This document shows positions 1-64,000 of a stretch of 64,000 bases of DNA, piece after piece. The notes beneath the pieces are model-generated. The model ran no database searches. It was not told where the DNA came from and saw only the letters and a list, made by a program, of their open reading frames with translations. The translations under genes were made by a program, and so were the position numbers. Position 1 is the stretch's first letter. Each line of letters opens with the position of its first letter. This stretch comes from Salegentibacter sp. R32 (GTDB taxonomy: Bacteria; Bacteroidota; Bacteroidia; Flavobacteriales; Flavobacteriaceae): assembly GCF_008692195.1 (NCBI RefSeq), contig NZ_RXOM01000054.1:146024-210023 (forward strand). Reading direction: 5' to 3'.

Positions 1-1533
1 TTCTTGGTAGAAATAACGCTTGATAATTTCATCGGTTAATAAACTCACGATTTCCGGTTTCTTTTCGTCTAGATCTTGCGTTTTTGCTTTTTCGATCTCT
101 TTAAGCAGTCGCTCGTATTGATTTCTAATTTCATCATTAAAACCTTCTTCTTTAGCTATTTTAAACGTCTCTTTTAGTTCTTTTTCAGTTTTGGTGGTAT
201 AATCAAAATCGGAAGAACTCAAGAATTTTTTAAAATCTTCGTAATCGGCATCGGTAAACTCAAAGGCTTCCGGTTGCGTTAATTGATGGTTGTAGTAATA
301 GTTGGTCGCATAATCGAAAATGGCATTTTTCTCCATTAAAGCTTGTGTAACACCACTGTATTTAGAAGTTTCTAGTTGAACATCAGGTAAAATTCCGCCG
401 CCGTCGTACACTTTTCTTCCGTTACGCGTGGTAAATTCGTTATAATCTTCAGCTTTCGTTCTTACTGCTTTGCCTTCTTCATCACGATTCCAATAATCCA
501 AGGCTTGTATACATCTTCCGCTTGGCGTGTAATAGCGAGAAATGGTCACCTTCATCTGCGTATTATACGTGAGTTTTTTCGGGCGTTGTACCAAACCTTT
601 TCCAAAACTTCTGGCACCGATCACCACACCGCGATCTAGATCTTGTAAACCACCGGAAACGATCTCGCTGGCAGAAGCACTTCTACCATTGATCAACACC
701 GCTAACGGAATTTCTTTATCCATCGGGTCACGTTGCGTTTTATAAGTTTTGTTGTACTTCTCGATCACCGATTTTGTAGTGGTGATCACTTCATTTTTAT
801 CGACAAAAATGTTGGTCGTGTTTACGGCTTCGGTTAATAAACCGCCTGGATTGCCACGTAAGTCTAAAATAATTTTTTTCGCGCCTTGTTCTTTTAATTC
901 TTTTAAAGCGGTAGCGACTTCTGATGAAGCTTTTCTGTTGAATTTAGAAAGCACGATGTACCCAATATCACCATCGATTAATTTTGAATAAGGAACGGCG
1001 TGCAACTCTACCGATTCTCTTTTTAATTGTGTAGTTTTTGTTTTGCCTTGGCGTTTAAAAGTAAGTTGAACTGAAGTTCCTGCAGAACCTTTTAGCAATT
1101 CTCCCGCATCATTTTCAAATTGCGATAAATCTACGTCACCAATTTTTATAATTTCATCTCCGGCTTTTAAACCGGCTTTATCGGCCGGATAAGCTTTGTA
1201 AGGCTCAATAATGGTAATTTTATGGTCTTTGGTTTGTACCGAAGCCCCAATACCAGTGTATTCTCCCGAATTCTGAATTCTCGCCTGCTCGACTTCCTGC
1301 TCGTTCCAATAAACCGTGTAAGGATCTAGATCTGCCAACATCGCCGTGATCGCCGTATCCATTAAATCTGCCGGATTGGTTTCATCGACATAATTCATAT
1401 TAATTTCTTTGAAAAGCGTCGTGAAAATTTCTATTTGCTTCGCGATCTCAAAAAAATCTGATTTATAAGAAGTGGTCGTTAAAAAAATAACCACAGCAGT
1501 GATCGGTAATATAATTCGTTTCTTCATCTTCAT
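1..1533 (-). CDS. S41 family C-terminal processing peptidase (CtpA/Prc type), 3' end cut by window edge
   Basis: The reading frame is open from the start codon to the left window edge, giving 511 residues without the C-terminus. An N-terminal hydrophobic segment (about residues 6-22) suggests export with an inner-membrane anchor or signal peptide. A PDZ region (about 90-165, with GIGASV and AGLKAGDEI) precedes the S41 protease core. The core holds SASASE at 285-290, with the catalytic Ser most likely S287, and the catalytic Lys K312 in SFGKG. The family cleaves C-terminal tails of periplasmic proteins. I chose the ATG whose ATGA overlaps the stop of rnpA; an ATG two codons downstream (1527) is the alternative. 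Cotranscription with rnpA is likely from the overlap. Confidence 0.9.
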   Translation of the reverse strand, partial: MKMKKRIILPITAVVIFLTTTSYKSDFFEIAKQIEIFTTLFKEINMNYVDETNPADLMDTAITAMLADLDPYTVYWNEQEVEQARIQNSGEYTGIGASVQTKDHKITIIEPYKAYPADKAGLKAGDEIIKIGDVDLSQFENDAGELLKGSAGTSVQLTFKRQGKTKTTQLKRESVELHAVPYSKLIDGDIGYIVLSKFNRKASSEVATALKELKEQGAKKIILDLRGNPGGLLTEAVNTTNIFVDKNEVITTTKSVIEKYNKTYKTQRDPMDKEIPLAVLINGRSASASEIVSGGLQDLDRGVVIGARSFGKGLVQRPKKLTYNTQMKVTISRYYTPSGRCIQALDYWNRDEEGKAVRTKAEDYNEFTTRNGRKVYDGGGILPDVQLETSKYSGVTQALMEKNAIFDYATNYYYNHQLTQPEAFEFTDADYEDFKKFLSSSDFDYTTKTEKELKETFKIAKEEGFNDEIRNQYERLLKEIEKAKTQDLDEKKPEIVSLLTDEIIKRYFYQE

Positions 1534-1901
1534 TCGGTTTGTTCTTGCTCCCTAAATTTAGTCAATATTTTTTGAATGGAATTTTCCAGTTCCGGTAAAC
1601 TGAATTTCTTTCGACCTAAGTAAATAAACATCAACGCATAGCGATGTTCTTCTTCGGCCAAGATCGTTTTATTTTTTCGGTAAGCCTCGCGCATTAATCG
1701 CTTTAAACGATTGCGATCTACCGCTAATTTAAAGCTGCGTTTAGGTACCGAAAATGCCGCTTGATGCTGCGTAGCGTTATTGGTTAAGCGTAAATACACC
1801 AATTTAAACGGAAAACTTTTTACGCTTCTACCTTCTTCAAACAAGGTTGAAATAACGATTTTGCCTTTGAGCTTTTCGGTTTTTCCTAAAGTTTGCTTCA
1901 T
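1530..1901 (-). CDS. rnpA: Ribonuclease P protein component
   Basis: This 123-aa basic protein has the RnpA signature RNRLKRLMREAYR at about residues 63-75 and the usual family length. RnpA is the protein cofactor of RNase P and helps the catalytic RNA cleave 5' leaders from pre-tRNAs in the cytoplasm. The gene starts with ATG and its stop overlaps the start of the S41 peptidase gene by ATGA, so the two are probably translated in a coupled way. The RNase P RNA gene is not in this window. Confidence 0.95.
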   Translation of the reverse strand: MKQTLGKTEKLKGKIVISTLFEEGRSVKSFPFKLVYLRLTNNATQHQAAFSVPKRSFKLAVDRNRLKRLMREAYRKNKTILAEEEHRYALMFIYLGRKKFSLPELENSIQKILTKFREQEQTE

Positions 1902-1936
1902 TTTTTAATATTCAATCTCCGAAATTTAGAATAGTT

Positions 1937-2021
1937 GTCACACTGACCTTGTCGAAGTGTTTTCAATTTTCAGTATTCAATTTTATAGCTTCATTTGATA
2001 CTAAATTAAGTTCAGTATGAC
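1937..2021. repeat. REP-like unit with GTCA...TGAC inverted ends
   Basis: The ends GTCACACTGA (1937-1946) and TCAGTATGAC (2012-2021) are inverted copies matching at 9 of 10 positions. The same GTCANNCTGA theme recurs at 36209-36315 and 63579-63628, so this is a dispersed intergenic repeat. It lies upstream of rnpA, in a 315-bp stretch without genes (1902-2216) that otherwise holds a terminator and another repeat. Confidence 0.6.
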
Positions 2022-2060
2022 GTCTGCAAAAAAATATTCCTGATTAATTAATAATCAAAA

Positions 2061-2093
2061 AAAAACCTTTCAACTTACAATTGAAAGGTTTTT
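2061..2093 (-). terminator. Intrinsic terminator
   Basis: A 13-bp perfect stem (AAAAACCTTTCAA / TTGAAAGGTTTTT) with a 7-nt loop lies about 125 bp downstream of the M1 peptidase gene. It carries A/T tracts on both sides, so it could act in both directions. On the minus strand it would end the M1 peptidase transcript. Confidence 0.75.
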
Positions 2094-2104
2094 GTCATGT
2101 TTTT

Positions 2105-2214
2105 TGGGTGTTTCCCTTCGGGTCGGGCTACCTGACTGCCGACAGGCAGGTTCGTTACAATTCCTCTTTTCGCTTTGCTCCATTGCGGGATTTTCACTGC
2201 TATCCCTAACACAA
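2105..2214. repeat. Divergent copy of the GCGTT...AACGC intergenic element
   Basis: The ends GTGTTTCCC and CCCTAACACA, an early CCC-TTC-GGG hairpin, and the stretch CACTGCTATC resemble the elements at 63461-63559 and 50408-50508 (reverse orientation). An internal palindrome with CTGCC/GGCAG lies near 2134-2150. The element ends 2 nt from the stop codon of the M1 peptidase. It is the most diverged of the three copies. Confidence 0.55.
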
Positions 2215-2216
2215 AA

Positions 2217-4079
2217 TTATTTTTCCCAAACATTATTGCTACGATCCACATCTGCCATTAAACCACTTGGGTCAATTTCAATTTTCTTGATGTTTTCTTT
2301 TGCAGCATATAACTTTACGGTGTGTGTTGGGTAAGCCCAAGCCCAAGAACCAGAATTTTCCATATTTTCTTTTTCCCAATGCATCATCGTAAGCGGAATG
2401 TACATCATCGTTTTTTCTTCTTTTTCACCATCGGTAAAAGTTATTTCCACTTCAATTGGCATCGGCATTTGTCCGATTCTTTCTAAAACTATTTCTGATC
2501 CATTTCCGTCTGCTTCAACAGATTTAATGCTGTAATCTACCGTGTTGGTTGTTCTCGTCCAATCATTGAGGTACCAGCTTAATTCTGCTCCGCTAACTTT
2601 TTCAGCAACACGAATAAAATCGTTTGGTGTTGGGTGTTTAAATTTCCACTCTTGGTAATAACGCTTTAAGGTTTTTGCCAGATTTTCTTCACCAATTACA
2701 TAACCTAATTGCGCTAAGAAAACAGAACCTTTGCTATAAGCACCAATTCCGTAATTCATATTGGTTTGATAACGATCGGCGTGTGTAGAAAGCGGTTGTT
2801 CTTGCCCAGAGTTGGCTAAATAATTATAACCACGGTAAGAACCACTTAACGGGTTGGGGTTGTTTTTATTTAAAATTTCATTTTCAGCTAAACTAGAAAT
2901 GTAGGTGGTAAAACCTTCATCCATCCATTCGTGTTGAGATTCGTTGGTCGCTAAAATAAACTGAAACCAAGAATGTGCAAATTCGTGAGCGGTAACGCCG
3001 ACTAAACTTTCGTAACTTCTTTCACCGGTAATTAAGGTACACATTCCATATTCCATACCGCCGTCACCACCTTGGATCACAGAATATTGATCGTAAGGAT
3101 ATTGACCAATATGCTCGTTGTAATACGCTAATAATTCAGCAGTTTTTGGCTGAAGTTTCTTCCAGTTCTCTTTAATTTCATCATTATCTTTATATAAGAA
3201 ATGAAGTGTCGTACCGTCTTCTGCTTTTAATTTATCGTGAATAAAATCTGGATCGGCAGCCCACGTAAAATCGTGTACATTTGGCGCGTTAAAATGCCAG
3301 GTGATCTTTTTGCCTTTACGTTTTACTTTTTGACCTTCTTCTTGGTAACCGTAACCAATTTCTTCCGGATTTTGTAAATAACCCGTTCCGCCTAAAATAT
3401 AATCTTTATCGATGGTGATTTTTACATCAAAATCTCCCCAAACGCCGTGAAATTCACGACCAATGTAAGGATCTGCGTGCCAACCTTCAAAGTCGTATTC
3501 TGCTAATTTTGGGTACCATTGTGTCATTGAAAGTGCTACACCTTCCGCATTATTTCTACCCGAACGTCTTATTTGTACCGGTACTTGACCTTCAAACTCC
3601 ATTTCGAAAGTGGTAGATTCTCCCGGGAGTAAAGCTTCGTGTAATTCAACTTCTAAAATAGTTCCTACGGTTTCATACTTTAATTTATTACCGTCTTGTT
3701 CTAAAGATTTTACCTTTAGATAGCCAATTTCATCTTCGTTAAGCTTGCTAATTCTACTTTCAAATTCAGGATTTTCACGTGTTCCTAAATTATTCACCAT
3801 TCTGCCATCGGGATCTTGAATGCTTTGTAAACGAGCGTCCATTTGGCTTCCCGGCTGAAAAGCATTAAAAAACAAATGATAAAATACTTTGGTTAAGGTA
3901 TCTGGAGAATTATTGGTATAAGTAAGTTCTTGTTCCCCATCGTATTGGTAGTTTTTTACATTCATGGCTACCTCCATTTTGTAATCTACCTTTTGTTGCC
4001 AATAGCCAGATCGTTGTTGTGCGGTAATTGCTCCCGTCACTAAAAGAGAAAACAATAAACTTTGAAGTTTAAATTTCAT
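2217..4079 (-). CDS. Secreted M1 family (aminopeptidase N-like) metallopeptidase
   Basis: This 620-aa protein starts with a signal peptide (cleavage near residue 20, ITA|QQ). The gluzincin zinc motif HEFAH is at 365-369, with the third ligand E388 in WMDEGF. GGMEYG at 340-345 corresponds to the GxMEN substrate-recognition motif of M1 enzymes. These residues support an active zinc exopeptidase that trims peptides in the periplasm or at the surface. It is a single gene with a terminator downstream. The length is shorter than four-domain PepN, as in many Bacteroidota secreted M1 proteins. The exact substrate is unknown. Confidence 0.9.
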   Translation of the reverse strand: MKFKLQSLLFSLLVTGAITAQQRSGYWQQKVDYKMEVAMNVKNYQYDGEQELTYTNNSPDTLTKVFYHLFFNAFQPGSQMDARLQSIQDPDGRMVNNLGTRENPEFESRISKLNEDEIGYLKVKSLEQDGNKLKYETVGTILEVELHEALLPGESTTFEMEFEGQVPVQIRRSGRNNAEGVALSMTQWYPKLAEYDFEGWHADPYIGREFHGVWGDFDVKITIDKDYILGGTGYLQNPEEIGYGYQEEGQKVKRKGKKITWHFNAPNVHDFTWAADPDFIHDKLKAEDGTTLHFLYKDNDEIKENWKKLQPKTAELLAYYNEHIGQYPYDQYSVIQGGDGGMEYGMCTLITGERSYESLVGVTAHEFAHSWFQFILATNESQHEWMDEGFTTYISSLAENEILNKNNPNPLSGSYRGYNYLANSGQEQPLSTHADRYQTNMNYGIGAYSKGSVFLAQLGYVIGEENLAKTLKRYYQEWKFKHPTPNDFIRVAEKVSGAELSWYLNDWTRTTNTVDYSIKSVEADGNGSEIVLERIGQMPMPIEVEITFTDGEKEEKTMMYIPLTMMHWEKENMENSGSWAWAYPTHTVKLYAAKENIKKIEIDPSGLMADVDRSNNVWEK

Positions 4080-4147
4080 AGAATTTTAAATTTTAAGTTA
4101 AAAATAAAGAGCGTTCACTTTGCTAAGATAAGCCAGTTCACGCCCTT

Positions 4148-4304
4148 ATACCAATTTCACCTTAAGATGTTATAATTATATAAATTTTCCCATTTTCTGC
4201 GTTAAAAAGCCTCGCTGTAGCTAATGCTATAGCTACGTTTTTTGCCTAAAAACTCAAAAAATTTAAAATAAATCCAATTCAACATCTCAAAGAAAAATTG
4301 ATAT
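4148..4304. repeat. 157-bp near-palindromic MITE-like element
   Basis: The outer arms (4148-4171 and 4281-4304) are imperfect 24-bp inverted repeats; the arm nearest the centre of each ends in AGATGTT. Inside, two further arms fold onto each other around the central GTAGCTAATGCTATAGCTAC (about 4212-4233), so nearly the whole element can form one long hairpin. No coding potential was seen. It fills most of the 249 bp between the S8 and M1 peptidase genes. Confidence 0.6.
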
Positions 4305-4328
4305 TAAAAAATTCATCCTAAAATAGGA

Positions 4329-6002
4329 TTACATTTTGCTCGCCATAATTAAGGCGTTATACATATTTACCATTCTTCCTGAAACAGAAAGCTCTGCAAA
4401 TGGTCGAATATCGTCTGAGTTACCACCCACCATTACTTCTTGTGGTGAAGCTAAACCACTCTTCATTAATACATCTTTTACTTCTGCAGCACTTAGTTTT
4501 GGGTATAAAGAACGAATCATAGCTGCAACTCCTGCAACCGCCGGAGAAGCCATCGATGTTCCTTGTAAAAATTCGTATTCGTCGTTTGGCGTAGTTGACC
4601 AAATTTTAGTACCTGGTGCAAAAACATCTACATTGGTTTGCCCGTAGTTAGAAAATCTCGCTACTAGATCTGAACCATAATCGAAATTAGATGCACCAAC
4701 CGTTAAGAAGTTATCTGCAATTTCTTCGTTATTATCTGGTGTTTGATCGTTAGGATAAATGCGCGTAACATCCATATCTAAAGCATCGTTACCGGCTGCA
4801 TTTACGATTAAAACATCCTTTTTAGCGGCATATTTAATGGCATCGATCACCCATTCCGGATGTGTAGAATAGTATTTACCAAAGCTCGTGTTAATTACTT
4901 TTGCACCATTATCTACCGCATAACGAATACCTAAAGCGATGTCTTTATCGTACTCATCACCATCAGGCACCGCACGAACTGCCATAATTTTTACATTATC
5001 GGCAACACCATTAATTCCGATACCATTGTTACGTTCAGCAGCGATAATTCCGGCAACGTGTGTACCGTGCCTAGCATCTTCTTTTTTAGGATCGGGACCA
5101 TCAACATCATTATTTCCGTAGTTGGTATCAGTAAGATTATCTGGATCATCACTGGTTTTTCTACCGTCCAATTGCATATTTAGGTGAGACTCTAATCTTC
5201 CTTGGTAATAGTCTACCGCTCCTTGAATTTCTTTTTCTACCGCAGCGATATCTTCCCCGGCACTACTCATGATATTCATGAGTAATGCTTTGTGTTGTTG
5301 AAGTTCTGGAGTATCTGCCTCCATGGCTTCTAATTCTTCTAAAGAGAATTTTTCTTTTCCTATTTTTTCTGCAGCAGCGGCTTGCGCTGAAGATACTTGT
5401 TGAAGAATTTGTTGGTAACGGTTAATGTTTCTAGTTACTTCTGCATATTCTTCATCGTATTCTTTTTGTGCTTTTTCGTAAAGTTCAAATTCTTCTTGGT
5501 TAGCAGCGCTAATTTCTGAAGCAGATTTTCCTTCATATTTTGGTTTTAGTTCTCTTAGGATTCTTACAAACTCCATATTTTCTTCAATGGTGTTTCCTAA
5601 GAAATTCCAACCGTGGATATCATCTACATAGCCATTTTTATCGTCATCAATTCCGTTGCCGGGGATTTCATCTTCGTTGGTCCAAATGATGTTTTTAAGG
5701 TCTTCGTGTTCAATATCAACTCCACTATCAACAACACCAACAATGACGGTTTTTCCTTCGTAGTTTTTTATAATTTCTTCGTAAGCTTTTCTCACACTCA
5801 TTCCGGGAATAGTATCAGATACCAAATCTGAACCTCCCCAACCTTTCAATTCAGTTTCACTTAATTCTGAATTTTTTAGCGGTTGTTGGTCTATATTTTC
5901 TATGGGTGTTGAAATAATTTTTGGGCCGGTTGTACCACAACTAATGGCAAAAAACGCAGCCATTGCAGCTGCCAAGGTAGGTTTAATGTATGCTCTTTTC
6001 AT
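4329..6002 (-). CDS. Subtilisin-like (S8) serine protease lipoprotein
   Basis: This 557-aa protein has a lipoprotein signal peptide with lipobox AISC (Cys22), so it is membrane-anchored in the periplasm or at the surface. The catalytic triad is visible: D92 in VVDSGVD, H312 in HGTHVAGI and S483 in GTSMASP, with the oxyanion Asn in NAAGND near 405. Between D92 and H312 there is an unusually long insert. Its residues about 140-275 are rich in E, K, Q and A and look helical or coiled. It is probably cotranscribed with the hydrolase gene upstream (8-nt gap). The substrate is unknown. Confidence 0.9.
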   Translation of the reverse strand: MKRAYIKPTLAAAMAAFFAISCGTTGPKIISTPIENIDQQPLKNSELSETELKGWGGSDLVSDTIPGMSVRKAYEEIIKNYEGKTVIVGVVDSGVDIEHEDLKNIIWTNEDEIPGNGIDDDKNGYVDDIHGWNFLGNTIEENMEFVRILRELKPKYEGKSASEISAANQEEFELYEKAQKEYDEEYAEVTRNINRYQQILQQVSSAQAAAAEKIGKEKFSLEELEAMEADTPELQQHKALLMNIMSSAGEDIAAVEKEIQGAVDYYQGRLESHLNMQLDGRKTSDDPDNLTDTNYGNNDVDGPDPKKEDARHGTHVAGIIAAERNNGIGINGVADNVKIMAVRAVPDGDEYDKDIALGIRYAVDNGAKVINTSFGKYYSTHPEWVIDAIKYAAKKDVLIVNAAGNDALDMDVTRIYPNDQTPDNNEEIADNFLTVGASNFDYGSDLVARFSNYGQTNVDVFAPGTKIWSTTPNDEYEFLQGTSMASPAVAGVAAMIRSLYPKLSAAEVKDVLMKSGLASPQEVMVGGNSDDIRPFAELSVSGRMVNMYNALIMASKM

Positions 6003-6010
6003 TTGAATTA

Positions 6011-6871
6011 TTATGAATTAAAAAGTTCGTTAAAGGTATAGGTTTTGTCTAAACGAACCCCTTTTTCGGTTCGCTTAAGAGTAATTATTTCATTATGGGC
6101 ATCGTGTTCCATAAACAGGTAAAAGCCTTCATCAGCGGCCTTTTCGAGAAAAGCTTCCTTTTCACTTAATGTTAGTAATGGTCGGGTATCGTAGCCCATA
6201 ACGTAAGGCAATGGAATATGACCTGCAGTTGGTAATAAATCTGCCATGAAAACCAATGTTTTGCCTTGATATTGAATATGCGGAATCATTTGTTTATCGG
6301 TATGACCATCTACAAACAATACACCAAAGTTTAACTGGTCATAAAAATGAGAGCCTTGCGTACGTTCTAGAAAATGAAGTTGTCCGCTTTCTTCCATCGG
6401 AAGCAAATTCTCTTTTAAGAAGGAAGCTTTTTCCCGTGGGTTAGGATTGGTTGCCCATTCCCAGTGTTCTTTGTTGGTCCAAAACTTGGCATTTTTAAAG
6501 GCCGGTTCGTAACCTGTTCGTTCTTTATTCCATTGGATGCTTCCTCCACAGTGATCAAAATGGAGATGGGTTAAGAAAACATCGGTAATATCGTCCCGAT
6601 GAAAACCATGTTTTTTTAAAGAAGAATCTAAATCGAATTCTCCCCAAGGATAATAATAGCTGAAAAACTTTTCACTTTGTTTATCGCCCAATCCGTTGTC
6701 GATGAGCGTAAGCTGATTTCCTTCTTCAATTAATAAGCAACGAGCTCCAATATCGATCATATTGTTGCTATCGGCCGGATTGGTTCTAGACCATAATGAT
6801 TTAGGGACGACGCCAAACATAGCACCGCCATCAAGTTTAAAATTTCCGGCTTCGATGGGATATAATTTCAT
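6011..6871 (-). CDS. Metallo-beta-lactamase-fold hydrolase
   Basis: The 286-aa protein carries the MBL-fold motif HLHFDHCGG, with H102, H104, D106 and H107 as binuclear metal ligands. Further conserved His/Asp positions occur at VDGHTDKQ and FMADLLPTAGH. No signal peptide is visible, so it is probably cytoplasmic. The family includes lactonases, glyoxalase II-like thioesterases and phosphodiesterases; the sequence does not decide between them. It is the first gene of a likely two-gene operon with the S8 protease. Confidence 0.85.
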   Translation of the reverse strand: MKLYPIEAGNFKLDGGAMFGVVPKSLWSRTNPADSNNMIDIGARCLLIEEGNQLTLIDNGLGDKQSEKFFSYYYPWGEFDLDSSLKKHGFHRDDITDVFLTHLHFDHCGGSIQWNKERTGYEPAFKNAKFWTNKEHWEWATNPNPREKASFLKENLLPMEESGQLHFLERTQGSHFYDQLNFGVLFVDGHTDKQMIPHIQYQGKTLVFMADLLPTAGHIPLPYVMGYDTRPLLTLSEKEAFLEKAADEGFYLFMEHDAHNEIITLKRTEKGVRLDKTYTFNELFNS

Positions 6872-7051
6872 AAAAAGGATTTTTTAGCTAAAAAGAAGTC
6901 GCAAAATAAGAAAATAGAAATTTTTAAGCTAATCTTTTACAAATGAATTAACGCAACTGGCTTCTGCACAGAAAATTTACAACTTTTAAAAAGAGGGTGT
7001 TTTTTCTTTATAAAAATCTTATTTTGCAAGAAAATTATTTTAAAGTAAACG

Positions 7052-8935
7052 ATGTTAGAATTAGCAGGTTTAATCATATTCGGAATTTTAGCACAATGGG
7101 TTGCTTGGAAATTTAAAATTCCTGCAATTCTTCCGTTAATATTAATTGGTTTAGCGGTGGGCCCAATTGCCACCCTTTATACGGAAGACGGAACAAAATT
7201 AATAGAACCTATTTGGAATGGCGAATACGGTTTATTCCCCGGGGAAAGTTTGTTTTATTTTGTATCGCTCGCCATTAGTATTATCCTGTTTGAAGGAGGT
7301 TTAACCTTACGCCGAGGAGAAGTTTTAAATGTAGGCCCGGTGATTGTCAAATTAATTACTGTCGCAGTGATTATTACTTTTTTTGGTGCTGGGATTGCAG
7401 CACACTTTATTTTTGGCTTATCCTGGCAAATCTCCTTTTTATTTGCAGCATTAATCATCGTGACGGGACCAACCGTAATTACACCTATTCTTAGAAACAT
7501 CCCTTTAAAGAAAGATGTTTCGGCTATTTTAAAATGGGAAGGGATTCTTATTGATCCTATTGGAGCTTTGGTGGCCGTATTGGTTTTTGAATTTATAAGT
7601 GCCGGGGAAGGCCACGAATTTACCCAAGTTGCCTTAGCGGAATTCGGTAAAATTGTACTCTTTGGATTTACTTTTGGATTTACTTTTGCGCATGCGTTAG
7701 GTTTTTGTATCAAGAAAAATATTATTCCGCACTATTTATTGAATGTTTTTACGTTAGCGACAGTATTAGGCGTTTTCGTCTTGGCCGATTTATTTGCACA
7801 CGAAAGCGGTTTATTGGCTGTCGTGGTAATGGGAATGGTACTTGGAAATATAAATTTACCGAACATTAAAGAGCTACTGTACTTCAAAGAATCTTTAAGT
7901 GTTTTATTGATTTCGATTTTATTTATTCTTCTTTCGGCAAACATTAATATTGAAGATTTATTATTGGTTTACAATTGGAACGCGTTATTCCTTTTTGTAG
8001 CAGTGGTATTTTTGGTCAGGCCTTTGGGGGTTTTCTTGAGCAGTTTCCGGTCTTCCCTAAAGTTTAATGAAAAGCTTTTCATTAGTTGGGTAGGACCCCG
8101 TGGTATTGTTGCAGCGGGTATCGCTTCTTTATTTGGATTAAAATTGGCCAGTCAAGGAGTAGAAGGCGCTCAGTACATCACTCCGTTGGTATTTATGATT
8201 GTTTTGGGAACGGTACTTTTAAATGCAACTACGGCGAGAGGATTCGCGCAATTGGTTGGAGTGTTTTTAACCAGTTCTGAAGGGATTTTAATTATTGGTG
8301 CTTCTTCTATTTCAAGATTAATTGGAACTTATTTGAAGAAAAATAACCGTCACGTAGTGTTAGTAGATAATAACCGAATTAATGTAAGAAAAGCAAAAGA
8401 ATTGGGATTGGAAGCTATTGAAGGAAGTGTATATGCTGATGATTTAGGAAATAATATTGAATTGAACGATGTTGGTTATTTGATGGCTTTAACCGGGAAT
8501 ACCGATATTAACAAAACGGCTATTTCAAAATTTCAGAAACATTTTGGGGAAAATGGTTCGTTTAGGGTAGTTTCTTCAGATGAAATGGCAGACCCTGAAA
8601 ACAATCCGCATGAAGGTTTATTCTCACATACCGATGATTATATTAAGTTAACTGAAGTGGCTAGAAAATTCCCTCAAATTCAAGAAATTGAGCTGAATTC
8701 TCAAGAGCATTATAGCGGTTTAATTGAAATCACTAAGGCAGATGATGATATTATTCCACTTTTTGTAAAAGACAATGAAGGAGATTTAAGTATTATCCCT
8801 TCCAATAGTCAAGAAGTGCAAATTGAAGAAGGGAATATGCTAGTTTATTTAGGAAAGACCATTGAAACCGAAAAACTGAAAGAAAGTACAGATTTGGGAG
8901 AAACCGTTTCTAAAGATGAAGAAGATAAAAGTTAA
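7052..8935 (+). CDS. Monovalent cation/proton antiporter (CPA1, NhaP-like) with TrkA/RCK C-terminus
   Basis: The 627-aa protein has about 12 hydrophobic segments in residues 1-400, typical of sodium (potassium)/proton exchangers. A Rossmann-like TrkA-N domain follows from about residue 410 (IIGASSISRLIG, then VVLVDNN), and an RCK-C-like tail spans about 540-610. The soluble domain probably senses nucleotide or ligand and gates exchange. The role is pH and ion homeostasis in the inner membrane. The gene converges on yebC; the two stop codons overlap by 4 nt. Which cation is moved cannot be told. Confidence 0.9.
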   Translation: MLELAGLIIFGILAQWVAWKFKIPAILPLILIGLAVGPIATLYTEDGTKLIEPIWNGEYGLFPGESLFYFVSLAISIILFEGGLTLRRGEVLNVGPVIVKLITVAVIITFFGAGIAAHFIFGLSWQISFLFAALIIVTGPTVITPILRNIPLKKDVSAILKWEGILIDPIGALVAVLVFEFISAGEGHEFTQVALAEFGKIVLFGFTFGFTFAHALGFCIKKNIIPHYLLNVFTLATVLGVFVLADLFAHESGLLAVVVMGMVLGNINLPNIKELLYFKESLSVLLISILFILLSANINIEDLLLVYNWNALFLFVAVVFLVRPLGVFLSSFRSSLKFNEKLFISWVGPRGIVAAGIASLFGLKLASQGVEGAQYITPLVFMIVLGTVLLNATTARGFAQLVGVFLTSSEGILIIGASSISRLIGTYLKKNNRHVVLVDNNRINVRKAKELGLEAIEGSVYADDLGNNIELNDVGYLMALTGNTDINKTAISKFQKHFGENGSFRVVSSDEMADPENNPHEGLFSHTDDYIKLTEVARKFPQIQEIELNSQEHYSGLIEITKADDDIIPLFVKDNEGDLSIIPSNSQEVQIEEGNMLVYLGKTIETEKLKESTDLGETVSKDEEDKS

Positions 8936-9693
8936 TCTTCTTCATCTAAAGCTTCTGCAAGTTCATCGGTGATTTCTAAGTTGTGGAAAACGTTCTGTAC
9001 ATCATCGTCTTCTTCAAACTTATCTACTAAATTCATTATTTTTTTACCCTCTTCTACACTTAATTGGTTAGTATTGGTAGGTATTCTTTGTAATTCAGAA
9101 TTTTTTACTTCAATTTCTAATTTTTCTAAGGTTTCAGCCATTTTTCCGAAGTCGACAAAATCGGTGTAGATAGTGATAAAGTCATCACTTTCTTCAAAAT
9201 CTTCGGCACCACCTTCAATAAGTTCAAGTTCTAATTCTTCCAAGGTCATTTCAATCTTATCTCTTTCAATGGTAAACACCCCTTTTCTATCGAACAGAAA
9301 TTCTAAGGAACCATTGGTGCCTAAACTGCCTCCGTTTTTAGTAAAGATAGAACGTACCGAAGCTACCGTCCGGTTAGTATTATCGGTGGTGCATTCTATA
9401 AAAAATGCGATTCCGTTAGGGCCGTAGCCTTCAAAGGTGACAGTTTCGTAATTATCTGCATCGGCGCCACTTGCTTTTTTTATAGCCCGTTCAATGGTAT
9501 CTTTAGGCATATTTACCCCTTTGGCGTTAGCAATAGCATTACGTAAAGTAGGGTTAGAGTCAGGATCTGGACCGCCCCCTTCTTTTACTGCTACATTTAT
9601 CTCTTTAATTGCACGGGTAAATTGTTTGGCCCGTTTTTTATCTTGCGCTCCTTTTCGGTGTTTTATATTTGCCCATTTGCTATGTCCTGCCAT
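8932..9693 (-). CDS. YebC/PmpR family protein (TACO1-like)
   Basis: The 253-aa protein begins with the family hallmark MAGHSKWANIKHRKG and has the full family length, including an acidic C-terminus. YebC proteins were named as transcriptional regulators. Later work on the family (TACO1, YebC2) links it to translation of difficult sequences such as polyproline stretches. It is cytoplasmic. It is a single-gene unit convergent with the antiporter. The 268 bp upstream (9694-9961) holds only AT-rich divergent promoter sequence, with no further gene seen. Confidence 0.93.
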   Translation of the reverse strand: MAGHSKWANIKHRKGAQDKKRAKQFTRAIKEINVAVKEGGGPDPDSNPTLRNAIANAKGVNMPKDTIERAIKKASGADADNYETVTFEGYGPNGIAFFIECTTDNTNRTVASVRSIFTKNGGSLGTNGSLEFLFDRKGVFTIERDKIEMTLEELELELIEGGAEDFEESDDFITIYTDFVDFGKMAETLEKLEIEVKNSELQRIPTNTNQLSVEEGKKIMNLVDKFEEDDDVQNVFHNLEITDELAEALDEED

Positions 9694-9961
9694 AATTCAG
9701 TTTCATTTGGTTTGGTTATAACATAATAAAATTCTTGAATTTTCAAAATATCTTTAAATCTGAAAAAAATATTAAAGTATGTCGTAGAAATTAAATTATA
9801 AGCGTTCAATATTTTATATACATGAATGTTAAAGTTTATAATGTATAATTTTAAAAATCAGAATGTTAACTATACCGTATAAAATTATTGTTAATAAAAT
9901 TTTAATTTAAATATTCAATTAGATATATTGCAGCATTAACTAATAAAAATTTACAATTATT

Positions 9962-10249
9962 ATGAAAAAATTTACTTTATTAACACTTGCTATTGGTCTT
10001 TTCGCATTTACTTCTTGTTCCAGTGATGATGATGGTGGAGATGGTGGAAATTCAGATTGTGTGGTATGTTCTATGTCAATGGAAGGAAATAGTATCGATA
10101 CTGAATATTGCGATAATGGAGATGGTACTATGACAGTAACTGTAAGATCAGGTGGCCAAGAAGTTTCTCAAGACCAAGATATTCCAGAGGGTACTACTTT
10201 TGATGAAATAATCTCAGAAATGGAACAAAATGGGGAAAATTGTAATTAA
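9962..10249 (+). CDS. Small acidic lipoprotein of unknown function
   Basis: The 95-aa product has a lipoprotein signal peptide with lipobox FTSC (Cys19), followed by an SSDDDGGDGG stretch. That stretch resembles the acidic spacer seen after the lipid Cys in Bacteroidota surface lipoproteins. The mature part has four Cys (CVVC, YC and a C-terminal NC), which could form disulfides outside the inner membrane. I recognise no domain. It stands alone with its own terminator 23 nt after the stop. Confidence 0.8.
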   Translation: MKKFTLLTLAIGLFAFTSCSSDDDGGDGGNSDCVVCSMSMEGNSIDTEYCDNGDGTMTVTVRSGGQEVSQDQDIPEGTTFDEIISEMEQNGENCN

Positions 10250-10271
10250 TCGCAACGCAAAAACTAGAACC

Positions 10272-10305
10272 AAAAAAGCCTCTGAAATTTTCAGAGGCTT
10301 TTTTA
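10272..10305. terminator. Bidirectional intrinsic terminator between lipoprotein gene and lepA
   Basis: The stem GCCTCTGA / TCAGAGGC, extended by A-T pairs, has a run of T on each strand. It sits between two convergent genes and can serve both. Confidence 0.85.
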
Positions 10306-10308
10306 TAT

Positions 10309-12105
10309 CTAATCATTTAATTTTAAAACGGCCATAAAGGCTTCTTGCGGTATTTCTACATTTCCTACGGCACGCATCCTTTTCTTCCCTTTTTTCTGTT
10401 TTTCCAAAAGTTTACGCTTACGGGAAATATCACCTCCATAACATTTTGCGGTTACATCTTTACGAAGGGCTTTTACGGTTTCCCGGGCAATAATTTTGGC
10501 TCCGATTGCAGCTTGAATGGGAATATCGAATTGTTGTCTGGGAATTAATTCCTTTAATTTTTCACACATTTTCTTCCCAATATCATACGCATTATCTACG
10601 TGTAACAAGGCTGAAAGTGCATCAACCGTATTTCCGTTGAGAAGCACATCTACTTTTACCAATTTAGAAGGTTTCATTCCAATAGGAGCGTAATCAAAGG
10701 AAGCGTAACCTTTAGAAACGGTTTTTAAACGATCGTAAAAATCGAAAACAATTTCAGCTAAAGGCATATTAAAACTAAGTTCTACCCTTTCTGGGGTTAA
10801 GTAAGTTTGATTCACGATTTCCCCGCGTTTTTCAATACAAAGCGACATAACCGGTCCTACAAAATCGGCTTTTGTAATAATAGTGGCTTTAATAAAAGGT
10901 TCTTCTACCCGGTCTAATTTGGAAGGTTCCGGTAAGTCTGAGGGGTTGTTGACCAGAACGAGTTCATCGGGTTCTTTATTGGTGTAAGCGTAATACGATA
11001 CGTTGGGTACGGTGGTAATTACCGTCATATCAAACTCACGCTCTAAGCGTTCTTGTATAATTTCTAGATGCAGCATACCTAAAAATCCACAACGGAAACC
11101 AAAACCTAAAGCGGCAGAACTTTCCGGTTGAAAAACTAAAGAGGCATCATTTAACTGTAGTTTTTCCATACAGGAACGAAGCTCTTCGTAATCTTCAGTA
11201 TCTACGGGATAAATTCCGGCAAAAACCATGGGTTTTACATCTTCAAAACCTGCCACGGCTTCAGTAGTTGGATTTTCAGCATCGGTAATGGTATCTCCTA
11301 CTTTTACTTCACGGGCGTCTTTAATACCGGTTATTAAGTAACCTACATCTCCGGTTTTTATTTCTTTCTGCGGAAATTGTTTCAGTTTTAACGTACCCAC
11401 TTCATCTGCAGAATATTTTTTATTCGTGTTGACGAATTTAATTTGTTGTCCTTTTTTAATACTTCCGTTAATCACCCGAAAAAAGGTTTCAACTCCACGA
11501 AAAGGATTATAAACTGAGTCGAAAATAAGCGCTCTAAGTGGGGCGTCTGGTTTTCCTGTTGGAGCGGGAATGCGTTCAATAATGGCTTTTAAAATTTCTT
11601 CAATTCCTAGTCCGGTTTTGGCACTTGCGGGGATCACCTCAGAACGATCACATCCTAAAAGATCTACAATATCATCGGTTACTTCTTCCGGATTGGCGCT
11701 TGGTAAATCTACTTTATTAAGAACCGGGATAATTTCTAAGTCGTTCTCCAAGGCTAAATATAAGTTAGAAATAGTTTGGGCTTGTATACTTTGAGCCGCA
11801 TCAACGACGAGTAAAGCTCCTTCACAAGCGGCAATAGATCGTGAGACTTCATAAGAAAAATCTACGTGACCGGGAGTATCAATTAAATTAAGCACATATT
11901 CTTCTCCGTTATAAGGAAAATTCATTTGGATGGCGTGACTTTTAATGGTAATTCCACGTTCTCGTTCTAAATCCATACTATCAAGTAGTTGCTCTTGTTT
12001 TTCCCGTTCGGTTACAGAGCCGGTAAAGTCTAAGAGTCTGTCCGCCAGTGTGCTTTTACCGTGGTCTATATGTGCAATAATGCAAAAATTTCTAAAGTGC
12101 TTCAT
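10309..12105 (-). CDS. lepA: Elongation factor 4 (LepA), ribosome-associated GTPase
   Basis: The 598-aa protein has the translational GTPase P-loop AHIDHGKST (residues 11-19), the DTPGH and NKVD motifs, and the LepA-specific C-terminal domain with [19 protein letters not shown]4 acts on the ribosome and affects initiation and back-translocation under stress. Length matches the family. A TAnnTTTG box lies about 90 bp upstream on the minus strand. It is a single gene ending at a shared bidirectional terminator. Confidence 0.97.
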
Positions 12106-12192
12106 AAAACGTTATCAAATTGGACATCAAGAATCATAAATTTTAATACATTTCACAAAAAAAGTATTAGATTTGATTCTCAATAGATTTTG

Positions 12193-12200
12193 CAAATATA
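12193..12200 (-). promoter_or_regulatory. Bacteroidota -7 promoter element for lepA
   Basis: On the minus strand this reads TATATTTG, a perfect match to TAnnTTTG. It lies about 87 nt before the lepA ATG. No convincing -33 TTG was seen. Confidence 0.45.
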
Positions 12201-12284
12201 GTTTTTTAAAAATCGAAAAAAGAAAGTTATATCTTTTCAGCAAAGAATAATCAAATTTTAACGTCTACCCAAATTTCCCTAAGA

Positions 12285-14687
12285 TTGAAACGCTTAACCT
12301 CCATCATCTCCTTTTTTATTATAAGCATGACTGTTTATGGTCAACATACCATTGATGGAAAGGTTATTAGTATTGAAAATAAAGCTATTGCCTATGTAAA
12401 TGTGGTTTTATATCAACAGGTAGATTCTAGTTTTGTAGACGGTACTATTTCTGAAGAAAACGGCAGTTTTCATCTACAAGATATTAGTAAAGGAAATTAT
12501 TTTATTGAAGCCAGTTATGTGGGCTATCAAAATTCTAAATGGAGTTTTCGGTTAGACAAAAATAAAACGCTTCAACCTTTGGTTTTAAAAAAAGATGAGG
12601 AATATTTGGATGAGGTAACTGTTAGAACCAGAACTCCTGAAATTAGAAGAGAAAATGGTAAGATTATTTTTGATATTGAGCATACCAGTCTTTCTAGCGG
12701 AAATACTTGGGAGGTTTTAAAAAAAACCCCTGGGGTTATTAATATTCAAGGAAGTTTAAAAATTAGAAACACTTCGGCCACCATTTATATTAATGATAGA
12801 AAAGTAGATATCACTGAAGATGAACTTCAGCAATTATTGCAAAGTTATTCAGCAGAAAATGTACAAAAGATAGAGGTCTTAAGAAATCCCCCAGCAAAAT
12901 ACGATGCAGGTGATGGACCAATTATTAATATTGTGACTACAAAAATCTTGGTTCCCGGTTATAAAGGTAGCTTTAATGGAAGTTACACTCAAGCTATTTA
13001 CGCCAAGTATAATCTTGGGACGAGCCATTATTACAAAAACGATCATCTTAATATTTTCGGGAATTATAGCTTTTCACCTTCAAAGCGCTTTAAGCAAGAC
13101 GAAAGCTATATTAATTATATAAATGAAGAGAAAGAGGTTTTTCAGTCTTGGCAAACCGATTTTGATAGGACTACTAAGCAAGAAAACCATAATGCCAACT
13201 TAATGATTGATTATAAGTTGGATGATGAAAACACCTTGAGTTTTAGTTCCACAGGATTATACACTCCAGATAAAACTTACGATAACCACGGACAAACCAA
13301 TATTTACAATCAAGCATTTGAACTAGATTCACTTTTCACCACAGAAAGTCATTTAGATAATAATTTATTTAATACTGCTTACGATATTTCCTATCAACAT
13401 GTGTTTAATTCTTCTACAGATATTAGTGCAAATTTCCATTCCACTTATTACGATGAAGAAAAGCAGCAAATCATATTTACCGATTATTTTAATGCTGAAG
13501 ACCAATTGCTCAACCAAAATAGTTTTGCAACTGGAGCAGAGCAGAAAATAAATATTTATACCGGACAAATAGATTTTAAAACATTATTTGGCGATTATAA
13601 TTTTTCTAGCGGAATTAAATATTCAGATATCAATTCTACTAGTTTAATTAATTTTTATGAGGTTGAAAGTAATGCGCGTTTACTTGAAAACAGTTACTTA
13701 TCAGATAAATTTCAATACGATGAAGCTGTTTACGCAGCTTATTCAAGTGTTGCTAAAGAATGGGAAAAATTTAGTACAAAGTTAGGCTTACGGGTAGAGC
13801 ATACCAATAGAGAAGGACATTCTTTTAGTTTAAATCAATCTAACCAAAGAGATTATACAGAAATTTTTCCTTCTTTATATGTAAGTTACAAAGCATCAAA
13901 TAATCATAGTTTTGCTTTCGATTATGGCAGAAAAATAAACCGCCCTAAGTATGAGAGCTTAAACCCCTTTCGGTATTTTATAACTGAAAATAGTTATCAA
14001 TCTGGAAATCCCAATTTGCGGGCAGCCATAAGTAATGAATTCAATTTAAACTATACCCTTAAAAATAAATATTCATTTGATTTTTATTATCGTGACAATG
14101 GTAAAAATGTAGCTCACTTGGTTTTTCAAAACAATACCGATTTATTTTTGCATTCCATACAAGCCAATGTTTTAGAAAGTAAATCCTACGGTATCGATTT
14201 TTTTCATGCCCGGTCCCTAAAAAGTTGGTGGTATGCACAAGCGGTACTTTCAAGTTTTTATGAAGAAGAAACTTTTTTAGCAATAGAAAGTAATAATACC
14301 CCGGTAACTAATCAGGTAAGTGGTTTATATGCGTCTATTTATAATGGCTTAACCTTGTCTAAGGACGGGACATTTACCGGAGATCTTACCTTCTTTTATA
14401 TGTCTGCTTTCCTGTCTGGTTCCTATAAAATGGGAAGCAGGTCTAATTTATCTGTAGGGGCAAGAAAAACCATTTTAAATAACCGGGCAGAACTTTCTCT
14501 GCATTTTTCTGATATTTTTAATGATTATGCCCCTCAATTAAACTCTACATATTTAAATCAAGATAATGGGTATTATGCCTTACCGGAAAATAGATTTGTT
14601 CGTATTGGTTTTAAATATAAGTTTGGGAATAGTGATTTAAAGGATAATGAGCGTAGTATAGATGCTGCAGAACGGGATAGGTTGTAA
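12285..14687 (+). CDS. TonB-dependent-receptor-like outer-membrane beta-barrel protein
   Basis: The 800-aa protein starts with a TTG codon and a signal peptide (cleavage near TVYG|QHT). A carboxypeptidase-regulatory-like domain (about 20-105) is followed by a plug-like domain (about 110-215) and a long beta-rich barrel ending in a C-terminal aromatic strand (VRIGFKYKFG) and a short tail. This is the Bacteroidota outer-membrane beta-barrel family related to TonB receptors. The substrate is unknown; no SusD-like partner is adjacent. No ATG start fits the signal peptide, so TTG is chosen. Confidence 0.85.
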   Translation: MKRLTSIISFFIISMTVYGQHTIDGKVISIENKAIAYVNVVLYQQVDSSFVDGTISEENGSFHLQDISKGNYFIEASYVGYQNSKWSFRLDKNKTLQPLVLKKDEEYLDEVTVRTRTPEIRRENGKIIFDIEHTSLSSGNTWEVLKKTPGVINIQGSLKIRNTSATIYINDRKVDITEDELQQLLQSYSAENVQKIEVLRNPPAKYDAGDGPIINIVTTKILVPGYKGSFNGSYTQAIYAKYNLGTSHYYKNDHLNIFGNYSFSPSKRFKQDESYINYINEEKEVFQSWQTDFDRTTKQENHNANLMIDYKLDDENTLSFSSTGLYTPDKTYDNHGQTNIYNQAFELDSLFTTESHLDNNLFNTAYDISYQHVFNSSTDISANFHSTYYDEEKQQIIFTDYFNAEDQLLNQNSFATGAEQKINIYTGQIDFKTLFGDYNFSSGIKYSDINSTSLINFYEVESNARLLENSYLSDKFQYDEAVYAAYSSVAKEWEKFSTKLGLRVEHTNREGHSFSLNQSNQRDYTEIFPSLYVSYKASNNHSFAFDYGRKINRPKYESLNPFRYFITENSYQSGNPNLRAAISNEFNLNYTLKNKYSFDFYYRDNGKNVAHLVFQNNTDLFLHSIQANVLESKSYGIDFFHARSLKSWWYAQAVLSSFYEEETFLAIESNNTPVTNQVSGLYASIYNGLTLSKDGTFTGDLTFFYMSAFLSGSYKMGSRSNLSVGARKTILNNRAELSLHFSDIFNDYAPQLNSTYLNQDNGYYALPENRFVRIGFKYKFGNSDLKDNERSIDAAERDRL

Positions 14688-14743
14688 GTGCAAATTATTC
14701 TATTCATTTTTAATATTAAAAACAGCAGTTCATTCTTATTTAT

Positions 14744-14751
14744 TAATTTTG
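14744..14751 (+). promoter_or_regulatory. Bacteroidota -7 promoter element for dusB
   Basis: TAATTTTG matches TAnnTTTG and lies 29 nt before the TTG start. No -33 TTG at the usual spacing is visible. Confidence 0.5.
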
Positions 14752-14780
14752 CAGCTTAGAACCTAAAATAAAATTCAGTT

Positions 14781-15773
14781 TTGGCAAAGATAGGAGATAT
14801 AGATGTAGGAGAATTTCCGTTGTTGTTAGCCCCGATGGAAGATGTGAGCGATCCACCATTTAGGGCATTGTGCAAAGAGCAAGGTGCCGATGTGGTGTAT
14901 ACTGAATTTATTTCTTCAGAAGGACTCATTCGTGACGCCGCAAAAAGTGTAATGAAGCTTGACATTTATGAAAAAGAACGTCCCGTTGGTATTCAAATTT
15001 TTGGTGCCAATTTAGAATCGATGTTAGAGTCGGTTGAGATTGTTGAAAAATCGGGACCGGATATTATTGACATTAATTTTGGGTGCCCGGTAAAAAAAGT
15101 AGTTTCCAAAGGCGCCGGTGCAGGGATTTTAAAAGATATTGATCTCATGGTTTCGCTTACCGAAGCAATGGTAAAACATACCAAACTTCCGGTAACGGTA
15201 AAAACACGTTTAGGTTGGGATCACGATTCAATTAAAATTATTGAAGTAGCCGAGCGTTTACAAGATGTGGGCTGTAAAGCCATTTCTATTCACGGAAGAA
15301 CCCGTGCGCAAATGTATAAAGGTGATGCTGATTGGAAACCTATTGCTGAAGTAAAAAACAATCCGCGAATGCATATTCCCGTTTTTGGGAATGGTGATGT
15401 AAACACACCCGAAAGAGCCGTTGAAATGCGAGATAAATACGGACTGGATGGAGCCATGATTGGTAGAGCCTGCATTGGTTATCCTTGGTTTTACAGAGAA
15501 GTAAAGCATTACATACAAACTGGAGAACACTTGACTCCACCTACCATGAAAGAACGTATTGAAGCTGCTAGAAGACACTTACAAATGGCCATTGATTGGA
15601 AAGGTGAAAAGTTAGGTGTTTTTGAAACCCGTCGCCACTATACCAACTATTTTAGAGGAATACCACATTTTAAGGAGTACCGAATGAAAATGGTAACCAG
15701 TGATGCTGCAGAAGATGTATTCGCCGCGTTTGATGAGGTTGAACGGGATTTTGGTGATTATGTTTTTAGCTAA
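14781..15773 (+). CDS. dusB: tRNA-dihydrouridine synthase (DusB-like)
   Basis: The 330-aa flavoenzyme has the Dus motifs LLAPMEDVSD (15-24), NFGCP with catalytic Cys102, KTRLGW, and the FMN-binding GNGD and GRACIG stretches. It reduces uridines in the tRNA D-loop using FMN and NADPH. The start is TTG: the reading MAKIGDIDVGEFP is where the conserved N-terminus begins and no ATG lies near it. It has its own -7 box and is not tightly linked to its neighbours. Confidence 0.93.
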   Translation: MAKIGDIDVGEFPLLLAPMEDVSDPPFRALCKEQGADVVYTEFISSEGLIRDAAKSVMKLDIYEKERPVGIQIFGANLESMLESVEIVEKSGPDIIDINFGCPVKKVVSKGAGAGILKDIDLMVSLTEAMVKHTKLPVTVKTRLGWDHDSIKIIEVAERLQDVGCKAISIHGRTRAQMYKGDADWKPIAEVKNNPRMHIPVFGNGDVNTPERAVEMRDKYGLDGAMIGRACIGYPWFYREVKHYIQTGEHLTPPTMKERIEAARRHLQMAIDWKGEKLGVFETRRHYTNYFRGIPHFKEYRMKMVTSDAAEDVFAAFDEVERDFGDYVFS

Positions 15774-15864
15774 TGAATTTTCTATCCTGTAATCCATTTA
15801 TCATCGCTAATGGTGTATGGGTTTGTAGTATGAAATTTGAAAAAGTCAACAGAATAAAGAATAA

Positions 15865-16620
15865 ATGTTCAGGCATCAAGGAAAAAGCAGGACGTTAAAA
15901 CATAACCTGAGAATTGCAACTGTTTTGTCTTTTGTAGCCGGAATTGTGAATGTTACAGGTTTTTTAGCTTTTAATCAATTAACAACAAATGTAACCGGAC
16001 ATTTTGCCCTGTTTATTTATGACCTTTCCAATTTCGAATTTTGGAAAGGAACAGTGTACTTTTTGTACATTCTTGTTTTCCTTATAGGTTCTTTTTTTTC
16101 AAGCTTTTTAATAGAGAAATACAAAAAGAATAAAAAGTTAAATGTTTTTGTTGTGCCAACCGTAATTGAATGTTTGATTCTAACAACAATCGTAATTCTA
16201 AATTATTTTTCAGAAATAAAATATCCTAATTTAATCGTTTGTTCTCTGCTTTTTGCAATGGGAATCCAAAATTCTTTCGTCACAAAAATTTCAAATGCGG
16301 TCGTAAGGACCACACATCTCACGGGACTTTTTACCGATTTAGGTATCGAACTGTCACAACTATTTTTCCCAGAATCTCAAGCCTATCGAGAAAAAATTAA
16401 AGCGACTATAAAACTGCGTATTTATATTATTACCTTTTTCTTCCTTGGTGGATCGGTTGGCGGATATTTGCATTCAAGACTATTCTTGGGGTTAAATACT
16501 TTAATTTTCGGAGTGATTATTTTATTTATCAGTTTATTTTATGATGATTTGAGATATAGGTTAATTAGAATAAAAAGAAAATTCAAAGGAAGAAAAAACT
16601 ATAAAAAACAATTACTATAA
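15865..16620 (+). CDS. YoaK/DUF1275 family membrane protein
   Basis: The 251-aa protein has about six hydrophobic segments and the DUF1275 pattern GIVNVTGFLAF...TNVTGH near residues 31-50, with a basic C-terminal tail. The family is widespread in inner membranes; its biochemical role is not established. It stands alone between dusB and the convergent permease gene. Confidence 0.8.
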   Translation: MFRHQGKSRTLKHNLRIATVLSFVAGIVNVTGFLAFNQLTTNVTGHFALFIYDLSNFEFWKGTVYFLYILVFLIGSFFSSFLIEKYKKNKKLNVFVVPTVIECLILTTIVILNYFSEIKYPNLIVCSLLFAMGIQNSFVTKISNAVVRTTHLTGLFTDLGIELSQLFFPESQAYREKIKATIKLRIYIITFFFLGGSVGGYLHSRLFLGLNTLIFGVIILFISLFYDDLRYRLIRIKRKFKGRKNYKKQLL

Positions 16621-16663
16621 GTAGTTGCTTGGTCTTTCCTAATTTTTTTAAACAAGGGGTAAA

Positions 16664-17863
16664 TTAACGTAATATTTTTCCAACTCTTGTAGAACCAATG
16701 TAAGAAGCAATGATTCCTAAAATCATAATAGTAAAAAATACGATCACTATATTTTTCATTTCAAATAAAACGGGATAAGGCAGGCTTGGGGTAATCATCA
16801 CTAAATTAAATTGCTGTTGAAGGTATATAACTATAAACCCAATTACCAAGCCTAAAACTCCGCCAATAAGCGTAAGCAAAGCTCCTTGCAAAAAGAAAAC
16901 CCTACGTATTTGATGAATATTTGCCCCTAAACTATAAAAGGTTTTTATATTGATTTGTTTATCAAGTATGGCCATGACAATCGCTCCCCCTACATTAAAA
17001 AGAGCGATAATAATTATTAAAGTGAAAATAAGATAAACCGCAAGATTTTCAGTATTCAGCATTTTGTAAAGCTTATCATTCAACTCAATACGGTCCTTGA
17101 TGATCACTTCATTATTGAATAATTGCTGAATTTTCTCACGTACATCTGCTTCATCTGCATTTTCAGCTAAATCAATTTCAATAGCAGAAATTTCATTTTC
17201 CTTTAATTCAAGTAATTTTTTTGCTAACGGAAAAGGAGTATACACATATTTATTATCCAGTTCTTCATTAATGCTATAAATTCCAATCACCATGGAAGAA
17301 ACTGAATTAAAAGCTTCTGCAGGATTGGAAACTTGTCCTTTTCCCGGCCGGGGCACAAAAATTTTTAAAATATCACCATATCCGGCAACTCCCAACGAAA
17401 GTTTACGGGATATACTATTGCCAATAACTACTTGTTTTTCATTTTGATGGAGCCAAGTCCCTGCGATAATTGCGCTATCTACCGCATTTACTTGTAAATA
17501 GTTTTCGTCAATACCTTTTATATAAGAAGAAGGAACATTTTTATCTCGAAAATTGAGCAATACCCGTTCTTCAATTACCTTAGAAGAAATGTTGATTCCT
17601 TCAATTTGATTCAATTTATCTTCTTGCTCTGCTTGATAGATGAAATATTTTCCGGTTTTTGGAAGGATTTTTAAATCGGGATCAAACTTGTTGGAAAAAG
17701 AGAGACTGAATTCTTTTAATCCCGAAAAACCTGAAAGTACAATAAACAAAGCCATTGCTCCGGCAAAAACACCAATGGCAGCAATAAGCGTAATAATATT
17801 TATCGCATTATTTTTGCTTTTGGTAAATAAGTAGCGTTTGGCAATGTAGTAGGAAAAATTCAA
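16664..17863 (-). CDS. FtsX-like ABC transporter permease (LolC/LolE type)
   Basis: The 399-aa protein has one N-terminal transmembrane segment (about 22-45), a large periplasmic domain (about 50-265) and three C-terminal membrane segments, the MacB/FtsX layout of lipoprotein-release permeases. The opening (M)NFSYYIAKRYLF is typical of LolC/E. LolCDE extracts lipoproteins from the inner membrane. The start is TTG, 1 nt after the rbfA stop, so translation is probably coupled. No ATPase subunit gene is adjacent, so a LolD partner must be elsewhere. Confidence 0.85.
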   Translation of the reverse strand: MNFSYYIAKRYLFTKSKNNAINIITLIAAIGVFAGAMALFIVLSGFSGLKEFSLSFSNKFDPDLKILPKTGKYFIYQAEQEDKLNQIEGINISSKVIEERVLLNFRDKNVPSSYIKGIDENYLQVNAVDSAIIAGTWLHQNEKQVVIGNSISRKLSLGVAGYGDILKIFVPRPGKGQVSNPAEAFNSVSSMVIGIYSINEELDNKYVYTPFPLAKKLLELKENEISAIEIDLAENADEADVREKIQQLFNNEVIIKDRIELNDKLYKMLNTENLAVYLIFTLIIIIALFNVGGAIVMAILDKQINIKTFYSLGANIHQIRRVFFLQGALLTLIGGVLGLVIGFIVIYLQQQFNLVMITPSLPYPVLFEMKNIVIVFFTIMILGIIASYIGSTRVGKILR

Positions 17864-17864
17864 C

Positions 17865-18260
17865 TTAAGATTTTTTACGCTTGTCTAGCAGGTCTGGATT
17901 TTCAATTGGGTTTTCTTCTCCTTTAACGGCCTCTTCAATTTTTTCGATATATTCTAACGAATCGTCTAAATACAAGTTTAAATCTGGCATTTTTCGCAAC
18001 TGATTTTTGGTACGTTGCGCTAGTTGATGCTTTAACTGTGGGGCAATATTTTTTAATTCTTCTAATAAACCTTTGGCATCTTTCGCGGGGAAAATGCTGA
18101 TGTAGGCTTTGGCAATCGATAAATCTGTGGTTACTTTTACTTTAGAAACCGAAACGATAATTCCGGTTAAATTATTCCTTTTTAATTCTTGCTGAATAAC
18201 ATCGGCAAGGTCACGTTGCAAAACACCGCCAATTTTTTTTTGTCTATTTGTCTCTTCCAT
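17865..18260 (-). CDS. rbfA: Ribosome-binding factor A
   Basis: This 131-aa protein has the RbfA KH-like fold signature: an N-terminal RQKKIGGVLQRDLADVIQ helix, the central VSKVKVTTDLSIAKAYIS strand region, and LRKMPDLNLYLDDS near 105-118. RbfA helps 30S maturation. It is first in a two-gene unit with the LolC/E-like permease. A TAnnTTTG box ends only 4 nt before the ATG, suggesting an almost leaderless mRNA. Confidence 0.93.
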   Translation of the reverse strand: MEETNRQKKIGGVLQRDLADVIQQELKRNNLTGIIVSVSKVKVTTDLSIAKAYISIFPAKDAKGLLEELKNIAPQLKHQLAQRTKNQLRKMPDLNLYLDDSLEYIEKIEEAVKGEENPIENPDLLDKRKKS

Positions 18261-18264
18261 AGCA

Positions 18265-18272
18265 CAAAAATA
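18265..18272 (-). promoter_or_regulatory. Bacteroidota -7 element for rbfA, nearly touching the start codon
   Basis: The minus strand reads TATTTTTG (TAnnTTTG), ending 4 nt before the ATG of rbfA. If used, the transcript would be leaderless or nearly so. Confidence 0.5.
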
Positions 18273-18320
18273 GATTATTTAAAAGGATTTATTATTTTGC
18301 TGCTATAAAATTTACTAAAA

Positions 18321-18725
18321 ATGAAGAAAATAGAACATATTGGGATTGCGGTAAAAGATTTAGAGCAAGCCAATCAATTATATTCAACCTTATTAAACAC
18401 AAAACCTTATAAAGAAGAAAAGGTAGAAAGTGAAGGCGTAATCACCTCATTTTTTAAAACAGGTGAAAGTAAAATAGAATTATTAGCAGCGACAAATGAA
18501 GACAGTCCGATTGCTAAATACATAAATAAAAGAGGGGAGGGAATCCATCACATTGCTTTTTACGTAAATAATATTGAAAAGGAAATAGACCGACTACAAA
18601 AAGAAGGATTTGTTCTTTTAAATGAACAACCCAAAAAAGGAGCTGATAATAAAAAGGTAGCCTTTTTGCACCCAAAATCGGCTAATGGCGTATTGGTAGA
18701 GCTTTGCGAAGAAATTGAGGATTAA
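18321..18725 (+). CDS. mce: Methylmalonyl-CoA epimerase
   Basis: The 134-aa vicinal-oxygen-chelate protein begins KKIEHIGIAVKDL and has HHIAFYV and LVELCE metal-ligand regions. This matches methylmalonyl-CoA epimerase in length and motif order. The enzyme interconverts (S)- and (R)-methylmalonyl-CoA in propionate metabolism. The mutase genes are not in the window. Confidence 0.9.
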   Translation: MKKIEHIGIAVKDLEQANQLYSTLLNTKPYKEEKVESEGVITSFFKTGESKIELLAATNEDSPIAKYINKRGEGIHHIAFYVNNIEKEIDRLQKEGFVLLNEQPKKGADNKKVAFLHPKSANGVLVELCEEIED

Positions 18726-18735
18726 ATAAAATAAA

Positions 18736-18767
18736 TTTGTTTGGTTTAATTCAATTACATATTTTTG
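18736..18767 (+). promoter_or_regulatory. Promoter of the CAT-anticodon tRNA
   Basis: TTTG at 18736-18739 is followed after 20 nt by TATTTTTG at 18760-18767, a full match to the Bacteroidota -33/-7 arrangement. The tRNA starts 12 nt downstream. Confidence 0.7.
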
Positions 18768-18778
18768 CGCTCTGTTCA

Positions 18779-18852
18779 GGACCCATAGCTCAGCTGGTTA
18801 GAGCACCTGACTCATAATCAGGGGGTCGATGGTTCGAGCCCATCTGGGTCCA
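18779..18852 (+). tRNA. tRNA with CAT anticodon (tRNA-Ile2 or elongator tRNA-Met)
   Basis: A full 74-nt cloverleaf is present: acceptor GGACCCA/TGGGTCC, D-stem GCTC/GAGC, anticodon stem CCTGA/TCAGG with loop CTCATAA, T-stem GATGG/CCATC with TTCGAGC loop, and discriminator A. CCA is not encoded. CAT anticodons belong to Met or to Ile decoded after lysidine modification. C4-G69 and C5-G68 in the acceptor resemble TilS recognition features of tRNA-Ile2, so Ile2 is somewhat favoured, but this is inference. Confidence 0.95.
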
Positions 18853-18981
18853 CAATTTTAATGAGGAGGTCTTTTAAATTTATTAACGAATTTTTGGTTA
18901 AAACTTTGTTTAAGTTTTTTTAATAATTTTTTATGATTAATTAACCTTGAAAAGAATAAACAATTTATAATTTAGCCCTCT

Positions 18982-19170
18982 ATGAGAAAGAAGAATTTAC
19001 AAATATTATTTTCATTACTACTTTTGCTTCTAGTAGTGAATCCAGCCTTTGCTTATCAAGGAGGGCCAGGTTTTCCTCCTCCAGGTATGCCTATTGATGG
19101 TTTTATTTCAGTTTTTATTGCGGTAGGTGCTTTTTTAGGTTTTAAATTTTTCAACAGAAAAGATAAATAA
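18982..19170 (+). CDS. Very small exported protein with proline-rich motif and C-terminal membrane segment (PID-CTERM-like)
   Basis: The 62-aa product consists of a signal peptide (to about AFA, residue 24), a mature stretch GGPGFPPPGMPIDGF, one hydrophobic segment (about 43-56) and a basic end FNRKDK. Signal peptide, short motif, membrane helix and basic tail is the layout of C-terminal protein-sorting tripartite signals. The PPPGMPID motif resembles the short PID-type sorting proteins annotated in Bacteroidota. There is almost nothing between signal and sorting tail, so the protein may be the sorting tail alone. Function unknown. Confidence 0.7.
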   Translation: MRKKNLQILFSLLLLLLVVNPAFAYQGGPGFPPPGMPIDGFISVFIAVGAFLGFKFFNRKDK

Positions 19171-19172
19171 TT

Positions 19173-19766
19173 CTAATTATTTCTTACTTCAGTAAGTCTT
19201 TTTACATATTTCCCTATTACATCAAATTCTAAATTTACTTTATCATTAACTTTTAGATTTTTAAAGGTAGTATGTTCTAAGGTGTAAGGAATTATGGCTA
19301 CACTAAATCTATCCATTTTACTGTTCACTACGGTTAAGCTAACTCCATTTACAGTAATAGAGCCTTTTTCAATAGTTACATTTTTAAGTGCAGCATCATA
19401 TTCAAAAGTAAAAAGATGACTTCCGTTTTGCGCTTCAATATTAATGCAAGTAGCGGTTTGATCTACGTGACCCTGAACTAGATGACCATCCAGTCTCTCT
19501 CCTAAAATCATTCCTCTTTCTAAATTAATGGCGTCATTTACTTTTAATTCACCTAAATTGGTTTTTTCAAGTGTTTCCTTAATAGCAGTGACGGTGAATG
19601 ATTTTTCTTGTAAATCTACTACCGTTAAGCAAACTCCATTGTGGGCAACACTCTGATCTATTTTTAATTCTGAAGAAAAATTTGCTTCTACTGTAATATG
19701 TAAGTTTTCATTTTCTTTTTTTAAATCGATTACTTTTCCTATTTCTTCTATAATTCCCGTAAACAT
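19173..19766 (-). CDS. ribE: Riboflavin synthase alpha subunit
   Basis: The protein (197 aa from ATG) starts MFTGIIEEIG and has two lumazine-binding repeats, each with the characteristic NGVCLTV / NGVSLTV stretch. It dismutates two 6,7-dimethyl-8-ribityllumazine molecules to riboflavin. An in-frame TTG three codons upstream (19775) is rejected because MFTGIIEE is the family N-terminus. It is divergent from pdxA. Confidence 0.95.
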   Translation of the reverse strand: MFTGIIEEIGKVIDLKKENENLHITVEANFSSELKIDQSVAHNGVCLTVVDLQEKSFTVTAIKETLEKTNLGELKVNDAINLERGMILGERLDGHLVQGHVDQTATCINIEAQNGSHLFTFEYDAALKNVTIEKGSITVNGVSLTVVNSKMDRFSVAIIPYTLEHTTFKNLKVNDKVNLEFDVIGKYVKRLTEVRNN

Positions 19767-19784
19767 AGTTGCCAATAATTTAAT

Positions 19785-19792
19785 TACCTTTG
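19785..19792 (+). promoter_or_regulatory. Bacteroidota -7 element for pdxA
   Basis: TACCTTTG matches TAnnTTTG and ends 25 nt before the pdxA ATG. The best upstream TTG is at an unusually short distance (13 nt). Confidence 0.5.
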
Positions 19793-19817
19793 TTCAGCAA
19801 AAATAGGCATTAATTGT

Positions 19818-20867
19818 ATGAAAAAAACAGAAAAAGTAAGAGTAGGAATAAGCGTTGGAGATTTAAATGGGATTGGTAGCGAAATTATTCTCAAAACTTT
19901 TGAAGATCCTAGAATGTTAGAATTCTGTACTCCTGTAGTTTTTGCTAATACAAAAATTTTATCGTTTTTTAAAAAACACTATAAACTACCTAACATTAAA
20001 TTTCAAGGTATTGATGATGCCTCTAAAGTGATTGACGGAAAGTTTAACGTGGTAAATGTTTGGAAAGAAAACCCCCGTATAAACTTTGGTAAAGAAGATA
20101 AAGATTTAGCAAAATATACTATTAAATCTTTAGCGATAGCAACCGAAGCTTTATTAGAAAAGAAAATAGATACTTTGGTAACCGCGCCCATTAATAAGAA
20201 TGTAGTACAATCTGAAGAATTCAAATTTCCGGGACATACCGATTATTTAGCTCAGCAAATGAAAGGCGATAGCCTTATGCTCATGCTTTGTAAAAATTTA
20301 AGGATAGGACTGCTTACCGATCATGTAGCGGTAAAAGAGGTAGCTGAAAAAATTACCCCGCAATTAATTCAGAAAAAAGTATCAATCATTCACGATACCT
20401 TAAAGAAAGATTTCCGCGTACAAAAACCAAAAATTGCCATTTTAGGAATTAATCCGCATAGCGGGGATCATGGAGTTATTGGCAAGGAAGATGAAGAAAT
20501 TTTAAAACCTACCATTCAAAAAATAAACGATAAAGGTACCTTAGTCTATGGTCCTTATTCGGCAGATAGTTTCTTCGGGACAAAAAATTATAAAAATTTC
20601 GATGCCATAATTGCGGCTTATCATGACCAAGGTTTAATACCCTTTAAAACTTTATCTTTTGGAAGAGGCGTAAACTTTACCGCAGGATTATCAGGAATAA
20701 GAACTTCTCCCGATCATGGAACCGCCTATGAAATTGCCGGAAAAGCAGAAGCAGATTTCACTTCTTTTAAAGAAGCCGTTTTTGCTTCTATAGAAATTTT
20801 CAAGTGCAGGCAAGAATATGCGCAGTTAACCAAAAACCCACTTCAAAAGCGGTCTAAAAAATTGTAA
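19818..20867 (+). CDS. pdxA: 4-hydroxythreonine-4-phosphate dehydrogenase
   Basis: The 349-aa protein shows the PdxA motifs: an early GISVGDLNGIG, APINKN, FPGHTDYLA, INPHSGD and AYHDQGLIPFK, which hold the metal-binding His and Asp residues. It oxidises 4-phosphohydroxy-threonine in DXP-dependent pyridoxal phosphate synthesis. It is first in a same-strand run with yceD, rpmF, fabH, accB and accC. A -7 box before yceD suggests a separate promoter there. Confidence 0.95.
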   Translation: MKKTEKVRVGISVGDLNGIGSEIILKTFEDPRMLEFCTPVVFANTKILSFFKKHYKLPNIKFQGIDDASKVIDGKFNVVNVWKENPRINFGKEDKDLAKYTIKSLAIATEALLEKKIDTLVTAPINKNVVQSEEFKFPGHTDYLAQQMKGDSLMLMLCKNLRIGLLTDHVAVKEVAEKITPQLIQKKVSIIHDTLKKDFRVQKPKIAILGINPHSGDHGVIGKEDEEILKPTIQKINDKGTLVYGPYSADSFFGTKNYKNFDAIIAAYHDQGLIPFKTLSFGRGVNFTAGLSGIRTSPDHGTAYEIAGKAEADFTSFKEAVFASIEIFKCRQEYAQLTKNPLQKRSKKL

Positions 20868-20908
20868 ACATTTTTTGTTAATAAATATAGCTAATTAATT
20901 ATATTTTA

Positions 20909-20916
20909 TATATTTG
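20909..20916 (+). promoter_or_regulatory. Bacteroidota -7 element for yceD-rpmF
   Basis: TATATTTG matches TAnnTTTG. It lies 10 nt before the first ATG (20927) and 22 nt before the second (20939), which favours the second as the translation start. Confidence 0.5.
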
Positions 20917-20938
20917 CACGCCCGAAATGGATGATGGA

Positions 20939-21481
20939 ATGAAGAAGCTAAAAGAGTATACAATCCAATTCGTTGGATTAAAGACGGGGATACATCATTA
21001 TGAATATCAGGTTAATGATGAGTTCTTTGAATTTTTTGAGTACGACGATTTTAATCGTGTAGAGGTAAAGGTAGATCTAGAATTAGAGAAAAAACCTAAT
21101 ATGTTAGATCTGCGTTTCGATATTAAAGGAAATGTCAACATCAATTGTGATGTCACTAATGAGCCTTTCAATCAACCTATTGAAAATTCATTGGAGTTGG
21201 TGGTAAAGTTTGGTGATGAATACAATGATGAAAACGAAGACCTTTTAATATTACCCCATGGAGAATATGAACTGGAAGTACAACAATATATATATGAAGC
21301 TATTGTGTTGGCAATTCCCTATAAAAGAGTTCATCCGGGAGTAGAAGACGGTACCTTAAAATCTGAAGTACTTGATAAACTAGAAGAACTTCAACCCAAA
21401 CAAAAAGAAACAAAAAAAGAGGAAGAAGAAATAGATCCTCGTTGGAATAAACTTAAAGAATTACTGAACGATAATAAATAA
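20939..21481 (+). CDS. YceD/DUF177 family protein, 23S rRNA accumulation factor
   Basis: This acidic protein (180 aa from the chosen ATG) has the DUF177 pattern, including a central [13 protein letters not shown] that replaces the usual Cys-containing core, and a charged C-terminal coiled stretch. YceD homologues are linked to large-subunit rRNA accumulation and are nearly always encoded just before rpmF, as here (11-nt gap). Starting at 20939 gives MKKLKEY; an ATG four codons upstream (20927) is possible but sits very close to the -7 box. Confidence 0.88.
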
Positions 21482-21492
21482 TTAGTAGAGCA

Positions 21493-21690
21493 ATGGCACA
21501 TCCTAAGAGAAAAATATCTAAAACAAGAAGAGATAAGAGAAGAACGCATTATAAAGCTACAGCACCTCAAATTGCTAAAGATCCCACAACTGGGGAAGCT
21601 CACTTATACCATAGAGCTCACTGGCATGAAGGAAAACTTTACTACAGAGGTCAAGTTTTAATAGATAATACAGAAGAAGTAGAAGCTTAA
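21493..21690 (+). CDS. rpmF: 50S ribosomal protein L32
   Basis: The 65-aa basic protein begins [21 protein letters not shown], the L32 signature, and has the usual length. The zinc-binding Cys pairs of some L32 proteins are absent, so this is the Cys-free form. It is cotranscribed with yceD and followed by a strong terminator. Confidence 0.96.
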
Positions 21691-21711
21691 GAAAGCATTT
21701 GCTAATCACAT

Positions 21712-21753
21712 AAAAACCCCACACCGGTAATTCGGCTGTGGGTTTTGTTTTTT
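21712..21753 (+). terminator. Intrinsic terminator after rpmF
   Basis: AAAACCCCACACCG pairs with CGGCTGTGGGTTTT around a short loop, followed by a T-rich tail (GTTTTTTT). It separates yceD-rpmF from fabH-accB-accC. Confidence 0.8.
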
Positions 21754-21873
21754 TACAATAATTTTTGATAATTGTAGCCTTAAATCTACTAGGTATTCAA
21801 CCTATTTTTATCTATTCAGGTCAATTCTGATAAAAATTTATGATATATCGAACGTAATTTGTAGGTTTACATT

Positions 21874-21881
21874 TATTTTTG
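21874..21881 (+). promoter_or_regulatory. Bacteroidota -7 element for fabH-accB-accC
   Basis: TATTTTTG matches TAnnTTTG and ends 18 nt before the fabH ATG, downstream of the rpmF terminator. Confidence 0.5.
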
Positions 21882-21899
21882 TGATAGAAACCCTATTAT

Positions 21900-22904
21900 A
21901 TGAACAAAATTAGCGCAGCAATAACCGCTGTAGGATCTTATGTGCCAGACCATATCCTAACCAATAAGATGTTAGAAAAAATGGTAGAAACCAATGATGA
22001 ATGGATAACCTCCAGAACTGGGATTAAAGAAAGGCATATTTTAAAAGATCCTGAGAAAGGCTCTTCTTACTTAGGAATACAAGCTGCGAAAAACCTTATT
22101 GAAAAAAATAATATTGATCCCGCAGAAATCGATTTATTAATTTTTGCAACCGCAACTCCCGATATGCCGGTAGCCTCTACAGGAGCTTATACCGCTTCTC
22201 AAATTGGTGCCGTAAATGCTTTTTCTTACGATTTGCAAGCTGCTTGTTCCAGCTTTTTGTATGGAATGTCTACCGCAGCAAGTTATATTGAGTCGGGACG
22301 TTATAAAAAAGTACTGGTTATTGGGGCAGATAAAATGTCTTCAATTATAGATTATACAGACAGGGCAACCTGCATTATCTTTGGGGATGGTGCAGGTGCC
22401 GTTCTTTTTGAGCCTAATGAAGAAGGCTTCGGTTTACAAGATGAATTTTTAAGAAGCGACGGAATCGGTCGAAATTTCTTAAAAATTGATGCCGGAGGTT
22501 CCTTATTGCCGGCTTCAGAAGAAACAGTTGAAAAACGTCAACATTACGTTCATCAAGATGGGAAAACGGTATTTAAATTTGCTGTTTCCAATATGGCAGA
22601 AGTAAGTGCCAAAATTATGGAAAGAAATAATTTAACGGAAACCGATGTAGATTGGTTGGTAGCACATCAAGCCAATAAGCGTATCATTGATGCCACAGCA
22701 AAAAGAATGGGATTACCAGAGCATAAAGTGCTTATGAATATTCATCGATATGGTAATACTACTTCAGCTACCTTACCATTATTATTAAGTGATTACGAAG
22801 AAAAATTAAAAAAAGGAGATAATATAGTGTTCGCTTCTTTTGGAGGCGGGTTCACTTGGGGCTCTATCTATTTAAAATGGGCTTACAATACAAATAAGTC
22901 ATAA
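21900..22904 (+). CDS. fabH: 3-oxoacyl-ACP synthase III
   Basis: The 334-aa thiolase-fold enzyme has the FabH triad: Cys116 in QAACSSF, His256 in AHQANKRI and Asn286 in YGNTTSA. It condenses acetyl-CoA (or branched starters) with malonyl-ACP to begin fatty acid synthesis. It leads the fabH-accB-accC operon (18 nt to accB), which joins malonyl-CoA supply to the first condensation. Confidence 0.96.
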   Translation: MNKISAAITAVGSYVPDHILTNKMLEKMVETNDEWITSRTGIKERHILKDPEKGSSYLGIQAAKNLIEKNNIDPAEIDLLIFATATPDMPVASTGAYTASQIGAVNAFSYDLQAACSSFLYGMSTAASYIESGRYKKVLVIGADKMSSIIDYTDRATCIIFGDGAGAVLFEPNEEGFGLQDEFLRSDGIGRNFLKIDAGGSLLPASEETVEKRQHYVHQDGKTVFKFAVSNMAEVSAKIMERNNLTETDVDWLVAHQANKRIIDATAKRMGLPEHKVLMNIHRYGNTTSATLPLLLSDYEEKLKKGDNIVFASFGGGFTWGSIYLKWAYNTNKS

Positions 22905-22922
22905 AGATTTAAAACTCTCAGT

Positions 22923-23429
22923 ATGGAATTAAAGGAAATTCAGAATTTAATAAAGTTTGTAGCTAAATCTGGAGCTAGTGAAGTAAAACTAGAAATGGAA
23001 GATGTAAAAATCACCATTAGAACTTCCTCTTCAGAAGAAAAAGAAACTACCACCGTAGTTCAACAAGTACCAATGGGTAATATGCCACAGCAAATGCCCG
23101 TACAACAAATACCACAACAACAGCAAGCACCACAACAGGAGCAAACTTCTGCTGAGGATACTTCAGCTAAAAAAGAAGACGATTCTAAATATATCACAGT
23201 AAAATCACCTATCATAGGTACCTTTTACCGTAAACCATCTCCAGACAAACCTGTATTTGTTGAGGTAGGAGATTCTGTAAAAGAAGGAGATGTAGTCTGT
23301 GTGATTGAAGCGATGAAACTTTTCAACGAAATTGAAAGTGAAGTAAGCGGTAAAATCGTTAAAGTATTAGTAGACGACGCTTCACCGGTAGAATTTGATC
23401 AGCCACTATTCTTAATAGACCCATCATAA
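22923..23429 (+). CDS. accB: Biotin carboxyl carrier protein of acetyl-CoA carboxylase
   Basis: The 168-aa protein has an N-terminal region (1-40), a Gln/Pro-rich flexible linker (about 46-78) and a C-terminal biotinyl domain. The biotinylation site is Lys132 in EAMKLFNE. It carries carboxybiotin between AccC and the carboxyltransferase. It lies directly before accC, as usual. Confidence 0.96.
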   Translation: MELKEIQNLIKFVAKSGASEVKLEMEDVKITIRTSSSEEKETTTVVQQVPMGNMPQQMPVQQIPQQQQAPQQEQTSAEDTSAKKEDDSKYITVKSPIIGTFYRKPSPDKPVFVEVGDSVKEGDVVCVIEAMKLFNEIESEVSGKIVKVLVDDASPVEFDQPLFLIDPS

Positions 23430-23517
23430 GAAATTTTAAATCGTAAATTTTGAATGTTGCCCCGCTTCATTTGAAACAATTTAAAATTCAGATTTAAAAA
23501 ATTTAAAATTTCAAGAG

Positions 23518-24876
23518 ATGTTTAAAAAAATATTAATTGCCAATAGGGGAGAGATTGCCTTACGTGTAATTAGAACTTGTAAAGAAATGGGCATCAAAAC
23601 CGTTGCGGTGTACTCTAAAGCAGATGCAGAGAGTTTACACGTACGTTTTGCAGACGAAGCGGTTTGTATTGGCCCTGCTCCCAGTAACGAATCTTATTTA
23701 AAGATCCCTAATATCATATCGGCTGCAGAAATTACTAATGCAGACGCCATCCATCCCGGTTACGGATTCTTATCAGAAAACGCCAAATTTTCTAAAATCT
23801 GCGAAGAGCACGAAATCAAATTTATTGGTGCCAGTGCAGAAATGATTGAAAAAATGGGGGACAAAGCCACCGCAAAAGCTACGATGAAAGCAGCTGGCGT
23901 ACCTTGCGTTCCTGGTTCTGAAGGAATTATTGAAGACTACGATGAGTGCTTGAAGCTTGCCAAAGACATGGGCTTTCCTGTGATGTTAAAAGCAACTGCC
24001 GGAGGTGGCGGTAAAGGAATGCGTGCGGTTTGGAAAGAAGAAGACCTTGAAGCCGCTTGGAGTTCTGCTCGTCAGGAAGCTGGAGCTGCCTTCGGGAATG
24101 ATGGCATGTATATGGAAAAGCTTATTGAAGAGCCTCGCCATATCGAAATTCAAATTGTTGGAGATAGCCGAGGAAAAGCGTGTCACCTTTCTGAAAGGGA
24201 TTGCTCTGTACAACGTCGTCACCAAAAATTAACCGAAGAAACCCCTTCTCCTTTCATGACCGATGATCTTCGTAAAAAAATGGGAGAAGCGGCCGTAAAA
24301 GCTGCTGAATATATTAAATATGAGGGAGCCGGAACCGTAGAGTTTCTAGTAGATAAACATCGTAATTTCTACTTTATGGAGATGAATACCCGTATTCAAG
24401 TAGAACACCCTATTACCGAACAGGTAATCGATTACGATTTAATTAGAGAACAAATTTTAGTAGCGGCAGGAGTACCCATTTCAGGAAAAAATTACTTCCC
24501 AAAATTACACTCCATCGAATGTCGTATCAATGCAGAAGATCCTTATAATAACTTTAGACCATCCCCGGGAATGATTACCAATTTACACGCACCGGGCGGT
24601 CATGGAGTGAGAATTGATACCCACGTTTATAGTGGCTATGCAATCCCGCCTAACTACGATTCTATGATTGCTAAACTAATCACGACGGCACAAACCCGTG
24701 AGGAGGCCATTCATAAAATGAAGCGTGCTTTAGATGAATTTGTCATTGAAGGGATAAAAACCACCATTCCGTTTCACCGTCAATTAATGGAAGATCAACG
24801 CTATACTTCCGGTAATTATACCACTAAGTTGATGGAAGATTTTACAATGGATGAAAAGTACCAAGACGAAGAGTAA
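23518..24876 (+). CDS. accC: Acetyl-CoA carboxylase, biotin carboxylase subunit
   Basis: The 452-aa protein begins [16 protein letters not shown] and has the ATP-grasp glycine-rich loop GGGGKGMR, the EEPRHIEIQ stretch and the [11 protein letters not shown] and [10 protein letters not shown] active-site motifs. It carboxylates biotin on AccB with ATP and bicarbonate. An 88-bp AT-rich gap separates it from accB; a terminator follows 20 nt after the stop. Confidence 0.97.
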
Positions 24877-24896
24877 TTTCGTTTCAATATACAAGT

Positions 24897-24926
24897 AAAC
24901 CCTCGATTTTTATCGGGGGTTTTTTT
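24897..24926 (+). terminator. Intrinsic terminator after accC
   Basis: ACCCTCGAT pairs with ATCGGGGGT (one G-T pair) around a TTTT loop and is followed by seven T. It ends the fabH-accB-accC unit. Confidence 0.85.
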
Positions 24927-25010
24927 ATGGGCGTTTCACTCTTAGGTTAGATATCCGTTAATTTGCTAGCAGATATGCATGGTTTTTATCTTCGTAAGAA
25001 GTCTGGGGTT

Positions 25011-25030
25011 CCTTCCCTTTCAAGGGAAGG
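25011..25030. repeat. Perfect short palindrome (intergenic hairpin)
   Basis: CCTTCCCTT and AAGGGAAGG face each other across 2 nt. It lies in the 276-bp gap between accC and mtgA, whose remainder I cannot assign. Similar CCTTCCC palindromes are common between flavobacterial genes (general knowledge). Confidence 0.4.
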
Positions 25031-25152
25031 TGGCTTATGTAGCGATAGTGGAATAAGTCGGAAGGGTGTTTTCTCTTCTAACTATATTCATAAAACACTT
25101 TTATATCGAACTCACCTTAATTTAGTATTTTTAAAAAATCATATTGTTTTCA

Positions 25153-25848
25153 ATGAAAAAACTCTTCAGATTTATATTCAAAACCATCGGGTGGTTATTT
25201 GTCTTCTCTATTTTGTTAGTAGTGGTTTTTAAATGGGTGCCCATTCCTGTAACTCCACTTATGGTGATTCGTTATTTTGAAACTCCTTCAGAAAAAAGAG
25301 AACTATGGAAACACGATTGGGAATCTTTAGAAAATATTTCAACAAATCTTCAAAAAGCTGTGATTTGCAGTGAAGACCAAAACTTTGTAAAACACAATGG
25401 TTTTGATATAGAAGCCATAAAAAAAGCAATTGAAAACAATCAAAAAGGAAAACGCATTCGTGGGGCAAGCACCATAAGTCAACAAACCGCTAAAAACGTT
25501 TTTCTTTGGCCCAATAGAAGTTGGTTAAGAAAAGGACTGGAAACTTATTTTACCTTTCTTATTGAGCTTATTTGGAGCAAAGAACGCATTCTGGAAGTCT
25601 ATTTAAACAGTATAGAAATGGGTAATGGCGTGTATGGCGCTGAGGCCGCGTCAGTATATTGGTTTAAAAAACCGGCGAGCCAATTAACCGCTTATGAAGC
25701 TGCAGCAATTGCCGCTATTTTACCCAATCCGCAAAACTATCGAGCTAATCCTGCCAGTAATTATATTCAAGGAAGAAAATCGTGGATTGTTAGGCAAATG
25801 GGCTATTACGGTCCATTGAACCTTGCTACAGAAAAGAAAAAGAAATGA
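25153..25848 (+). CDS. mtgA: Monofunctional biosynthetic peptidoglycan transglycosylase
   Basis: The protein (231 aa from ATG) has one N-terminal membrane segment and a GT51 domain with the catalytic Glu in SEDQNFVKHNG and the GASTISQQTAKNVF, ELIWSKERILEVYLN and GNGVYGAEAAS motifs. It polymerises lipid II glycan strands and lacks a transpeptidase domain. The ATG at 25153 is preferred to the in-frame TTG at 25144. Its stop overlaps the next start (ATGA). Confidence 0.94.
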   Translation: MKKLFRFIFKTIGWLFVFSILLVVVFKWVPIPVTPLMVIRYFETPSEKRELWKHDWESLENISTNLQKAVICSEDQNFVKHNGFDIEAIKKAIENNQKGKRIRGASTISQQTAKNVFLWPNRSWLRKGLETYFTFLIELIWSKERILEVYLNSIEMGNGVYGAEAASVYWFKKPASQLTAYEAAAIAAILPNPQNYRANPASNYIQGRKSWIVRQMGYYGPLNLATEKKKK

Positions 25849-26294
25849 GCGAACGAGCAGCATTAATTCAGCAGTGCGATGAATATCTTCAGCATAGAAT
25901 TCAGCGTTTAAAAAAATCGATTCAAGCTATTGAAAGTGATTTGGAAGGAGAAACCAAAAGTAGTGCCGGCGATAAATATGAAACTTCCCGCGAAATGATG
26001 AATGCTGAAATTAATAAACTTCAGCAACAATTACAGGAGTTTAGAAAATTGGAAGAAGTGTTGGCTGTTGTAAGTCAACGAAAAGTTTCAGAGAATGTAG
26101 AATTGGGAAGCATCGTAAAAACAAATCTCGCTAACTATTTTTTAGCCATTCCGGTAGGAGAGTTAAAAGTACAAAACGAAAGTTATTACGGAATCGGAAT
26201 TAATTCGCCCATCGCGAAATTAATACTTGGAAAAAGAGAAGGTGATAAGGTGTTTTTTCAGCAAAAAGAAATAAAAATAGAATCAATTAAATGA
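25845..26294 (+). CDS. GreA/GreB C-terminal-domain-like protein
   Basis: The 149-aa protein has a charged N-terminal helical hairpin region (about 1-75) and a C-terminal beta domain ending in INSPIAKLILGKREGDKVFF, the GreA/Rnk-type RNA-polymerase-binding fold pattern. Such proteins are sometimes carried in databases as 3-oxoacyl-ACP synthase, which the sequence does not support. It overlaps mtgA by 4 nt and is cotranscribed. Whether it binds RNA polymerase is inference. Confidence 0.7.
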   Translation: MSERAALIQQCDEYLQHRIQRLKKSIQAIESDLEGETKSSAGDKYETSREMMNAEINKLQQQLQEFRKLEEVLAVVSQRKVSENVELGSIVKTNLANYFLAIPVGELKVQNESYYGIGINSPIAKLILGKREGDKVFFQQKEIKIESIK

Positions 26295-26621
26295 AAGGGT
26301 TAAGTATTGCTGAAGTTCTAATTTAAAAATCGTACCGCCCAATAATTCGTTTACTTGTTCAAGCTCTTCCCAACTAACGGCAAGGTCTATTTTCTCTGAC
26401 GGTGTTTTTAATAATAGATTTTTACAAGTTTTTGAGAAGTTACAGTTGCTGCAGTAAATTTCAGCTTCCACATTTAAAACGTTCTTCTGAAAAGATTTAA
26501 TTTCTTCTAGGGTTAAAAGAAAACCGGTGTTTCTAAAAACTACCTGAATTTTATCTCGTTTATCTTTCCAGTAAAAAGAGATTCCAAACCCGTTTCTGAA
26601 AATTATTTTAATATCCTCCAT
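26283..26621 (-). CDS. Conserved hypothetical protein with a CxxC-x5-C cluster
   Basis: This 112-aa protein (from the ATG at 26621) has the cluster CSNCNFSKTC at about 72-81, which could bind a metal or form disulfides, and a C-terminal helix-rich region. A TTG seven codons upstream coincides with a perfect TAnnTTTG box (26640-26647), so the ATG is preferred. Its 3' end overlaps the convergent GreA-like gene by 12 nt. I do not recognise the family. Confidence 0.7.
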   Translation of the reverse strand: MEDIKIIFRNGFGISFYWKDKRDKIQVVFRNTGFLLTLEEIKSFQKNVLNVEAEIYCSNCNFSKTCKNLLLKTPSEKIDLAVSWEELEQVNELLGGTIFKLELQQYLTLSFN

Positions 26622-26639
26622 GAAATAAACTTTGTTACC

Positions 26640-26647
26640 CAAAGATA
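26640..26647 (-). promoter_or_regulatory. Bacteroidota -7 element
   Basis: The minus strand reads TATCTTTG, 18 nt before the ATG of the small CxxC protein gene. It overlaps the rejected TTG start. Confidence 0.5.
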
Positions 26648-26684
26648 TTAATTATTTAGAATTATTCTAAACTAAAATTCAAAT

Positions 26685-26855
26685 TTATTCTTTTCGGGAA
26701 TTTTTTGTTCCTACATACTTTCCTAAGAAATAAATTACTAATAAAGGAATCAATATAAACTCACTTGAATTACCGAGTAAATTCATTTCATTTGCAATAA
26801 TGGTAATAGTAGCTAAAGCTAAAATTACTAATATATCCACTAATTGAGTTTTCAT
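26685..26855 (-). CDS. Short two-helix membrane protein, 56 aa
   Basis: An ATG ORF of 56 codons lies 35 nt after the recJ stop on the same strand. The product has two hydrophobic stretches (about residues 5-21 and 33-46) separated by a polar turn, and ends in a basic tail (GTKNSRKE). It fills an otherwise empty interval and has a clean start and stop, which supports a real gene. It may be cotranscribed with recJ. Function unknown. Confidence 0.55.
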   Translation of the reverse strand: MKTQLVDILVILALATITIIANEMNLLGNSSEFILIPLLVIYFLGKYVGTKNSRKE

Positions 26856-26890
26856 AAAATCGAGTTTTGTAAAAAGAAATGTAATAAAAA

Positions 26891-28582
26891 TTACCGAATA
26901 TCCCTAAGCTTCAACTGAAGTGAAACATTTCCGTTCCATTCATTTTCATCGATGGAATAAACGGCATCAAATGGTTTTTTATGTTGAATAATGTGGAACT
27001 TCTCTCCTAAATTAAATCCAATTGCACCTATAAAATTAGGCTCCGGCAATTGCTGAACGCTACATTTTAAATGATCTCCGGTTTGCCCGACAGGTTTTCC
27101 ATAACCCGTATCGGTTAAGTTTTTGGTCAAGAAAACTGGCGTCATATTTCCCGGTCCAAAAGGGGCGAACTGTTTAAGGATTCGGTAAAACTTGGGTGTA
27201 ATTTCATTTAAATTCAACTCTAAATCAGCATTGATTTCTGGAGTTAATAAATGTTCATCGATACTTTGGCTCACCACTTCTTCAAACTTATGTTTAAAAG
27301 CTTCATAACAGCTTTCATCTAAAGTTAAACCAGCGGCGTATTTATGTCCGCCAAACTGTTCAATATGCTCCGTACAAGCTTCCAACGCATTATAAACATC
27401 AAAACCTTTTACCGAACGCGCTGAAGCAGCTAGCTTATCTCCACTTTTGGTAAATACCAAGGTTGGTCGGTAATAGGTTTCGGTAAGTCGGGAGGCTACA
27501 ATCCCAATCACGCCTTTATGCCAATGCTCGCCGTAAACGACAGTGGTGAAACGCTCTTGCTCTTTTAGTTCTTCAATTAATTGTAAGGCTTCTTCCGTGA
27601 TGGTTTTATCCGCATCTTTTCGTTCGGCATTATAAGCTTCAATTTCAGTAGCATATTTTTCAGCGGTTTTTTCATCTTCTTCTACTAATAATTGTACGGC
27701 GTGTAAACCGTGTTTCATTCTTCCGGCCGCGTTGATTCGTGGAGCGATGATAAAAACCACATCGGTAATGGTGAGCGTTTCTTTTTTTACTTGATTCAAA
27801 ATGGCTTTAAAACCGTTTCGAGGCAAAGTATTAATCACGTGTAATCCGTGATAGGCCAAGACTCGATTTTCTCCCGTAATAGGCACAATGTCGGCACCAA
27901 TCGCCGTCGCTACCAAATCGAGATAAGGTATCAAGGTTTTTACCGGGTTTCCCAACTTTTCTTCTAGTGCCTGAATAAGCTTAAAACCTACTCCGCAACC
28001 GCATAGTTCTTTATAAGGATATTCACAATCTTCCCGTTTGGGGTCTAACACCGCGACAGCGTTTGGAATTTCACTCCCCGGACGGTGGTGATCGCAAATA
28101 ATAAAATCGACTCCTTTTTCTTTGGCATAAGCAACTTTATCGATGGCTTTAATTCCGCAGTCTAAGGCAATAATTAGTGTGATGTCATTATCGGCGGCAT
28201 AATCGATCCCTTGATAAGAAACCCCGTAACCTTCTGCATAACGATCGGGAATATAGGTGGTAATTTGTGGACTCCGGGATTTTAAATACGAACTCATCAA
28301 AGCAACGCTCGTGGTTCCATCGACATCGTAATCACCATAAACCAAAATGTTTTCTCCTTGGGCTAAAGCTTGTTCGATTCTTGTCACCGCCTTATCCATA
28401 TCTTTCATCAAAAAAGGATCGTGCAAGTCTGCTAAACTGGGGCGAAAAAACTTTTTAGCTTCTTCAAAAGTTTCTATTCCCCGCTGAACCAATAAACTGG
28501 CAATCGCTTTTTCTACGCCTAAAGCTTGTTGTAGTTGTTGTACTTTTTCAGGATTTGGTAAAGGTTTTAAGGTCCAGCGCAT
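26891..28582 (-). CDS. recJ: Single-stranded-DNA-specific exonuclease RecJ
   Basis: The 563-aa DHH-family nuclease has the metal-binding DYDVDGTTS (motif I), ALDCGIK, CDHHRPG (motif III) and GVGFKLIQ in the DHH domain. The DHHA1 domain carries ASARSVKGFDV and GGHKYAAG, and an OB-fold C-terminus follows. RecJ degrades ssDNA 5' to 3' in recombination and repair. A full -33/-7 promoter lies directly upstream. Confidence 0.96.
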   Translation of the reverse strand: MRWTLKPLPNPEKVQQLQQALGVEKAIASLLVQRGIETFEEAKKFFRPSLADLHDPFLMKDMDKAVTRIEQALAQGENILVYGDYDVDGTTSVALMSSYLKSRSPQITTYIPDRYAEGYGVSYQGIDYAADNDITLIIALDCGIKAIDKVAYAKEKGVDFIICDHHRPGSEIPNAVAVLDPKREDCEYPYKELCGCGVGFKLIQALEEKLGNPVKTLIPYLDLVATAIGADIVPITGENRVLAYHGLHVINTLPRNGFKAILNQVKKETLTITDVVFIIAPRINAAGRMKHGLHAVQLLVEEDEKTAEKYATEIEAYNAERKDADKTITEEALQLIEELKEQERFTTVVYGEHWHKGVIGIVASRLTETYYRPTLVFTKSGDKLAASARSVKGFDVYNALEACTEHIEQFGGHKYAAGLTLDESCYEAFKHKFEEVVSQSIDEHLLTPEINADLELNLNEITPKFYRILKQFAPFGPGNMTPVFLTKNLTDTGYGKPVGQTGDHLKCSVQQLPEPNFIGAIGFNLGEKFHIIQHKKPFDAVYSIDENEWNGNVSLQLKLRDIR

Positions 28583-28597
28583 GGTTTTGTTTTTCTA

Positions 28598-28629
28598 CAA
28601 ATATAATTGGGTTTGACTAGCTAAATCAA
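28598..28629 (-). promoter_or_regulatory. Promoter of recJ
   Basis: On the minus strand TTG (28629-28627) is followed after 21 nt by TATATTTG (28605-28598), a full Bacteroidota consensus. The -33 end overlaps the last codons of the upstream glycosylase gene. Confidence 0.65.
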
Positions 28630-29198
28630 TCTTCTTTCAAAATCTCTTTTACCATTTTCTGTAATTCAGGGACGACTCCTTCTTCAAACCACGGGTTTTT
28701 GATTCGCCAAAATCGATTGACGGGAGAAGGGTGTGGTAACGGGAAATACTTAGGTAAATATTCTTGATAATTTTCCACCAAACTCGTCAGCTTTTCGGTT
28801 TTAGAAAGGTAATACTTATTCGCGTAAGCTCCGATTAAAATAAACAATTCAGCTTTTTTAAAATGATTAATGACGGTTTTGTGCCATAAAGGAGCGCATT
28901 CTTTTCGCGGAGGCAAATCACCGGTTTTGGCTTTGCCGGGATAGCAAAATCCCATTGGTAAAACCGCAAAATTAGCTTCGTTATAAAAAGTAGTTGTATC
29001 GACAGCTAACCACTTTCTTAACTGTTTACCGCTTTGGTCTTGCCACGCGATTCCTGATTCGTGTACTACTCGACCAGGCGCCTGACTTATTAAAATAATT
29101 TTTGAATTTTCGTTTCCGCTTACAATTGGGTTTGCTCCCAAAGGTAAATGAGGTTCACAAAACGTACATTGTCTAACTTCCTGCAATAAATCTTTCAA
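28626..29198 (-). CDS. Uracil-DNA glycosylase family protein
   Basis: The 190-aa protein has the UDG-superfamily motif I region ILISQAPGRVVHESG and the C-terminal HPSPVNR loop near 156-162. N-terminal CTFC may hold part of an Fe-S-type cluster, as in family 4/5 enzymes, but the full four-Cys set is not seen. It probably removes uracil or deaminated bases. The start is TTG, 12 nt after the upstream stop; no ATG fits. It lies with recJ in a repair-flavoured minus-strand cluster. Confidence 0.85.
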   Translation of the reverse strand: MKDLLQEVRQCTFCEPHLPLGANPIVSGNENSKIILISQAPGRVVHESGIAWQDQSGKQLRKWLAVDTTTFYNEANFAVLPMGFCYPGKAKTGDLPPRKECAPLWHKTVINHFKKAELFILIGAYANKYYLSKTEKLTSLVENYQEYLPKYFPLPHPSPVNRFWRIKNPWFEEGVVPELQKMVKEILKED

Positions 29199-29210
29199 AA
29201 ATACTTCGGT

Positions 29211-29483
29211 TTAAAAGAATAAAAAGTAAACGGCCATCGAAATCATTATTGCTAATGAAATGGTGAATATAATCATCACTTTTTGATGATGGCGTTGGTT
29301 TTCAACAATGAGTTTATCGCGCATCGCTTTGCGTTTTTCTTCAGAAATATTAATTACAGGAATGCCTGTACTTTTGCCAGAAGTTTTATCGTGACCCTTT
29401 TGAAAATAATTAGTTCGATGACCACGCCTTGAATTATTTTTCAAGATGGTGTTCATGGCTTGCGCCGCACCTCCAAATCCCAT
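29211..29483 (-). CDS. Small conserved flavobacterial protein with C-terminal membrane helix
   Basis: The 90-aa product begins MGFGGAAQAMNTILKNN, a glycine-rich opening that I recall from similar small flavobacterial proteins. A basic middle and one C-terminal hydrophobic segment (about 69-90) follow. It is first in a short unit with the glycosylase gene (12-nt gap). Function unknown. Confidence 0.7.
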   Translation of the reverse strand: MGFGGAAQAMNTILKNNSRRGHRTNYFQKGHDKTSGKSTGIPVINISEEKRKAMRDKLIVENQRHHQKVMIIFTISLAIMISMAVYFLFF

Positions 29484-29596
29484 TTTAGTAAAAATTAAGT
29501 TAAACTATTAATTTACGAAATTTTCCTGAATTTTGCTAATTTGTATCGGTTGTACTAGAAGCTTTTCTGTACTTTCGTGGTGGAAAACGATTAAAA

Positions 29597-30025
29597 ATGA
29601 AACAAGAACTCACAATTAAATATAAAAATACCTTACAGAACCTCATTATTTTGTTTGTTGGTATTCTTTTACTGATTATAGGTTTTGTTGCTTATTTTTG
29701 GACCGAAGAATTTTCCTATTTCTACCTCATCGTTTTAGCCAATATTTTAGTATTGTATGTATTAATTACAAGCCAGGTAAAGAAAAACCAAGTGGTTTAC
29801 GATTCAGTTTTTATAAAATACAAGTTGAATTCTAATCCTGTAAAGCGATTAAAAGTAGATGAAATTAACGGAGTAAAAGAGGAGAATCATCATTTAAAAA
29901 TTCAGCTAAACAAAGAGCGGCAAGCTGAAATTAATTTAGAAAACTACGCCGCAACTTCTTTAGAAGAATTTAAAGACTTACTGCAAAGAATGGCTGATTT
30001 CAACTCTAAAAAATCTGATAATTAG
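29597..30025 (+). CDS. Small membrane protein with two N-terminal helices
   Basis: The 142-aa protein has two hydrophobic segments (about 14-33 and 39-58) followed by a soluble beta-rich domain of about 80 residues, a layout like bacterial PH-domain membrane proteins. I recognise no specific family. It stands alone, divergent from the minus-strand cluster. Confidence 0.65.
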   Translation: MKQELTIKYKNTLQNLIILFVGILLLIIGFVAYFWTEEFSYFYLIVLANILVLYVLITSQVKKNQVVYDSVFIKYKLNSNPVKRLKVDEINGVKEENHHLKIQLNKERQAEINLENYAATSLEEFKDLLQRMADFNSKKSDN

Positions 30026-30168
30026 ACTGTTAAAACTCTATTTAATAATACGTTCTTGACATTTTTTTAAAACCCTGAATGATTTTGTGTAACAATTTCA
30101 ATTTAAATTAGTCTATTATAATAGAGCAAGTTTCTCAAAACTAATTCATTAATCAAAAATCATTCATC

Positions 30169-30567
30169 ATGAAAAAATCAATCGTTATCGTAGCGCTAGC
30201 ATTAATCAGCTGTGTTACATTTGCAAACAACAGTTATGAAAAAACCCCAGAAAATTTATCTTCTGAAGTAAATTGGGAAACAAGTGCAGACCTGAATTCT
30301 TTCTGCAAAGCCATTATGAAGGGGAATCTTGAAATGGTAAAACAGTTAATTGACTTTGGGGAAGATGTGAACAAGAAGTCTTTAGGAAAAACCCCGGCCA
30401 TGTACGCAGCCCGTTACAACAAAGTAGAAGTTTTAAAACTTCTTGTAGAAAAAGGTGCTGACTTATCTATCAAATCTGATGTTGAAAAATACACCGCTAA
30501 AAAGTTTGCTGAACTTTCTAACGCAAAAGAAGCTTTAGCTTACTTAAATTCTTTAGAAGAAAAATAA
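30169..30567 (+). CDS. Exported ankyrin-repeat protein
   Basis: The 132-aa protein has a signal peptide (cleavage near TFA, residue 19) and two to three ankyrin repeats: NLEMVKQLIDFGEDVNKKSLGKTP and the following MYAARYNKVEVLKLLVEKGADL are clear. Ankyrin repeats bind partner proteins; here this would happen in the periplasm. A terminator follows. The partner is unknown. Confidence 0.85.
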   Translation: MKKSIVIVALALISCVTFANNSYEKTPENLSSEVNWETSADLNSFCKAIMKGNLEMVKQLIDFGEDVNKKSLGKTPAMYAARYNKVEVLKLLVEKGADLSIKSDVEKYTAKKFAELSNAKEALAYLNSLEEK

Positions 30568-30585
30568 ATTTTCTAAAAAAAGTTG

Positions 30586-30623
30586 AAATAAGTGGTTTGT
30601 CTTTATTGATGAACCACTTATTT
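30586..30623. terminator. Bidirectional terminator between ankyrin gene and rsmI
   Basis: AAATAAGTGGTT (30586-30597) pairs perfectly with AACCACTTATTT (30612-30623), followed by T runs. The right arm overlaps the rsmI stop codon. Confidence 0.8.
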
Positions 30624-31289
30624 TTTTCCTTCCACAATTACCACGATTTCCCCTTTGGGAGCTTTTTGTTGAAAATGTGCTAAAACTTCTTCCGTAGTTC
30701 CGCGTACTGTTTCTTCATGAAGTTTGCTTATTTCCCGAGAAACCGAAACTTTTCTATCTGTCCCAAAATATTCAGCAAAATGTCCGAGTGTTTTGATAAG
30801 CTTATGTGGCGATTCATAAAAAATCATGGTTCGGGTTTCTTCCGCTAATAAATTCAATCGGGTTTGTCGTCCTTTTTTCACCGGTAAAAAACCTTCAAAT
30901 ATAAATTTATCATTGGGCAAACCACTATTCACCAAAGCGGGAACAAAAGCCGTGGCTCCCGGTAAACAATCAACTTCAATGTTATTTTCTACGCAAGCCC
31001 TAGTCAATAAAAATCCGGGGTCAGAAATTGCCGGTGTTCCCGCATCGCTAATTAAAGCAGCGGTTTCTCCATTCTGAATGCGCTTAATAATTAAATCGAC
31101 CGTTTTATGTTCGTTATGCATATGGTGGCTATGCATAGGCGTATCAATTTCAAAATGTTTAAGCAACTTTCCGCTAGTTCGTGTGTCTTCAGCCAAAATA
31201 AAGTCGACTTCGTTTAGCACTTTTACCGCTCTAAACGTCATATCTTCTAAATTACCGATGGGCGTAGGAACTAAAAATAGCTTTGCCAT
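30618..31289 (-). CDS. rsmI: 16S rRNA (cytidine1402-2'-O)-methyltransferase
   Basis: The 223-aa SAM-dependent tetrapyrrole-methylase-fold enzyme begins LFLVPTPIGNLEDMTFRA and has AEDTRTSGKLL, LISDAGTPAISDPG and GATAFVPAL, all RsmI hallmarks. It methylates the ribose of C1402 in 16S rRNA. Its start overlaps the stop of the upstream gene (TAATG), so translation is probably coupled. Confidence 0.93.
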   Translation of the reverse strand: MAKLFLVPTPIGNLEDMTFRAVKVLNEVDFILAEDTRTSGKLLKHFEIDTPMHSHHMHNEHKTVDLIIKRIQNGETAALISDAGTPAISDPGFLLTRACVENNIEVDCLPGATAFVPALVNSGLPNDKFIFEGFLPVKKGRQTRLNLLAEETRTMIFYESPHKLIKTLGHFAEYFGTDRKVSVSREISKLHEETVRGTTEEVLAHFQQKAPKGEIVVIVEGKK

Positions 31290-32404
31290 TAGTCGTATTT
31301 ATTTTTAATGGCGTGTAAAAAGCGTGCTTCATAAACATCTTTATTTTCCCAATTGTTATAATCGGGTTTGATTTGTTGCTGAATAAATTGATGCGCTTCC
31401 GTAAACGTTTCAATTGTATTTAACTGGGAAAGCACGCGGTTGTAATCGGCAGCATTTCCATCAAAAAGATGTTTGATGTACGCCAGTCTATCGTTTAACC
31501 CAATATTGATTCCTTTTTTAAGTCGGTCGTTTAACGATTTTCGTTCACCGCCCAAATCGTTTTTTGTAGCCGATTGTTCTTTAGGTTCAAATTCCGGGGT
31601 TTCATAATTCTGAAATAAATCGTGTGCCGCAGGGTTTTCTTTTTCCTTCGGAAGTTCTTCTTCTAGTTTTGTCTCCGGTTCTGTTGAAGCTTCTTCTGTT
31701 GGGGCTTCCGGCTGTTCTTGCGGAACTTCAGGTTCAGGCTTAGGTTTTTCTTCTTCCTGTTTTGGTTCTTCTTTTGGAGGCTGCGGAGTTTCCATTTTTG
31801 GTACAGGTTCAAATTGTGGCAAATCGTCATAACTTACCCCAAAATTTTGTTCAGCTTTATTCTCTTTTGGGCTTTCCTGTTTTTTTTCTTCTTTCTGTTC
31901 TGGAATATTTTCTTCTAATACTTCATCTACCTCATTTGCTTCAGGAAACATTTGTGCGACCATATCCTTAATCTTTTCAGTATTGGGTTCGGTAATCGCT
32001 TCTTTGTTATATTCTAAACCATCGGGACGGGCGTTTTGCTTAATGGCCTGTATTTTTTCCATAGGCATTTCAGCCAAAATACTTTTCAAGATATCGGTAT
32101 TCAGCTCTATGATTCCTTCCGTATTGTGCTCCAATCCAGTGGGTGCGCTTGCTTCTTCGTGTTCACTATTTTTTTCTACTACTTTTTCTTTCTCTTCAGC
32201 AGTATCAGCAATTTTTTCTTTTACATCCTTTAATCCAATGGTAGGTTGGGCACCGGCAAAGTGTTTTTCAGCAAAAGAAAGCACGCTTAATTTTTCGTAT
32301 AAAACACCGGTAATGGTTTTTAGTTCGTGTATATCTTCTTTGTTTTTTAGCTGTAATATTCTGTGCGCTATGCTAATTAGTTCGGCTTCCAGGGACTTCT
32401 TCAT
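31289..32404 (-). CDS. Glu/Pro-rich protein of unknown function with internal duplication
   Basis: The 371-aa protein has a helical N-terminal part (1-70), a long acidic proline-rich middle (about 70-285) and a compact C-terminal region (about 290-371) with LNDRLKKGINIGLNDRLAYI. Within the middle, GLEHNTEGIIELNT and GLEYNKEAITEPNT are a tandem duplication about 38 residues apart. There is no signal peptide. It is translationally coupled to rsmI. The C-terminal part looks like the conserved functional unit; the role is unknown. Confidence 0.75.
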   Translation of the reverse strand: MKKSLEAELISIAHRILQLKNKEDIHELKTITGVLYEKLSVLSFAEKHFAGAQPTIGLKDVKEKIADTAEEKEKVVEKNSEHEEASAPTGLEHNTEGIIELNTDILKSILAEMPMEKIQAIKQNARPDGLEYNKEAITEPNTEKIKDMVAQMFPEANEVDEVLEENIPEQKEEKKQESPKENKAEQNFGVSYDDLPQFEPVPKMETPQPPKEEPKQEEEKPKPEPEVPQEQPEAPTEEASTEPETKLEEELPKEKENPAAHDLFQNYETPEFEPKEQSATKNDLGGERKSLNDRLKKGINIGLNDRLAYIKHLFDGNAADYNRVLSQLNTIETFTEAHQFIQQQIKPDYNNWENKDVYEARFLHAIKNKYD

Positions 32405-32505
32405 AACTTTATGATTAACTTTTTTTGTGCGGATGTATTTTTAGTAAATTTACCTTGCTTAAATTTAAACAAGAATTTTCTTGTTTTAGTGCTGAAAATT
32501 ACAAA

Positions 32506-33141
32506 ATGTTTCTCGAAAATACCGTAAATCACGAAGAGCAATTTGGATGGATTGAAGTAATTTGTGGAAGTATGTTCTCCGGCAAAACCGAAGAGCTTAT
32601 CCGCCGGTTAAAACGCGCCCAATTTGCGAAACAGAAAGTAGAAATTTTTAAACCTGCGCTCGATAAACGCTATGATGAAGAAATGGTCGTTTCTCACGAT
32701 GCCAACGAGATTAGGTCTACTCCTGTGCCTGCCGCCGCCAATATTAGATTGTTAGCAGACGATTGTGATGTGGTGGGGATTGATGAAGCACAATTTTTTG
32801 ATGATGAAATTGTAAGTGTTTGTAACGATTTGGCCAATAAAGGGATTCGCGTAATTGTAGCCGGTTTGGATATGGATTTTAAAGGAAATCCGTTTGGGCC
32901 GATGCCTAACTTAATGGCGACGGCAGAGTACGTTACCAAAGTTCATGCGGTATGTACGCGAACAGGAAATTTGGCACAATTCAGTTTTAGAAAATCGGCT
33001 AACCGGGATTTGGTTTTACTTGGAGAAACGGAAGAATACGAACCTTTAAGCAGAGGCGCGTATTACAAAGCAATGTTGAATGAAAAAGTAAAAAAAATAG
33101 ATGTTGAGGAGATGAAAGAAATTACTCCCAACAAGAAATAG
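32506..33141 (+). CDS. tdk: Thymidine kinase
   Basis: The protein (211 aa from ATG) has the type II TK P-loop GSMFSGKT (21-28), the catalytic Glu in DEAQFFDD (93-100) and the lasso region near 135-190. It phosphorylates thymidine in the salvage pathway. The usual structural zinc site is lost: after Cys150 the expected second Cys is Thr153, and the expected CxxC near the end is replaced by YEPLSRGAY (178-186). An in-frame TTG at 32425 is rejected. It is followed by alr after 2 nt. Confidence 0.93.
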
Positions 33142-33143
33142 TT

Positions 33144-34250
33144 ATGTCACAAACTTCAGAAACTGTATTAGAAATAGACTTATCGGCCTTAGAGCACAAT
33201 TACAATTATTTACGTTCCAAGTTATCGCCTGGCACTAAAATGTTGGGCGTCGTTAAAGCTTTTGCCTACGGAAATGATTCCGTTGAAATTGCCAAACGAT
33301 TATCTAAAATAGGCATGGATTATTTTGCGGTGGCTTACACCCGGGAAGGAATTTCGTTAAGAGAAGGCGGAATTCAAAAACCAATTTTGGTACTTCACCC
33401 GCAATCTACCAATTTTGAAGAAGTTATAGAAAACGATTTAATTCCTAACATTTATAGTAAATTTACATGGAAGGCTTTTGTGGAGACTGCGGAAAAACTT
33501 CAGTTGAAAAATTACCCTATTCATTTGAAAATCAATACCGGTTTAAACCGATTGGGTTTTGACCCGGAAGAAGCAGAATGGCTTACTGAAAAATTAGCTG
33601 AAACGGAAGCGATAAAGGTGGAAGGGATTTTTTCTCATTTAGCGGCCAGTGAAGATGATGCAGAGCGGGAGTTTACTAAATATCAAATTGAAAACTATCA
33701 AAAAACGCTTGATAAAATTTTGCCGAAATTAGATTACCAACCCATTCGGCATTTATGTAATACTTCCGGGATTATCAATTATCCTGAAGCGCATTACGAT
33801 ATGGTAAGAACGGGAATTGGGTTGTATGGTTTTGGAAATTCGGCAGCAGAAGACAAAAAACTAAAACCCGTAGGAACGCTGAAAACCATTATTTCTCAAA
33901 TTCATCATATTAAAAAAGGAGAAAGTGTAGGTTACAACCGAGGTTTTAAAGCGCCCGTTGCTACCAAAACGGCAACACTTCCGTTAGGTCACGCCGATGG
34001 AATTAACCGCATTTACGGAAAACAAAAAACCGGGGTTTTGGTACACGGCCAACTGGCGCCCATCATTGGGAATGTTTGTATGGATATGTTGATGATTGAC
34101 ATTAGCGGAATTGATTGTCAAGAAGGAGATGAGGTTATTCTCTTCGGAAAAGATAAAAGTGCCGAAGAATTTGCGCATAATGCCGGCACGATTTCTTATG
34201 AATTAATTACTTCTATTTCACAACGCGTAAAAAGAAAAATCATTAATTAA
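33144..34250 (+). CDS. alr: Alanine racemase
   Basis: The 368-aa PLP enzyme has the PLP lysine K38 in GVVKAFAYGND and the second-subunit catalytic Tyr in VGYNRGF, with the CMDMLMID stretch in the C-terminal domain. It supplies D-alanine for peptidoglycan. The canonical ADAYGHG after the lysine reads AFAYGND here, with the Lys retained. It is cotranscribed with tdk. Confidence 0.95.
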   Translation: MSQTSETVLEIDLSALEHNYNYLRSKLSPGTKMLGVVKAFAYGNDSVEIAKRLSKIGMDYFAVAYTREGISLREGGIQKPILVLHPQSTNFEEVIENDLIPNIYSKFTWKAFVETAEKLQLKNYPIHLKINTGLNRLGFDPEEAEWLTEKLAETEAIKVEGIFSHLAASEDDAEREFTKYQIENYQKTLDKILPKLDYQPIRHLCNTSGIINYPEAHYDMVRTGIGLYGFGNSAAEDKKLKPVGTLKTIISQIHHIKKGESVGYNRGFKAPVATKTATLPLGHADGINRIYGKQKTGVLVHGQLAPIIGNVCMDMLMIDISGIDCQEGDEVILFGKDKSAEEFAHNAGTISYELITSISQRVKRKIIN

Positions 34251-34288
34251 CTATCGCGACAAACTTTTTTTATACCACCAAACTCTTT

Positions 34289-36157
34289 GTGAGTGTTTGC
34301 TTTTTTGCTTTCTTCACTAAAACGATTAATGCTCAATTGGGTTTTTGTAGTGGGAGCAAGGGCGACCCTATTTTTCAAGAAGATTTTGGGAGCGGTTCCG
34401 GCACAGGAAATCCTTTAGCCACAGGAATTACCAATTATGATTACGCCGTTGGCGACCCGCAAGATGGACAATACACGATTTCTGACCAGATTTCACAACA
34501 AATAGGTTCATGGCATAATTCTTTACCCAACACGACCGAATCGAATGGTCGGGCTTTAATCGTGAATGCCGATTATACTGCCGGGCTATTTTATCAAACT
34601 CCAATTTCAGGATTGTGTGAAAATGCTTCTTACGAGTTTTCTGCTTACTTAATGAATATTTTCAATGCGGCAAGTGGAGCTTGTCCGGGAACAGGAATTC
34701 CCATTAACGTTCGGTTTGAAATCTGGAATGCTACCGATACGCAACTTTTAAAGCAAGGAAGTACAGGAAATATTGAAGGAAGTTCCAATGCGTTTTGGGA
34801 GCAATACGCCATGACCTTTCAATCACAACCGGGACAGAATTCAATTATTTTAAAAATGTTCAATAATTCGGATGGTGGCTGCGGAAATGATTTGGCCATC
34901 GATGATATTATTTTTAGGTCGTGTGGCGATTTAACAACCATTTCACCTGCCAATTCCAATGAAAATGAAATTAGTCTTTGTGAAGATAGTTTGCCACAGA
35001 CGATTACCTTAGAAGCCAATCCTGATTTTTCGATTTACTCCGACCATTATTACCAATGGCAGCGAAGTCCCGATGGAGAAGCTTGGAATGATATTTCCGA
35101 TGCAACACAAGAACAATTTTCAACTAGTAGTATTACTGCCAACACGTATTTTAGGGTACAAGTAGCTGAAGATCCTGTTAACTTAGCCGATAATTTATGT
35201 AGCACTTTTTCTGAAGTTTTTTATGTTGAAGTAATTCCAACGCCGCCAACACCCACCAGTAACGGCGATGTATTTAGTTGTGAAGACGGTAATCCGCCAC
35301 AACTTTCGGTTAGCGTTCCTTCTCCGTATGAAGTCAATTGGTTTGATTCCGCTACTTCAACTACACCTATTGCTAGTAATACTGAAACGTTTACACCTCC
35401 CGAAAACGGAACCTTTTTCGCGGAAGCTTATTTACCGGATTCTGAATGTAATCCCGGCACTAGAATTCAACTAACATATAATCTGTATGAAAGTCCGCAA
35501 CTTTCCACTGATGAAACCATTGAAATTTGCGAAGGAGAAAGTGTAGAACTTTCAGCAGCTATCAGCGGAGTAATGTACGATTGGTCCAACGGAGAAGAAA
35601 CTTCAGCAATTATAGTTTCTGAAGAAGGAAGTTATACCTTAACAGTCACCAACAGCGATGGTTGTACGGCTAGCAAAACCTTTACAGTAAATTTTGTTCA
35701 AGAACCGGAAATTGCAGAAGTATTCGTCGATAATGGATTCATTCAAATCCTGACTTTACAAGAAGGAGATTTTCTATATTCTTTAAACGGAAATAACTTT
35801 CAAACTTCTAATGAATTTCAAGTGAAGGAAGGCGGCGTTTATACCGTTTACGTAAAAGATTCAGCAGCTTGTGGAATTGCGGTAAGAGAATTTCCGGTAT
35901 TGCTTTATCCCAAATTTATTACTCCAAATGAAGATGGTGTGAACGATATTTTTCAACTAAAAGGAACAGAGTATTTTTCATCTTCAGAATTATTCATTTT
36001 CAATCGCTTCGGAAAACTTTTGTACCAGCAAATAGGAAATCGTTTAAATTGGGACGGAACTTTTAATGATGAATCACTTCCTTCCAATGAGTACTGGTTT
36101 ATGGTAACTATTGAAGGAATGCCGAGTGTAAAGGGTCATTTTTCTTTAATTAAATAA
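34289..36157 (+). CDS. Secreted Ig-like protein with T9SS type B C-terminal sorting domain
   Basis: The 622-aa protein has a jelly-roll-like N-terminal region (about 20-210), Ig-like/PKD-like stretches (about 215-500) and a C-terminal type B sorting domain (about 540-622: TPNEDGVNDIFQLKG, FNRFGKLLYQ, WDGTFNDESLPSNEYWF). It should be exported by Sec and then by the type IX secretion system to the surface. The start is GTG. The signal peptide from it is very short, and more hydrophobic codons lie upstream, so the true start may be a non-ATG codon further up. Confidence 0.88.
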   Translation: MSVCFFAFFTKTINAQLGFCSGSKGDPIFQEDFGSGSGTGNPLATGITNYDYAVGDPQDGQYTISDQISQQIGSWHNSLPNTTESNGRALIVNADYTAGLFYQTPISGLCENASYEFSAYLMNIFNAASGACPGTGIPINVRFEIWNATDTQLLKQGSTGNIEGSSNAFWEQYAMTFQSQPGQNSIILKMFNNSDGGCGNDLAIDDIIFRSCGDLTTISPANSNENEISLCEDSLPQTITLEANPDFSIYSDHYYQWQRSPDGEAWNDISDATQEQFSTSSITANTYFRVQVAEDPVNLADNLCSTFSEVFYVEVIPTPPTPTSNGDVFSCEDGNPPQLSVSVPSPYEVNWFDSATSTTPIASNTETFTPPENGTFFAEAYLPDSECNPGTRIQLTYNLYESPQLSTDETIEICEGESVELSAAISGVMYDWSNGEETSAIIVSEEGSYTLTVTNSDGCTASKTFTVNFVQEPEIAEVFVDNGFIQILTLQEGDFLYSLNGNNFQTSNEFQVKEGGVYTVYVKDSAACGIAVREFPVLLYPKFITPNEDGVNDIFQLKGTEYFSSSELFIFNRFGKLLYQQIGNRLNWDGTFNDESLPSNEYWFMVTIEGMPSVKGHFSLIK

Positions 36158-36208
36158 GCCAATAATTTTTTCATTTTCAAAAAGAACAATTTATTAATTG
36201 ATATTTTT

Positions 36209-36315
36209 GTCATTCCAGACCTGCCAACCGGCGAGGCAAGCTTGATCCGGAATCTCATACACATATGAAAAGTAGAATTTTGAGAATGAGACCCTGAATC
36301 AAGTTCAGGGTGACG
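36209..36315. repeat. REP-like composite element (inverted GTCA units)
   Basis: A unit starting GTCATTCC (36209) with CCGGAATCTC near its end is followed by an inverted unit that ends GGGTGAC (36308-36314). The second holds a perfect hairpin CCCTGAA/TTCAGGG (36292-36310). It accounts for about half of the 219 bp between the T9SS gene and mscL. The same theme occurs at 1937-2021 and 63579-63628. Confidence 0.65.
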
Positions 36316-36376
36316 ATTATTTTTATAATCATTATTTATTATCTTTAGAAGGTGTTAACCAACCTCTTTATAGATT

Positions 36377-36811
36377 ATGAGTTTCTTTTCAGATTTTAAA
36401 AAGTTTTTGATGAAGGGCGATATTGTTGCCCTTGCTACTGCCGTGGTTATTGGCGCTGCTTTTAAAGCTATTGTCGATTCTCTAGTAAAAGATGTAATTA
36501 CGCCTATTATTGGAGTAATCACCGGCGGAACCGATTTTACCCGAAAATTTATCGCGCTTGACGGAGAAACGTATGCAAGTTTAGATGCTGCCAGAGAAGC
36601 AAAAGCCGCTGTAATTACCTACGGAAATTTAATTCAGGCAATGATTAATTTTATAATTGTTGGCTTATTTATATTTTTGTTTTTACGGGCTTATGAAAAA
36701 ACGAAGCAGAAAGAAGATCCCAAACCGGTCGCTGCTCCCAAAGGTCCAACGCAAGAAGAATTACTTGCTGAAATTAGAGACGAATTAAAGAAGCAAAACG
36801 CAGCTTCCTAA
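36377..36811 (+). CDS. mscL: Large-conductance mechanosensitive channel
   Basis: The 144-aa protein has the MscL layout: an N-terminal [20 protein letters not shown] amphipathic helix leading into TM1, a periplasmic loop, TM2 ([20 protein letters not shown]) and a charged C-terminal helix bundle. It opens to release osmolytes on hypo-osmotic shock. A terminator follows 40 nt after the stop. Confidence 0.96.
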
Positions 36812-36850
36812 AATACGTAGTAACCGCTACACTATTCAATTTAACTAGTA

Positions 36851-36878
36851 AACCCTGCTCCAAAGGCAGGGTGTTTTT
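36851..36878 (+). terminator. Intrinsic terminator after mscL
   Basis: ACCCTGC (36852-36858) pairs with GCAGGGT (36866-36872) and is followed by GTTTTTT. Confidence 0.8.
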
Positions 36879-36933
36879 TGCTAAGCACTTTATTTTCTGA
36901 AGCTAAACAACACTTCAATTTAAAATTCTCTAC

Positions 36934-36941
36934 TATCTTTG
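36934..36941 (+). promoter_or_regulatory. Bacteroidota -7 element for asd
   Basis: TATCTTTG matches TAnnTTTG and ends 60 nt before the chosen ATG of asd. Its last bases overlap the rejected TTG start at 36939, which argues against that start. Confidence 0.5.
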
Positions 36942-37001
36942 CAGCCAGCCAAAAAGAAGGCTGTAAAAAGTATTAATTTAAATTTTTATATCTCAGTAAA
37001 A

Positions 37002-37988
37002 ATGAAAGTAGCTGTTGTTGGAGCCACCGGAATGGTTGGCCAAGTGATGCTAAACGTATTAGCAGAAAGAAATTTTCCCGTAACCGAATTAATTCCTGTG
37101 GCCTCAGAAAAATCTGTAGGAAAGGAAATCGAATTCAAAGGGAAGAAGTATGAAGTAGTAAGTTTAGACACAGCAGTAAAACGAAAACCTGAGATTGCTT
37201 TGTTTTCTGCCGGCGGAAACACTTCTTTAGAGTGGGCACCAAAATTTGCTGAAGCAGGAACTACCGTCATCGATAATTCTTCGGCTTGGCGAATGGATCC
37301 AACCAAAAAATTAGTTGTACCGGAAATTAACGCCGATAGTTTAACAGAAGAAGACAAAATTATAGCGAACCCAAACTGTTCTACTATTCAGTTAGTGATG
37401 GCTTTAAAACCACTTCACGATAAATTCGGGATTAAAAGAGTTGTTGTTTCTACTTACCAATCCATCACCGGGACGGGGGTAAAAGCCGTTCAGCAATTAG
37501 AAAATGAATATAAGGGAGAAAAAGGGGAAATGGCGTATCCTTACCCAATTCACCGAAATGCTTTACCACATTGTGATGTTTTTTTAGAGAACGATTACAC
37601 CAAAGAAGAAATGAAATTAACGCACGAAACCAAAAAGATTTTGAATGATGATTCCGTCTTGGTTTCAGCAACTGCGGTGAGAATTCCGGTAGTTGGCGGT
37701 CATAGTGAATCGGTGAATATTGAGTTTGAAAAAGACTTTGAAATTGATGAGGTGAAGAATATTTTGAATGACTTCCCGGGAATTACTTTGCAGGATAACC
37801 CTGATGTAAACACGTATCCGATGCCTATTTATGCGGAAGGAAAAAATGATGTGTTTATAGGAAGAATTCGTAAAGACCATTCGCATCCTCGTGCATTAAA
37901 TATGTGGATTGTTGCCGATAACTTAAGAAAAGGAGCAGCAACCAACGCTGTGCAAATCGCAGAATATTTAATAAAAGTAAATGCTTAA
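37002..37988 (+). CDS. asd: Aspartate-semialdehyde dehydrogenase
   Basis: The protein (328 aa from ATG) begins MKVAVVGATGMVGQ, the NADP-binding P-loop, and has catalytic Cys126 in NPNCSTIQ and the active-site His in GGHSESV. It makes aspartate semialdehyde for lysine/diaminopimelate, threonine and methionine. Starting at the in-frame TTG (36939) would add an unrelated 21-residue leader and is rejected. Confidence 0.95.
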   Translation: MKVAVVGATGMVGQVMLNVLAERNFPVTELIPVASEKSVGKEIEFKGKKYEVVSLDTAVKRKPEIALFSAGGNTSLEWAPKFAEAGTTVIDNSSAWRMDPTKKLVVPEINADSLTEEDKIIANPNCSTIQLVMALKPLHDKFGIKRVVVSTYQSITGTGVKAVQQLENEYKGEKGEMAYPYPIHRNALPHCDVFLENDYTKEEMKLTHETKKILNDDSVLVSATAVRIPVVGGHSESVNIEFEKDFEIDEVKNILNDFPGITLQDNPDVNTYPMPIYAEGKNDVFIGRIRKDHSHPRALNMWIVADNLRKGAATNAVQIAEYLIKVNA

Positions 37989-37994
37989 TGATTT

Positions 37995-38026
37995 CCTGCA
38001 AGGTCTTTAATACCTTGTAGGTTTTG
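37995..38026 (+). terminator. Intrinsic terminator after asd
   Basis: CCTGCAAGGT (37995-38004) faces ACCTTGTAGG (38012-38021; one G-T pair), followed by TTTTGTT. A second small palindrome (AGGTTTC/GAAACCT, 38054-38068) follows. Confidence 0.65.
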
Positions 38027-38088
38027 TTATATTTAAGGACTTATTTTCTTGCAAGGTTTCTGAAACCTCACAGAAATATAAGATCAAT

Positions 38089-38125
38089 CTCAACCAAGTT
38101 TTAAAAATTTTAACACTGGGTTGAG
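38089..38125. promoter_or_regulatory. 37-bp palindrome directly upstream of the metal cluster promoter
   Basis: CTCAACC (38089-38095) and GGTTGAG (38119-38125) frame an inner near-palindrome AGTTTTAAAA/ATTTTAACACT. A T-rich run leads straight into the -7 box at 38137. It could be an additional terminator, an attenuator or a repressor operator; the position at about -50 to -15 of the promoter fits an operator. Confidence 0.45.
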
Positions 38126-38136
38126 GTTTTCTTTTT

Positions 38137-38144
38137 TAGTTTTG
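38137..38144 (+). promoter_or_regulatory. Bacteroidota -7 element for the small Cys/His protein gene
   Basis: TAGTTTTG matches TAnnTTTG and ends 7 nt before the first ATG (38152), predicting a leader of only a few nucleotides. Confidence 0.5.
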
Positions 38145-38151
38145 CAAATTG

Positions 38152-38463
38152 ATGATGTTGTCTAAACGAGTAAAATATAGTTTGTCTTGGTTTTTTCTCG
38201 CTGCTTTTATGTTGATAAAAGTTTCGGGACTGCACGGAATTACTCATAAAGATGATGTTAATGATGCCAAAGATTGTGTTTGGTGTCATTTATCTGGAAC
38301 CGATAAGAATACACCGTTAATTGCAGCGGAAGAAGCTTTCGAGTTGCAGGAAATTCCTTCTCAGGAATCTACTATAGTAATCAACAATTATACTTCTTTG
38401 GCAACGGAAAAAACACCTGCTTGCCTTATTTTCAACAAACCTCCACCTTTTTATACAGTTTAA
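38152..38463 (+). CDS. Small exported/membrane protein with CVWCH motif, upstream of TonB receptor
   Basis: The 103-aa product has one N-terminal hydrophobic segment (about 9-27), the potential metal site HGITHKDDVNDAKDCVWCHL in the first half, and a C-terminal NKPPPFYTV. I recall small proteins with this layout (hydrophobic start, Cys/His site, C-terminal NKPPP or RGPP) beside metal-related TonB receptors of Bacteroidota. A comparable protein follows the receptor at 41074. The direct evidence is the motif and the context only. The ATG at 38155 is an alternative start. Confidence 0.65.
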   Translation: MMLSKRVKYSLSWFFLAAFMLIKVSGLHGITHKDDVNDAKDCVWCHLSGTDKNTPLIAAEEAFELQEIPSQESTIVINNYTSLATEKTPACLIFNKPPPFYTV

Positions 38464-38685
38464 AATTAGTCATATTGAATTTAGTCGTCCGTTAGGAAGA
38501 TTTTATTCAGCATCCCATCATTTTGTAATTGAGCGCTCTAAGCTTACGATTGGATAAATCTAATCGGGTTTAGGATGATTCAGTTTTCAATTATTTACTA
38601 TTTCTCTTTTCAAGGATAGAATTAATCACTTGGGAATAGTTGAAAAGTATTGATTGAAAATCTTAACTGTATAAAATTAAAATTA

Positions 38686-41073
38686 ATGAAAACTCTTTCA
38701 GTAGTTTTTATATTCATATTAGCTAATTTGTCTTTAACAGCACAAAACTGTGATCATACCTTAAAAGGAAAGGTGATAGATGATCATACTGGCGAACCAC
38801 TTATTGATGCTGTGATTGAGGTAATTGACAGCGATATTGAAGTATATTCAGATTTTGATGGAAACTTTGAGATCCCCAACTTGTGTAATGGAAAAATCGA
38901 ATTGAAAATTACTCATCCTGAATGTCAAGATTTGATTTATCCGGTTTTAATTGAAGGAGATACGTTTGAAGAAATTAAACTAGAGCATCATTGGAAAGAA
39001 CTTCAGGAGGTTTTAATACATGGAAAAACCGTTGAAACCTCTGTACTTAACCGAGAGATTGTAAATAAAGATTATATTGAAAAAGAATATACAGGATCAC
39101 TTTCAACCAGTTTAGAAAAACTTCCCGGAGTAAATGCGATGGAAGTAGGCTCGGGAATCTCTAAACCTATTATTCGGGGTTTGGGATTAAACAGAGTAGT
39201 GGTAAGCGAAAACGGAATTAATCAAGCCGGACAACAATGGGGCGCAGATCATGGCTTAGAGTTAGATGCTCTTTCCGTAGAGAAGTTAGAGGTGATTAAA
39301 GGAGTTTCTGCTATTGAATATGGAAGCGATGCTATTGGAGGGGTTTTAAAAATTGATAACGACCAAGCACCTATAGATGAAGGTATTTCAGGTAGTGCAA
39401 TGACTATTGCTAAATCTGTAAATAATACGTTTGGTGGCTCTTTCAACTTAAATTATAAATCGAATAAGTTTTTTGCTAAAGCAAGACTTACTGGTTTGTC
39501 TTATGCAGACTACAAGCTTCCGGCAGATACAATTAATTACCTCAACTTCAACCTTCCTATATTTGATGAAGAGTTAAAAAATACGGCTGGAAAAGAATTA
39601 GATTGGTATGTTCAAGCAGGATATTTAGGCGAAAAATTTAAAAGTACTGTTAGCGCAAGTAATGTTTATCAAAAATCTGGTTTTTTTCCGGGAGCCCATG
39701 GGATTCCTTCCGTAGATCGAGTGCAACCTGATGGTGATCGAAGGAATATTGACTATCCTTATCAACGGGTAAATCATTTCAAACTAATTAATAACAATAC
39801 ATTTTTCGTTAATGATAATGCTAAGCTTATAGTTAATTTGGGCTATCAGAAAAACCATCGTCAAGAATGGAGTTTATTTCACACGCATTATGGAAATCAA
39901 GCACCGCCCGAAAATAACCCCAATCTAGAACTGGACTTTAATTTAGAAACTTATGATGCTAAAGTTAAATGGGAACAAAAAGTTTCTGAACAGCATACCA
40001 CAAATCTTGGGCTAGAAGGAAGATGGCAAGAAAATGATATTGCAGGCTTCAACTTTTTACTCCCAAAGTATGATGCACAAAATTATGCTGCTTTTTTAAC
40101 CCACCAATATAAAGCTTCTAACTCCACTTTATGGAGTTTAGGCGTTCGTTACGATTTTGGAAAAGTTCATTTAAATCAATTTAACGATAATTATTTGTAT
40201 GATTATCTTATTCAAAACGGTGAAAGTGAAGAAACGGCTAATAACTATGCAGAAAGAAGTCCTGATTTAGATCGGGATTTTGGAAATTTGAATGTGATGT
40301 TAGGTGGTTTATTTTCGTGGAATAAATTTACCTTAAATGCTAATATTGGTACTAACTTTAGATTGCCAACCCCGATTGAATTAGGAGCTAACGGAATACA
40401 TCACGGTTCATTTAGGCATGAACAGGGTGATCCTGATTTAGATCCAGAAAAAGGTTATGTGGGGGATGTTGAAGTAACTTACGAAACCAACAGTTTTATA
40501 GCGAGCGTCAACCCCTATATTTATTACTTCGATAATTATATCTTTCTGCAACCCACCAAAACATTTTCTTTATTACCACATTCTGGACAATTGTATCGAT
40601 ATAGCCAATCAAGAGCGTTGCTAAGTGGTGTTGAGGTAAGTTTACAAAAAACATTTTTTAATCAGTTAAAAACACAAGTGGTTGCGGAGTATTTATACAA
40701 TCAACAACTTACTTCAGATAGTTCTAGGGATTACCCTTTACCTTTTACTCCGGCAAATAATCTGTATGCTGAAGTTGGATATACTTTTAGTACCCAAAAT
40801 TCTTTTCTTCAAGACACAGAAGTATATGCCAATACCAGAATGACCATGGAACAAGACCGAATTGCACAAGGAGAAATGATTACTCCAGGTTATGCATTAT
40901 TTGGTTTAGGCGTAAAAAAAGGATTTAATTTGTTTAAAAAGCAAAGTAACGTTCATTTACAAGTTTCTAATTTGTTCAATAAAAAGTACTTTAAGCATAC
41001 CAGTTTTTATAGAAGGTTAGAAATTCCTGAACTTTCTAGAAATATTCAACTAACCCTTCAAGTCCCTTTTTAA
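38686..41073 (+). CDS. TonB-dependent receptor, probably for metal or metal complex
   Basis: The protein (795 aa from ATG) has a signal peptide (cleavage near LTA|QNC), a carboxypeptidase-like domain (about 22-105), a plug domain (about 115-225; LEKLPGVNAM, IRGLG, GSDAIGGVLKI) and a 22-strand-type barrel ending in QLTLQVPF. His-rich barrel loops (FHTHYGNQ, IHHGSFRHEQGD) suggest metal binding. The flanking small Cys/His proteins and the His-rich lipoprotein suggest zinc, copper or a related metal; this is inference. No SusD partner is present. The TTG at 38650 is rejected as start. Confidence 0.85.
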   Translation: MKTLSVVFIFILANLSLTAQNCDHTLKGKVIDDHTGEPLIDAVIEVIDSDIEVYSDFDGNFEIPNLCNGKIELKITHPECQDLIYPVLIEGDTFEEIKLEHHWKELQEVLIHGKTVETSVLNREIVNKDYIEKEYTGSLSTSLEKLPGVNAMEVGSGISKPIIRGLGLNRVVVSENGINQAGQQWGADHGLELDALSVEKLEVIKGVSAIEYGSDAIGGVLKIDNDQAPIDEGISGSAMTIAKSVNNTFGGSFNLNYKSNKFFAKARLTGLSYADYKLPADTINYLNFNLPIFDEELKNTAGKELDWYVQAGYLGEKFKSTVSASNVYQKSGFFPGAHGIPSVDRVQPDGDRRNIDYPYQRVNHFKLINNNTFFVNDNAKLIVNLGYQKNHRQEWSLFHTHYGNQAPPENNPNLELDFNLETYDAKVKWEQKVSEQHTTNLGLEGRWQENDIAGFNFLLPKYDAQNYAAFLTHQYKASNSTLWSLGVRYDFGKVHLNQFNDNYLYDYLIQNGESEETANNYAERSPDLDRDFGNLNVMLGGLFSWNKFTLNANIGTNFRLPTPIELGANGIHHGSFRHEQGDPDLDPEKGYVGDVEVTYETNSFIASVNPYIYYFDNYIFLQPTKTFSLLPHSGQLYRYSQSRALLSGVEVSLQKTFFNQLKTQVVAEYLYNQQLTSDSSRDYPLPFTPANNLYAEVGYTFSTQNSFLQDTEVYANTRMTMEQDRIAQGEMITPGYALFGLGVKKGFNLFKKQSNVHLQVSNLFNKKYFKHTSFYRRLEIPELSRNIQLTLQVPF

Positions 41074-41457
41074 TTGAGAGGTTTCCGCTTACATATTAGC
41101 ATTTTATTAATAACTGTTTTTATAAGCTCGCAGCTGTATGTGCCTTTTCATTTCTTATTGATTAAGCATGAATATGACATATCTGTTAATGATCAAAAAA
41201 TCTATCAATATCAGTTAAAAAAGACAACTTCAAAAAATCACGAATGTAGTATTTTTCATCTATGGAAGAATAATTGGTTTTTAGTAAATAGAGAAACCAA
41301 TTATCAACAAGACTTTACTTTACAAAGAGAGCTTTCATCATTTATTAGAGTTAACCCCACAGAAGATCTATTTATATATTATTATTTAAGAGGTCCTCCG
41401 GAAGAGGTAGAATTATCTCAGAAAAAATTATATAAAAAAGCAATCAAAACAATTTAA
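41074..41457 (+). CDS. Small exported protein with HECSIFH motif in the TonB receptor operon
   Basis: The 127-aa product starts with TTG immediately after the receptor stop, which implies coupled translation. It has a signal-like hydrophobic segment (about 8-30), a putative metal motif NHECSIFHLW (about 55-64) and the C-terminal YYLRGPPEE. The layout parallels the protein at 38152 (Cys/His site plus C-terminal PP motif). Function unknown; a periplasmic metal handling role is inferred. Confidence 0.65.
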   Translation: MRGFRLHISILLITVFISSQLYVPFHFLLIKHEYDISVNDQKIYQYQLKKTTSKNHECSIFHLWKNNWFLVNRETNYQQDFTLQRELSSFIRVNPTEDLFIYYYLRGPPEEVELSQKKLYKKAIKTI

Positions 41458-41467
41458 TTTTATAATT

Positions 41468-42586
41468 ATGAAAATTTATAATAAAAATATATTTTATTTA
41501 TTAACCCTAATTAGTGTTTTAGGATTAACCTCTTGTAGCGATGACGATGATTCAAGCAGTGGTCTTGATAACCAAGCACCAGTAGTTACAATTAATGAAC
41601 CAACTGTAGATGAAGCTTTTGCTGTAGGAGGTGAGGTTCACCTAGACGTAGATCTAGAAGACGATGTTGAATTGGCTTCTTATAAAATTGAAGTACACAA
41701 CAATTTTGACGGTCATACCCACGGAAGACCTGCAGGAGTTGTGGAAACAACCCCTTGGTCGTTAAACCAAACCGAAGAATTAGAACCCGGACAAACCAGC
41801 TATAATATTCATGAGCATTTGGAAGTACCTGCCGATGCTGCAGAAGGAGCTTATCACTTAGGAATAATTGCATTAGACCAAGCCGGAAACCAAACGGAAG
41901 CCTACGTTGAAATTATTATAGGCGAAGACCACAGCGGTGAAGAGCACGGCATCACTATCACAGATATTGATGTGGAAGATGCTAATAAAGGAGGAGAAGT
42001 ACACGCAGAGGCAGCAATTACTGCTGAACATGGAATTGAAAGTGTTTCTGTAAATATTCATGGTCATGACCTTACTCCAGAGGGAGATGAAGAAGATTGG
42101 ACATTTGAAGAAACCTTTTCTAACTATTCTGGAAATTCAGCAGAATTTCATGAGCATATTGATGTTCCGGCAAATGCAACTCCAGGCGAATATCATATAA
42201 CTATTACTGTTATCGATACAGAAGGTCATACCCATGCGGAAGGTGTCCATTTTCATGTGACTGATGCAGGTAATGATGCAGATGCAATTGAAATCTCTAC
42301 ACTGGATATTCCAGCAAACGTTAGCGCAGGGACAGAAATGCATGCGGAAACAACCATCAATGCGGAACACGGAGTGCAACATGTTCACGTTCATATTCAC
42401 GCAGAAGGTTTTGAAGGTTGGAGTTTTGAAGAAGAATATGAATATAGCGGAGAAACCACTGTGAATTTTCACCAACATATTGATGTACCTTCTAGCGCAG
42501 CCGCTGGAGAATATCATTTTGAGTTAGAGGTGGAAGATACAGAAGGAAATGTAAATTCAGCTTCAGGACATTTCGATATTAATTAA
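41468..42586 (+). CDS. His-rich DUF4625-type lipoprotein with three repeats
   Basis: The 372-aa lipoprotein (lipobox LTSC, Cys23, followed by SDDDDSS, a surface-export-like acidic spacer) has three related domains at about 38-151, 160-265 and 272-372. Each domain repeats G(G/T)E(V/M)H, an H-rich strand (HNNFDGHTHG, IHGH, HVHIHA), (I/F)H(E/Q)H(L/I)(E/D)VP, and G(A/E)YH. I count 30 His in the protein. The conserved His positions suggest metal binding next to the TonB receptor. The first domain matches the DUF4625 pattern. A terminator follows. Confidence 0.8.
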   Translation: MKIYNKNIFYLLTLISVLGLTSCSDDDDSSSGLDNQAPVVTINEPTVDEAFAVGGEVHLDVDLEDDVELASYKIEVHNNFDGHTHGRPAGVVETTPWSLNQTEELEPGQTSYNIHEHLEVPADAAEGAYHLGIIALDQAGNQTEAYVEIIIGEDHSGEEHGITITDIDVEDANKGGEVHAEAAITAEHGIESVSVNIHGHDLTPEGDEEDWTFEETFSNYSGNSAEFHEHIDVPANATPGEYHITITVIDTEGHTHAEGVHFHVTDAGNDADAIEISTLDIPANVSAGTEMHAETTINAEHGVQHVHVHIHAEGFEGWSFEEEYEYSGETTVNFHQHIDVPSSAAAGEYHFELEVEDTEGNVNSASGHFDIN

Positions 42587-42608
42587 TCAATAATAAATAT
42601 TAAGTTTT

Positions 42609-42640
42609 AAAACCAAGATTGGATAGCCAATCTTGGTTTT
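42609..42640 (+). terminator. Intrinsic terminator of the TonB receptor/DUF4625 operon
   Basis: AAAACCAAGATTGG and CCAATCTTGGTTTT form a perfect 14-bp stem with an ATAG loop, followed by ATTTTAT. It also lies between convergent genes. Confidence 0.85.
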
Positions 42641-42669
42641 ATTTTATAGAGCTTAGATTTAAATGATAC

Positions 42670-44133
42670 CTATAAATTATTAATATAGTTTCCATACAAA
42701 TCCTGAAACTGGATTCCTTTAGAGAATCGATGTTTGCTCAATTTGTTATAAGTGGTTAATCCCCACAATAAAAATTCAGTTAAGAAATAACGGTCTTGCT
42801 CGCTGGTTTCCGGTTGATATTTGTTGATTAACTCTTGTAGCGGTTTTATTTCTTTTAGCGTTTCTTGATATTCTCTTTCACTAAGGTCATCCGGCAACTC
42901 TACACCGCTCGATTCAAAAAACCATTGCGTTACCCCATCATAAGGATTTTCCTCATCCTGTTTTTCTAGCTTTTCAATCTTCGGAAATAAGGTAGGGAAA
43001 ATGGTTCTGATTGAGTTTTCAATTAAATGTTGCGCGACAAACGCAGCACCTTCTTGCTCACCTTCATAAACCAATTCAACTTTTCCGGTAATTGATGGAA
43101 TTACGCCCATAAAATCGCCTAAGCGTAGTGTAGTTTCGGTATCACCATTTTTTAAAGCGCGACGCTCTGCGGTACTCAATAAATTTTGAAAAGCGGTAAT
43201 ACTCATTCGAGCGCTAATTCCACTTTTTTCATCTACATATTCACTTTCTCGTGCTTCAAAGCTAATTTGCTCTAAAATTTCTCGCGCTAAATCGGGTACT
43301 TTTACATGTTCTTTTTGGTTGCTTTCTAAATTAGCTTCCTGCTCGGTAATAGTTTTGGCAATTTCTACGGTTTTTGGGTAATGCGTTAAAATTTGCGAAC
43401 CAATTCTATCTTTTAACGGAGTCACAATGCTACCACGATTAGTATAATCTTCGGGGTTGGCAGTAAATATAAATTGAAGGTCTAATGGCATTCTTAATTT
43501 AAAACCTCGAATTTGAATATCGCCTTCCTGCAAAATATTGAACAATGCTACCTGAATTCTCGCTTGTAAATCGGGTAACTCATTAATCACGAAAATACAA
43601 CGGTTTGCTCGCGGAATCATTCCAAAATGAATCACACGATCATCAGCATAACTCAGTTTTAAATTTGCCGCTTTAATCGGGTCTACATCACCAATTAAAT
43701 CGGCTACCGTAACATCTGGTGTCGCCAGTTTTTCAGAAAAACGCTCGTCTCGATGCAACCAAGTGATTGGTGTTTGATCTCCTTTTTCTTTTAAAGTTTC
43801 TTGGGCATATCTGGAAATAGGATGGAAAGGATCATCATTAATTTCTGAGCCTTCCACTACCGGGATATATTCATCTAATAGTTGCACCATCAATCTGGCT
43901 AAACGCGTTTTTGCTTGTCCGCGTAAACCGAGTAAATTAATATTATGTTTTGAAAGAATAGCACGTTCTAATTCAGGAATTACGGTGTCTTCATAACCGT
44001 GAACGCCTTCAAAAACCGTTTCGTTATTTTTTATTTTTTCAATTAAATTTTGACGTAACTCTTCTTTGATGCTTTTACTTTTGTAACCTGCTTTTTTGAG
44101 TTCGCCAAAAGTTTTTATTTCTGTTAAGTTCAT
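42670..44133 (-). CDS. MoxR/BchI-like AAA+ ATPase with atypical Walker motifs
   Basis: The 487-aa protein resembles magnesium-chelatase I/MoxR ATPases. It has Walker A GLRGQAKT (69-76, with Ala where Gly is usual), Walker B IFVINE (180-185, with Asn184 where Asp is usual), sensor 1 FTANPED (Asn226) and a long C-terminal helical part. It pairs with the VWA protein upstream (70 nt). Such pairs act as chaperone-like machines that insert metals or remodel complexes. No tetrapyrrole genes are nearby, so a chelatase role is unlikely. The Walker B change leaves Glu185 for hydrolysis. Confidence 0.85.
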   Translation of the reverse strand: MNLTEIKTFGELKKAGYKSKSIKEELRQNLIEKIKNNETVFEGVHGYEDTVIPELERAILSKHNINLLGLRGQAKTRLARLMVQLLDEYIPVVEGSEINDDPFHPISRYAQETLKEKGDQTPITWLHRDERFSEKLATPDVTVADLIGDVDPIKAANLKLSYADDRVIHFGMIPRANRCIFVINELPDLQARIQVALFNILQEGDIQIRGFKLRMPLDLQFIFTANPEDYTNRGSIVTPLKDRIGSQILTHYPKTVEIAKTITEQEANLESNQKEHVKVPDLAREILEQISFEARESEYVDEKSGISARMSITAFQNLLSTAERRALKNGDTETTLRLGDFMGVIPSITGKVELVYEGEQEGAAFVAQHLIENSIRTIFPTLFPKIEKLEKQDEENPYDGVTQWFFESSGVELPDDLSEREYQETLKEIKPLQELINKYQPETSEQDRYFLTEFLLWGLTTYNKLSKHRFSKGIQFQDLYGNYINNL

Positions 44134-44203
44134 AGCTTTTTATTATTCTATATTCTTCTTTATTTCGCATTTTCAGGTCGAGCGGAATTAAGAAGATATC
44201 TAT

Positions 44204-45325
44204 TTATCGTATTCTCTTTTTTCTGTTCGATTCGTAATCTTCAAAAATCATTTCACCTAAACCACCGAGACCGGTGTAATAAGCTTTACCTTGGTTTGAT
44301 TCGGTAAATTCATCTACAAATTGTTGTAAATAAGGGTCTGAGGTGATCATAAATGTTGTGATGGGAATATTCAACTTTCGGGCTTGCGCCGCCATATTGT
44401 AACATTTATTGGTGATGTAAGGGTCGAGTCCCATCGAGTTTTTATAATAGGTTCCGTCCGGCATTCGTAAGCAACTCGGTTTACCATCGGTAATCATAAA
44501 AATTTGCTTGTTGGCGTTTCGTTTTCTACGTAAAATATCCATCGCTAATTGCATCCCGGCAACGGTGTTGGTATGAAACGGACCGACCTGCAAATACGGC
44601 AGATCTTTAATTTGAATGGGCCAAGCATCATTTCCGAAGACAATAATATCGAGCGTATCTTTTGGGTAACGCGTTAAAATTAATTCTGAAAGTGCCATCG
44701 CCACCTTTTTGGCAGGAGTAATTCGATCTTCGCCGTAGAGAATCATACTGTGACTAATATCGATCATTAAAACCGTACTCATTTGCGATTTAAACTGACT
44801 ATCTTCTACAACTAGATCGTTTTCTGAGAGATTAAAATTCCCGATACCGTGATTGATCTGAGCGTTTTTTAAACTCTCGGTCATCGAAATTCTGTCGAGA
44901 CCGTCGCCATATTGGTAATTTCTAAATTCTCCGGTACTTTCGTCACTATTGCCACTATGTTTAGTTTTGTGATTACCCGAATTTCCTTTTCGCATTTTAC
45001 CAAAAATCTGGTTTAACGCACGTTGTCGAATGGCTTTTTCTGTTTTCGAAGTAATTTCCATTCCGCCTTTACCATCGGGTTTTACGCGTTCTTGAATGTA
45101 ACCTTTTGCTTTTAGGTCTTCAATAAAATCGTCGATAGTATAATCGGGCGTGGTGAGTTCGTATTCTTTATTTAACTGGCGTAACCAATCGATTGCTTCA
45201 TCAAAATCTCCCGAGGTGTAGGTGATCAACTCTTTAAAAATTTCAAAAAGCTTTTCGAAAGGAGTTTGGTGGGGCGCTTCGTAACTTTTAAAAATAAATC
45301 CTCTGCTAACTTCATCTCTTTTCAT
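44204..45325 (-). CDS. VWA-domain protein, partner of the MoxR-like ATPase
   Basis: The 373-aa protein has a charged N-terminal half (1-180) and a von Willebrand A domain from about 183. Its intact MIDAS motif is DISHS (189-193), with FMITDGKPS supplying the later Asp. VWA proteins with MIDAS bind partners through a metal-bridged contact. Divergent in length from BchD, it fits the ATPase/VWA two-protein machines. It is first in the unit and has a -7 box 27 nt upstream. Confidence 0.85.
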   Translation of the reverse strand: MKRDEVSRGFIFKSYEAPHQTPFEKLFEIFKELITYTSGDFDEAIDWLRQLNKEYELTTPDYTIDDFIEDLKAKGYIQERVKPDGKGGMEITSKTEKAIRQRALNQIFGKMRKGNSGNHKTKHSGNSDESTGEFRNYQYGDGLDRISMTESLKNAQINHGIGNFNLSENDLVVEDSQFKSQMSTVLMIDISHSMILYGEDRITPAKKVAMALSELILTRYPKDTLDIIVFGNDAWPIQIKDLPYLQVGPFHTNTVAGMQLAMDILRRKRNANKQIFMITDGKPSCLRMPDGTYYKNSMGLDPYITNKCYNMAAQARKLNIPITTFMITSDPYLQQFVDEFTESNQGKAYYTGLGGLGEMIFEDYESNRKKRIR

Positions 45326-45351
45326 AGCTTAAAATTACGACATTTTTAAGG

Positions 45352-45359
45352 CAAATCTA
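45352..45359 (-). promoter_or_regulatory. Bacteroidota -7 element for the VWA/MoxR unit
   Basis: The minus strand reads TAGATTTG (TAnnTTTG), 26 nt before the VWA ATG. Confidence 0.45.
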
Positions 45360-45506
45360 AGTGTACAGATGTTAAACTGATTTTAATTTATGCGCATTCG
45401 TCCATAAAAAATATTGAGCTGAATCGTTTTAAAGAACCGAGCCAAAACTTTGTTAATAAGAGTATTAAATCAAGTTAATCTCTAAATAATTTCTTTGAAG
45501 TTGAAT

Positions 45507-45514
45507 TATTTTTG
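45507..45514 (+). promoter_or_regulatory. Bacteroidota -7 element for the M50-like protease gene
   Basis: TATTTTTG matches TAnnTTTG and ends 21 nt before the ATG. Confidence 0.45.
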
Positions 45515-45535
45515 GGGTTTCAAAAAATATAAATT

Positions 45536-46216
45536 ATGGTCGAATTTATAGATATCCCGAAGCTTTTCTTGGCTTTTTTTGTGGTGTTGCCCGTGGTTTC
45601 GCTTATCCATGAATTTGGTCACGTGCTTATTGCTAAATTATTAGGAGCTAAGAATGTGAAAATTATTATAGGCTCTGGGAAAGTTTTGCTGAATACCAAG
45701 TATTTTGAAATTAGGAAGTATTATTTTTATTATGGTTTTTGCTATTTCGAAAACATAAGCGACGAAAGTCGTTGGCGGAATCTATTTATCTACGCAGGAG
45801 GTTTGTTGGGAAATATTCTTTCGTCTTGTTTAATGATTTATTTGGTTTCTAACCAATATTTGGAAGCCACGATTTTTACCTATCAATTTTTATATTTTTC
45901 GCTATATTATGTGTTTTTCTCCTTACTTCCTATGAGTTATCCTGACGGAAATTATAGCGACGGAAAAATTATTTATCATTTGCTTAAAAGAAGTCATCAT
46001 TTAATTCAGCAAAAGCGATTTCAATTGTGGTATGATGAAAAAAACTCTTGTTGGAAATTATCTAAAGAAACCCGAAAAAAGGTAAAACAATTTGAAGGTT
46101 TTGATAAAGCTTACGCCAAAGCTTTAAAAGAAGCGCGTGCAGCACGACCTAGTAAATTAGAGATTATCAAAGAAAGTAATAGCCGTTTTGAAATATTTCC
46201 CAGGAATCCTATTTAA
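45536..46216 (+). CDS. M50-like intramembrane metalloprotease family protein
   Basis: The 226-aa protein has HEFGH (residues 25-29) inside a hydrophobic segment, the zinc motif of site-2 proteases, and further membrane segments up to about 145. A second motif, LLPMSYPDGNYSDGK, resembles the conserved Asp-Gly of M50 enzymes. There is no PDZ domain, so it is not an RseP-type regulator with PDZ. The C-terminal 70 residues are basic and soluble. It stands alone, and no obvious substrate (anti-sigma factor) is adjacent. Confidence 0.75.
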   Translation: MVEFIDIPKLFLAFFVVLPVVSLIHEFGHVLIAKLLGAKNVKIIIGSGKVLLNTKYFEIRKYYFYYGFCYFENISDESRWRNLFIYAGGLLGNILSSCLMIYLVSNQYLEATIFTYQFLYFSLYYVFFSLLPMSYPDGNYSDGKIIYHLLKRSHHLIQQKRFQLWYDEKNSCWKLSKETRKKVKQFEGFDKAYAKALKEARAARPSKLEIIKESNSRFEIFPRNPI

Positions 46217-46232
46217 GTTTTCAGTAGAAATA

Positions 46233-47567
46233 CTATAGAGCTTCTTTTAGATATTTTCTTCGGAATTTAATCACCAAGGTTGAACTTCTTATGAGCATCC
46301 AAACCAAGAAACCCAGCCAGATCGCATAGAGTTTTAAACCGAAATAGTCGGCAATCAGTAAAGTAGGGGTGAAGCCTAAAAAGGTGGCAACAAGCAAAAC
46401 ATTCCGAAGGTATTTGGCTTCTCCTAAACCTTTAAATATTCCATCAAACATAAAAGCAATGGCATTGATAGGTTGCATCAAAAGTACTAGCCAAAAAACG
46501 GAAGAAAACAAGGCGAGTACGGTTGCTTCTTTGTTAAAAATAAGTCCGATTTCGTTGTAGAAAAGTCCGCAAACTCCCATTAAAATTAAGGCGATAAACA
46601 CGGCATATTTGCAAATGTCTTTACTTAAATTCCATAATCGAACGTAATCTTTTGCGCCGAGTAAGCGACCTCCAATTGCATTTCCTGCGTTAGCATAACC
46701 ATCAATAAAGAAAGAGAAAAACAACCAAATATTCATCAAAATACTCTGTGCGGCAATGTAATTTTTCCCGTAATCGGTAGCGTAAGCATTGGCTAAATAA
46801 ATAGCGAAATTAAGTGCTGCGGTTCGTACAAATAGATTGGCAGCCATCAATAGCAAAGGTTTCATTTGCGGATTGATGTTGAAACTCAATTTTAAGTGAA
46901 AAGGCGTTTTTTTGAAGAAGAAATAAAAAGCCATTACCAGCATCGTCGCTTGGGCAGCTAAGCTTGCATAAGCTGCTCCTTTTAAATGAAGCGGCGGAAT
47001 GAACCCTTCAATACCATAAACCAACGCATAGTCCAATCCAATATTTACGGCTGCTCCTGCCAAGCTACACTTCATTGCCCAAAGGGTGTTTTGTAAACCA
47101 CGAAAAATTCCGAAGATAGCGAAAGTAACGAGCGTTAATGGATAACCAATGGCCCGAATGGTATAATAATCTTCCGTATATTTTAGGATTAAACCATCAG
47201 CATTGTACGCACTAAAAATACTTTCAGCAAAAAAAGCAGTGGTAGCGTAAATCACTATGCTTAAAATAAGATTAAAAACAATCGCCTGCGGAATTAAAGT
47301 CTTTACCGCGTGAACCCGATTAGCTCCCAAATGCTGAGAAACAATTGCTGAAATGGCGGTTTTAGTTTGCGCGACAATCCAAATAATAGCTGAGAGGAAA
47401 GAACCTACAATTCCCGCTGCCGCTAAAGCTTCCACAGAATGATGTTCTACATTTCCGATGACGGCAATATCGGTTAGGGAAATGAGTGGTTCGGCAATGC
47501 CCGCAATAATCGCCGGGATTGCAATTTTATTAATTTCTTTAAAAGAAACTTTTGGAGTTTGGGCCAT
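46233..47567 (-). CDS. MATE family efflux transporter
   Basis: The 444-aa protein has 12 predicted membrane segments in two similar halves. N-terminal IPAIIAGIAEPLISLTDIAVIGN is typical of DinF-like MATE exporters, which use proton or sodium gradients to expel organic cations. It follows the thioesterase gene by 14 nt and is probably cotranscribed. The substrate cannot be told. Confidence 0.9.
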   Translation of the reverse strand: MAQTPKVSFKEINKIAIPAIIAGIAEPLISLTDIAVIGNVEHHSVEALAAAGIVGSFLSAIIWIVAQTKTAISAIVSQHLGANRVHAVKTLIPQAIVFNLILSIVIYATTAFFAESIFSAYNADGLILKYTEDYYTIRAIGYPLTLVTFAIFGIFRGLQNTLWAMKCSLAGAAVNIGLDYALVYGIEGFIPPLHLKGAAYASLAAQATMLVMAFYFFFKKTPFHLKLSFNINPQMKPLLLMAANLFVRTAALNFAIYLANAYATDYGKNYIAAQSILMNIWLFFSFFIDGYANAGNAIGGRLLGAKDYVRLWNLSKDICKYAVFIALILMGVCGLFYNEIGLIFNKEATVLALFSSVFWLVLLMQPINAIAFMFDGIFKGLGEAKYLRNVLLVATFLGFTPTLLIADYFGLKLYAIWLGFLVWMLIRSSTLVIKFRRKYLKEAL

Positions 47568-47581
47568 AGAAAATGGCGTTT

Positions 47582-48094
47582 TTAGTCTTCAAATAAAGCT
47601 TTTAGTTCAGTTGCTTCGCTTGGCTTTATTTTACCTGCTAATACCAAACTTAATTGTTTTCTTCGTAATGCTGCGTCGTAGCGTTCTTTTTCGACTTCAG
47701 TTTCCGGTTCAATTGCAGGAACGGGAACCGGCATACCAGAATCATCAACTGCCACAAATGTATAAATCGCATCGTTGGCTTTAGAACGCAGTCCGCTTTC
47801 CCGGTCTTCCACCCAAACATCAATGACTACTTCCATCGAGCTTTTAAAAGCACGGGAAAGATTGGCTTCTACCGTGACCACACTTCCTAGCGGAATCATT
47901 TTTTTAAAGGCCACATGATTTACAGAAGCGGTGACTACAATTCTTCGGCTGTGCCTTCTGGCCGCAATACTTGCAGCGCGATCCATACGAGCTAATAATT
48001 CGCCTCCAAAAAGATTGTTTAACGGATTGGTTTCACTGGGTAAAACAAGGTCGGTTAAAATAGTGCGGGATTCTTGGGGATGTTTTGGCTGCAT
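47582..48094 (-). CDS. Acyl-CoA thioesterase (hotdog fold, YciA/BFIT-like)
   Basis: The protein (170 aa from ATG) shows the pattern LPSETNPLNNLFGGELLARMD, with the catalytic Asn/Asp region of YciA-type hotdog thioesterases, and VNHVAFKKMIPLGS. It hydrolyses acyl-CoA to free acid and CoA. An in-frame TTG four codons upstream (48106) lies inside a TAnnTTTG box and is rejected. It leads a two-gene unit with the MATE exporter. Confidence 0.9.
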   Translation of the reverse strand: MQPKHPQESRTILTDLVLPSETNPLNNLFGGELLARMDRAASIAARRHSRRIVVTASVNHVAFKKMIPLGSVVTVEANLSRAFKSSMEVVIDVWVEDRESGLRSKANDAIYTFVAVDDSGMPVPVPAIEPETEVEKERYDAALRRKQLSLVLAGKIKPSEATELKALFED

Positions 48095-48103
48095 TTTTTT
48101 CTG

Positions 48104-48111
48104 CAAAGGTA
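48104..48111 (-). promoter_or_regulatory. Bacteroidota -7 element for thioesterase-MATE unit
   Basis: The minus strand reads TACCTTTG, ending 9 nt before the chosen ATG, so the leader is only a few nucleotides long. Confidence 0.5.
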
Positions 48112-48129
48112 ATCTTTTGTGTTAAAACA

Positions 48130-48160
48130 AAAATTGATGCCCGGTAAAAGCATCAATTTT
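48130..48160 (-). terminator. Intrinsic terminator after the SPOR-domain gene
   Basis: AAAATTGATGC (48130-48140) pairs with GCATCAATTTT (48150-48160). On the minus strand it is followed by TTTGTTTT and separates the SPOR gene from the thioesterase unit. Confidence 0.75.
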
Positions 48161-48187
48161 AAAGAAATTTTATAAGTATGGGAAAAT

Positions 48188-49174
48188 TTATAATTCCTGA
48201 ACCAATAACCAAGCTTCTTGGTTTTCGGTGTTTTTTATGTTTTTCAACGTTTTTAAAGCTTCAATTCGGTTTTCGTGGCTACTGTAAATTACCTGATGTA
48301 ATCCATATTTATTAGCTCCGATTTCCCTCGCGTTGAAACCCTTTTCCCGTAACTGATTTACTTTTTTGGTAGCATTTTCTTTCTCTCGAAAAGCACCGGC
48401 CACAATATGATAGTTTCCAGATTCACGAGCTACTTTAAAAGTAACTTCGGGCAATGGATTGCTAATGACAAACGTTGCTTCTTGTATTTGAGATTCTATT
48501 TGCTTTTCGGCTTTTTGTTGCTCAACAATGTTATGTTCTTTAATATCATTGCTGTAATAATTGGCTCCTAAAAAACCAGCTAAACCAATTGCAATTGCTC
48601 CTACGGCAGCATATCGCCAAATTGGGGTTTTGCTTTTTTGGTTTTCTTCTGAAGTTGAAACTTTTTCTGAAATGGTAGCTGAAGCAACTTCTTCTTTAGT
48701 TGTATTTTCTTCTACTTTAGCAAGAACAGGAGCTTCTTCTTCAACCATCTCTTCTTCTCTTTTAATTACATGAGAAGTGAAAGTAGATAGTCCGAAAGAT
48801 TCAGCTAAATAGTTGTTGTGATAAAAAGGTTGAAACAGTACTTTTTCTTCTTCTAAGCTAAAAGTTCCTATTTCATCTAAAATTACTTCGTTGTAATTTT
48901 CTAGGGTATGAGAAAGATTTTCTACAAATTCGGTGACTTTCTGGTTGGCTTCGCTGTAAGAAAGTTCTTCAGATTTTGCAATATAATTAGCTAAAACACC
49001 ATCATTTTCAGAAAGTTGTTTGTTAAAAGAAATCACTTTTTTAGGCGGATAAAACGCGTGGGTAGATTCGTGAACCTCTGCCGGTTTACGTTTAGCCAAA
49101 AATGCTCCAAAACCGGGCATTACTACACATTCGTAACGATAAAGTAATTCTTTTAAATATAGCTCTACTCTCAT
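48188..49174 (-). CDS. Membrane protein with HU/CCDC81-like N-terminal and SPOR C-terminal domains
   Basis: The 328-aa protein starts with a cytoplasmic region (1-135) resembling the two bacterial HU-CCDC81 subdomains (YECVVMPGFGAFLAKRKPA, VILDEIGTFSLEEE). An acidic linker, one membrane segment (about 187-205) and a periplasmic SPOR domain (about 253-328; YHIVAGAFREKENATKKV) follow. SPOR domains bind denuded glycan at division sites. A link between a DNA- or protein-binding cytoplasmic domain and septal peptidoglycan is plausible but inferred. Confidence 0.85.
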   Translation of the reverse strand: MRVELYLKELLYRYECVVMPGFGAFLAKRKPAEVHESTHAFYPPKKVISFNKQLSENDGVLANYIAKSEELSYSEANQKVTEFVENLSHTLENYNEVILDEIGTFSLEEEKVLFQPFYHNNYLAESFGLSTFTSHVIKREEEMVEEEAPVLAKVEENTTKEEVASATISEKVSTSEENQKSKTPIWRYAAVGAIAIGLAGFLGANYYSNDIKEHNIVEQQKAEKQIESQIQEATFVISNPLPEVTFKVARESGNYHIVAGAFREKENATKKVNQLREKGFNAREIGANKYGLHQVIYSSHENRIEALKTLKNIKNTENQEAWLLVQEL

Positions 49175-49179
49175 AATTT

Positions 49180-49187
49180 CAAAGTTA
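49180..49187 (-). promoter_or_regulatory. Bacteroidota -7 element for the SPOR gene
   Basis: The minus strand reads TAACTTTG, ending 5 nt before the ATG, so the mRNA would be nearly leaderless. Confidence 0.45.
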
Positions 49188-49272
49188 GTTTATTTTCAGT
49201 TTTTATGAAATATGGATGGTAAATTTTATTAACAAATCTTTTTCGTTATTTTAGATATATATTTTCTTCAGA

Positions 49273-50370
49273 ATGAGTGAATCAGAGTTAATTTATTTGT
49301 TAGCACTGCAACGAATCCCAAATATTGGTGACGTTACGGCAAAAAAATTATTGCATCATTTTGGTTCTGCCAAGTCAATTTTTGAAATAAAGAAGTCAGA
49401 TATTATAGCGGTAGAAGGCATTGGAGAACGAACCGCAGCTTTGTTGGATTTTTCTACTTACGAAAGGGAGGTGATGCAAGAACTGGAATTTATAAATACA
49501 GCCGATATTAAGGTGAAATATTTTCAGAATAATGATTATCCGCAACGGCTCAAGCATTGCATTGATGCACCTATTTTACTTTTTGAAAAAGGAAATATAG
49601 ACCTTCAGCATAAAAAAATTATTAGTATTGTGGGAACGCGAAAAGCAACCACTCATGGAACTGCTTTTTGCGAGCAACTTATTGAAGATTTGGCTCCGTT
49701 AAACCCGGTAATTGTTTCGGGATTTGCTTACGGAATTGATATTTGTGCCCATAAATCAGCTTTGGCCAATAACTTACAGACCATAGGTTGTATGGCGCAT
49801 GGATTGAATCAAGTTTACCCAAAAGTGCATAAAAAATATGAAAGTGAAATCTTGAAAAATGGCGGTTTCCTTTCTGATTTTTGGAGTGACAAAACCTTTG
49901 ATCGAAAGAATTTTTTAAAGCGTAACCGAATTATTGCAGGAGTTAGCGAAGCTACCATCGTAATTGAAAGTGCTGAAAAAGGAGGTTCTTTAGTAACAGC
50001 AGATATTGCCAATTCTTACAATCGGGAAGTTTTTGCATTGCCGGGAAGACCTACAGATAGTTTAAGCAAAGGTTGTAATGAACTTATTAAGCACCAAAAA
50101 GCGCAAATGATTACTTCGGCTGCCGATTTGATTTTCTATTTGGGTTGGGAGTTAGAAGAACAACCACCAAAACAAACCCAACTTTTTGTTGAGCTTTCCC
50201 CGGAAGAAGAAATAGTTTTAACCGAATTGAAAAATCTAGGCAAATCTGAATTGGATAATCTGGCGCTAGCTTGTGAAATGCCTACTTTTGAAATTACCAC
50301 CTATCTTCTAAATTTAGAATTAAATGGGTTGGTAAGACCATTACCTGGGAAAATGTTTGAAGCGATTTAA
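49273..50370 (+). CDS. dprA: DNA-processing protein A
   Basis: The 365-aa protein has an N-terminal helix-hairpin-helix region (about 10-60), the Rossmann-like DprA core (VGTRKATTHG, SGFAYGIDICAHK, RNRIIAGVSEATIVIES, FALPGRP) and a C-terminal winged-helix region (about 300-365). DprA loads RecA on incoming ssDNA in natural transformation. It is a single gene convergent with trpS. Confidence 0.95.
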   Translation: MSESELIYLLALQRIPNIGDVTAKKLLHHFGSAKSIFEIKKSDIIAVEGIGERTAALLDFSTYEREVMQELEFINTADIKVKYFQNNDYPQRLKHCIDAPILLFEKGNIDLQHKKIISIVGTRKATTHGTAFCEQLIEDLAPLNPVIVSGFAYGIDICAHKSALANNLQTIGCMAHGLNQVYPKVHKKYESEILKNGGFLSDFWSDKTFDRKNFLKRNRIIAGVSEATIVIESAEKGGSLVTADIANSYNREVFALPGRPTDSLSKGCNELIKHQKAQMITSAADLIFYLGWELEEQPPKQTQLFVELSPEEEIVLTELKNLGKSELDNLALACEMPTFEITTYLLNLELNGLVRPLPGKMFEAI

Positions 50371-50407
50371 TATTTTAAAAACCCAAATGGAATTGGAATA
50401 GTAGTTT

Positions 50408-50508
50408 GCGTTAGCGATTGAACGTTGTGTTTGAGCTCTTTTTTGTTTTTGGAAAAATAAAAAAAGCGAGTAGTGAAAGCGCGGCGGGCTTTTTAGCCCG
50501 CAACGCCC
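50408..50508. repeat. Structured GCGTT...AACGC intergenic element, copy 2
   Basis: In reverse orientation this element reads GCGTT, then a 7-bp hairpin (GCGGGCT / AGCCCGC at 50484-50501), CCGCGCT, a T-rich/A-rich second hairpin, and ATCGCTAACGC. The order matches copy 3 (63461-63559), but the hairpin sequences differ while pairing is kept. It fills the gap between the dprA and trpS stop codons, ending 5 nt from the latter. Confidence 0.7.
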
Positions 50509-50513
50509 AAATT

Positions 50514-51482
50514 TTAATATCCCAATTTAGTTCTCACCCTGCTCAATACTTCATTAGCTACTTTTCTAGCTTTTTCAGCTCCTTTTTCTAGAGCAGCATC
50601 AACTTCTTCAAGGTTATTCATATAATAATGATAGGCTTCCCTTTCTTTAGCATATTTCTCCACTAAAAGTTCATATAAAGCCTGTTTAGCATGACCGTAA
50701 CCGTAATTGCCACCCAAGTAATTTTTACGCATTTCGGCAATTTGCTCTTCTGAACCTATTACTTTATATAGATTGAAAACATTACAAGTGTCTGGGTCTT
50801 TTGGTTCTTCAAGCGGAGTGCTATCGGTTTGAATGCCCATGACTTGTTTTCTCAATTTTTTATCGGGTAAAAACAAATTGATATAGTTATCACGGGACTT
50901 ACTCATTTTCTCTCCGTCTGTTCCGGGAACATACTTCGTGTTTTCTTCGGTTTTGGCTTTTGGAAGTACAAAAGTTTCTCCCATTTGTGCATGAAAACGG
51001 GAAGCTACATCGCGTGTCATTTCAATATGTTGTAATTGATCTTTTCCTACTGGGACAAATTCAGCATCATACAAAAGTATATCGGCCGCCATTAACATCG
51101 GGTAGGTGAAAAGGCCCGAGTTCACATCAGCTAACCGGTCGGCTTTATCTTTAAATGAATGGGCCAAGGTTAATCGCTGATAAGGGAAAAAGCAACTTAA
51201 ATACCAAGTAAGTTCTGTTACTTGTGGTATATCGCTTTGTCTGTAAAAAACGGTTTTTTCAATATCTAAACCAAAAGCCAGCCAAGTTGCAGCCACAGAA
51301 TAGGTGTTTTCTCTTAAGGTTGGAGCATCTTTTATTTGTGTAAGCGTATGTAAATTCGCAATAAATAAAAAAGATTCGTTGTTAGAATCGTTTGCCATGT
51401 TAATGGCAGGAATAATGGCTCCTAGTAAGTTTCCTAAATGTGGGGTTCCTGTGCTTTGGATCCCAGTTAGTATTCTAGACAT
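50514..51482 (-). CDS. trpS: Tryptophan-tRNA ligase
   Basis: The 322-aa class I synthetase has the HIGH-like motif PHLGN (14-18) and KMSKS in GEKMSKSRD near 195. Bacterial TrpRS features include the AADILLYDAEFVPVG loop. It charges tRNA-Trp. Length is typical. It is a single gene, divergent from plsC. Confidence 0.96.
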   Translation of the reverse strand: MSRILTGIQSTGTPHLGNLLGAIIPAINMANDSNNESFLFIANLHTLTQIKDAPTLRENTYSVAATWLAFGLDIEKTVFYRQSDIPQVTELTWYLSCFFPYQRLTLAHSFKDKADRLADVNSGLFTYPMLMAADILLYDAEFVPVGKDQLQHIEMTRDVASRFHAQMGETFVLPKAKTEENTKYVPGTDGEKMSKSRDNYINLFLPDKKLRKQVMGIQTDSTPLEEPKDPDTCNVFNLYKVIGSEEQIAEMRKNYLGGNYGYGHAKQALYELLVEKYAKEREAYHYYMNNLEEVDAALEKGAEKARKVANEVLSRVRTKLGY

Positions 51483-51555
51483 TGTAAATAAATTTTTTGT
51501 AAAGGTAAATGTTTTATGGATTTTGATACATACATTTTATTACTTTTGATAACTC

Positions 51556-52293
51556 ATGGGAGTTTTAAAGAAATTTTTGATTGTACTTTGGAGAATATGG
51601 TTTTATATTCTCATAGCTGTTCCCATTATTATATTTTTCCCTTTACTACTTATTTTAACTTCTAAAGAAGAATATTATAGCAAGTTTTTTGTGATTGCCA
51701 GGATTTGGGCAAAAACGGTTTTATACGGGATGGGGTTTTATCCGGTGGTGAAGAGGTTACAAAAACTTGAAAAGGGAGAGAGTTATATGTTTGTTGCCAA
51801 TCATACCTCGATGACCGATATTATGTTAATGCTTACAGTGATTAAGAATCCGTTTGTTTTTGTGGGTAAGAAAGAATTGACAAAACTTCCCGTATTTGGT
51901 TTTTTCTATAAACGGACTTGTATTTTGGTAGACCGATCAGATGTGAAAAGTAGAAATGAGGTTTTTAAACATGCGCAGCGCAGATTAAATCAAGGAAACA
52001 GTATTTGTATTTTTCCTGAAGGCGGTGTTCCTGATGATGAATCGGTTGTGCTTGATCCCTTCAAGGATGGTGCGTTTAGATTGGCGATAGACCATCAGAT
52101 ACCAGTAGTTCCATTGGTTTTTTATGATAATAAAAAACGTTTTTCTTATAGTTTTTTAAGTGGTTCTCCCGGAAAAATGCGAGTAAAAATATTACCTTTT
52201 ATTGCTACTGAAAATCTTCAGCAAAAAAATAAAAAAGAATTGCGGGAAAAAGTCCGTAAAGAGATCTATGATGAATTAACGGGTACTTATTAA
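51556..52293 (+). CDS. plsC: 1-acyl-sn-glycerol-3-phosphate acyltransferase
   Basis: The 245-aa membrane-associated protein has N-terminal hydrophobic segments (about 7-32) and the acyltransferase motifs NHTSMTD (H-x4-D) and FPEGG. It transfers an acyl chain to lysophosphatidate in phospholipid synthesis. Short downstream hairpin GGAG/CTCC (about 52305-52325) may end the transcript, but it is weak. Confidence 0.9.
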   Translation: MGVLKKFLIVLWRIWFYILIAVPIIIFFPLLLILTSKEEYYSKFFVIARIWAKTVLYGMGFYPVVKRLQKLEKGESYMFVANHTSMTDIMLMLTVIKNPFVFVGKKELTKLPVFGFFYKRTCILVDRSDVKSRNEVFKHAQRRLNQGNSICIFPEGGVPDDESVVLDPFKDGAFRLAIDHQIPVVPLVFYDNKKRFSYSFLSGSPGKMRVKILPFIATENLQQKNKKELREKVRKEIYDELTGTY

Positions 52294-52363
52294 AAAGAAA
52301 AGGAGCCAAAACCACTTGACTCCCTTTGCTCATCATTGCATTCTTAAAAAAACTAACTTAAAC

Positions 52364-53932
52364 TTAAAATTTGAAACTAAAGCCTGTATATACTCCAAAG
52401 TAGTAAGGCTTAAAGTTGTTGATGTTGTTATTGAATCCGTTGAGTTGGTATTTAAAAGTGGGTTCTAGATTTAAGTCGAATTGTTGACTCAAATTATAAT
52501 TTAATCCTAAACCAACATTTGTAGTGAAACTTACATTGTTTAGGTTGTTGGCTTCCCCTAAAGAAAGCTGACCTTCCCCTGAATTGATAACTACAGCATT
52601 ATTGTCAAGAAATAATGTACTTGCTCCCCCTATTAGGTTAACACCAAATTTTTTATTTAAAAGTGCATATTCAATTTCTAAAGGAACTTCAATATACCCC
52701 AATTGTTGGTTGAGGGTTCCTTGTGAAAAAGTAGGAGTTTCTGCCCGCCCAAATTCATTTGTAATTGCATCTGAATTTGGTTGAGGTCTGTTGGTGGAAA
52801 CTACTTCAATACTTTCGTTAGAAGGATAATTAAGGCCTTCTAATTGTATGGCGTTTACCGCCGGTGAAAAGGCAATATTATTTACATTATAACTCATATT
52901 TACTTTACTCACACCGGAACGCACTTTTAGTTTTTCAGAAATACTGTAAGCAAAGTTTACTCCATACGCCATGGTAAGCTCTCCACTGGAACTGTTATTG
53001 GCCAAACTTTTATCTAAACTGTTCCCTCCGTTTAAACTTCCGTAGTAAATAGGGGAAACATTGGGTTTAATTAACCATTTAGATAAATGCTGTTCATCAT
53101 TTTCTTTTTCTTCGCTGCTTTTTTCCTCATCCTTGTCTTCTTCAATTTCTTTGGCAGTATCTACTAAAGATTTTTTATCCTCTTCATTTTCTTCAACTCC
53201 GGTTTTATTTTTATCTATTAGACTGTTCTCTTCTTCAGAAGTATTTTCAGCTAAGCTATTTTTTTCTGTTGAAGTTGATTGTTTATCAGAATTAGCATCA
53301 CCTGCGATTGAAGAAGATAGGTTTTGCTGATTTTTAGATTCTTTAGAATTAACTTCTGAAGTATTTTCTCCTGCTGAAGCAATTCGGCTTGAATCTTCAG
53401 TTTCAGAATTTTTAGTTCCAGTTGAAGCTAACCTCCCCGAATTAGAGGAGGAGTTGCTTGCAACCGTAGAACTCTTTTCAACAAGACGTTTTGAATTCGC
53501 CTTTCCATGCTCAGTGTTTGTGTTTGCAACTTCTTGTTGAGAATTCTTAGGGTTTGAGGTTTGGGGTTGTATTATGTTTTCTGTTTTTTCAATGGTATTT
53601 TGTCCGGTAGCATAGCCGCCATCCTTGTTCTTACTTTCAGAAGAGGTAAAGGGCGTCTCTGGTTTTTTTTGAATATCTTCCTCCTTTATTTCTTCTATAG
53701 AATTAACTACTTGGTTTTCATTGCTATCTAACCAAAAATTGCCTGCAAGAAAGACCATTGCTAGAACGGCAGCGACTCCTGCTATTCTGTACCACCAGAT
53801 AGGAATAACCTTCCGGTCGTTTTCTTTTTGCAGTTCACTTTTTATATTTTTCCATACTTTCTCGTTAGGAGCTGCCTCAAAATCTTTGAACTTCTCCTGA
53901 AAAAGCCGGTCTATATTTTTATTTTCCTTCAT
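52364..53932 (-). CDS. Anti-sigma-like protein fused to an outer-membrane beta-barrel
   Basis: The 522-aa protein has three parts. The first is an N-terminal cytoplasmic region (1-42; DRLFQEKFKDFEAAPNEKVW, the Bacteroidota anti-sigma-like opening). The second is one inner-membrane helix (about 45-66). The third is a low-complexity Ser/Asn/Glu/Lys linker (about 70-290) leading to a beta-barrel-like domain (about 300-522, ending in the aromatic YTGFSFKF). Its start overlaps the sigma factor stop (ATGA). It therefore probably holds the sigma factor at the inner membrane while its other end sits in the outer membrane. Both functions are inferred from layout and context. Confidence 0.75.
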   Translation of the reverse strand: MKENKNIDRLFQEKFKDFEAAPNEKVWKNIKSELQKENDRKVIPIWWYRIAGVAAVLAMVFLAGNFWLDSNENQVVNSIEEIKEEDIQKKPETPFTSSESKNKDGGYATGQNTIEKTENIIQPQTSNPKNSQQEVANTNTEHGKANSKRLVEKSSTVASNSSSNSGRLASTGTKNSETEDSSRIASAGENTSEVNSKESKNQQNLSSSIAGDANSDKQSTSTEKNSLAENTSEEENSLIDKNKTGVEENEEDKKSLVDTAKEIEEDKDEEKSSEEKENDEQHLSKWLIKPNVSPIYYGSLNGGNSLDKSLANNSSSGELTMAYGVNFAYSISEKLKVRSGVSKVNMSYNVNNIAFSPAVNAIQLEGLNYPSNESIEVVSTNRPQPNSDAITNEFGRAETPTFSQGTLNQQLGYIEVPLEIEYALLNKKFGVNLIGGASTLFLDNNAVVINSGEGQLSLGEANNLNNVSFTTNVGLGLNYNLSQQFDLNLEPTFKYQLNGFNNNINNFKPYYFGVYTGFSFKF

Positions 53933-54471
53933 TGTGCAGAAGTTGCGCTATTATCGTTAAATTCTTCAACCTTGGTTTTTAAAATTTGCCGTGCTCTTGC
54001 TAGATTAGATTTTGAAGTTCCCAAAGAAATACTCATTGTCTTGGCTATTTCTTTATGAGAAAAACCATCTAAGGCGTAAAGGTTAAAAACCATTCGGTAA
54101 CGATCGGGTAACTCTTGTATTATTTTTAATAAAAATGCTAACGGGAGTTGATCGTTATCTATTTCTACTTCGGGTTCTTTTAAGGCATGCTCATCTATAA
54201 TTTGAAAAACGTCTTGTTTTCTATAGCGTTGCAATGCGGTATTGATAACAATTCGTTTAAGCCAACCTTCAAAAGAGCCTTTGTTTTTATATTGAGCGAT
54301 TTTTTTAAAAATTGTCAAAAAAGCGTCTTGTAAATTGTCCTCGGCTTCTTGATAATTTCGAGAATATTTTAGACTGACCGCAAACAATTTATTAGCGTAA
54401 AGCTTATATAATTGCTCTTGCGATTTTAAATCTTGCTTTTTACATTTTTGTATGAGCTGCTCAATACTCAA
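53929..54471 (-). CDS. ECF-type RNA polymerase sigma factor
   Basis: The 180-aa protein has sigma region 2 (about 20-85; DAFLTIFKKIAQYKNKGSFEGWLKRIVINTAL spans 2.3-2.4) and region 4 (about 115-170; LPDRYRMVFNLYALDGFSHKEIA). It lacks regions 1 and 3, as ECF factors do. The start is TTG, 6 nt after the upstream lipoprotein stop; no ATG fits. It is coupled by ATGA overlap to its likely regulator, the barrel-fused anti-sigma-like protein. Confidence 0.9.
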   Translation of the reverse strand: MSIEQLIQKCKKQDLKSQEQLYKLYANKLFAVSLKYSRNYQEAEDNLQDAFLTIFKKIAQYKNKGSFEGWLKRIVINTALQRYRKQDVFQIIDEHALKEPEVEIDNDQLPLAFLLKIIQELPDRYRMVFNLYALDGFSHKEIAKTMSISLGTSKSNLARARQILKTKVEEFNDNSATSAQ

Positions 54472-54477
54472 TTTACC

Positions 54478-54900
54478 TTACTCTACTTTTACTGGTATTT
54501 TTTTTGTTAAAAAAATATCTTCGTTATTTGAATCTGTTCCTTGCCAAAATTTAAATATATAATAATCCTGTCTGGTTACTTCAAAATGAAGTTGTTTGGA
54601 GATCAATTCATCTTCTAATTCTTCACAGTTATTATCATTAAAAACTCTGTTTAATACAAAAATCTTTCTTTCATTAGTATCTTTTAGGGATTGATATGTT
54701 TCAAATAAATGACAGGTAGAGATTTGTTTATAAGTAACTTCAAAATCATGAATCTCTCCATAATTAAGTGTATCTGGTACAATTACACTTTCAATAGGAA
54801 CAGCAGCATAAGAAAAAGTAGGATTTACATCATCATCTAATGAACAGCTAAAAAAGCCGCCTACTATTACTAATAAAACTAAAAAATTCTTCATCATCAT
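54478..54900 (-). CDS. Small lipoprotein of the sigma factor operon
   Basis: The 140-aa protein has a lipoprotein signal with lipobox FFSC (Cys19) and an SLDDD acidic spacer. The mature beta-rich domain contains two Cys (STCHLF, DNNCEE) that could form a disulfide. It precedes the sigma factor by 6 nt, so all three genes form one unit. I do not recognise the domain; a sensory or target role in envelope signalling is possible. Confidence 0.75.
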   Translation of the reverse strand: MMMKNFLVLLVIVGGFFSCSLDDDVNPTFSYAAVPIESVIVPDTLNYGEIHDFEVTYKQISTCHLFETYQSLKDTNERKIFVLNRVFNDNNCEELEDELISKQLHFEVTRQDYYIFKFWQGTDSNNEDIFLTKKIPVKVE

Positions 54901-54964
54901 TCTGGTATAAAGTGGGGTTTGTATAGTGTAGATACATTAAAAACTAAATGGTTGCGTGGGTAAC

Positions 54965-54994
54965 AAAAAAATCCCGTCATCACGGGATTTTTTT
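54965..54994 (-). terminator. Intrinsic terminator after recA
   Basis: AAAAAAATCCCGT and ACGGGATTTTTTT form a perfect 13-bp stem with a CATC loop, 24 nt downstream of the recA stop. Confidence 0.9.
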
Positions 54995-55017
54995 AAACTA
55001 GTATAAAATTTTAGGAT

Positions 55018-56031
55018 TTAAGACTTTGCTACTTTAATTGCTTCGGTAATCTTGGTTTCCAATTCTTCCATTAATTCAGGATTGTCTTTCAGTAAAGTTT
55101 TAACTGCATCACGACCTTGTCCCAATTTGGTGTCTTCATAACTAAACCAAGAGCCGCTTTTTTTGACAATTTCATAATCTACGCCAATATCAATTACTTC
55201 TCCTACCTTAGAAATACCTTCACCATACATAATGTCAAACTCAGCAGTTTTAAAAGGAGGGGCCACTTTATTTTTTACAACTTTTACTCGGGTTTTGTTA
55301 CCCATTACATCGCTATTGCTATTTTTTATTTGGGTAGACCGTCTAATATCTAATCTTACTGAAGCATAAAATTTAAGTGCATTACCCCCTGTTGTAGTTT
55401 CAGGATTCCCGAACATAACTCCTATTTTCTCCCTCAGCTGGTTGATGAAAATTACTGTACAGTTGGTTTTACTTATGGAGGAGGTAAGTTTTCTTAATGC
55501 TTGTGACATTAAACGGGCGTGTAGTCCCATTTTAGAGTCACCCATTTCCCCTTCAATCTCGCTTTTTGGAGTTAAAGCAGCAACAGAATCGACCACAATA
55601 ATATCTATCGCTCCAGATCTAATTAAATTATCGGCAATTTCTAAAGCTTGTTCTCCGTGATCGGGCTGAGAGATAATTAAATTTTCAATATCTACGCCCA
55701 GTTTTTCAGCATAAAATCTATCAAACGCGTGTTCCGCATCTATAAAAGCTGCTATCCCTCCGGCTTTTTGAGCCTCAGCAATCGCATGTAAAGTTAAAGT
55801 GGTTTTACCTGAAGATTCTGGTCCGTATATCTCAACAACTCTACCTCTAGGATATCCACCTACTCCTAATGCTAAATCTAATCCTAAAGATCCAGATGGG
55901 ATGGCATCAATATCTTGTACCGCTTGATCGCTCATCTTCATTACGGTACCTTTACCGTAGGTTTTATCTAACTTATCTAGCGTTAATTTTAACGCCTTTA
56001 ATTTTGCATCTTTCTCGTTGTCTTTACTCAT
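55018..56031 (-). CDS. recA: Recombinase A
   Basis: The 337-aa protein has Walker [10 protein letters not shown], the [16 protein letters not shown] stretch, the L2-region [20 protein letters not shown] and the usual C-terminal domain. It forms filaments on ssDNA for strand exchange and SOS signalling. A single gene with a strong terminator. No typical LexA box was recognised upstream. Confidence 0.98.
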
Positions 56032-56158
56032 AATCTTTTAAAAAGGCTTTCTATATTTTTTGAAGAAATGCTAAAATACTATAAGTTTTTGTGATTACCA
56101 TTTGCCACGCAACCTTTTTTAATTTTTTGTATCTAGTTAGTAAAGCAAGAGAACAAAA

Positions 56159-56251
56159 ATGAAATTTCTCAAAAGAAATATTCTTTTAAATTCTGTTGAC
56201 CAAGCAATTACAGTGTGCTATATCTGTAATTGTAAGGTTGATGGAGGCTGA
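56159..56251 (+). CDS. Possible 30-aa Cys-rich peptide ORF (uncertain)
   Basis: An ATG ORF of 30 codons ends in VCYICNCKVDGG before TGA, giving three Cys (20, 23, 25) and a C-terminal Gly-Gly. It lies in a 386-bp interval (56032-56417) with no other gene. A perfect 9-bp hairpin (56205-56232) falls inside it, so the region may instead be a structured RNA. No modification or export genes are adjacent, so a RiPP-type peptide is only a speculation. Confidence 0.25.
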   Translation: MKFLKRNILLNSVDQAITVCYICNCKVDGG

Positions 56252-56359
56252 CGTTAATAATTAAATTTTGGAACAATGTTAAAATTGAATTTAGAAAATT
56301 TAGTAATAACGAATTAGCCATAAAAATGCCCTGAAAAAGTCAATTTTCAGGGCATTTTT
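56205..56359 (+). ncRNA. Possible orphan structured transcript ending in a strong terminator
   Basis: CAATTACAG (56205-56213) pairs perfectly with CTGTAATTG (56224-56232). Further on, AAAAATGCCCTGAAAA (56322-56337) pairs perfectly with TTTTCAGGGCATTTTT (56344-56359), a 16-bp terminator hairpin. No annotated gene is transcribed toward this terminator: recA runs the other way and the trhO promoter lies after it. A small RNA or the peptide transcript above would explain it. The 5' end is undefined. Confidence 0.35.
56322..56359 (+). terminator. Strong intrinsic terminator with no assigned upstream gene
   Basis: A perfect 16-bp stem with 6-nt loop and a trailing T run. Because of its symmetric A/T tracts it could work on both strands, but nothing known is transcribed into it from either side. 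Confidence 0.75.
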
Positions 56360-56372
56360 AATTGAAAACATT

Positions 56373-56380
56373 TACTTTTG
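56373..56380 (+). promoter_or_regulatory. Bacteroidota -7 element for trhO
   Basis: TACTTTTG matches TAnnTTTG, 13 nt after the orphan terminator and 37 nt before the trhO ATG. Confidence 0.5.
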
Positions 56381-56417
56381 CAGCTTAACTTTTGTTTAAC
56401 TTATAAAAAGGTATAGC

Positions 56418-57449
56418 ATGCAACTGTACAACAAATTAAGTGCAAAAGAAAGAGAAGCCTTACTAGAGGAGGCCGGAGAAGATAGGTTAACCATCTCTTT
56501 CTATCAATATGCAAAAATTGGGAATCCAGAACTTTTCAGAAATCATTTATTTGTAGCTTGGGATCAAATGGAAGTTCTGGGACGTATTTATGTAGCCCAC
56601 GAAGGAATTAATGCACAACTTTCTGTTCCTGCCAAAAAATTTAATACTTTTAAAACGTTTTTGGATGACATCTATTTTTTAAAAGATATTCGGTTGAATA
56701 TTGCTATCGAGCAAGACCTAAAATCGTTCTTGAAATTAAAAATAAAGGTAAGATCTAAAATCTTGGCAGACGGTCTTAATGACGAAACCTTTGATGTCAC
56801 TAAAAAAGGAGAACATGTAAATGCTGAAAAGTTTAATGAGCTCATTAGCGACCCGAACACCATATTGGTAGATATGCGTAATCACTATGAAAGTGAAATA
56901 GGTCATTTTCAAGGGGCTATAACCCCAGATGTAGATACCTTTAGGGACTCTTTAGATATTATTGAAGAAGATTTAAAAGATCATAAAGAAGATAAAAATT
57001 TAGTAATGTACTGTACCGGTGGTATTCGGTGTGAAAAAGCTAGTGCTTACTATAAACATAAAGGATTTAAAAAAGTTTTTCAATTAGAAGGTGGTATTAT
57101 TGAATATACTAGACAAGTTCGTGAGAAGGACATAGAGAATAAATTTATCGGAAAAAACTTTGTTTTCGATCATCGTCGTGCCGAAAAAATTTCAGAAGAT
57201 GTAATTGCGCAATGTCATCAATGCGGAAAGCCTTGTGATACACACGTAAATTGTGCAAATGAAGCCTGTCATTTACTATTTATTCAGTGTGAAGAATGCG
57301 CCGAAAAAATGGATAATTGTTGTTCAGATCATTGTAAAGAAATAAATGCGCTACCTTACGAAGAGCAAAAAGCTTTACGACGAGGAACGCACAATAGCAA
57401 TAAGATTTTCAAAAAAGGAAGATCTGAAGTTTTAAAATTTAAACACTAA
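56418..57449 (+). CDS. trhO: tRNA uridine(34) hydroxylase TrhO (rhodanese-domain protein)
   Basis: The 343-aa protein has an N-terminal acylphosphatase-like domain (about 20-115), a rhodanese domain (about 130-240) with the active-site Cys in YCTGGIRCEK, and a C-terminal Cys-rich region (CHQCGKPCD, CEECAEKMDNCC). This is the YceA/TrhO family, which hydroxylates U34 of certain tRNAs for 5-methoxyuridine-type modification. A small membrane protein gene follows after 3 nt. Confidence 0.92.
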   Translation: MQLYNKLSAKEREALLEEAGEDRLTISFYQYAKIGNPELFRNHLFVAWDQMEVLGRIYVAHEGINAQLSVPAKKFNTFKTFLDDIYFLKDIRLNIAIEQDLKSFLKLKIKVRSKILADGLNDETFDVTKKGEHVNAEKFNELISDPNTILVDMRNHYESEIGHFQGAITPDVDTFRDSLDIIEEDLKDHKEDKNLVMYCTGGIRCEKASAYYKHKGFKKVFQLEGGIIEYTRQVREKDIENKFIGKNFVFDHRRAEKISEDVIAQCHQCGKPCDTHVNCANEACHLLFIQCEECAEKMDNCCSDHCKEINALPYEEQKALRRGTHNSNKIFKKGRSEVLKFKH

Positions 57450-57452
57450 AGG

Positions 57453-57803
57453 TTGGTAGGTACTTATCATATATCAGAAAGACAAAAAAGTAAAATAAGG
57501 CTACTCTCCTTTTTGGTGGGTAGCTTTATTTTAGTTCTTGGTTTTTTCAACTTGTCTATTTGGTTCTATAAATTTGATAACCTAGGTTCTTTTATTGAAG
57601 CCAAAAAAAGTTACTTAAGGCATTTTCCTGAAATTATAGATTATCCTTCCTACATAAATGCTGGAGCCATGACGGCCATTGTGTTTTCTATTTTCTTCTT
57701 CAGAATTTCTGCACATCAAGACCAACTTCGTTTTTTAAGCATTATTGGTATTTTAGGAAATGTTGTTTTCTGGGGCGCCAGTATTTGGTTAATGTTTAGT
57801 TAG
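57453..57803 (+). CDS. Small membrane protein of unknown function
   Basis: The 116-aa product has three hydrophobic segments (about 17-37, 68-82 and 92-113). The start is TTG, 3 nt after trhO; the only internal Met lies inside the second membrane segment, so TTG is the plausible start. It is probably cotranscribed with trhO. No family recognised. Confidence 0.65.
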   Translation: MVGTYHISERQKSKIRLLSFLVGSFILVLGFFNLSIWFYKFDNLGSFIEAKKSYLRHFPEIIDYPSYINAGAMTAIVFSIFFFRISAHQDQLRFLSIIGILGNVVFWGASIWLMFS

Positions 57804-57911
57804 TCCAATCTTCAACAAGATATTTCAGTTAAAATTTTAAGCTGAAAAATTTTCACCCAAATCATCATTTTTCTTTCTCCTCACAATAAATTGGTATATT
57901 TACCATTTAAA

Positions 57912-57930
57912 ATAAATAATAATCATTATC
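57912..57930 (+). promoter_or_regulatory. Possible Fur-box-like site upstream of ricT
   Basis: The 19-mer ending AATAATCATTATC matches the classical Fur consensus at 15 of 19 positions by eye. It lies 50 bp before ricT. The AT-rich background makes chance matches likely, so this is tentative. Confidence 0.3.
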
Positions 57931-57979
57931 AATACAGGAGCTTTGTAGTTTCTAGTATTTCAATATATAACATAAGTTT

Positions 57980-59137
57980 ATGGCGTGTGGAAGTTGCTCG
58001 ACCAAAGATGGTCAGCCAAAAGGATGTAAGAATAACGGAACGTGCGGAACCGATGGTTGTAACAAACTTGCGGTCTTCGATTGGCTCTCAAATATGTCCC
58101 TGCCGGGAGGTATAGAACCTTTCAATTACGTAGAAGTACGTTTTAAAAACGGAAGAAAACATTTTTATAAAAATACAGAAGGATTAAGTTTAACGATGGG
58201 CGATGTGGTAGCTACAGAAGCTTCCCCCGGTCACGATGTGGGTGTTATTTCTTTAACGGGTGAATTGGTTAAAGTGCAGATGAAGAAAAAACGCGTGAAG
58301 CCCGATAGCCCTGAAGTCAATAAAATATACAGAAAAGCCAGTCAAAAAGATATAGATGTTTGGCAGGCTTCTAGAGAACGGGAAGAGTCTATGAAAGTCC
58401 GGGCCCGGGAAATTGCGATTAAGCTCAATTTAAAAATGAAAATTAGCGATATCGAATTTCAAGGGGATGGTTCTAAAGCTACTTTTTATTATACTGCAGA
58501 AGATAGAGTGGATTTTAGGCAATTAATTAAAGAATTCGCTAAAGAATTTAAAACCCGTATAGAGATGCGTCAAATTGGTTTCCGTCAGGAAGCAGCACGA
58601 TTGGGTGGTATTGGTTCTTGCGGCCGGGAATTATGTTGTTCAACATGGTTAACAGATTTTAGATCCGTCACCACTTCCGCAGCAAGGTATCAGCAACTTT
58701 CTTTAAATCCGCAAAAATTAGCGGGACAATGCGGTAAATTAAAATGTTGCCTCAATTATGAGTTAGACGCCTATTTAGATGCACTCAAAGATTTCCCAAA
58801 ACAAGACGTAAAGCTACAGACCCAAAAAGGAACAGCCGTTTGCCAGAAAATAGATATTTTTAAAGGAAGCCTTTGGTATGCCTACGAAGGCGAATGGATG
58901 AACTGGTTTGAGCTTACCAAAGACCAAGTAAAAGAAATTATAAAAGCTGCTCAAAGTAAAAAGCCGGTAGCAAGTTTAGAAGAATTCTCTGCTGAATTGG
59001 AAAAAACTTCACAAAATGACTTTAGTAATGTAGTAGGACAAGACAGTTTAACACGTTTTGATAAACCCAAAAAAGCGAGTCATAAAAAGAGAAGAAATAA
59101 AAAACGAAGACGCAAAAAGCCCAGAAACAATGCGTAA
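57980..59137 (+). CDS. ricT: PSP1 domain protein RicT
   Basis: The 385-aa protein has an N-terminal Cys cluster (CGSC, GCKNNGTCGTDGC), a PSP1 domain with GGIGSCGRELCCSTW and GQCGKLKCCLNYE (about 210-255), and a very basic C-terminal tail (HKKRRNKKRRRKK). In other bacteria RicT joins RicA and RicF in an Fe-S-containing complex that acts in RNA processing. The Cys pairs here are compatible with cluster binding. gldH overlaps its end by 8 nt. Confidence 0.9.
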   Translation: MACGSCSTKDGQPKGCKNNGTCGTDGCNKLAVFDWLSNMSLPGGIEPFNYVEVRFKNGRKHFYKNTEGLSLTMGDVVATEASPGHDVGVISLTGELVKVQMKKKRVKPDSPEVNKIYRKASQKDIDVWQASREREESMKVRAREIAIKLNLKMKISDIEFQGDGSKATFYYTAEDRVDFRQLIKEFAKEFKTRIEMRQIGFRQEAARLGGIGSCGRELCCSTWLTDFRSVTTSAARYQQLSLNPQKLAGQCGKLKCCLNYELDAYLDALKDFPKQDVKLQTQKGTAVCQKIDIFKGSLWYAYEGEWMNWFELTKDQVKEIIKAAQSKKPVASLEEFSAELEKTSQNDFSNVVGQDSLTRFDKPKKASHKKRRNKKRRRKKPRNNA

Positions 59138-59612
59138 AGCTTTGGTATGTTCTTTGGTAGCAGTAATATGCTTGGTCGCTTGTGATTCTAAGCGGGTTTA
59201 CGATGAATATCAATCGGTGCCGGAAAAAGGTTGGCATAAAGATTCTATCATTACTTTTAAAGTTGAAAAAATAGATACGCTTAAACCTTATCATTTATTC
59301 ATCAACCTAAGAAATAATAACAACTATAATTATAACAACATATTTTTAATTACCGAGATGAACTTTCCCAATGGAAAAGTAATTTCAGACACCTTAGAAT
59401 ACGAAATGGCTTACCCTAATGGTGATTGGATGGGGCAAGGTTTTGGTGATGTTTACGAAAGTAAACTTTGGTACAAAGAAAATGTACGTTTCCCCGAAAC
59501 CGGAACTTATCAATTTAAAATTAGGCAAGCGATGCGAAAAAACGGAAATGTAGACGGTATTTCAGCATTAGAAGGAATTACCGATGTAGGTTTCAGAATA
59601 GAAAAACCATAA
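59130..59612 (+). CDS. gldH: Gliding motility lipoprotein GldH
   Basis: The 160-aa protein has a lipoprotein signal with Cys in CLVACDSKR (Cys18) and the GldH pattern (VYDEYQSVPEKGWHKDSII, PNGDWMGQGFGDVYES). GldH is needed for gliding and associated T9SS function in flavobacteria. The ATG inside the ricT end gives the correct signal peptide; the in-frame TTG at 59058 would prepend a basic leader and is rejected. It is in an operon with ricT and PBP1A. Confidence 0.92.
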   Translation: MRKALVCSLVAVICLVACDSKRVYDEYQSVPEKGWHKDSIITFKVEKIDTLKPYHLFINLRNNNNYNYNNIFLITEMNFPNGKVISDTLEYEMAYPNGDWMGQGFGDVYESKLWYKENVRFPETGTYQFKIRQAMRKNGNVDGISALEGITDVGFRIEKP

Positions 59613-59631
59613 CCTTTAATTCAACTTTAAA

Positions 59632-61974
59632 GTGACTTCAAAAAAATCGACAAAAAAAACTTCCTTTAAAAAATTCATCCTTTGGTTTTGGGGATTGTTC
59701 CTAGGAGGCATTCTTATCGCGATCTTATTGTTTTTAATGGCGGGATGGGGCGTATTTGGTAAAATGCCCACATTTGAAGAATTAGAAAACCCGGAGACCA
59801 ATTTGGCTACCGAAGTTTTCTCTTCCGACGGAAAAACTTTGGGTAAATATTACAACGAAAACAGAACTCCCGTTAAATATGAAGATTTACCGGACAATTT
59901 AGTAAATGCCCTTATTTCTACAGAAGATGAACGTTACTACGACCATTCAGGAATAGATGCTCGCGGAACGTTAAGAGCAGTAGCTTTTATGGGTTCTAAG
60001 GGAGGAGCAAGTACTATTACCCAACAATTGGCTAAACAGTTATTTACAAAAGTGAGATCAGATAACTTAGCAGAAGCTATTATCCAAAAAATCAAGGAAT
60101 GGGTAATTTCAGTAAGGTTAGAGCGTCAATATACCAAGCAGGAAATTATTACCATGTATTTAAATAAATTCGATTTTGTATATGAAGCGGTAGGAATTCG
60201 TTCAGCATCAAGAATTTATTTTGATAAAGAACCTCAGAATTTAAATACAGAAGAAGCTGCTGTTTTGGTTGCGATGCTGAAAAACCCTATACTTTATAAT
60301 CCAAAACGGGAAAAGTTTAAAGCAAATTCTTTAGATCGAAGAAATATTGTATTAGGGCAAATGGCGAAAAATGGTTTTTTAACCGAAAAAGAACGAGATT
60401 CCTTACAGCAATTGCCATTAAAAATCGATTACACTCCAGAAGGCCATGATGAAGGAGTTGCTACTTATTTTCGAGCATATTTACAAGGGTTTTTAAAAGA
60501 TTGGATCGAAAAGAACCCAAAACCTGATGGGGAAAAATATAATATTTACCGTGACGGCTTAAAAGTTTATACCAGTATCGATTCCCGTATGCAAAAATAT
60601 GCAGAAGAGGCCGTAAAAGAGCATATGAAAAATTTACAAGCTGAATTTGATAGTCAAAACAAAAAAAATAAAACCGCTCCTTTTAGAGGAATTGGAGAAA
60701 ATGACATCAAAAAAATTGTGGATCGAGCTATGAAAAATAGTGACCGGTGGCGTGAGATGAAAGCAAAAGGTATCGATGAAGATAAAATCTTAGCTTCCTT
60801 CGACAAGAAAAGAGAAATGCGGGTATTCTCTTGGGAAAACGAGCAGGATATTGATACTACAATGACGCCAAGAGACTCTATTTTATATTACAAATCTTTC
60901 CTAAATGCAGGGATGATGTCTATGACTCCACAAACCGGAGAAGTAAAAGCCTGGGTTGGTGGAATCAATTTTAAACATTTTAAATACGAACACGTAAAAC
61001 AGGCACGAAGACAAGTAGGGTCAACTTTCAAGCCATTTGTGTATGCCACGGCTATAGATCAGCTTCATTTATCGCCTTGTTATCAATTGCCCAATACCAT
61101 TCATACCATTCCTGCAGGAAAACATGGGGTAACCGAAGATTGGTCACCAAGAAACTCAGGAGGAGACTATGGAGGAATGGTTACTTTAAAAAATGCATTG
61201 GCAAGATCTTTAAATACGGTAACTTCTCGGGTAATCGATAAAGTAGGTCCGGAGCCGGTGATAGATTTGTTAAATAAATTAGGCGTCAATACCAAAAATA
61301 TTGATCCTGTTGCTGCTATCGCATTAGGAACAGTAGATTTAAGCGTTTTTGAAATGGTTTCTGCCTATAGCACTTTTGCCAATAAAGGAGTTTATGTAAA
61401 ACCCGTTATCGTTACTCGTATTGAAGATAAAAACGGAACCATACTTTACCAACACGTTCCTGAAAGTCGGGATGTGATGAGTGAAGAAGCCGCTTATGTA
61501 ACCATCAACTTAATGGAAGGAGTAACCCAAGGAGGTTCCGGTACCAGATTGAGAACCACATGGTCTCCACCGTATTATAAAAATGTCGTGACAGGACATC
61601 CTTACGAATTTAAAAATGCCATTGCCGGAAAAACAGGAACCACACAAAACCAAAGTGACGGTTGGTTTATGGGTATTGTTCCCAATCTAGTCTCCGGCGT
61701 TTGGGTTGGGGGGGAAGACCGTGCGGTACACTTTCCATCCATTCGTTATGGTCAGGGCGCAACCATGGCCTTACCTATTTGGGGACTTTATATGAAAAAA
61801 GTTTATGCCGATGAAGAGTTGAACATTTCTAAAGAACAATTTGAGCGTCCGGAGAATTTAAGTATTGAAGTAGATTGTAGTGGTTATGAAGAAGGAGAAG
61901 GTGAAAAAACCGATGAAGAATTATTAAAGGAAAAAGAAGAAGACGAAATGGTGGAAGATTTAGGAGGACTTTAG
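59632..61974 (+). CDS. Class A penicillin-binding protein (PBP1A type)
   Basis: The 780-aa protein has a cytoplasmic basic start, one membrane helix (about 16-40) and a GT51 domain with catalytic Glu in STEDERYYDHSG and GASTITQQLAKQLF. A transpeptidase domain follows, with STFK, SLN and KTGTT. It polymerises and cross-links peptidoglycan in the periplasm. The start is GTG, 19 nt after gldH. The acidic C-terminal tail (EGEGEKTDEE) is a low-complexity extension. Confidence 0.95.
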   Translation: MTSKKSTKKTSFKKFILWFWGLFLGGILIAILLFLMAGWGVFGKMPTFEELENPETNLATEVFSSDGKTLGKYYNENRTPVKYEDLPDNLVNALISTEDERYYDHSGIDARGTLRAVAFMGSKGGASTITQQLAKQLFTKVRSDNLAEAIIQKIKEWVISVRLERQYTKQEIITMYLNKFDFVYEAVGIRSASRIYFDKEPQNLNTEEAAVLVAMLKNPILYNPKREKFKANSLDRRNIVLGQMAKNGFLTEKERDSLQQLPLKIDYTPEGHDEGVATYFRAYLQGFLKDWIEKNPKPDGEKYNIYRDGLKVYTSIDSRMQKYAEEAVKEHMKNLQAEFDSQNKKNKTAPFRGIGENDIKKIVDRAMKNSDRWREMKAKGIDEDKILASFDKKREMRVFSWENEQDIDTTMTPRDSILYYKSFLNAGMMSMTPQTGEVKAWVGGINFKHFKYEHVKQARRQVGSTFKPFVYATAIDQLHLSPCYQLPNTIHTIPAGKHGVTEDWSPRNSGGDYGGMVTLKNALARSLNTVTSRVIDKVGPEPVIDLLNKLGVNTKNIDPVAAIALGTVDLSVFEMVSAYSTFANKGVYVKPVIVTRIEDKNGTILYQHVPESRDVMSEEAAYVTINLMEGVTQGGSGTRLRTTWSPPYYKNVVTGHPYEFKNAIAGKTGTTQNQSDGWFMGIVPNLVSGVWVGGEDRAVHFPSIRYGQGATMALPIWGLYMKKVYADEELNISKEQFERPENLSIEVDCSGYEEGEGEKTDEELLKEKEEDEMVEDLGGL

Positions 61975-62001
61975 TTTCTTAGATTTATTCACGAAAAAGA
62001 T

Positions 62002-62035
62002 AGAACCCATTATCAATAATTTAATAATGGGTTCT
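62002..62035 (+). terminator. Intrinsic terminator of the ricT-gldH-PBP1A operon
   Basis: AGAACCCATTAT (62002-62013) pairs perfectly with ATAATGGGTTCT (62024-62035) and is followed by TTTATT. Confidence 0.8.
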
Positions 62036-62087
62036 TTTATTGTGGCTATCTTGTAATTTTCCTATTTTTAGAGAAAATATTTAGCAA

Positions 62088-62789
62088 ATGATTAAAAAAA
62101 CGGTGAATAACGTTCAAGAAGCCATTGAAGGTGTTCAAGACGGGATGACGTTTATGTTAGGGGGTTTTGGCCTCTGCGGAATTCCGGAAAACGCCATCAC
62201 AGCACTTGTTCAAAAAAATATACGAGACATCACCTGTATTTCTAACAATGCAGGCGTCGACGATTTTGGTTTGGGTTTATTACTTCAGAAAAAACAAATC
62301 AAAAAAATGATCTCTTCTTACGTAGGTGAAAATGCAGAATTCGAACGCCAGATGCTTAGCGAAGAATTGGAGGTAGAATTAACTCCACAAGGTACTTTAG
62401 CAGCCAAATGTCAAGCCGCGCAACAAGGTTTTCCTGCCATTTATACACCTGCCGGTTACGGAACCGAAGTTTCCATGGGGAAAGAAACCCGTGAATTTGA
62501 TGGGAAAATGTATGTGCTGGAAGAAGCCTATAAAGCAGATTTTGCTTTTGTAAAAGCCTGGAAGGGTGACGAAGCAGGAAACCTTATTTTTAAAGGAACC
62601 GCCAGAAACTTTAACCCGTGTATGTGTGGAGCTGCACAAGTAACTGTAGTTGAAGTAGAAGAACTAGTTCCAGCAGGAGAATTAGACCCTAATCAAATCC
62701 ACATTCCCGGGATTTTTGTACAACGAATTTTCCAAGGGAAAGATTACGAAAAGCGAATTGAACAACGAACCGTTAGACCAAAAAATTAA
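62088..62789 (+). CDS. scoA: Succinyl-CoA:3-ketoacid CoA transferase, subunit A
   Basis: The 233-aa protein has the CoA-transferase family I alpha motif [10 protein letters not shown] (26-35) and the ISNNAG loop. With subunit B it moves CoA from succinyl-CoA to acetoacetate in ketone body or butanoate metabolism. scoB follows after 4 nt. Confidence 0.93.
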
Positions 62790-62793
62790 ACAA

Positions 62794-63450
62794 ATGGCTT
62801 TAGATAAAAACGGAATAGCACAACGCATCGCCAAAGAAGTAAAAGATGGCTATTATGTAAACTTAGGAATTGGGATTCCCACATTAGTGGCCAACTTTGT
62901 GCGTGACGATATAGAAGTAGAATTTCAGAGTGAAAACGGTATTTTAGGAATGGGCCCTTTTCCTGTTGAAGGAACCGAAGATGCCGATTTAATTAATGCG
63001 GGAAAACAAACCATCACCGCTTTGCCCGGTGCCAGTTTTTTCGATTCTGCCACCAGTTTTGGGATGATTCGCGGCAAACACGTAGATTTAACCATTCTCG
63101 GCGCAATGGAAGTAGCCGAAAACGGAGACATTGCCAATTGGAAAATTCCCGGTAAAATGGTAAAAGGAATGGGTGGCGCGATGGATCTGGTGGCTTCCGC
63201 AGAAAATATCATCGTAGCCATGATGCACACCAACAAAGCCGGAGCTTCCAAACTATTAAAAAAATGTACACTACCTTTAACCGGCGTAGGTTGTGTGACT
63301 AAAATAGTCACCAATCTTGCCGTTATTGAAGTTACTGAAGATGGTTTTAAACTTATCGAGCGAGCTCCGGGCGTAAGCGTAGAAGAAATTGAAAAAGCAA
63401 CCGAAGGAAAACTCGTTGTAGAAGGCGATATTCCAGAAATGGTTTTATAA
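62794..63450 (+). CDS. scoB: Succinyl-CoA:3-ketoacid CoA transferase, subunit B
   Basis: The protein (218 aa from ATG) starts [16 protein letters not shown] and has the catalytic Glu in [10 protein letters not shown] and the NLGIGIPT loop. It completes the CoA-transferase heterodimer. An ATG at 62716 would overlap scoA by 74 nt with unrelated sequence and is rejected. A structured repeat starts 10 nt after its stop. Confidence 0.94.
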
Positions 63451-63460
63451 AATATTGATG

Positions 63461-63559
63461 GCGTTTCCCGATTGGAAAAATCGGGACCGCGCTATCCGTT
63501 AAATCTTTTTTTGCCACTTATCAAAGCAAAAAAAGGATACCACTCCTATCGCTAACGCA
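63461..63559. repeat. Structured GCGTT...AACGC intergenic element, copy 3
   Basis: The element has ends GCGTT/AACGC, a first hairpin TCCCGAT/ATCGGGA (63466-63472 with 63480-63486), CCGCGCT, and a second perfect hairpin CTTTTTTTGC/GCAAAAAAAG. It closes with ATCGCTAACGC. The layout equals copy 2 at 50408-50508 in reverse orientation; copy 1 at 2105-2214 is more diverged. Confidence 0.7.
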
Positions 63560-63578
63560 TTTTTGAATTGAAATTATA

Positions 63579-63628
63579 CTTCAGAATAAGTCATTCTGAA
63601 GCACACAACGTCATTCTGAACCTGCCCG
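63579..63628. repeat. REP-like GTCATTCTGAA units, apparently truncated by the insertion sequence
   Basis: CTTCAGAAT (63579-63587) pairs with ATTCTGAAG (63593-63601), and a second GTCATTCTGAA starts at 63610 and runs into CCTGCCCG. At 36209 the comparable unit continues after CCTGCC with CCGGC and a closing arm; here that part is missing. Confidence 0.55.
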
Positions 63629-64000
63629 TATTCTAAGGTTTGTCCAAATTTTTATGCTGCAAATTTAAAGGTTTCCACATAGGGTGTTTGCCTTTTGGCC
63701 ACAGCAAAAATTCTGCTAACAATTTTGTTTCTAATGATGTTGAGTGTTGACATTTTGTTTTTTCCTTCTTTTAATCGTTCATTGTAATAAATTTTTAATT
63801 GTGAATCATGTAAAATAGCTGTTGCGGCAGCTGATGACAGAATAGTTTTTAAGTCTCTATTACCTAAAACACTTATTCTTGTCCTGCCCCTGTAACTCGT
63901 TCCAGAACTATGCTCAAAAGGCGCAATACCAGCATAACATGCAAATTTCCGCCAGTTCTGGAATGACTTAAAATTATTGGTATGCGCTATCATTGTTGCA
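63629..64000 (-). mobile_element. IS110-family insertion sequence, right end inside window
   Basis: The transposase gene ends 23 nt before the point where the REP-like unit stops matching (about 63629), so the element's end is placed there. The rest of the element lies beyond the window. The short non-coding end fits the IS110 subgroup, which keeps its long non-coding end upstream of the gene. The exact boundary is inferred. Confidence 0.55.
63652..64000 (-). CDS. IS110-family transposase, C-terminal part (5' end outside window)
   Basis: The frame is open to the right window edge; the visible 115 residues hold the C-terminal transposase_20-type domain of IS110 proteins: FACYAGIAPFEHSSGTSYRG, RISVLGNRDLKTILSSAAA, and a basic helical tail. 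The Ser residues in HSSGTS are candidates for the family's catalytic serine. The Met at 63993 is internal (the codons upstream read A-T), so it is not the start. Whether the gene is intact cannot be judged. Confidence 0.88.
   Translation of the reverse strand, partial: ATMIAHTNNFKSFQNWRKFACYAGIAPFEHSSGTSYRGRTRISVLGNRDLKTILSSAAATAILHDSQLKIYYNERLKEGKNKMSTLNIIRNKIVSRIFAVAKRQTPYVETFKFAA

Follow-up and report, generated by a model that had tools for sequence, protein, structure and literature searches.

Flavo-1 as a candidate core class of a dispersed hairpin element behind genes of Flavobacteriaceae

Introduction

A 64,000-nt stretch of flavobacterial DNA, hereafter the window, carries several copies of an element of about 100 bp close to the ends of genes, which raises the question of what this element is, how far it is spread and in what form it might act. 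A preliminary description, made from the window alone, had recognized copies at 50408 and 63461 and a diverged relative at 2105, and had proposed either structures at transcript 3′ ends or an element of the REP/RAYT type. Here, we describe the element throughout the genome, genus and family. Its core was already known as Flavo-1; new are the full anatomy, a second class of core and the finding that cores are exchanged while their sites stay fixed. Judged by DprA protein identity (the window DprA shares 93% identity with its M. oceanica counterpart), the genus of the window genome is Mesonia.

Results

Three window copies share a frame and differ in their cores

The elements, their parts (read from the sequence) and the flanking genes (with Pfam matches) are as follows; R1 denotes the model built from alignment A1, described below.

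50407..50509, + strand: complete element with a class 2 core, between the convergent dprA and trpS-like genes; no Rfam match at the cut-off
50408..50412, + strand: P1 5′ arm GCGTT, with its partner AACGC at 50502–50506
50484..50501, + strand: P3 side hairpin GCGGGC...GCCCGC, the hairpin 1 of the preliminary description
50502..50506, + strand: P1 3′ arm AACGC
63458..63559, − strand: complete element with a class 1 (Flavo-1) core; R1 81.5 bits (training member)
63466..63486, − strand: P3 side hairpin TCCCGAT...ATCGGGA, largely beyond the Rfam match
63481..63572, − strand: Rfam RF01705 Flavo-1 match, 53.2 bits (cut-off 42)
2105..2213, − strand: complete element with a class 3 core; R1 42.9 bits (training member)
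49273..50370, + strand: dprA, flanking gene (DNA_processg_A)
50514..51482, − strand: trpS-like aminoacyl-tRNA synthetase gene, flanking (tRNA-synt_1b); beyond this match, we take it to encode TrpS
62716..63450, + strand: CoA-transferase subunit gene, flanking (CoA_trans)
2217..4079, − strand: M1 peptidase gene, flanking (Peptidase_M1)

The copies at 50407–50509 and 63458–63559 stand in opposite orientation, and their shared ends GCGTT/AACGC were confirmed, as was the earlier observation that hairpin 1 differs in its bases between them (GCGGGC/GCCCGC vs. TCCCGAT/ATCGGGA) and keeps its pairing. The suspected relative at 2105 proved to be a third copy built on the same plan, with the palindrome CCTGCCTGTCGGCAGTCAGG inside one arm. 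Common to all three is a frame built from the terminal stem P1, an inner stem and the side hairpin P3, within which lie three different inner cores. In Rfam-strand orientation, the plan reads TT, GCNNN (P1), A, an inner stem arm (GGG, GCG etc.) and AT ahead of the core, followed by AGC with the inner stem arm, G, the P3 hairpin, NNNGC (P1), CC and AAA. The flank consensus of 134 distinct elements has TT ahead of P1 and CCAAA behind, fading beyond. The reported closeness to stop codons holds for each copy: the 50408 copy lies 4 bases from the stop codon of the trpS-like gene (50514) and 36 from that of dprA (50370), the 63458 copy 7 bases from the CoA-transferase stop codon (63450) and the 2105 copy 3 bases from that of the M1 peptidase gene (2217).

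The class 2 model R2 scored the three copies at 88.1 (50408), 35.5 (63461) and 28 bits (2105); the 50408 copy, a member of both training sets, reached 48.1 bits with R1 and 13.8 bits with the Flavo-1 model (cut-off 42), which gave no match to the 2105 copy up to an E-value of 10. The 63461 copy is a Flavo-1 member, and the 50408 and 2105 copies are frame relatives, not members.

Other repeats occur next to or inside the elements. A fragment of an IS110-type transposase gene (63652–63993; Pfam Transposase_20) adjoins the 63461 copy. A palindrome of ~20 bases (of the CCTGCCTGCCGGCAGGCAGG type), which would protrude as an additional hairpin, is found in one arm of the 2105–2213 copy and of three other own-genome elements (L012, L019, L020), and elements without it also exist. 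Apical loops, as in eight elements (L002, L004, L005, L008–L010, L115, L117), often contain further dispersed repeats, of the CTTCGACTCCGCTCGAAGTGACA type and its relatives, which look as if hairpin tips were favored landing sites.

Pairing in the frame is kept by compensatory change

Alignment A1 comprised 43 full-length elements of the P3 type, namely 41 hand-picked from 81 for length and genome spread plus two window copies; 11 rows are own-genome copies (L011 being the 63461 copy of the window), and the structure was written down from one member. Of 1181 cells, 95.0% were paired, compared with 78.2% in shuffled and at most 52.9% in slid controls. Changes on both sides were seen in 22 of 28 pairs and amounted to 191 cells, with 10 changed on one side; shuffles gave 52.4 on average and slides at most 43, relatedness being left in place by the shuffles and kept by the slides. 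The compensatory change suspected from the window copies thus lies far above both controls. P1 was 99.5% paired, with variants such as GCGTT, GCGCA, GCATT, GCATA, GCAAA, GCAAG, GCGTG and GCGCC, each occurring with its complement. P3 was the weakest part (85.7%, inmost pair 51.5%), as it is too variable in length and sequence to be aligned.

G·U pairs are rare: they account for 10 of 1122 standard cells, compared with 11 of 230 cells in 11 tRNAs from the loci analyzed (p = 0.0002). Because a fold that has to form from either strand cannot use G·U, this scarcity fits use in either orientation or action as DNA, and it suits a DNA hairpin or strand-symmetric structure better than an RNA made from one strand.

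Copies are abundant in the genome and widespread in the family

Further genomic copies and a match in Rfam, both set as checks in the preliminary description, were found. R1 detected at least 40 places in the own genome (E ≤ 0.01, best 150 of 5237 candidates), and the Rfam model 22 places at E ≤ 1, 14 of them over the cut-off, including the 63461 copy. Across Flavobacteriaceae, RF01705 matched 77 of 120 genomes at E ≤ 0.001 (71 reaching the cut-off), and each genome with a match had between 1 and 36 or more of them, at most 36 candidates per genome being scored. Within the genus, 15 of 16 genomes matched Flavo-1 (0 to 39 matches each). On a restriction of Flavo-1 to Bacteroidetes, the sampling beyond the family consisted of 14 named control genomes, which gave no Flavo-1 match at E ≤ 0.001; at a loose E ≤ 1, five of the 14 did, none over the cut-off. 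A single class 1 query found no match in phage records, and two Myroides plasmid records (NZ_CP013691.1, NZ_CP102755.1) partly matched a class 1 element (78% covered, 81% identity). One genome, G033, contains a burst of look-alike copies (20 read, L055–L074), many of which have the P1 arms GGCTT/AAGC and a common apical loop.

At least four core classes occupy the frame

Sorting by core yielded four classes: class 1 (Flavo-1), GGCATCC-T6...A6-GATATA; class 2, as in the 50408 copy, GTTGRAGCTC-T5...A5-GCGA(C/G)T; class 3, the core of the 2105 copy; and class 4, GGAAATCC...GATTGTA. Among the loci fetched by then, a strict script counted 85, 24, 4 and 21 distinct elements of classes 1 to 4, a distribution tilted to class 1 since the loci had mostly been obtained through Flavo-1. 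Class 2 covaries in its own right: in alignment A2 (23 of the 24 elements, one long one being omitted), 97.2% of cells were paired and 17 of 24 pairs had changes on both sides, in 76 cells vs. 22.7 in shuffled and at most 20 in slid controls. R2 matched 76 of the 120 family genomes (E ≤ 1e-4, best 33 candidates per genome), a figure that may include other classes because the frame is common with class 1. The class 2 core was present in 28 of 29 newly obtained R2 loci, and on 20 of those 28, Rfam gave no family at its cut-off on the element.

The relation to Flavo-1 (RF01705) can now be specified. The Rfam model describes the core found in the 63461 copy and in 13 other own-genome copies, and the same inner pairs covary. 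It differs in being limited to 76 positions, so that in the P3 type the P3 hairpin and the greater part of P1 are left out; in running along the strand mostly not transcribed from neighboring genes; and in staying below its cut-off on the class 2 loci examined and on the 2105 copy. In Weinberg et al. 2010 (PMC2864571), Flavo-1 is marked 'y' for RNA and 'n' for cis-regulatory, and PMC9723704 reports no clue to its function. A full-text literature search, most subscription papers lying outside it, found no functional account of Flavo-1.

Elements follow stop codons and avoid divergent gaps

Gene neighbors were assigned by our own ORF rule, independent of annotation. The earlier claim of a dispersed element at gene 3′ ends stands, as copies often lie directly behind stop codons and divergent gaps are avoided (9 of 104 elements vs. 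31 of 127 control gaps of at least 100 bases, p = 0.0016). P3-type elements with both neighbors known (76 of 81) comprised 31 in tandem gaps with the upstream gene end at their 3′ side, 21 reversed, 17 convergent and 7 divergent cases; the 28 class 2 elements comprised 19, 6, 1 and 2, respectively. Among tandem cases, the element hence had its 3′ side towards the upstream gene end in 31 of 52 for the P3 type, which is mostly class 1 and shows a weak preference, in 19 of 25 for class 2, and in 25 of 26 for a compact type, a count that includes related genomes and whose cases are not independent.

This compact type, which lacks P3, made up 33 of 114 parsed elements and, judged by its consensus, is what the Rfam Flavo-1 model describes. 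A gene end faced its 3′ side in 31 of 33 cases, and for 23 of them the distance between the end of the inner stem and the stop codon was 17–21 nt. Twenty-six of the 33 compact copies lay behind five gene families (BLAST clusters, with Pfam run on one member each): sufD, homogentisate dioxygenase, znuA-like, chorismate synthase and phoH. The downstream gene can vary while the upstream gene stays. Elements also occur inside operons, namely leuA–leuCD–leuB and sufD–sufS.

The two strand indications point apart. Gene orientation favors the strand opposite to that of Rfam, and on the Rfam strand elements with G·T mismatches outnumber those with A·C (21 vs. 9, p = 0.043), a weak count perhaps biased by the Rfam search that selected the loci.

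Sites are retained while cores are exchanged

Of six collinear Mesonia regions obtained, three (L279, L280, L282) were compared, in which R1 sees eight elements, seven of them comparable; a strict frame pattern found five of the eight, and two of the remaining three became comparable after look-up. Read by eye, where the strict pattern had missed them, were site 1 of G125, site 3 of G122, site 5 of G000 (the own genome), and sites 6 and 7.

Site 1, leuA–leuC gap (Pfam): class 1 in G131, G000, G120 and G126; class 2 in G124 and G125
Site 2, leuD–leuB gap: class 1/class 2 split as at site 1
Site 3: class 2 in G122; class 1 in G131 and G124
Site 4: class 1, intact in five species and decayed in G125; G122 lacks the element and has a gap of 25 bases
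Site 5: class 1-like in G131 and G124; in G000, class 1 into which a palindrome is inserted; G125 has a decayed copy
Site 6 (L280:13250): class 1 in G131 and G124; no recognizable element in G125 or G120; G122 lacks it
Site 7 (L280:8861): class 2 in six of the six species in which the site was found

Across the seven orthologous sites, the element was intact in 31 of 37 species–site cases at flank identities of 73–97%. At three of the seven, the core belonged to class 1 or to class 2 depending on the species, while frame and orientation did not change. Over the compared region, G124 shares about 95% identity with G131 and 94.3% with G000. Its elements at sites 1 and 2 agree with those of these two genomes in P1 arms, P3 loop and orientation, but the core is different throughout. 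By eye, apical stems change independently of the frame. In G000, the apical stems at sites 1 and 2 closely resemble each other, a hint at conversion between copies. Region L279 contains, as a separate observation, an insertion of ~170 bases in G131 (10222–10396) that is not in G000 or G124 and has TCTAA flanks on each side.

A similar exchange is seen between genera. sufD is present in 118 of 120 family genomes, and the sufD–sufS gap harbors class 1 in six loci (Rfam on 18 of 30 sufD loci) and class 2 in six others (R2 on 30 of 30, none of the six in R2 training), with outer ends and orientation unchanged between the two sets; each of the 12 copies comes from a different genus. A pseudoknot GAAGCT/AGCTTC considered for the class 2 copies of this gap was rejected, as class 2 copies elsewhere lack the partner by eye.

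Turnover is seen at some sites. In 14 named dprA loci (four of Mesonia), R1 and R2 both failed to find a copy, so that the 50408 site is not conserved, and one of the seven Mesonia sites is empty or unrecognizable in three of five species.

Relation to REP elements and mobilization

REP/BIME elements (for REP and TnpAREP, see PMC6006769) resemble the present element in being short, dispersed, imperfect palindromes that lie behind genes or between cistrons, many per genome. Our element differs in its greater length, its three-way-junction frame with exchangeable cores, the extensive compensatory change in its end stem, and the absence of a detected RAYT association. A likeness to RAYT-mobilized REPINs (cf. 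PMC3116915) lies in within-genome families with bursts. In contrast to these, among the 24 genomes rich in the element (11 or more Flavo-1 matches), 15, including G033, had no Y1_Tnp at 1e-6, and 32 fetched Y1_Tnp loci (~3 kb each) held no element copy at E ≤ 0.1. The flank consensus of the 134 elements likewise showed none of the GTAG/CGTC tags at element ends that, according to PMC3733652, mark a REP/RAYT unit beside a palindrome of 20–40 nt. The REP/RAYT assignment put forward in the preliminary description is therefore not upheld. Y1_Tnp was found in 34 of 120 family genomes and is weakly associated with Flavo-1 (28 of 77 genomes with it vs. 6 of 43 without, p = 0.011). The own genome contains a RAYT-like Y1 gene (L025, C61:87454–87783) beside palindromes CTACAAGGTCTTCGAGACCTTGCAGG that by eye are unrelated to the element; it is likely a separate REP system.

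Alternatively, the element might be selfish, REP-like DNA, that is, hairpin DNA that spreads itself, lands harmlessly behind genes, needs its pairing for a mobilizing machinery and has no host function. The patchy copy number (in both the genus and the family), the look-alike burst in G033, the turnover at the 50408 and Mesonia sites and the scarcity of G·U would all agree with this. We nevertheless consider it somewhat unlikely, given that sites are kept in Mesonia and across genera, that the orientation bias of the compact type is strong, and that the search for a transposase association, made for the Y1 family only, was negative. A likeness to integron attC sites (GTTAGG/CCTAAC ends) was discarded on sequence comparison only, the arms being in opposite order.

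Terminators and small RNAs

Of the proposal that the copies are transcript 3′-end structures, the position fits, and a plain intrinsic terminator does not. In a terminator scan confined to the three window copies, none contained an intrinsic terminator (GC-containing stem with an immediate T-run). A bidirectional transcription terminator would explain the stop-proximal positions, the terminator-like hairpins seen by eye at the element's place in the dprA–trpS gap of two other Mesonia, and the short stem GGAT/ATCC that class 1 could form on the Rfam strand directly ahead of its T-run (by eye). It is very unlikely in view of the copies lying within the leu and suf operons and of a separate terminator-like hairpin (2061–2093) adjoining the 2105 copy; furthermore, separate terminators were about as frequent in gaps that carry an element (12 of 94) as in those that carry none (68 of 417), with no significant difference.

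Equally hard to sustain is an independent small RNA, the type that Rfam gives to Flavo-1: the weak G·T excess on the Rfam strand and one promoter-like match reading into the 63458 copy on that strand (63600–63573; 0.3 expected by chance, and not of the Bacteroidetes promoter type) speak for it, whereas genomes hold tens of copies, mostly with the other strand transcribed by the neighboring gene, and published transcriptomes are reported to show no consistent strand (PMC9723704).

Discussion

We tentatively propose that these elements form one dispersed Flavobacteriaceae family in which Flavo-1 would be one core class, and which may well act as a transcript hairpin behind stop codons, shielding or setting the upstream 3′ end. 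RNA is placed first as the acting molecule because of the orientation, the stop-codon spacing and the operon-internal sites. Several findings weigh against this reading, namely the weak orientation preference of P3-type class 1 copies, the rarity of G·U, the slight G·T excess on the strand that adjacent genes mostly leave untranscribed, and the turnover at the 50408 site and at one Mesonia site. An intercistronic REP of this kind is found between malE and malF of E. coli. The best reading of our analysis is accordingly worded by analogy: an intercistronic or 3′ UTR hairpin that would work like a REP. A covarying frame (P1, inner stem and P3) surrounds an exchangeable core; the folded transcript would be the working form, and, as in malE–malF, the hairpin may block 3′-to-5′ decay or fix a processed end. 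Gene conversion among dispersed copies, for which the conserved frame could provide the homology, might then replace the cores.

A bolder version, which we hold to be unlikely, is a two-part system in which a covarying landing frame behind stop codons, retained by the host, receives core cassettes (Flavo-1 and the 50408 class among them) that are swapped in place by a dedicated exchange process and not by chance gene conversion. If true, the family would possess a set of structured cores that can replace one another and share one job at transcript ends, and Flavo-1 would be a single allele of this set.

With the present analysis, Flavo-1, described in 2010, gains full-length boundaries and a preferred transcribed strand opposite to that of the Rfam model, as well as a sister core class that, on the loci examined, is beyond the reach of any Rfam model at its cut-off. 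Operon gaps in which two species with ~95% identical flanks differ in having core 1 or core 2 represent natural experiments, by which the role of the element becomes directly testable. For regulatory or repeat sequences, to evolve by exchanging a structured core while the frame around it stays fixed would be unusual.
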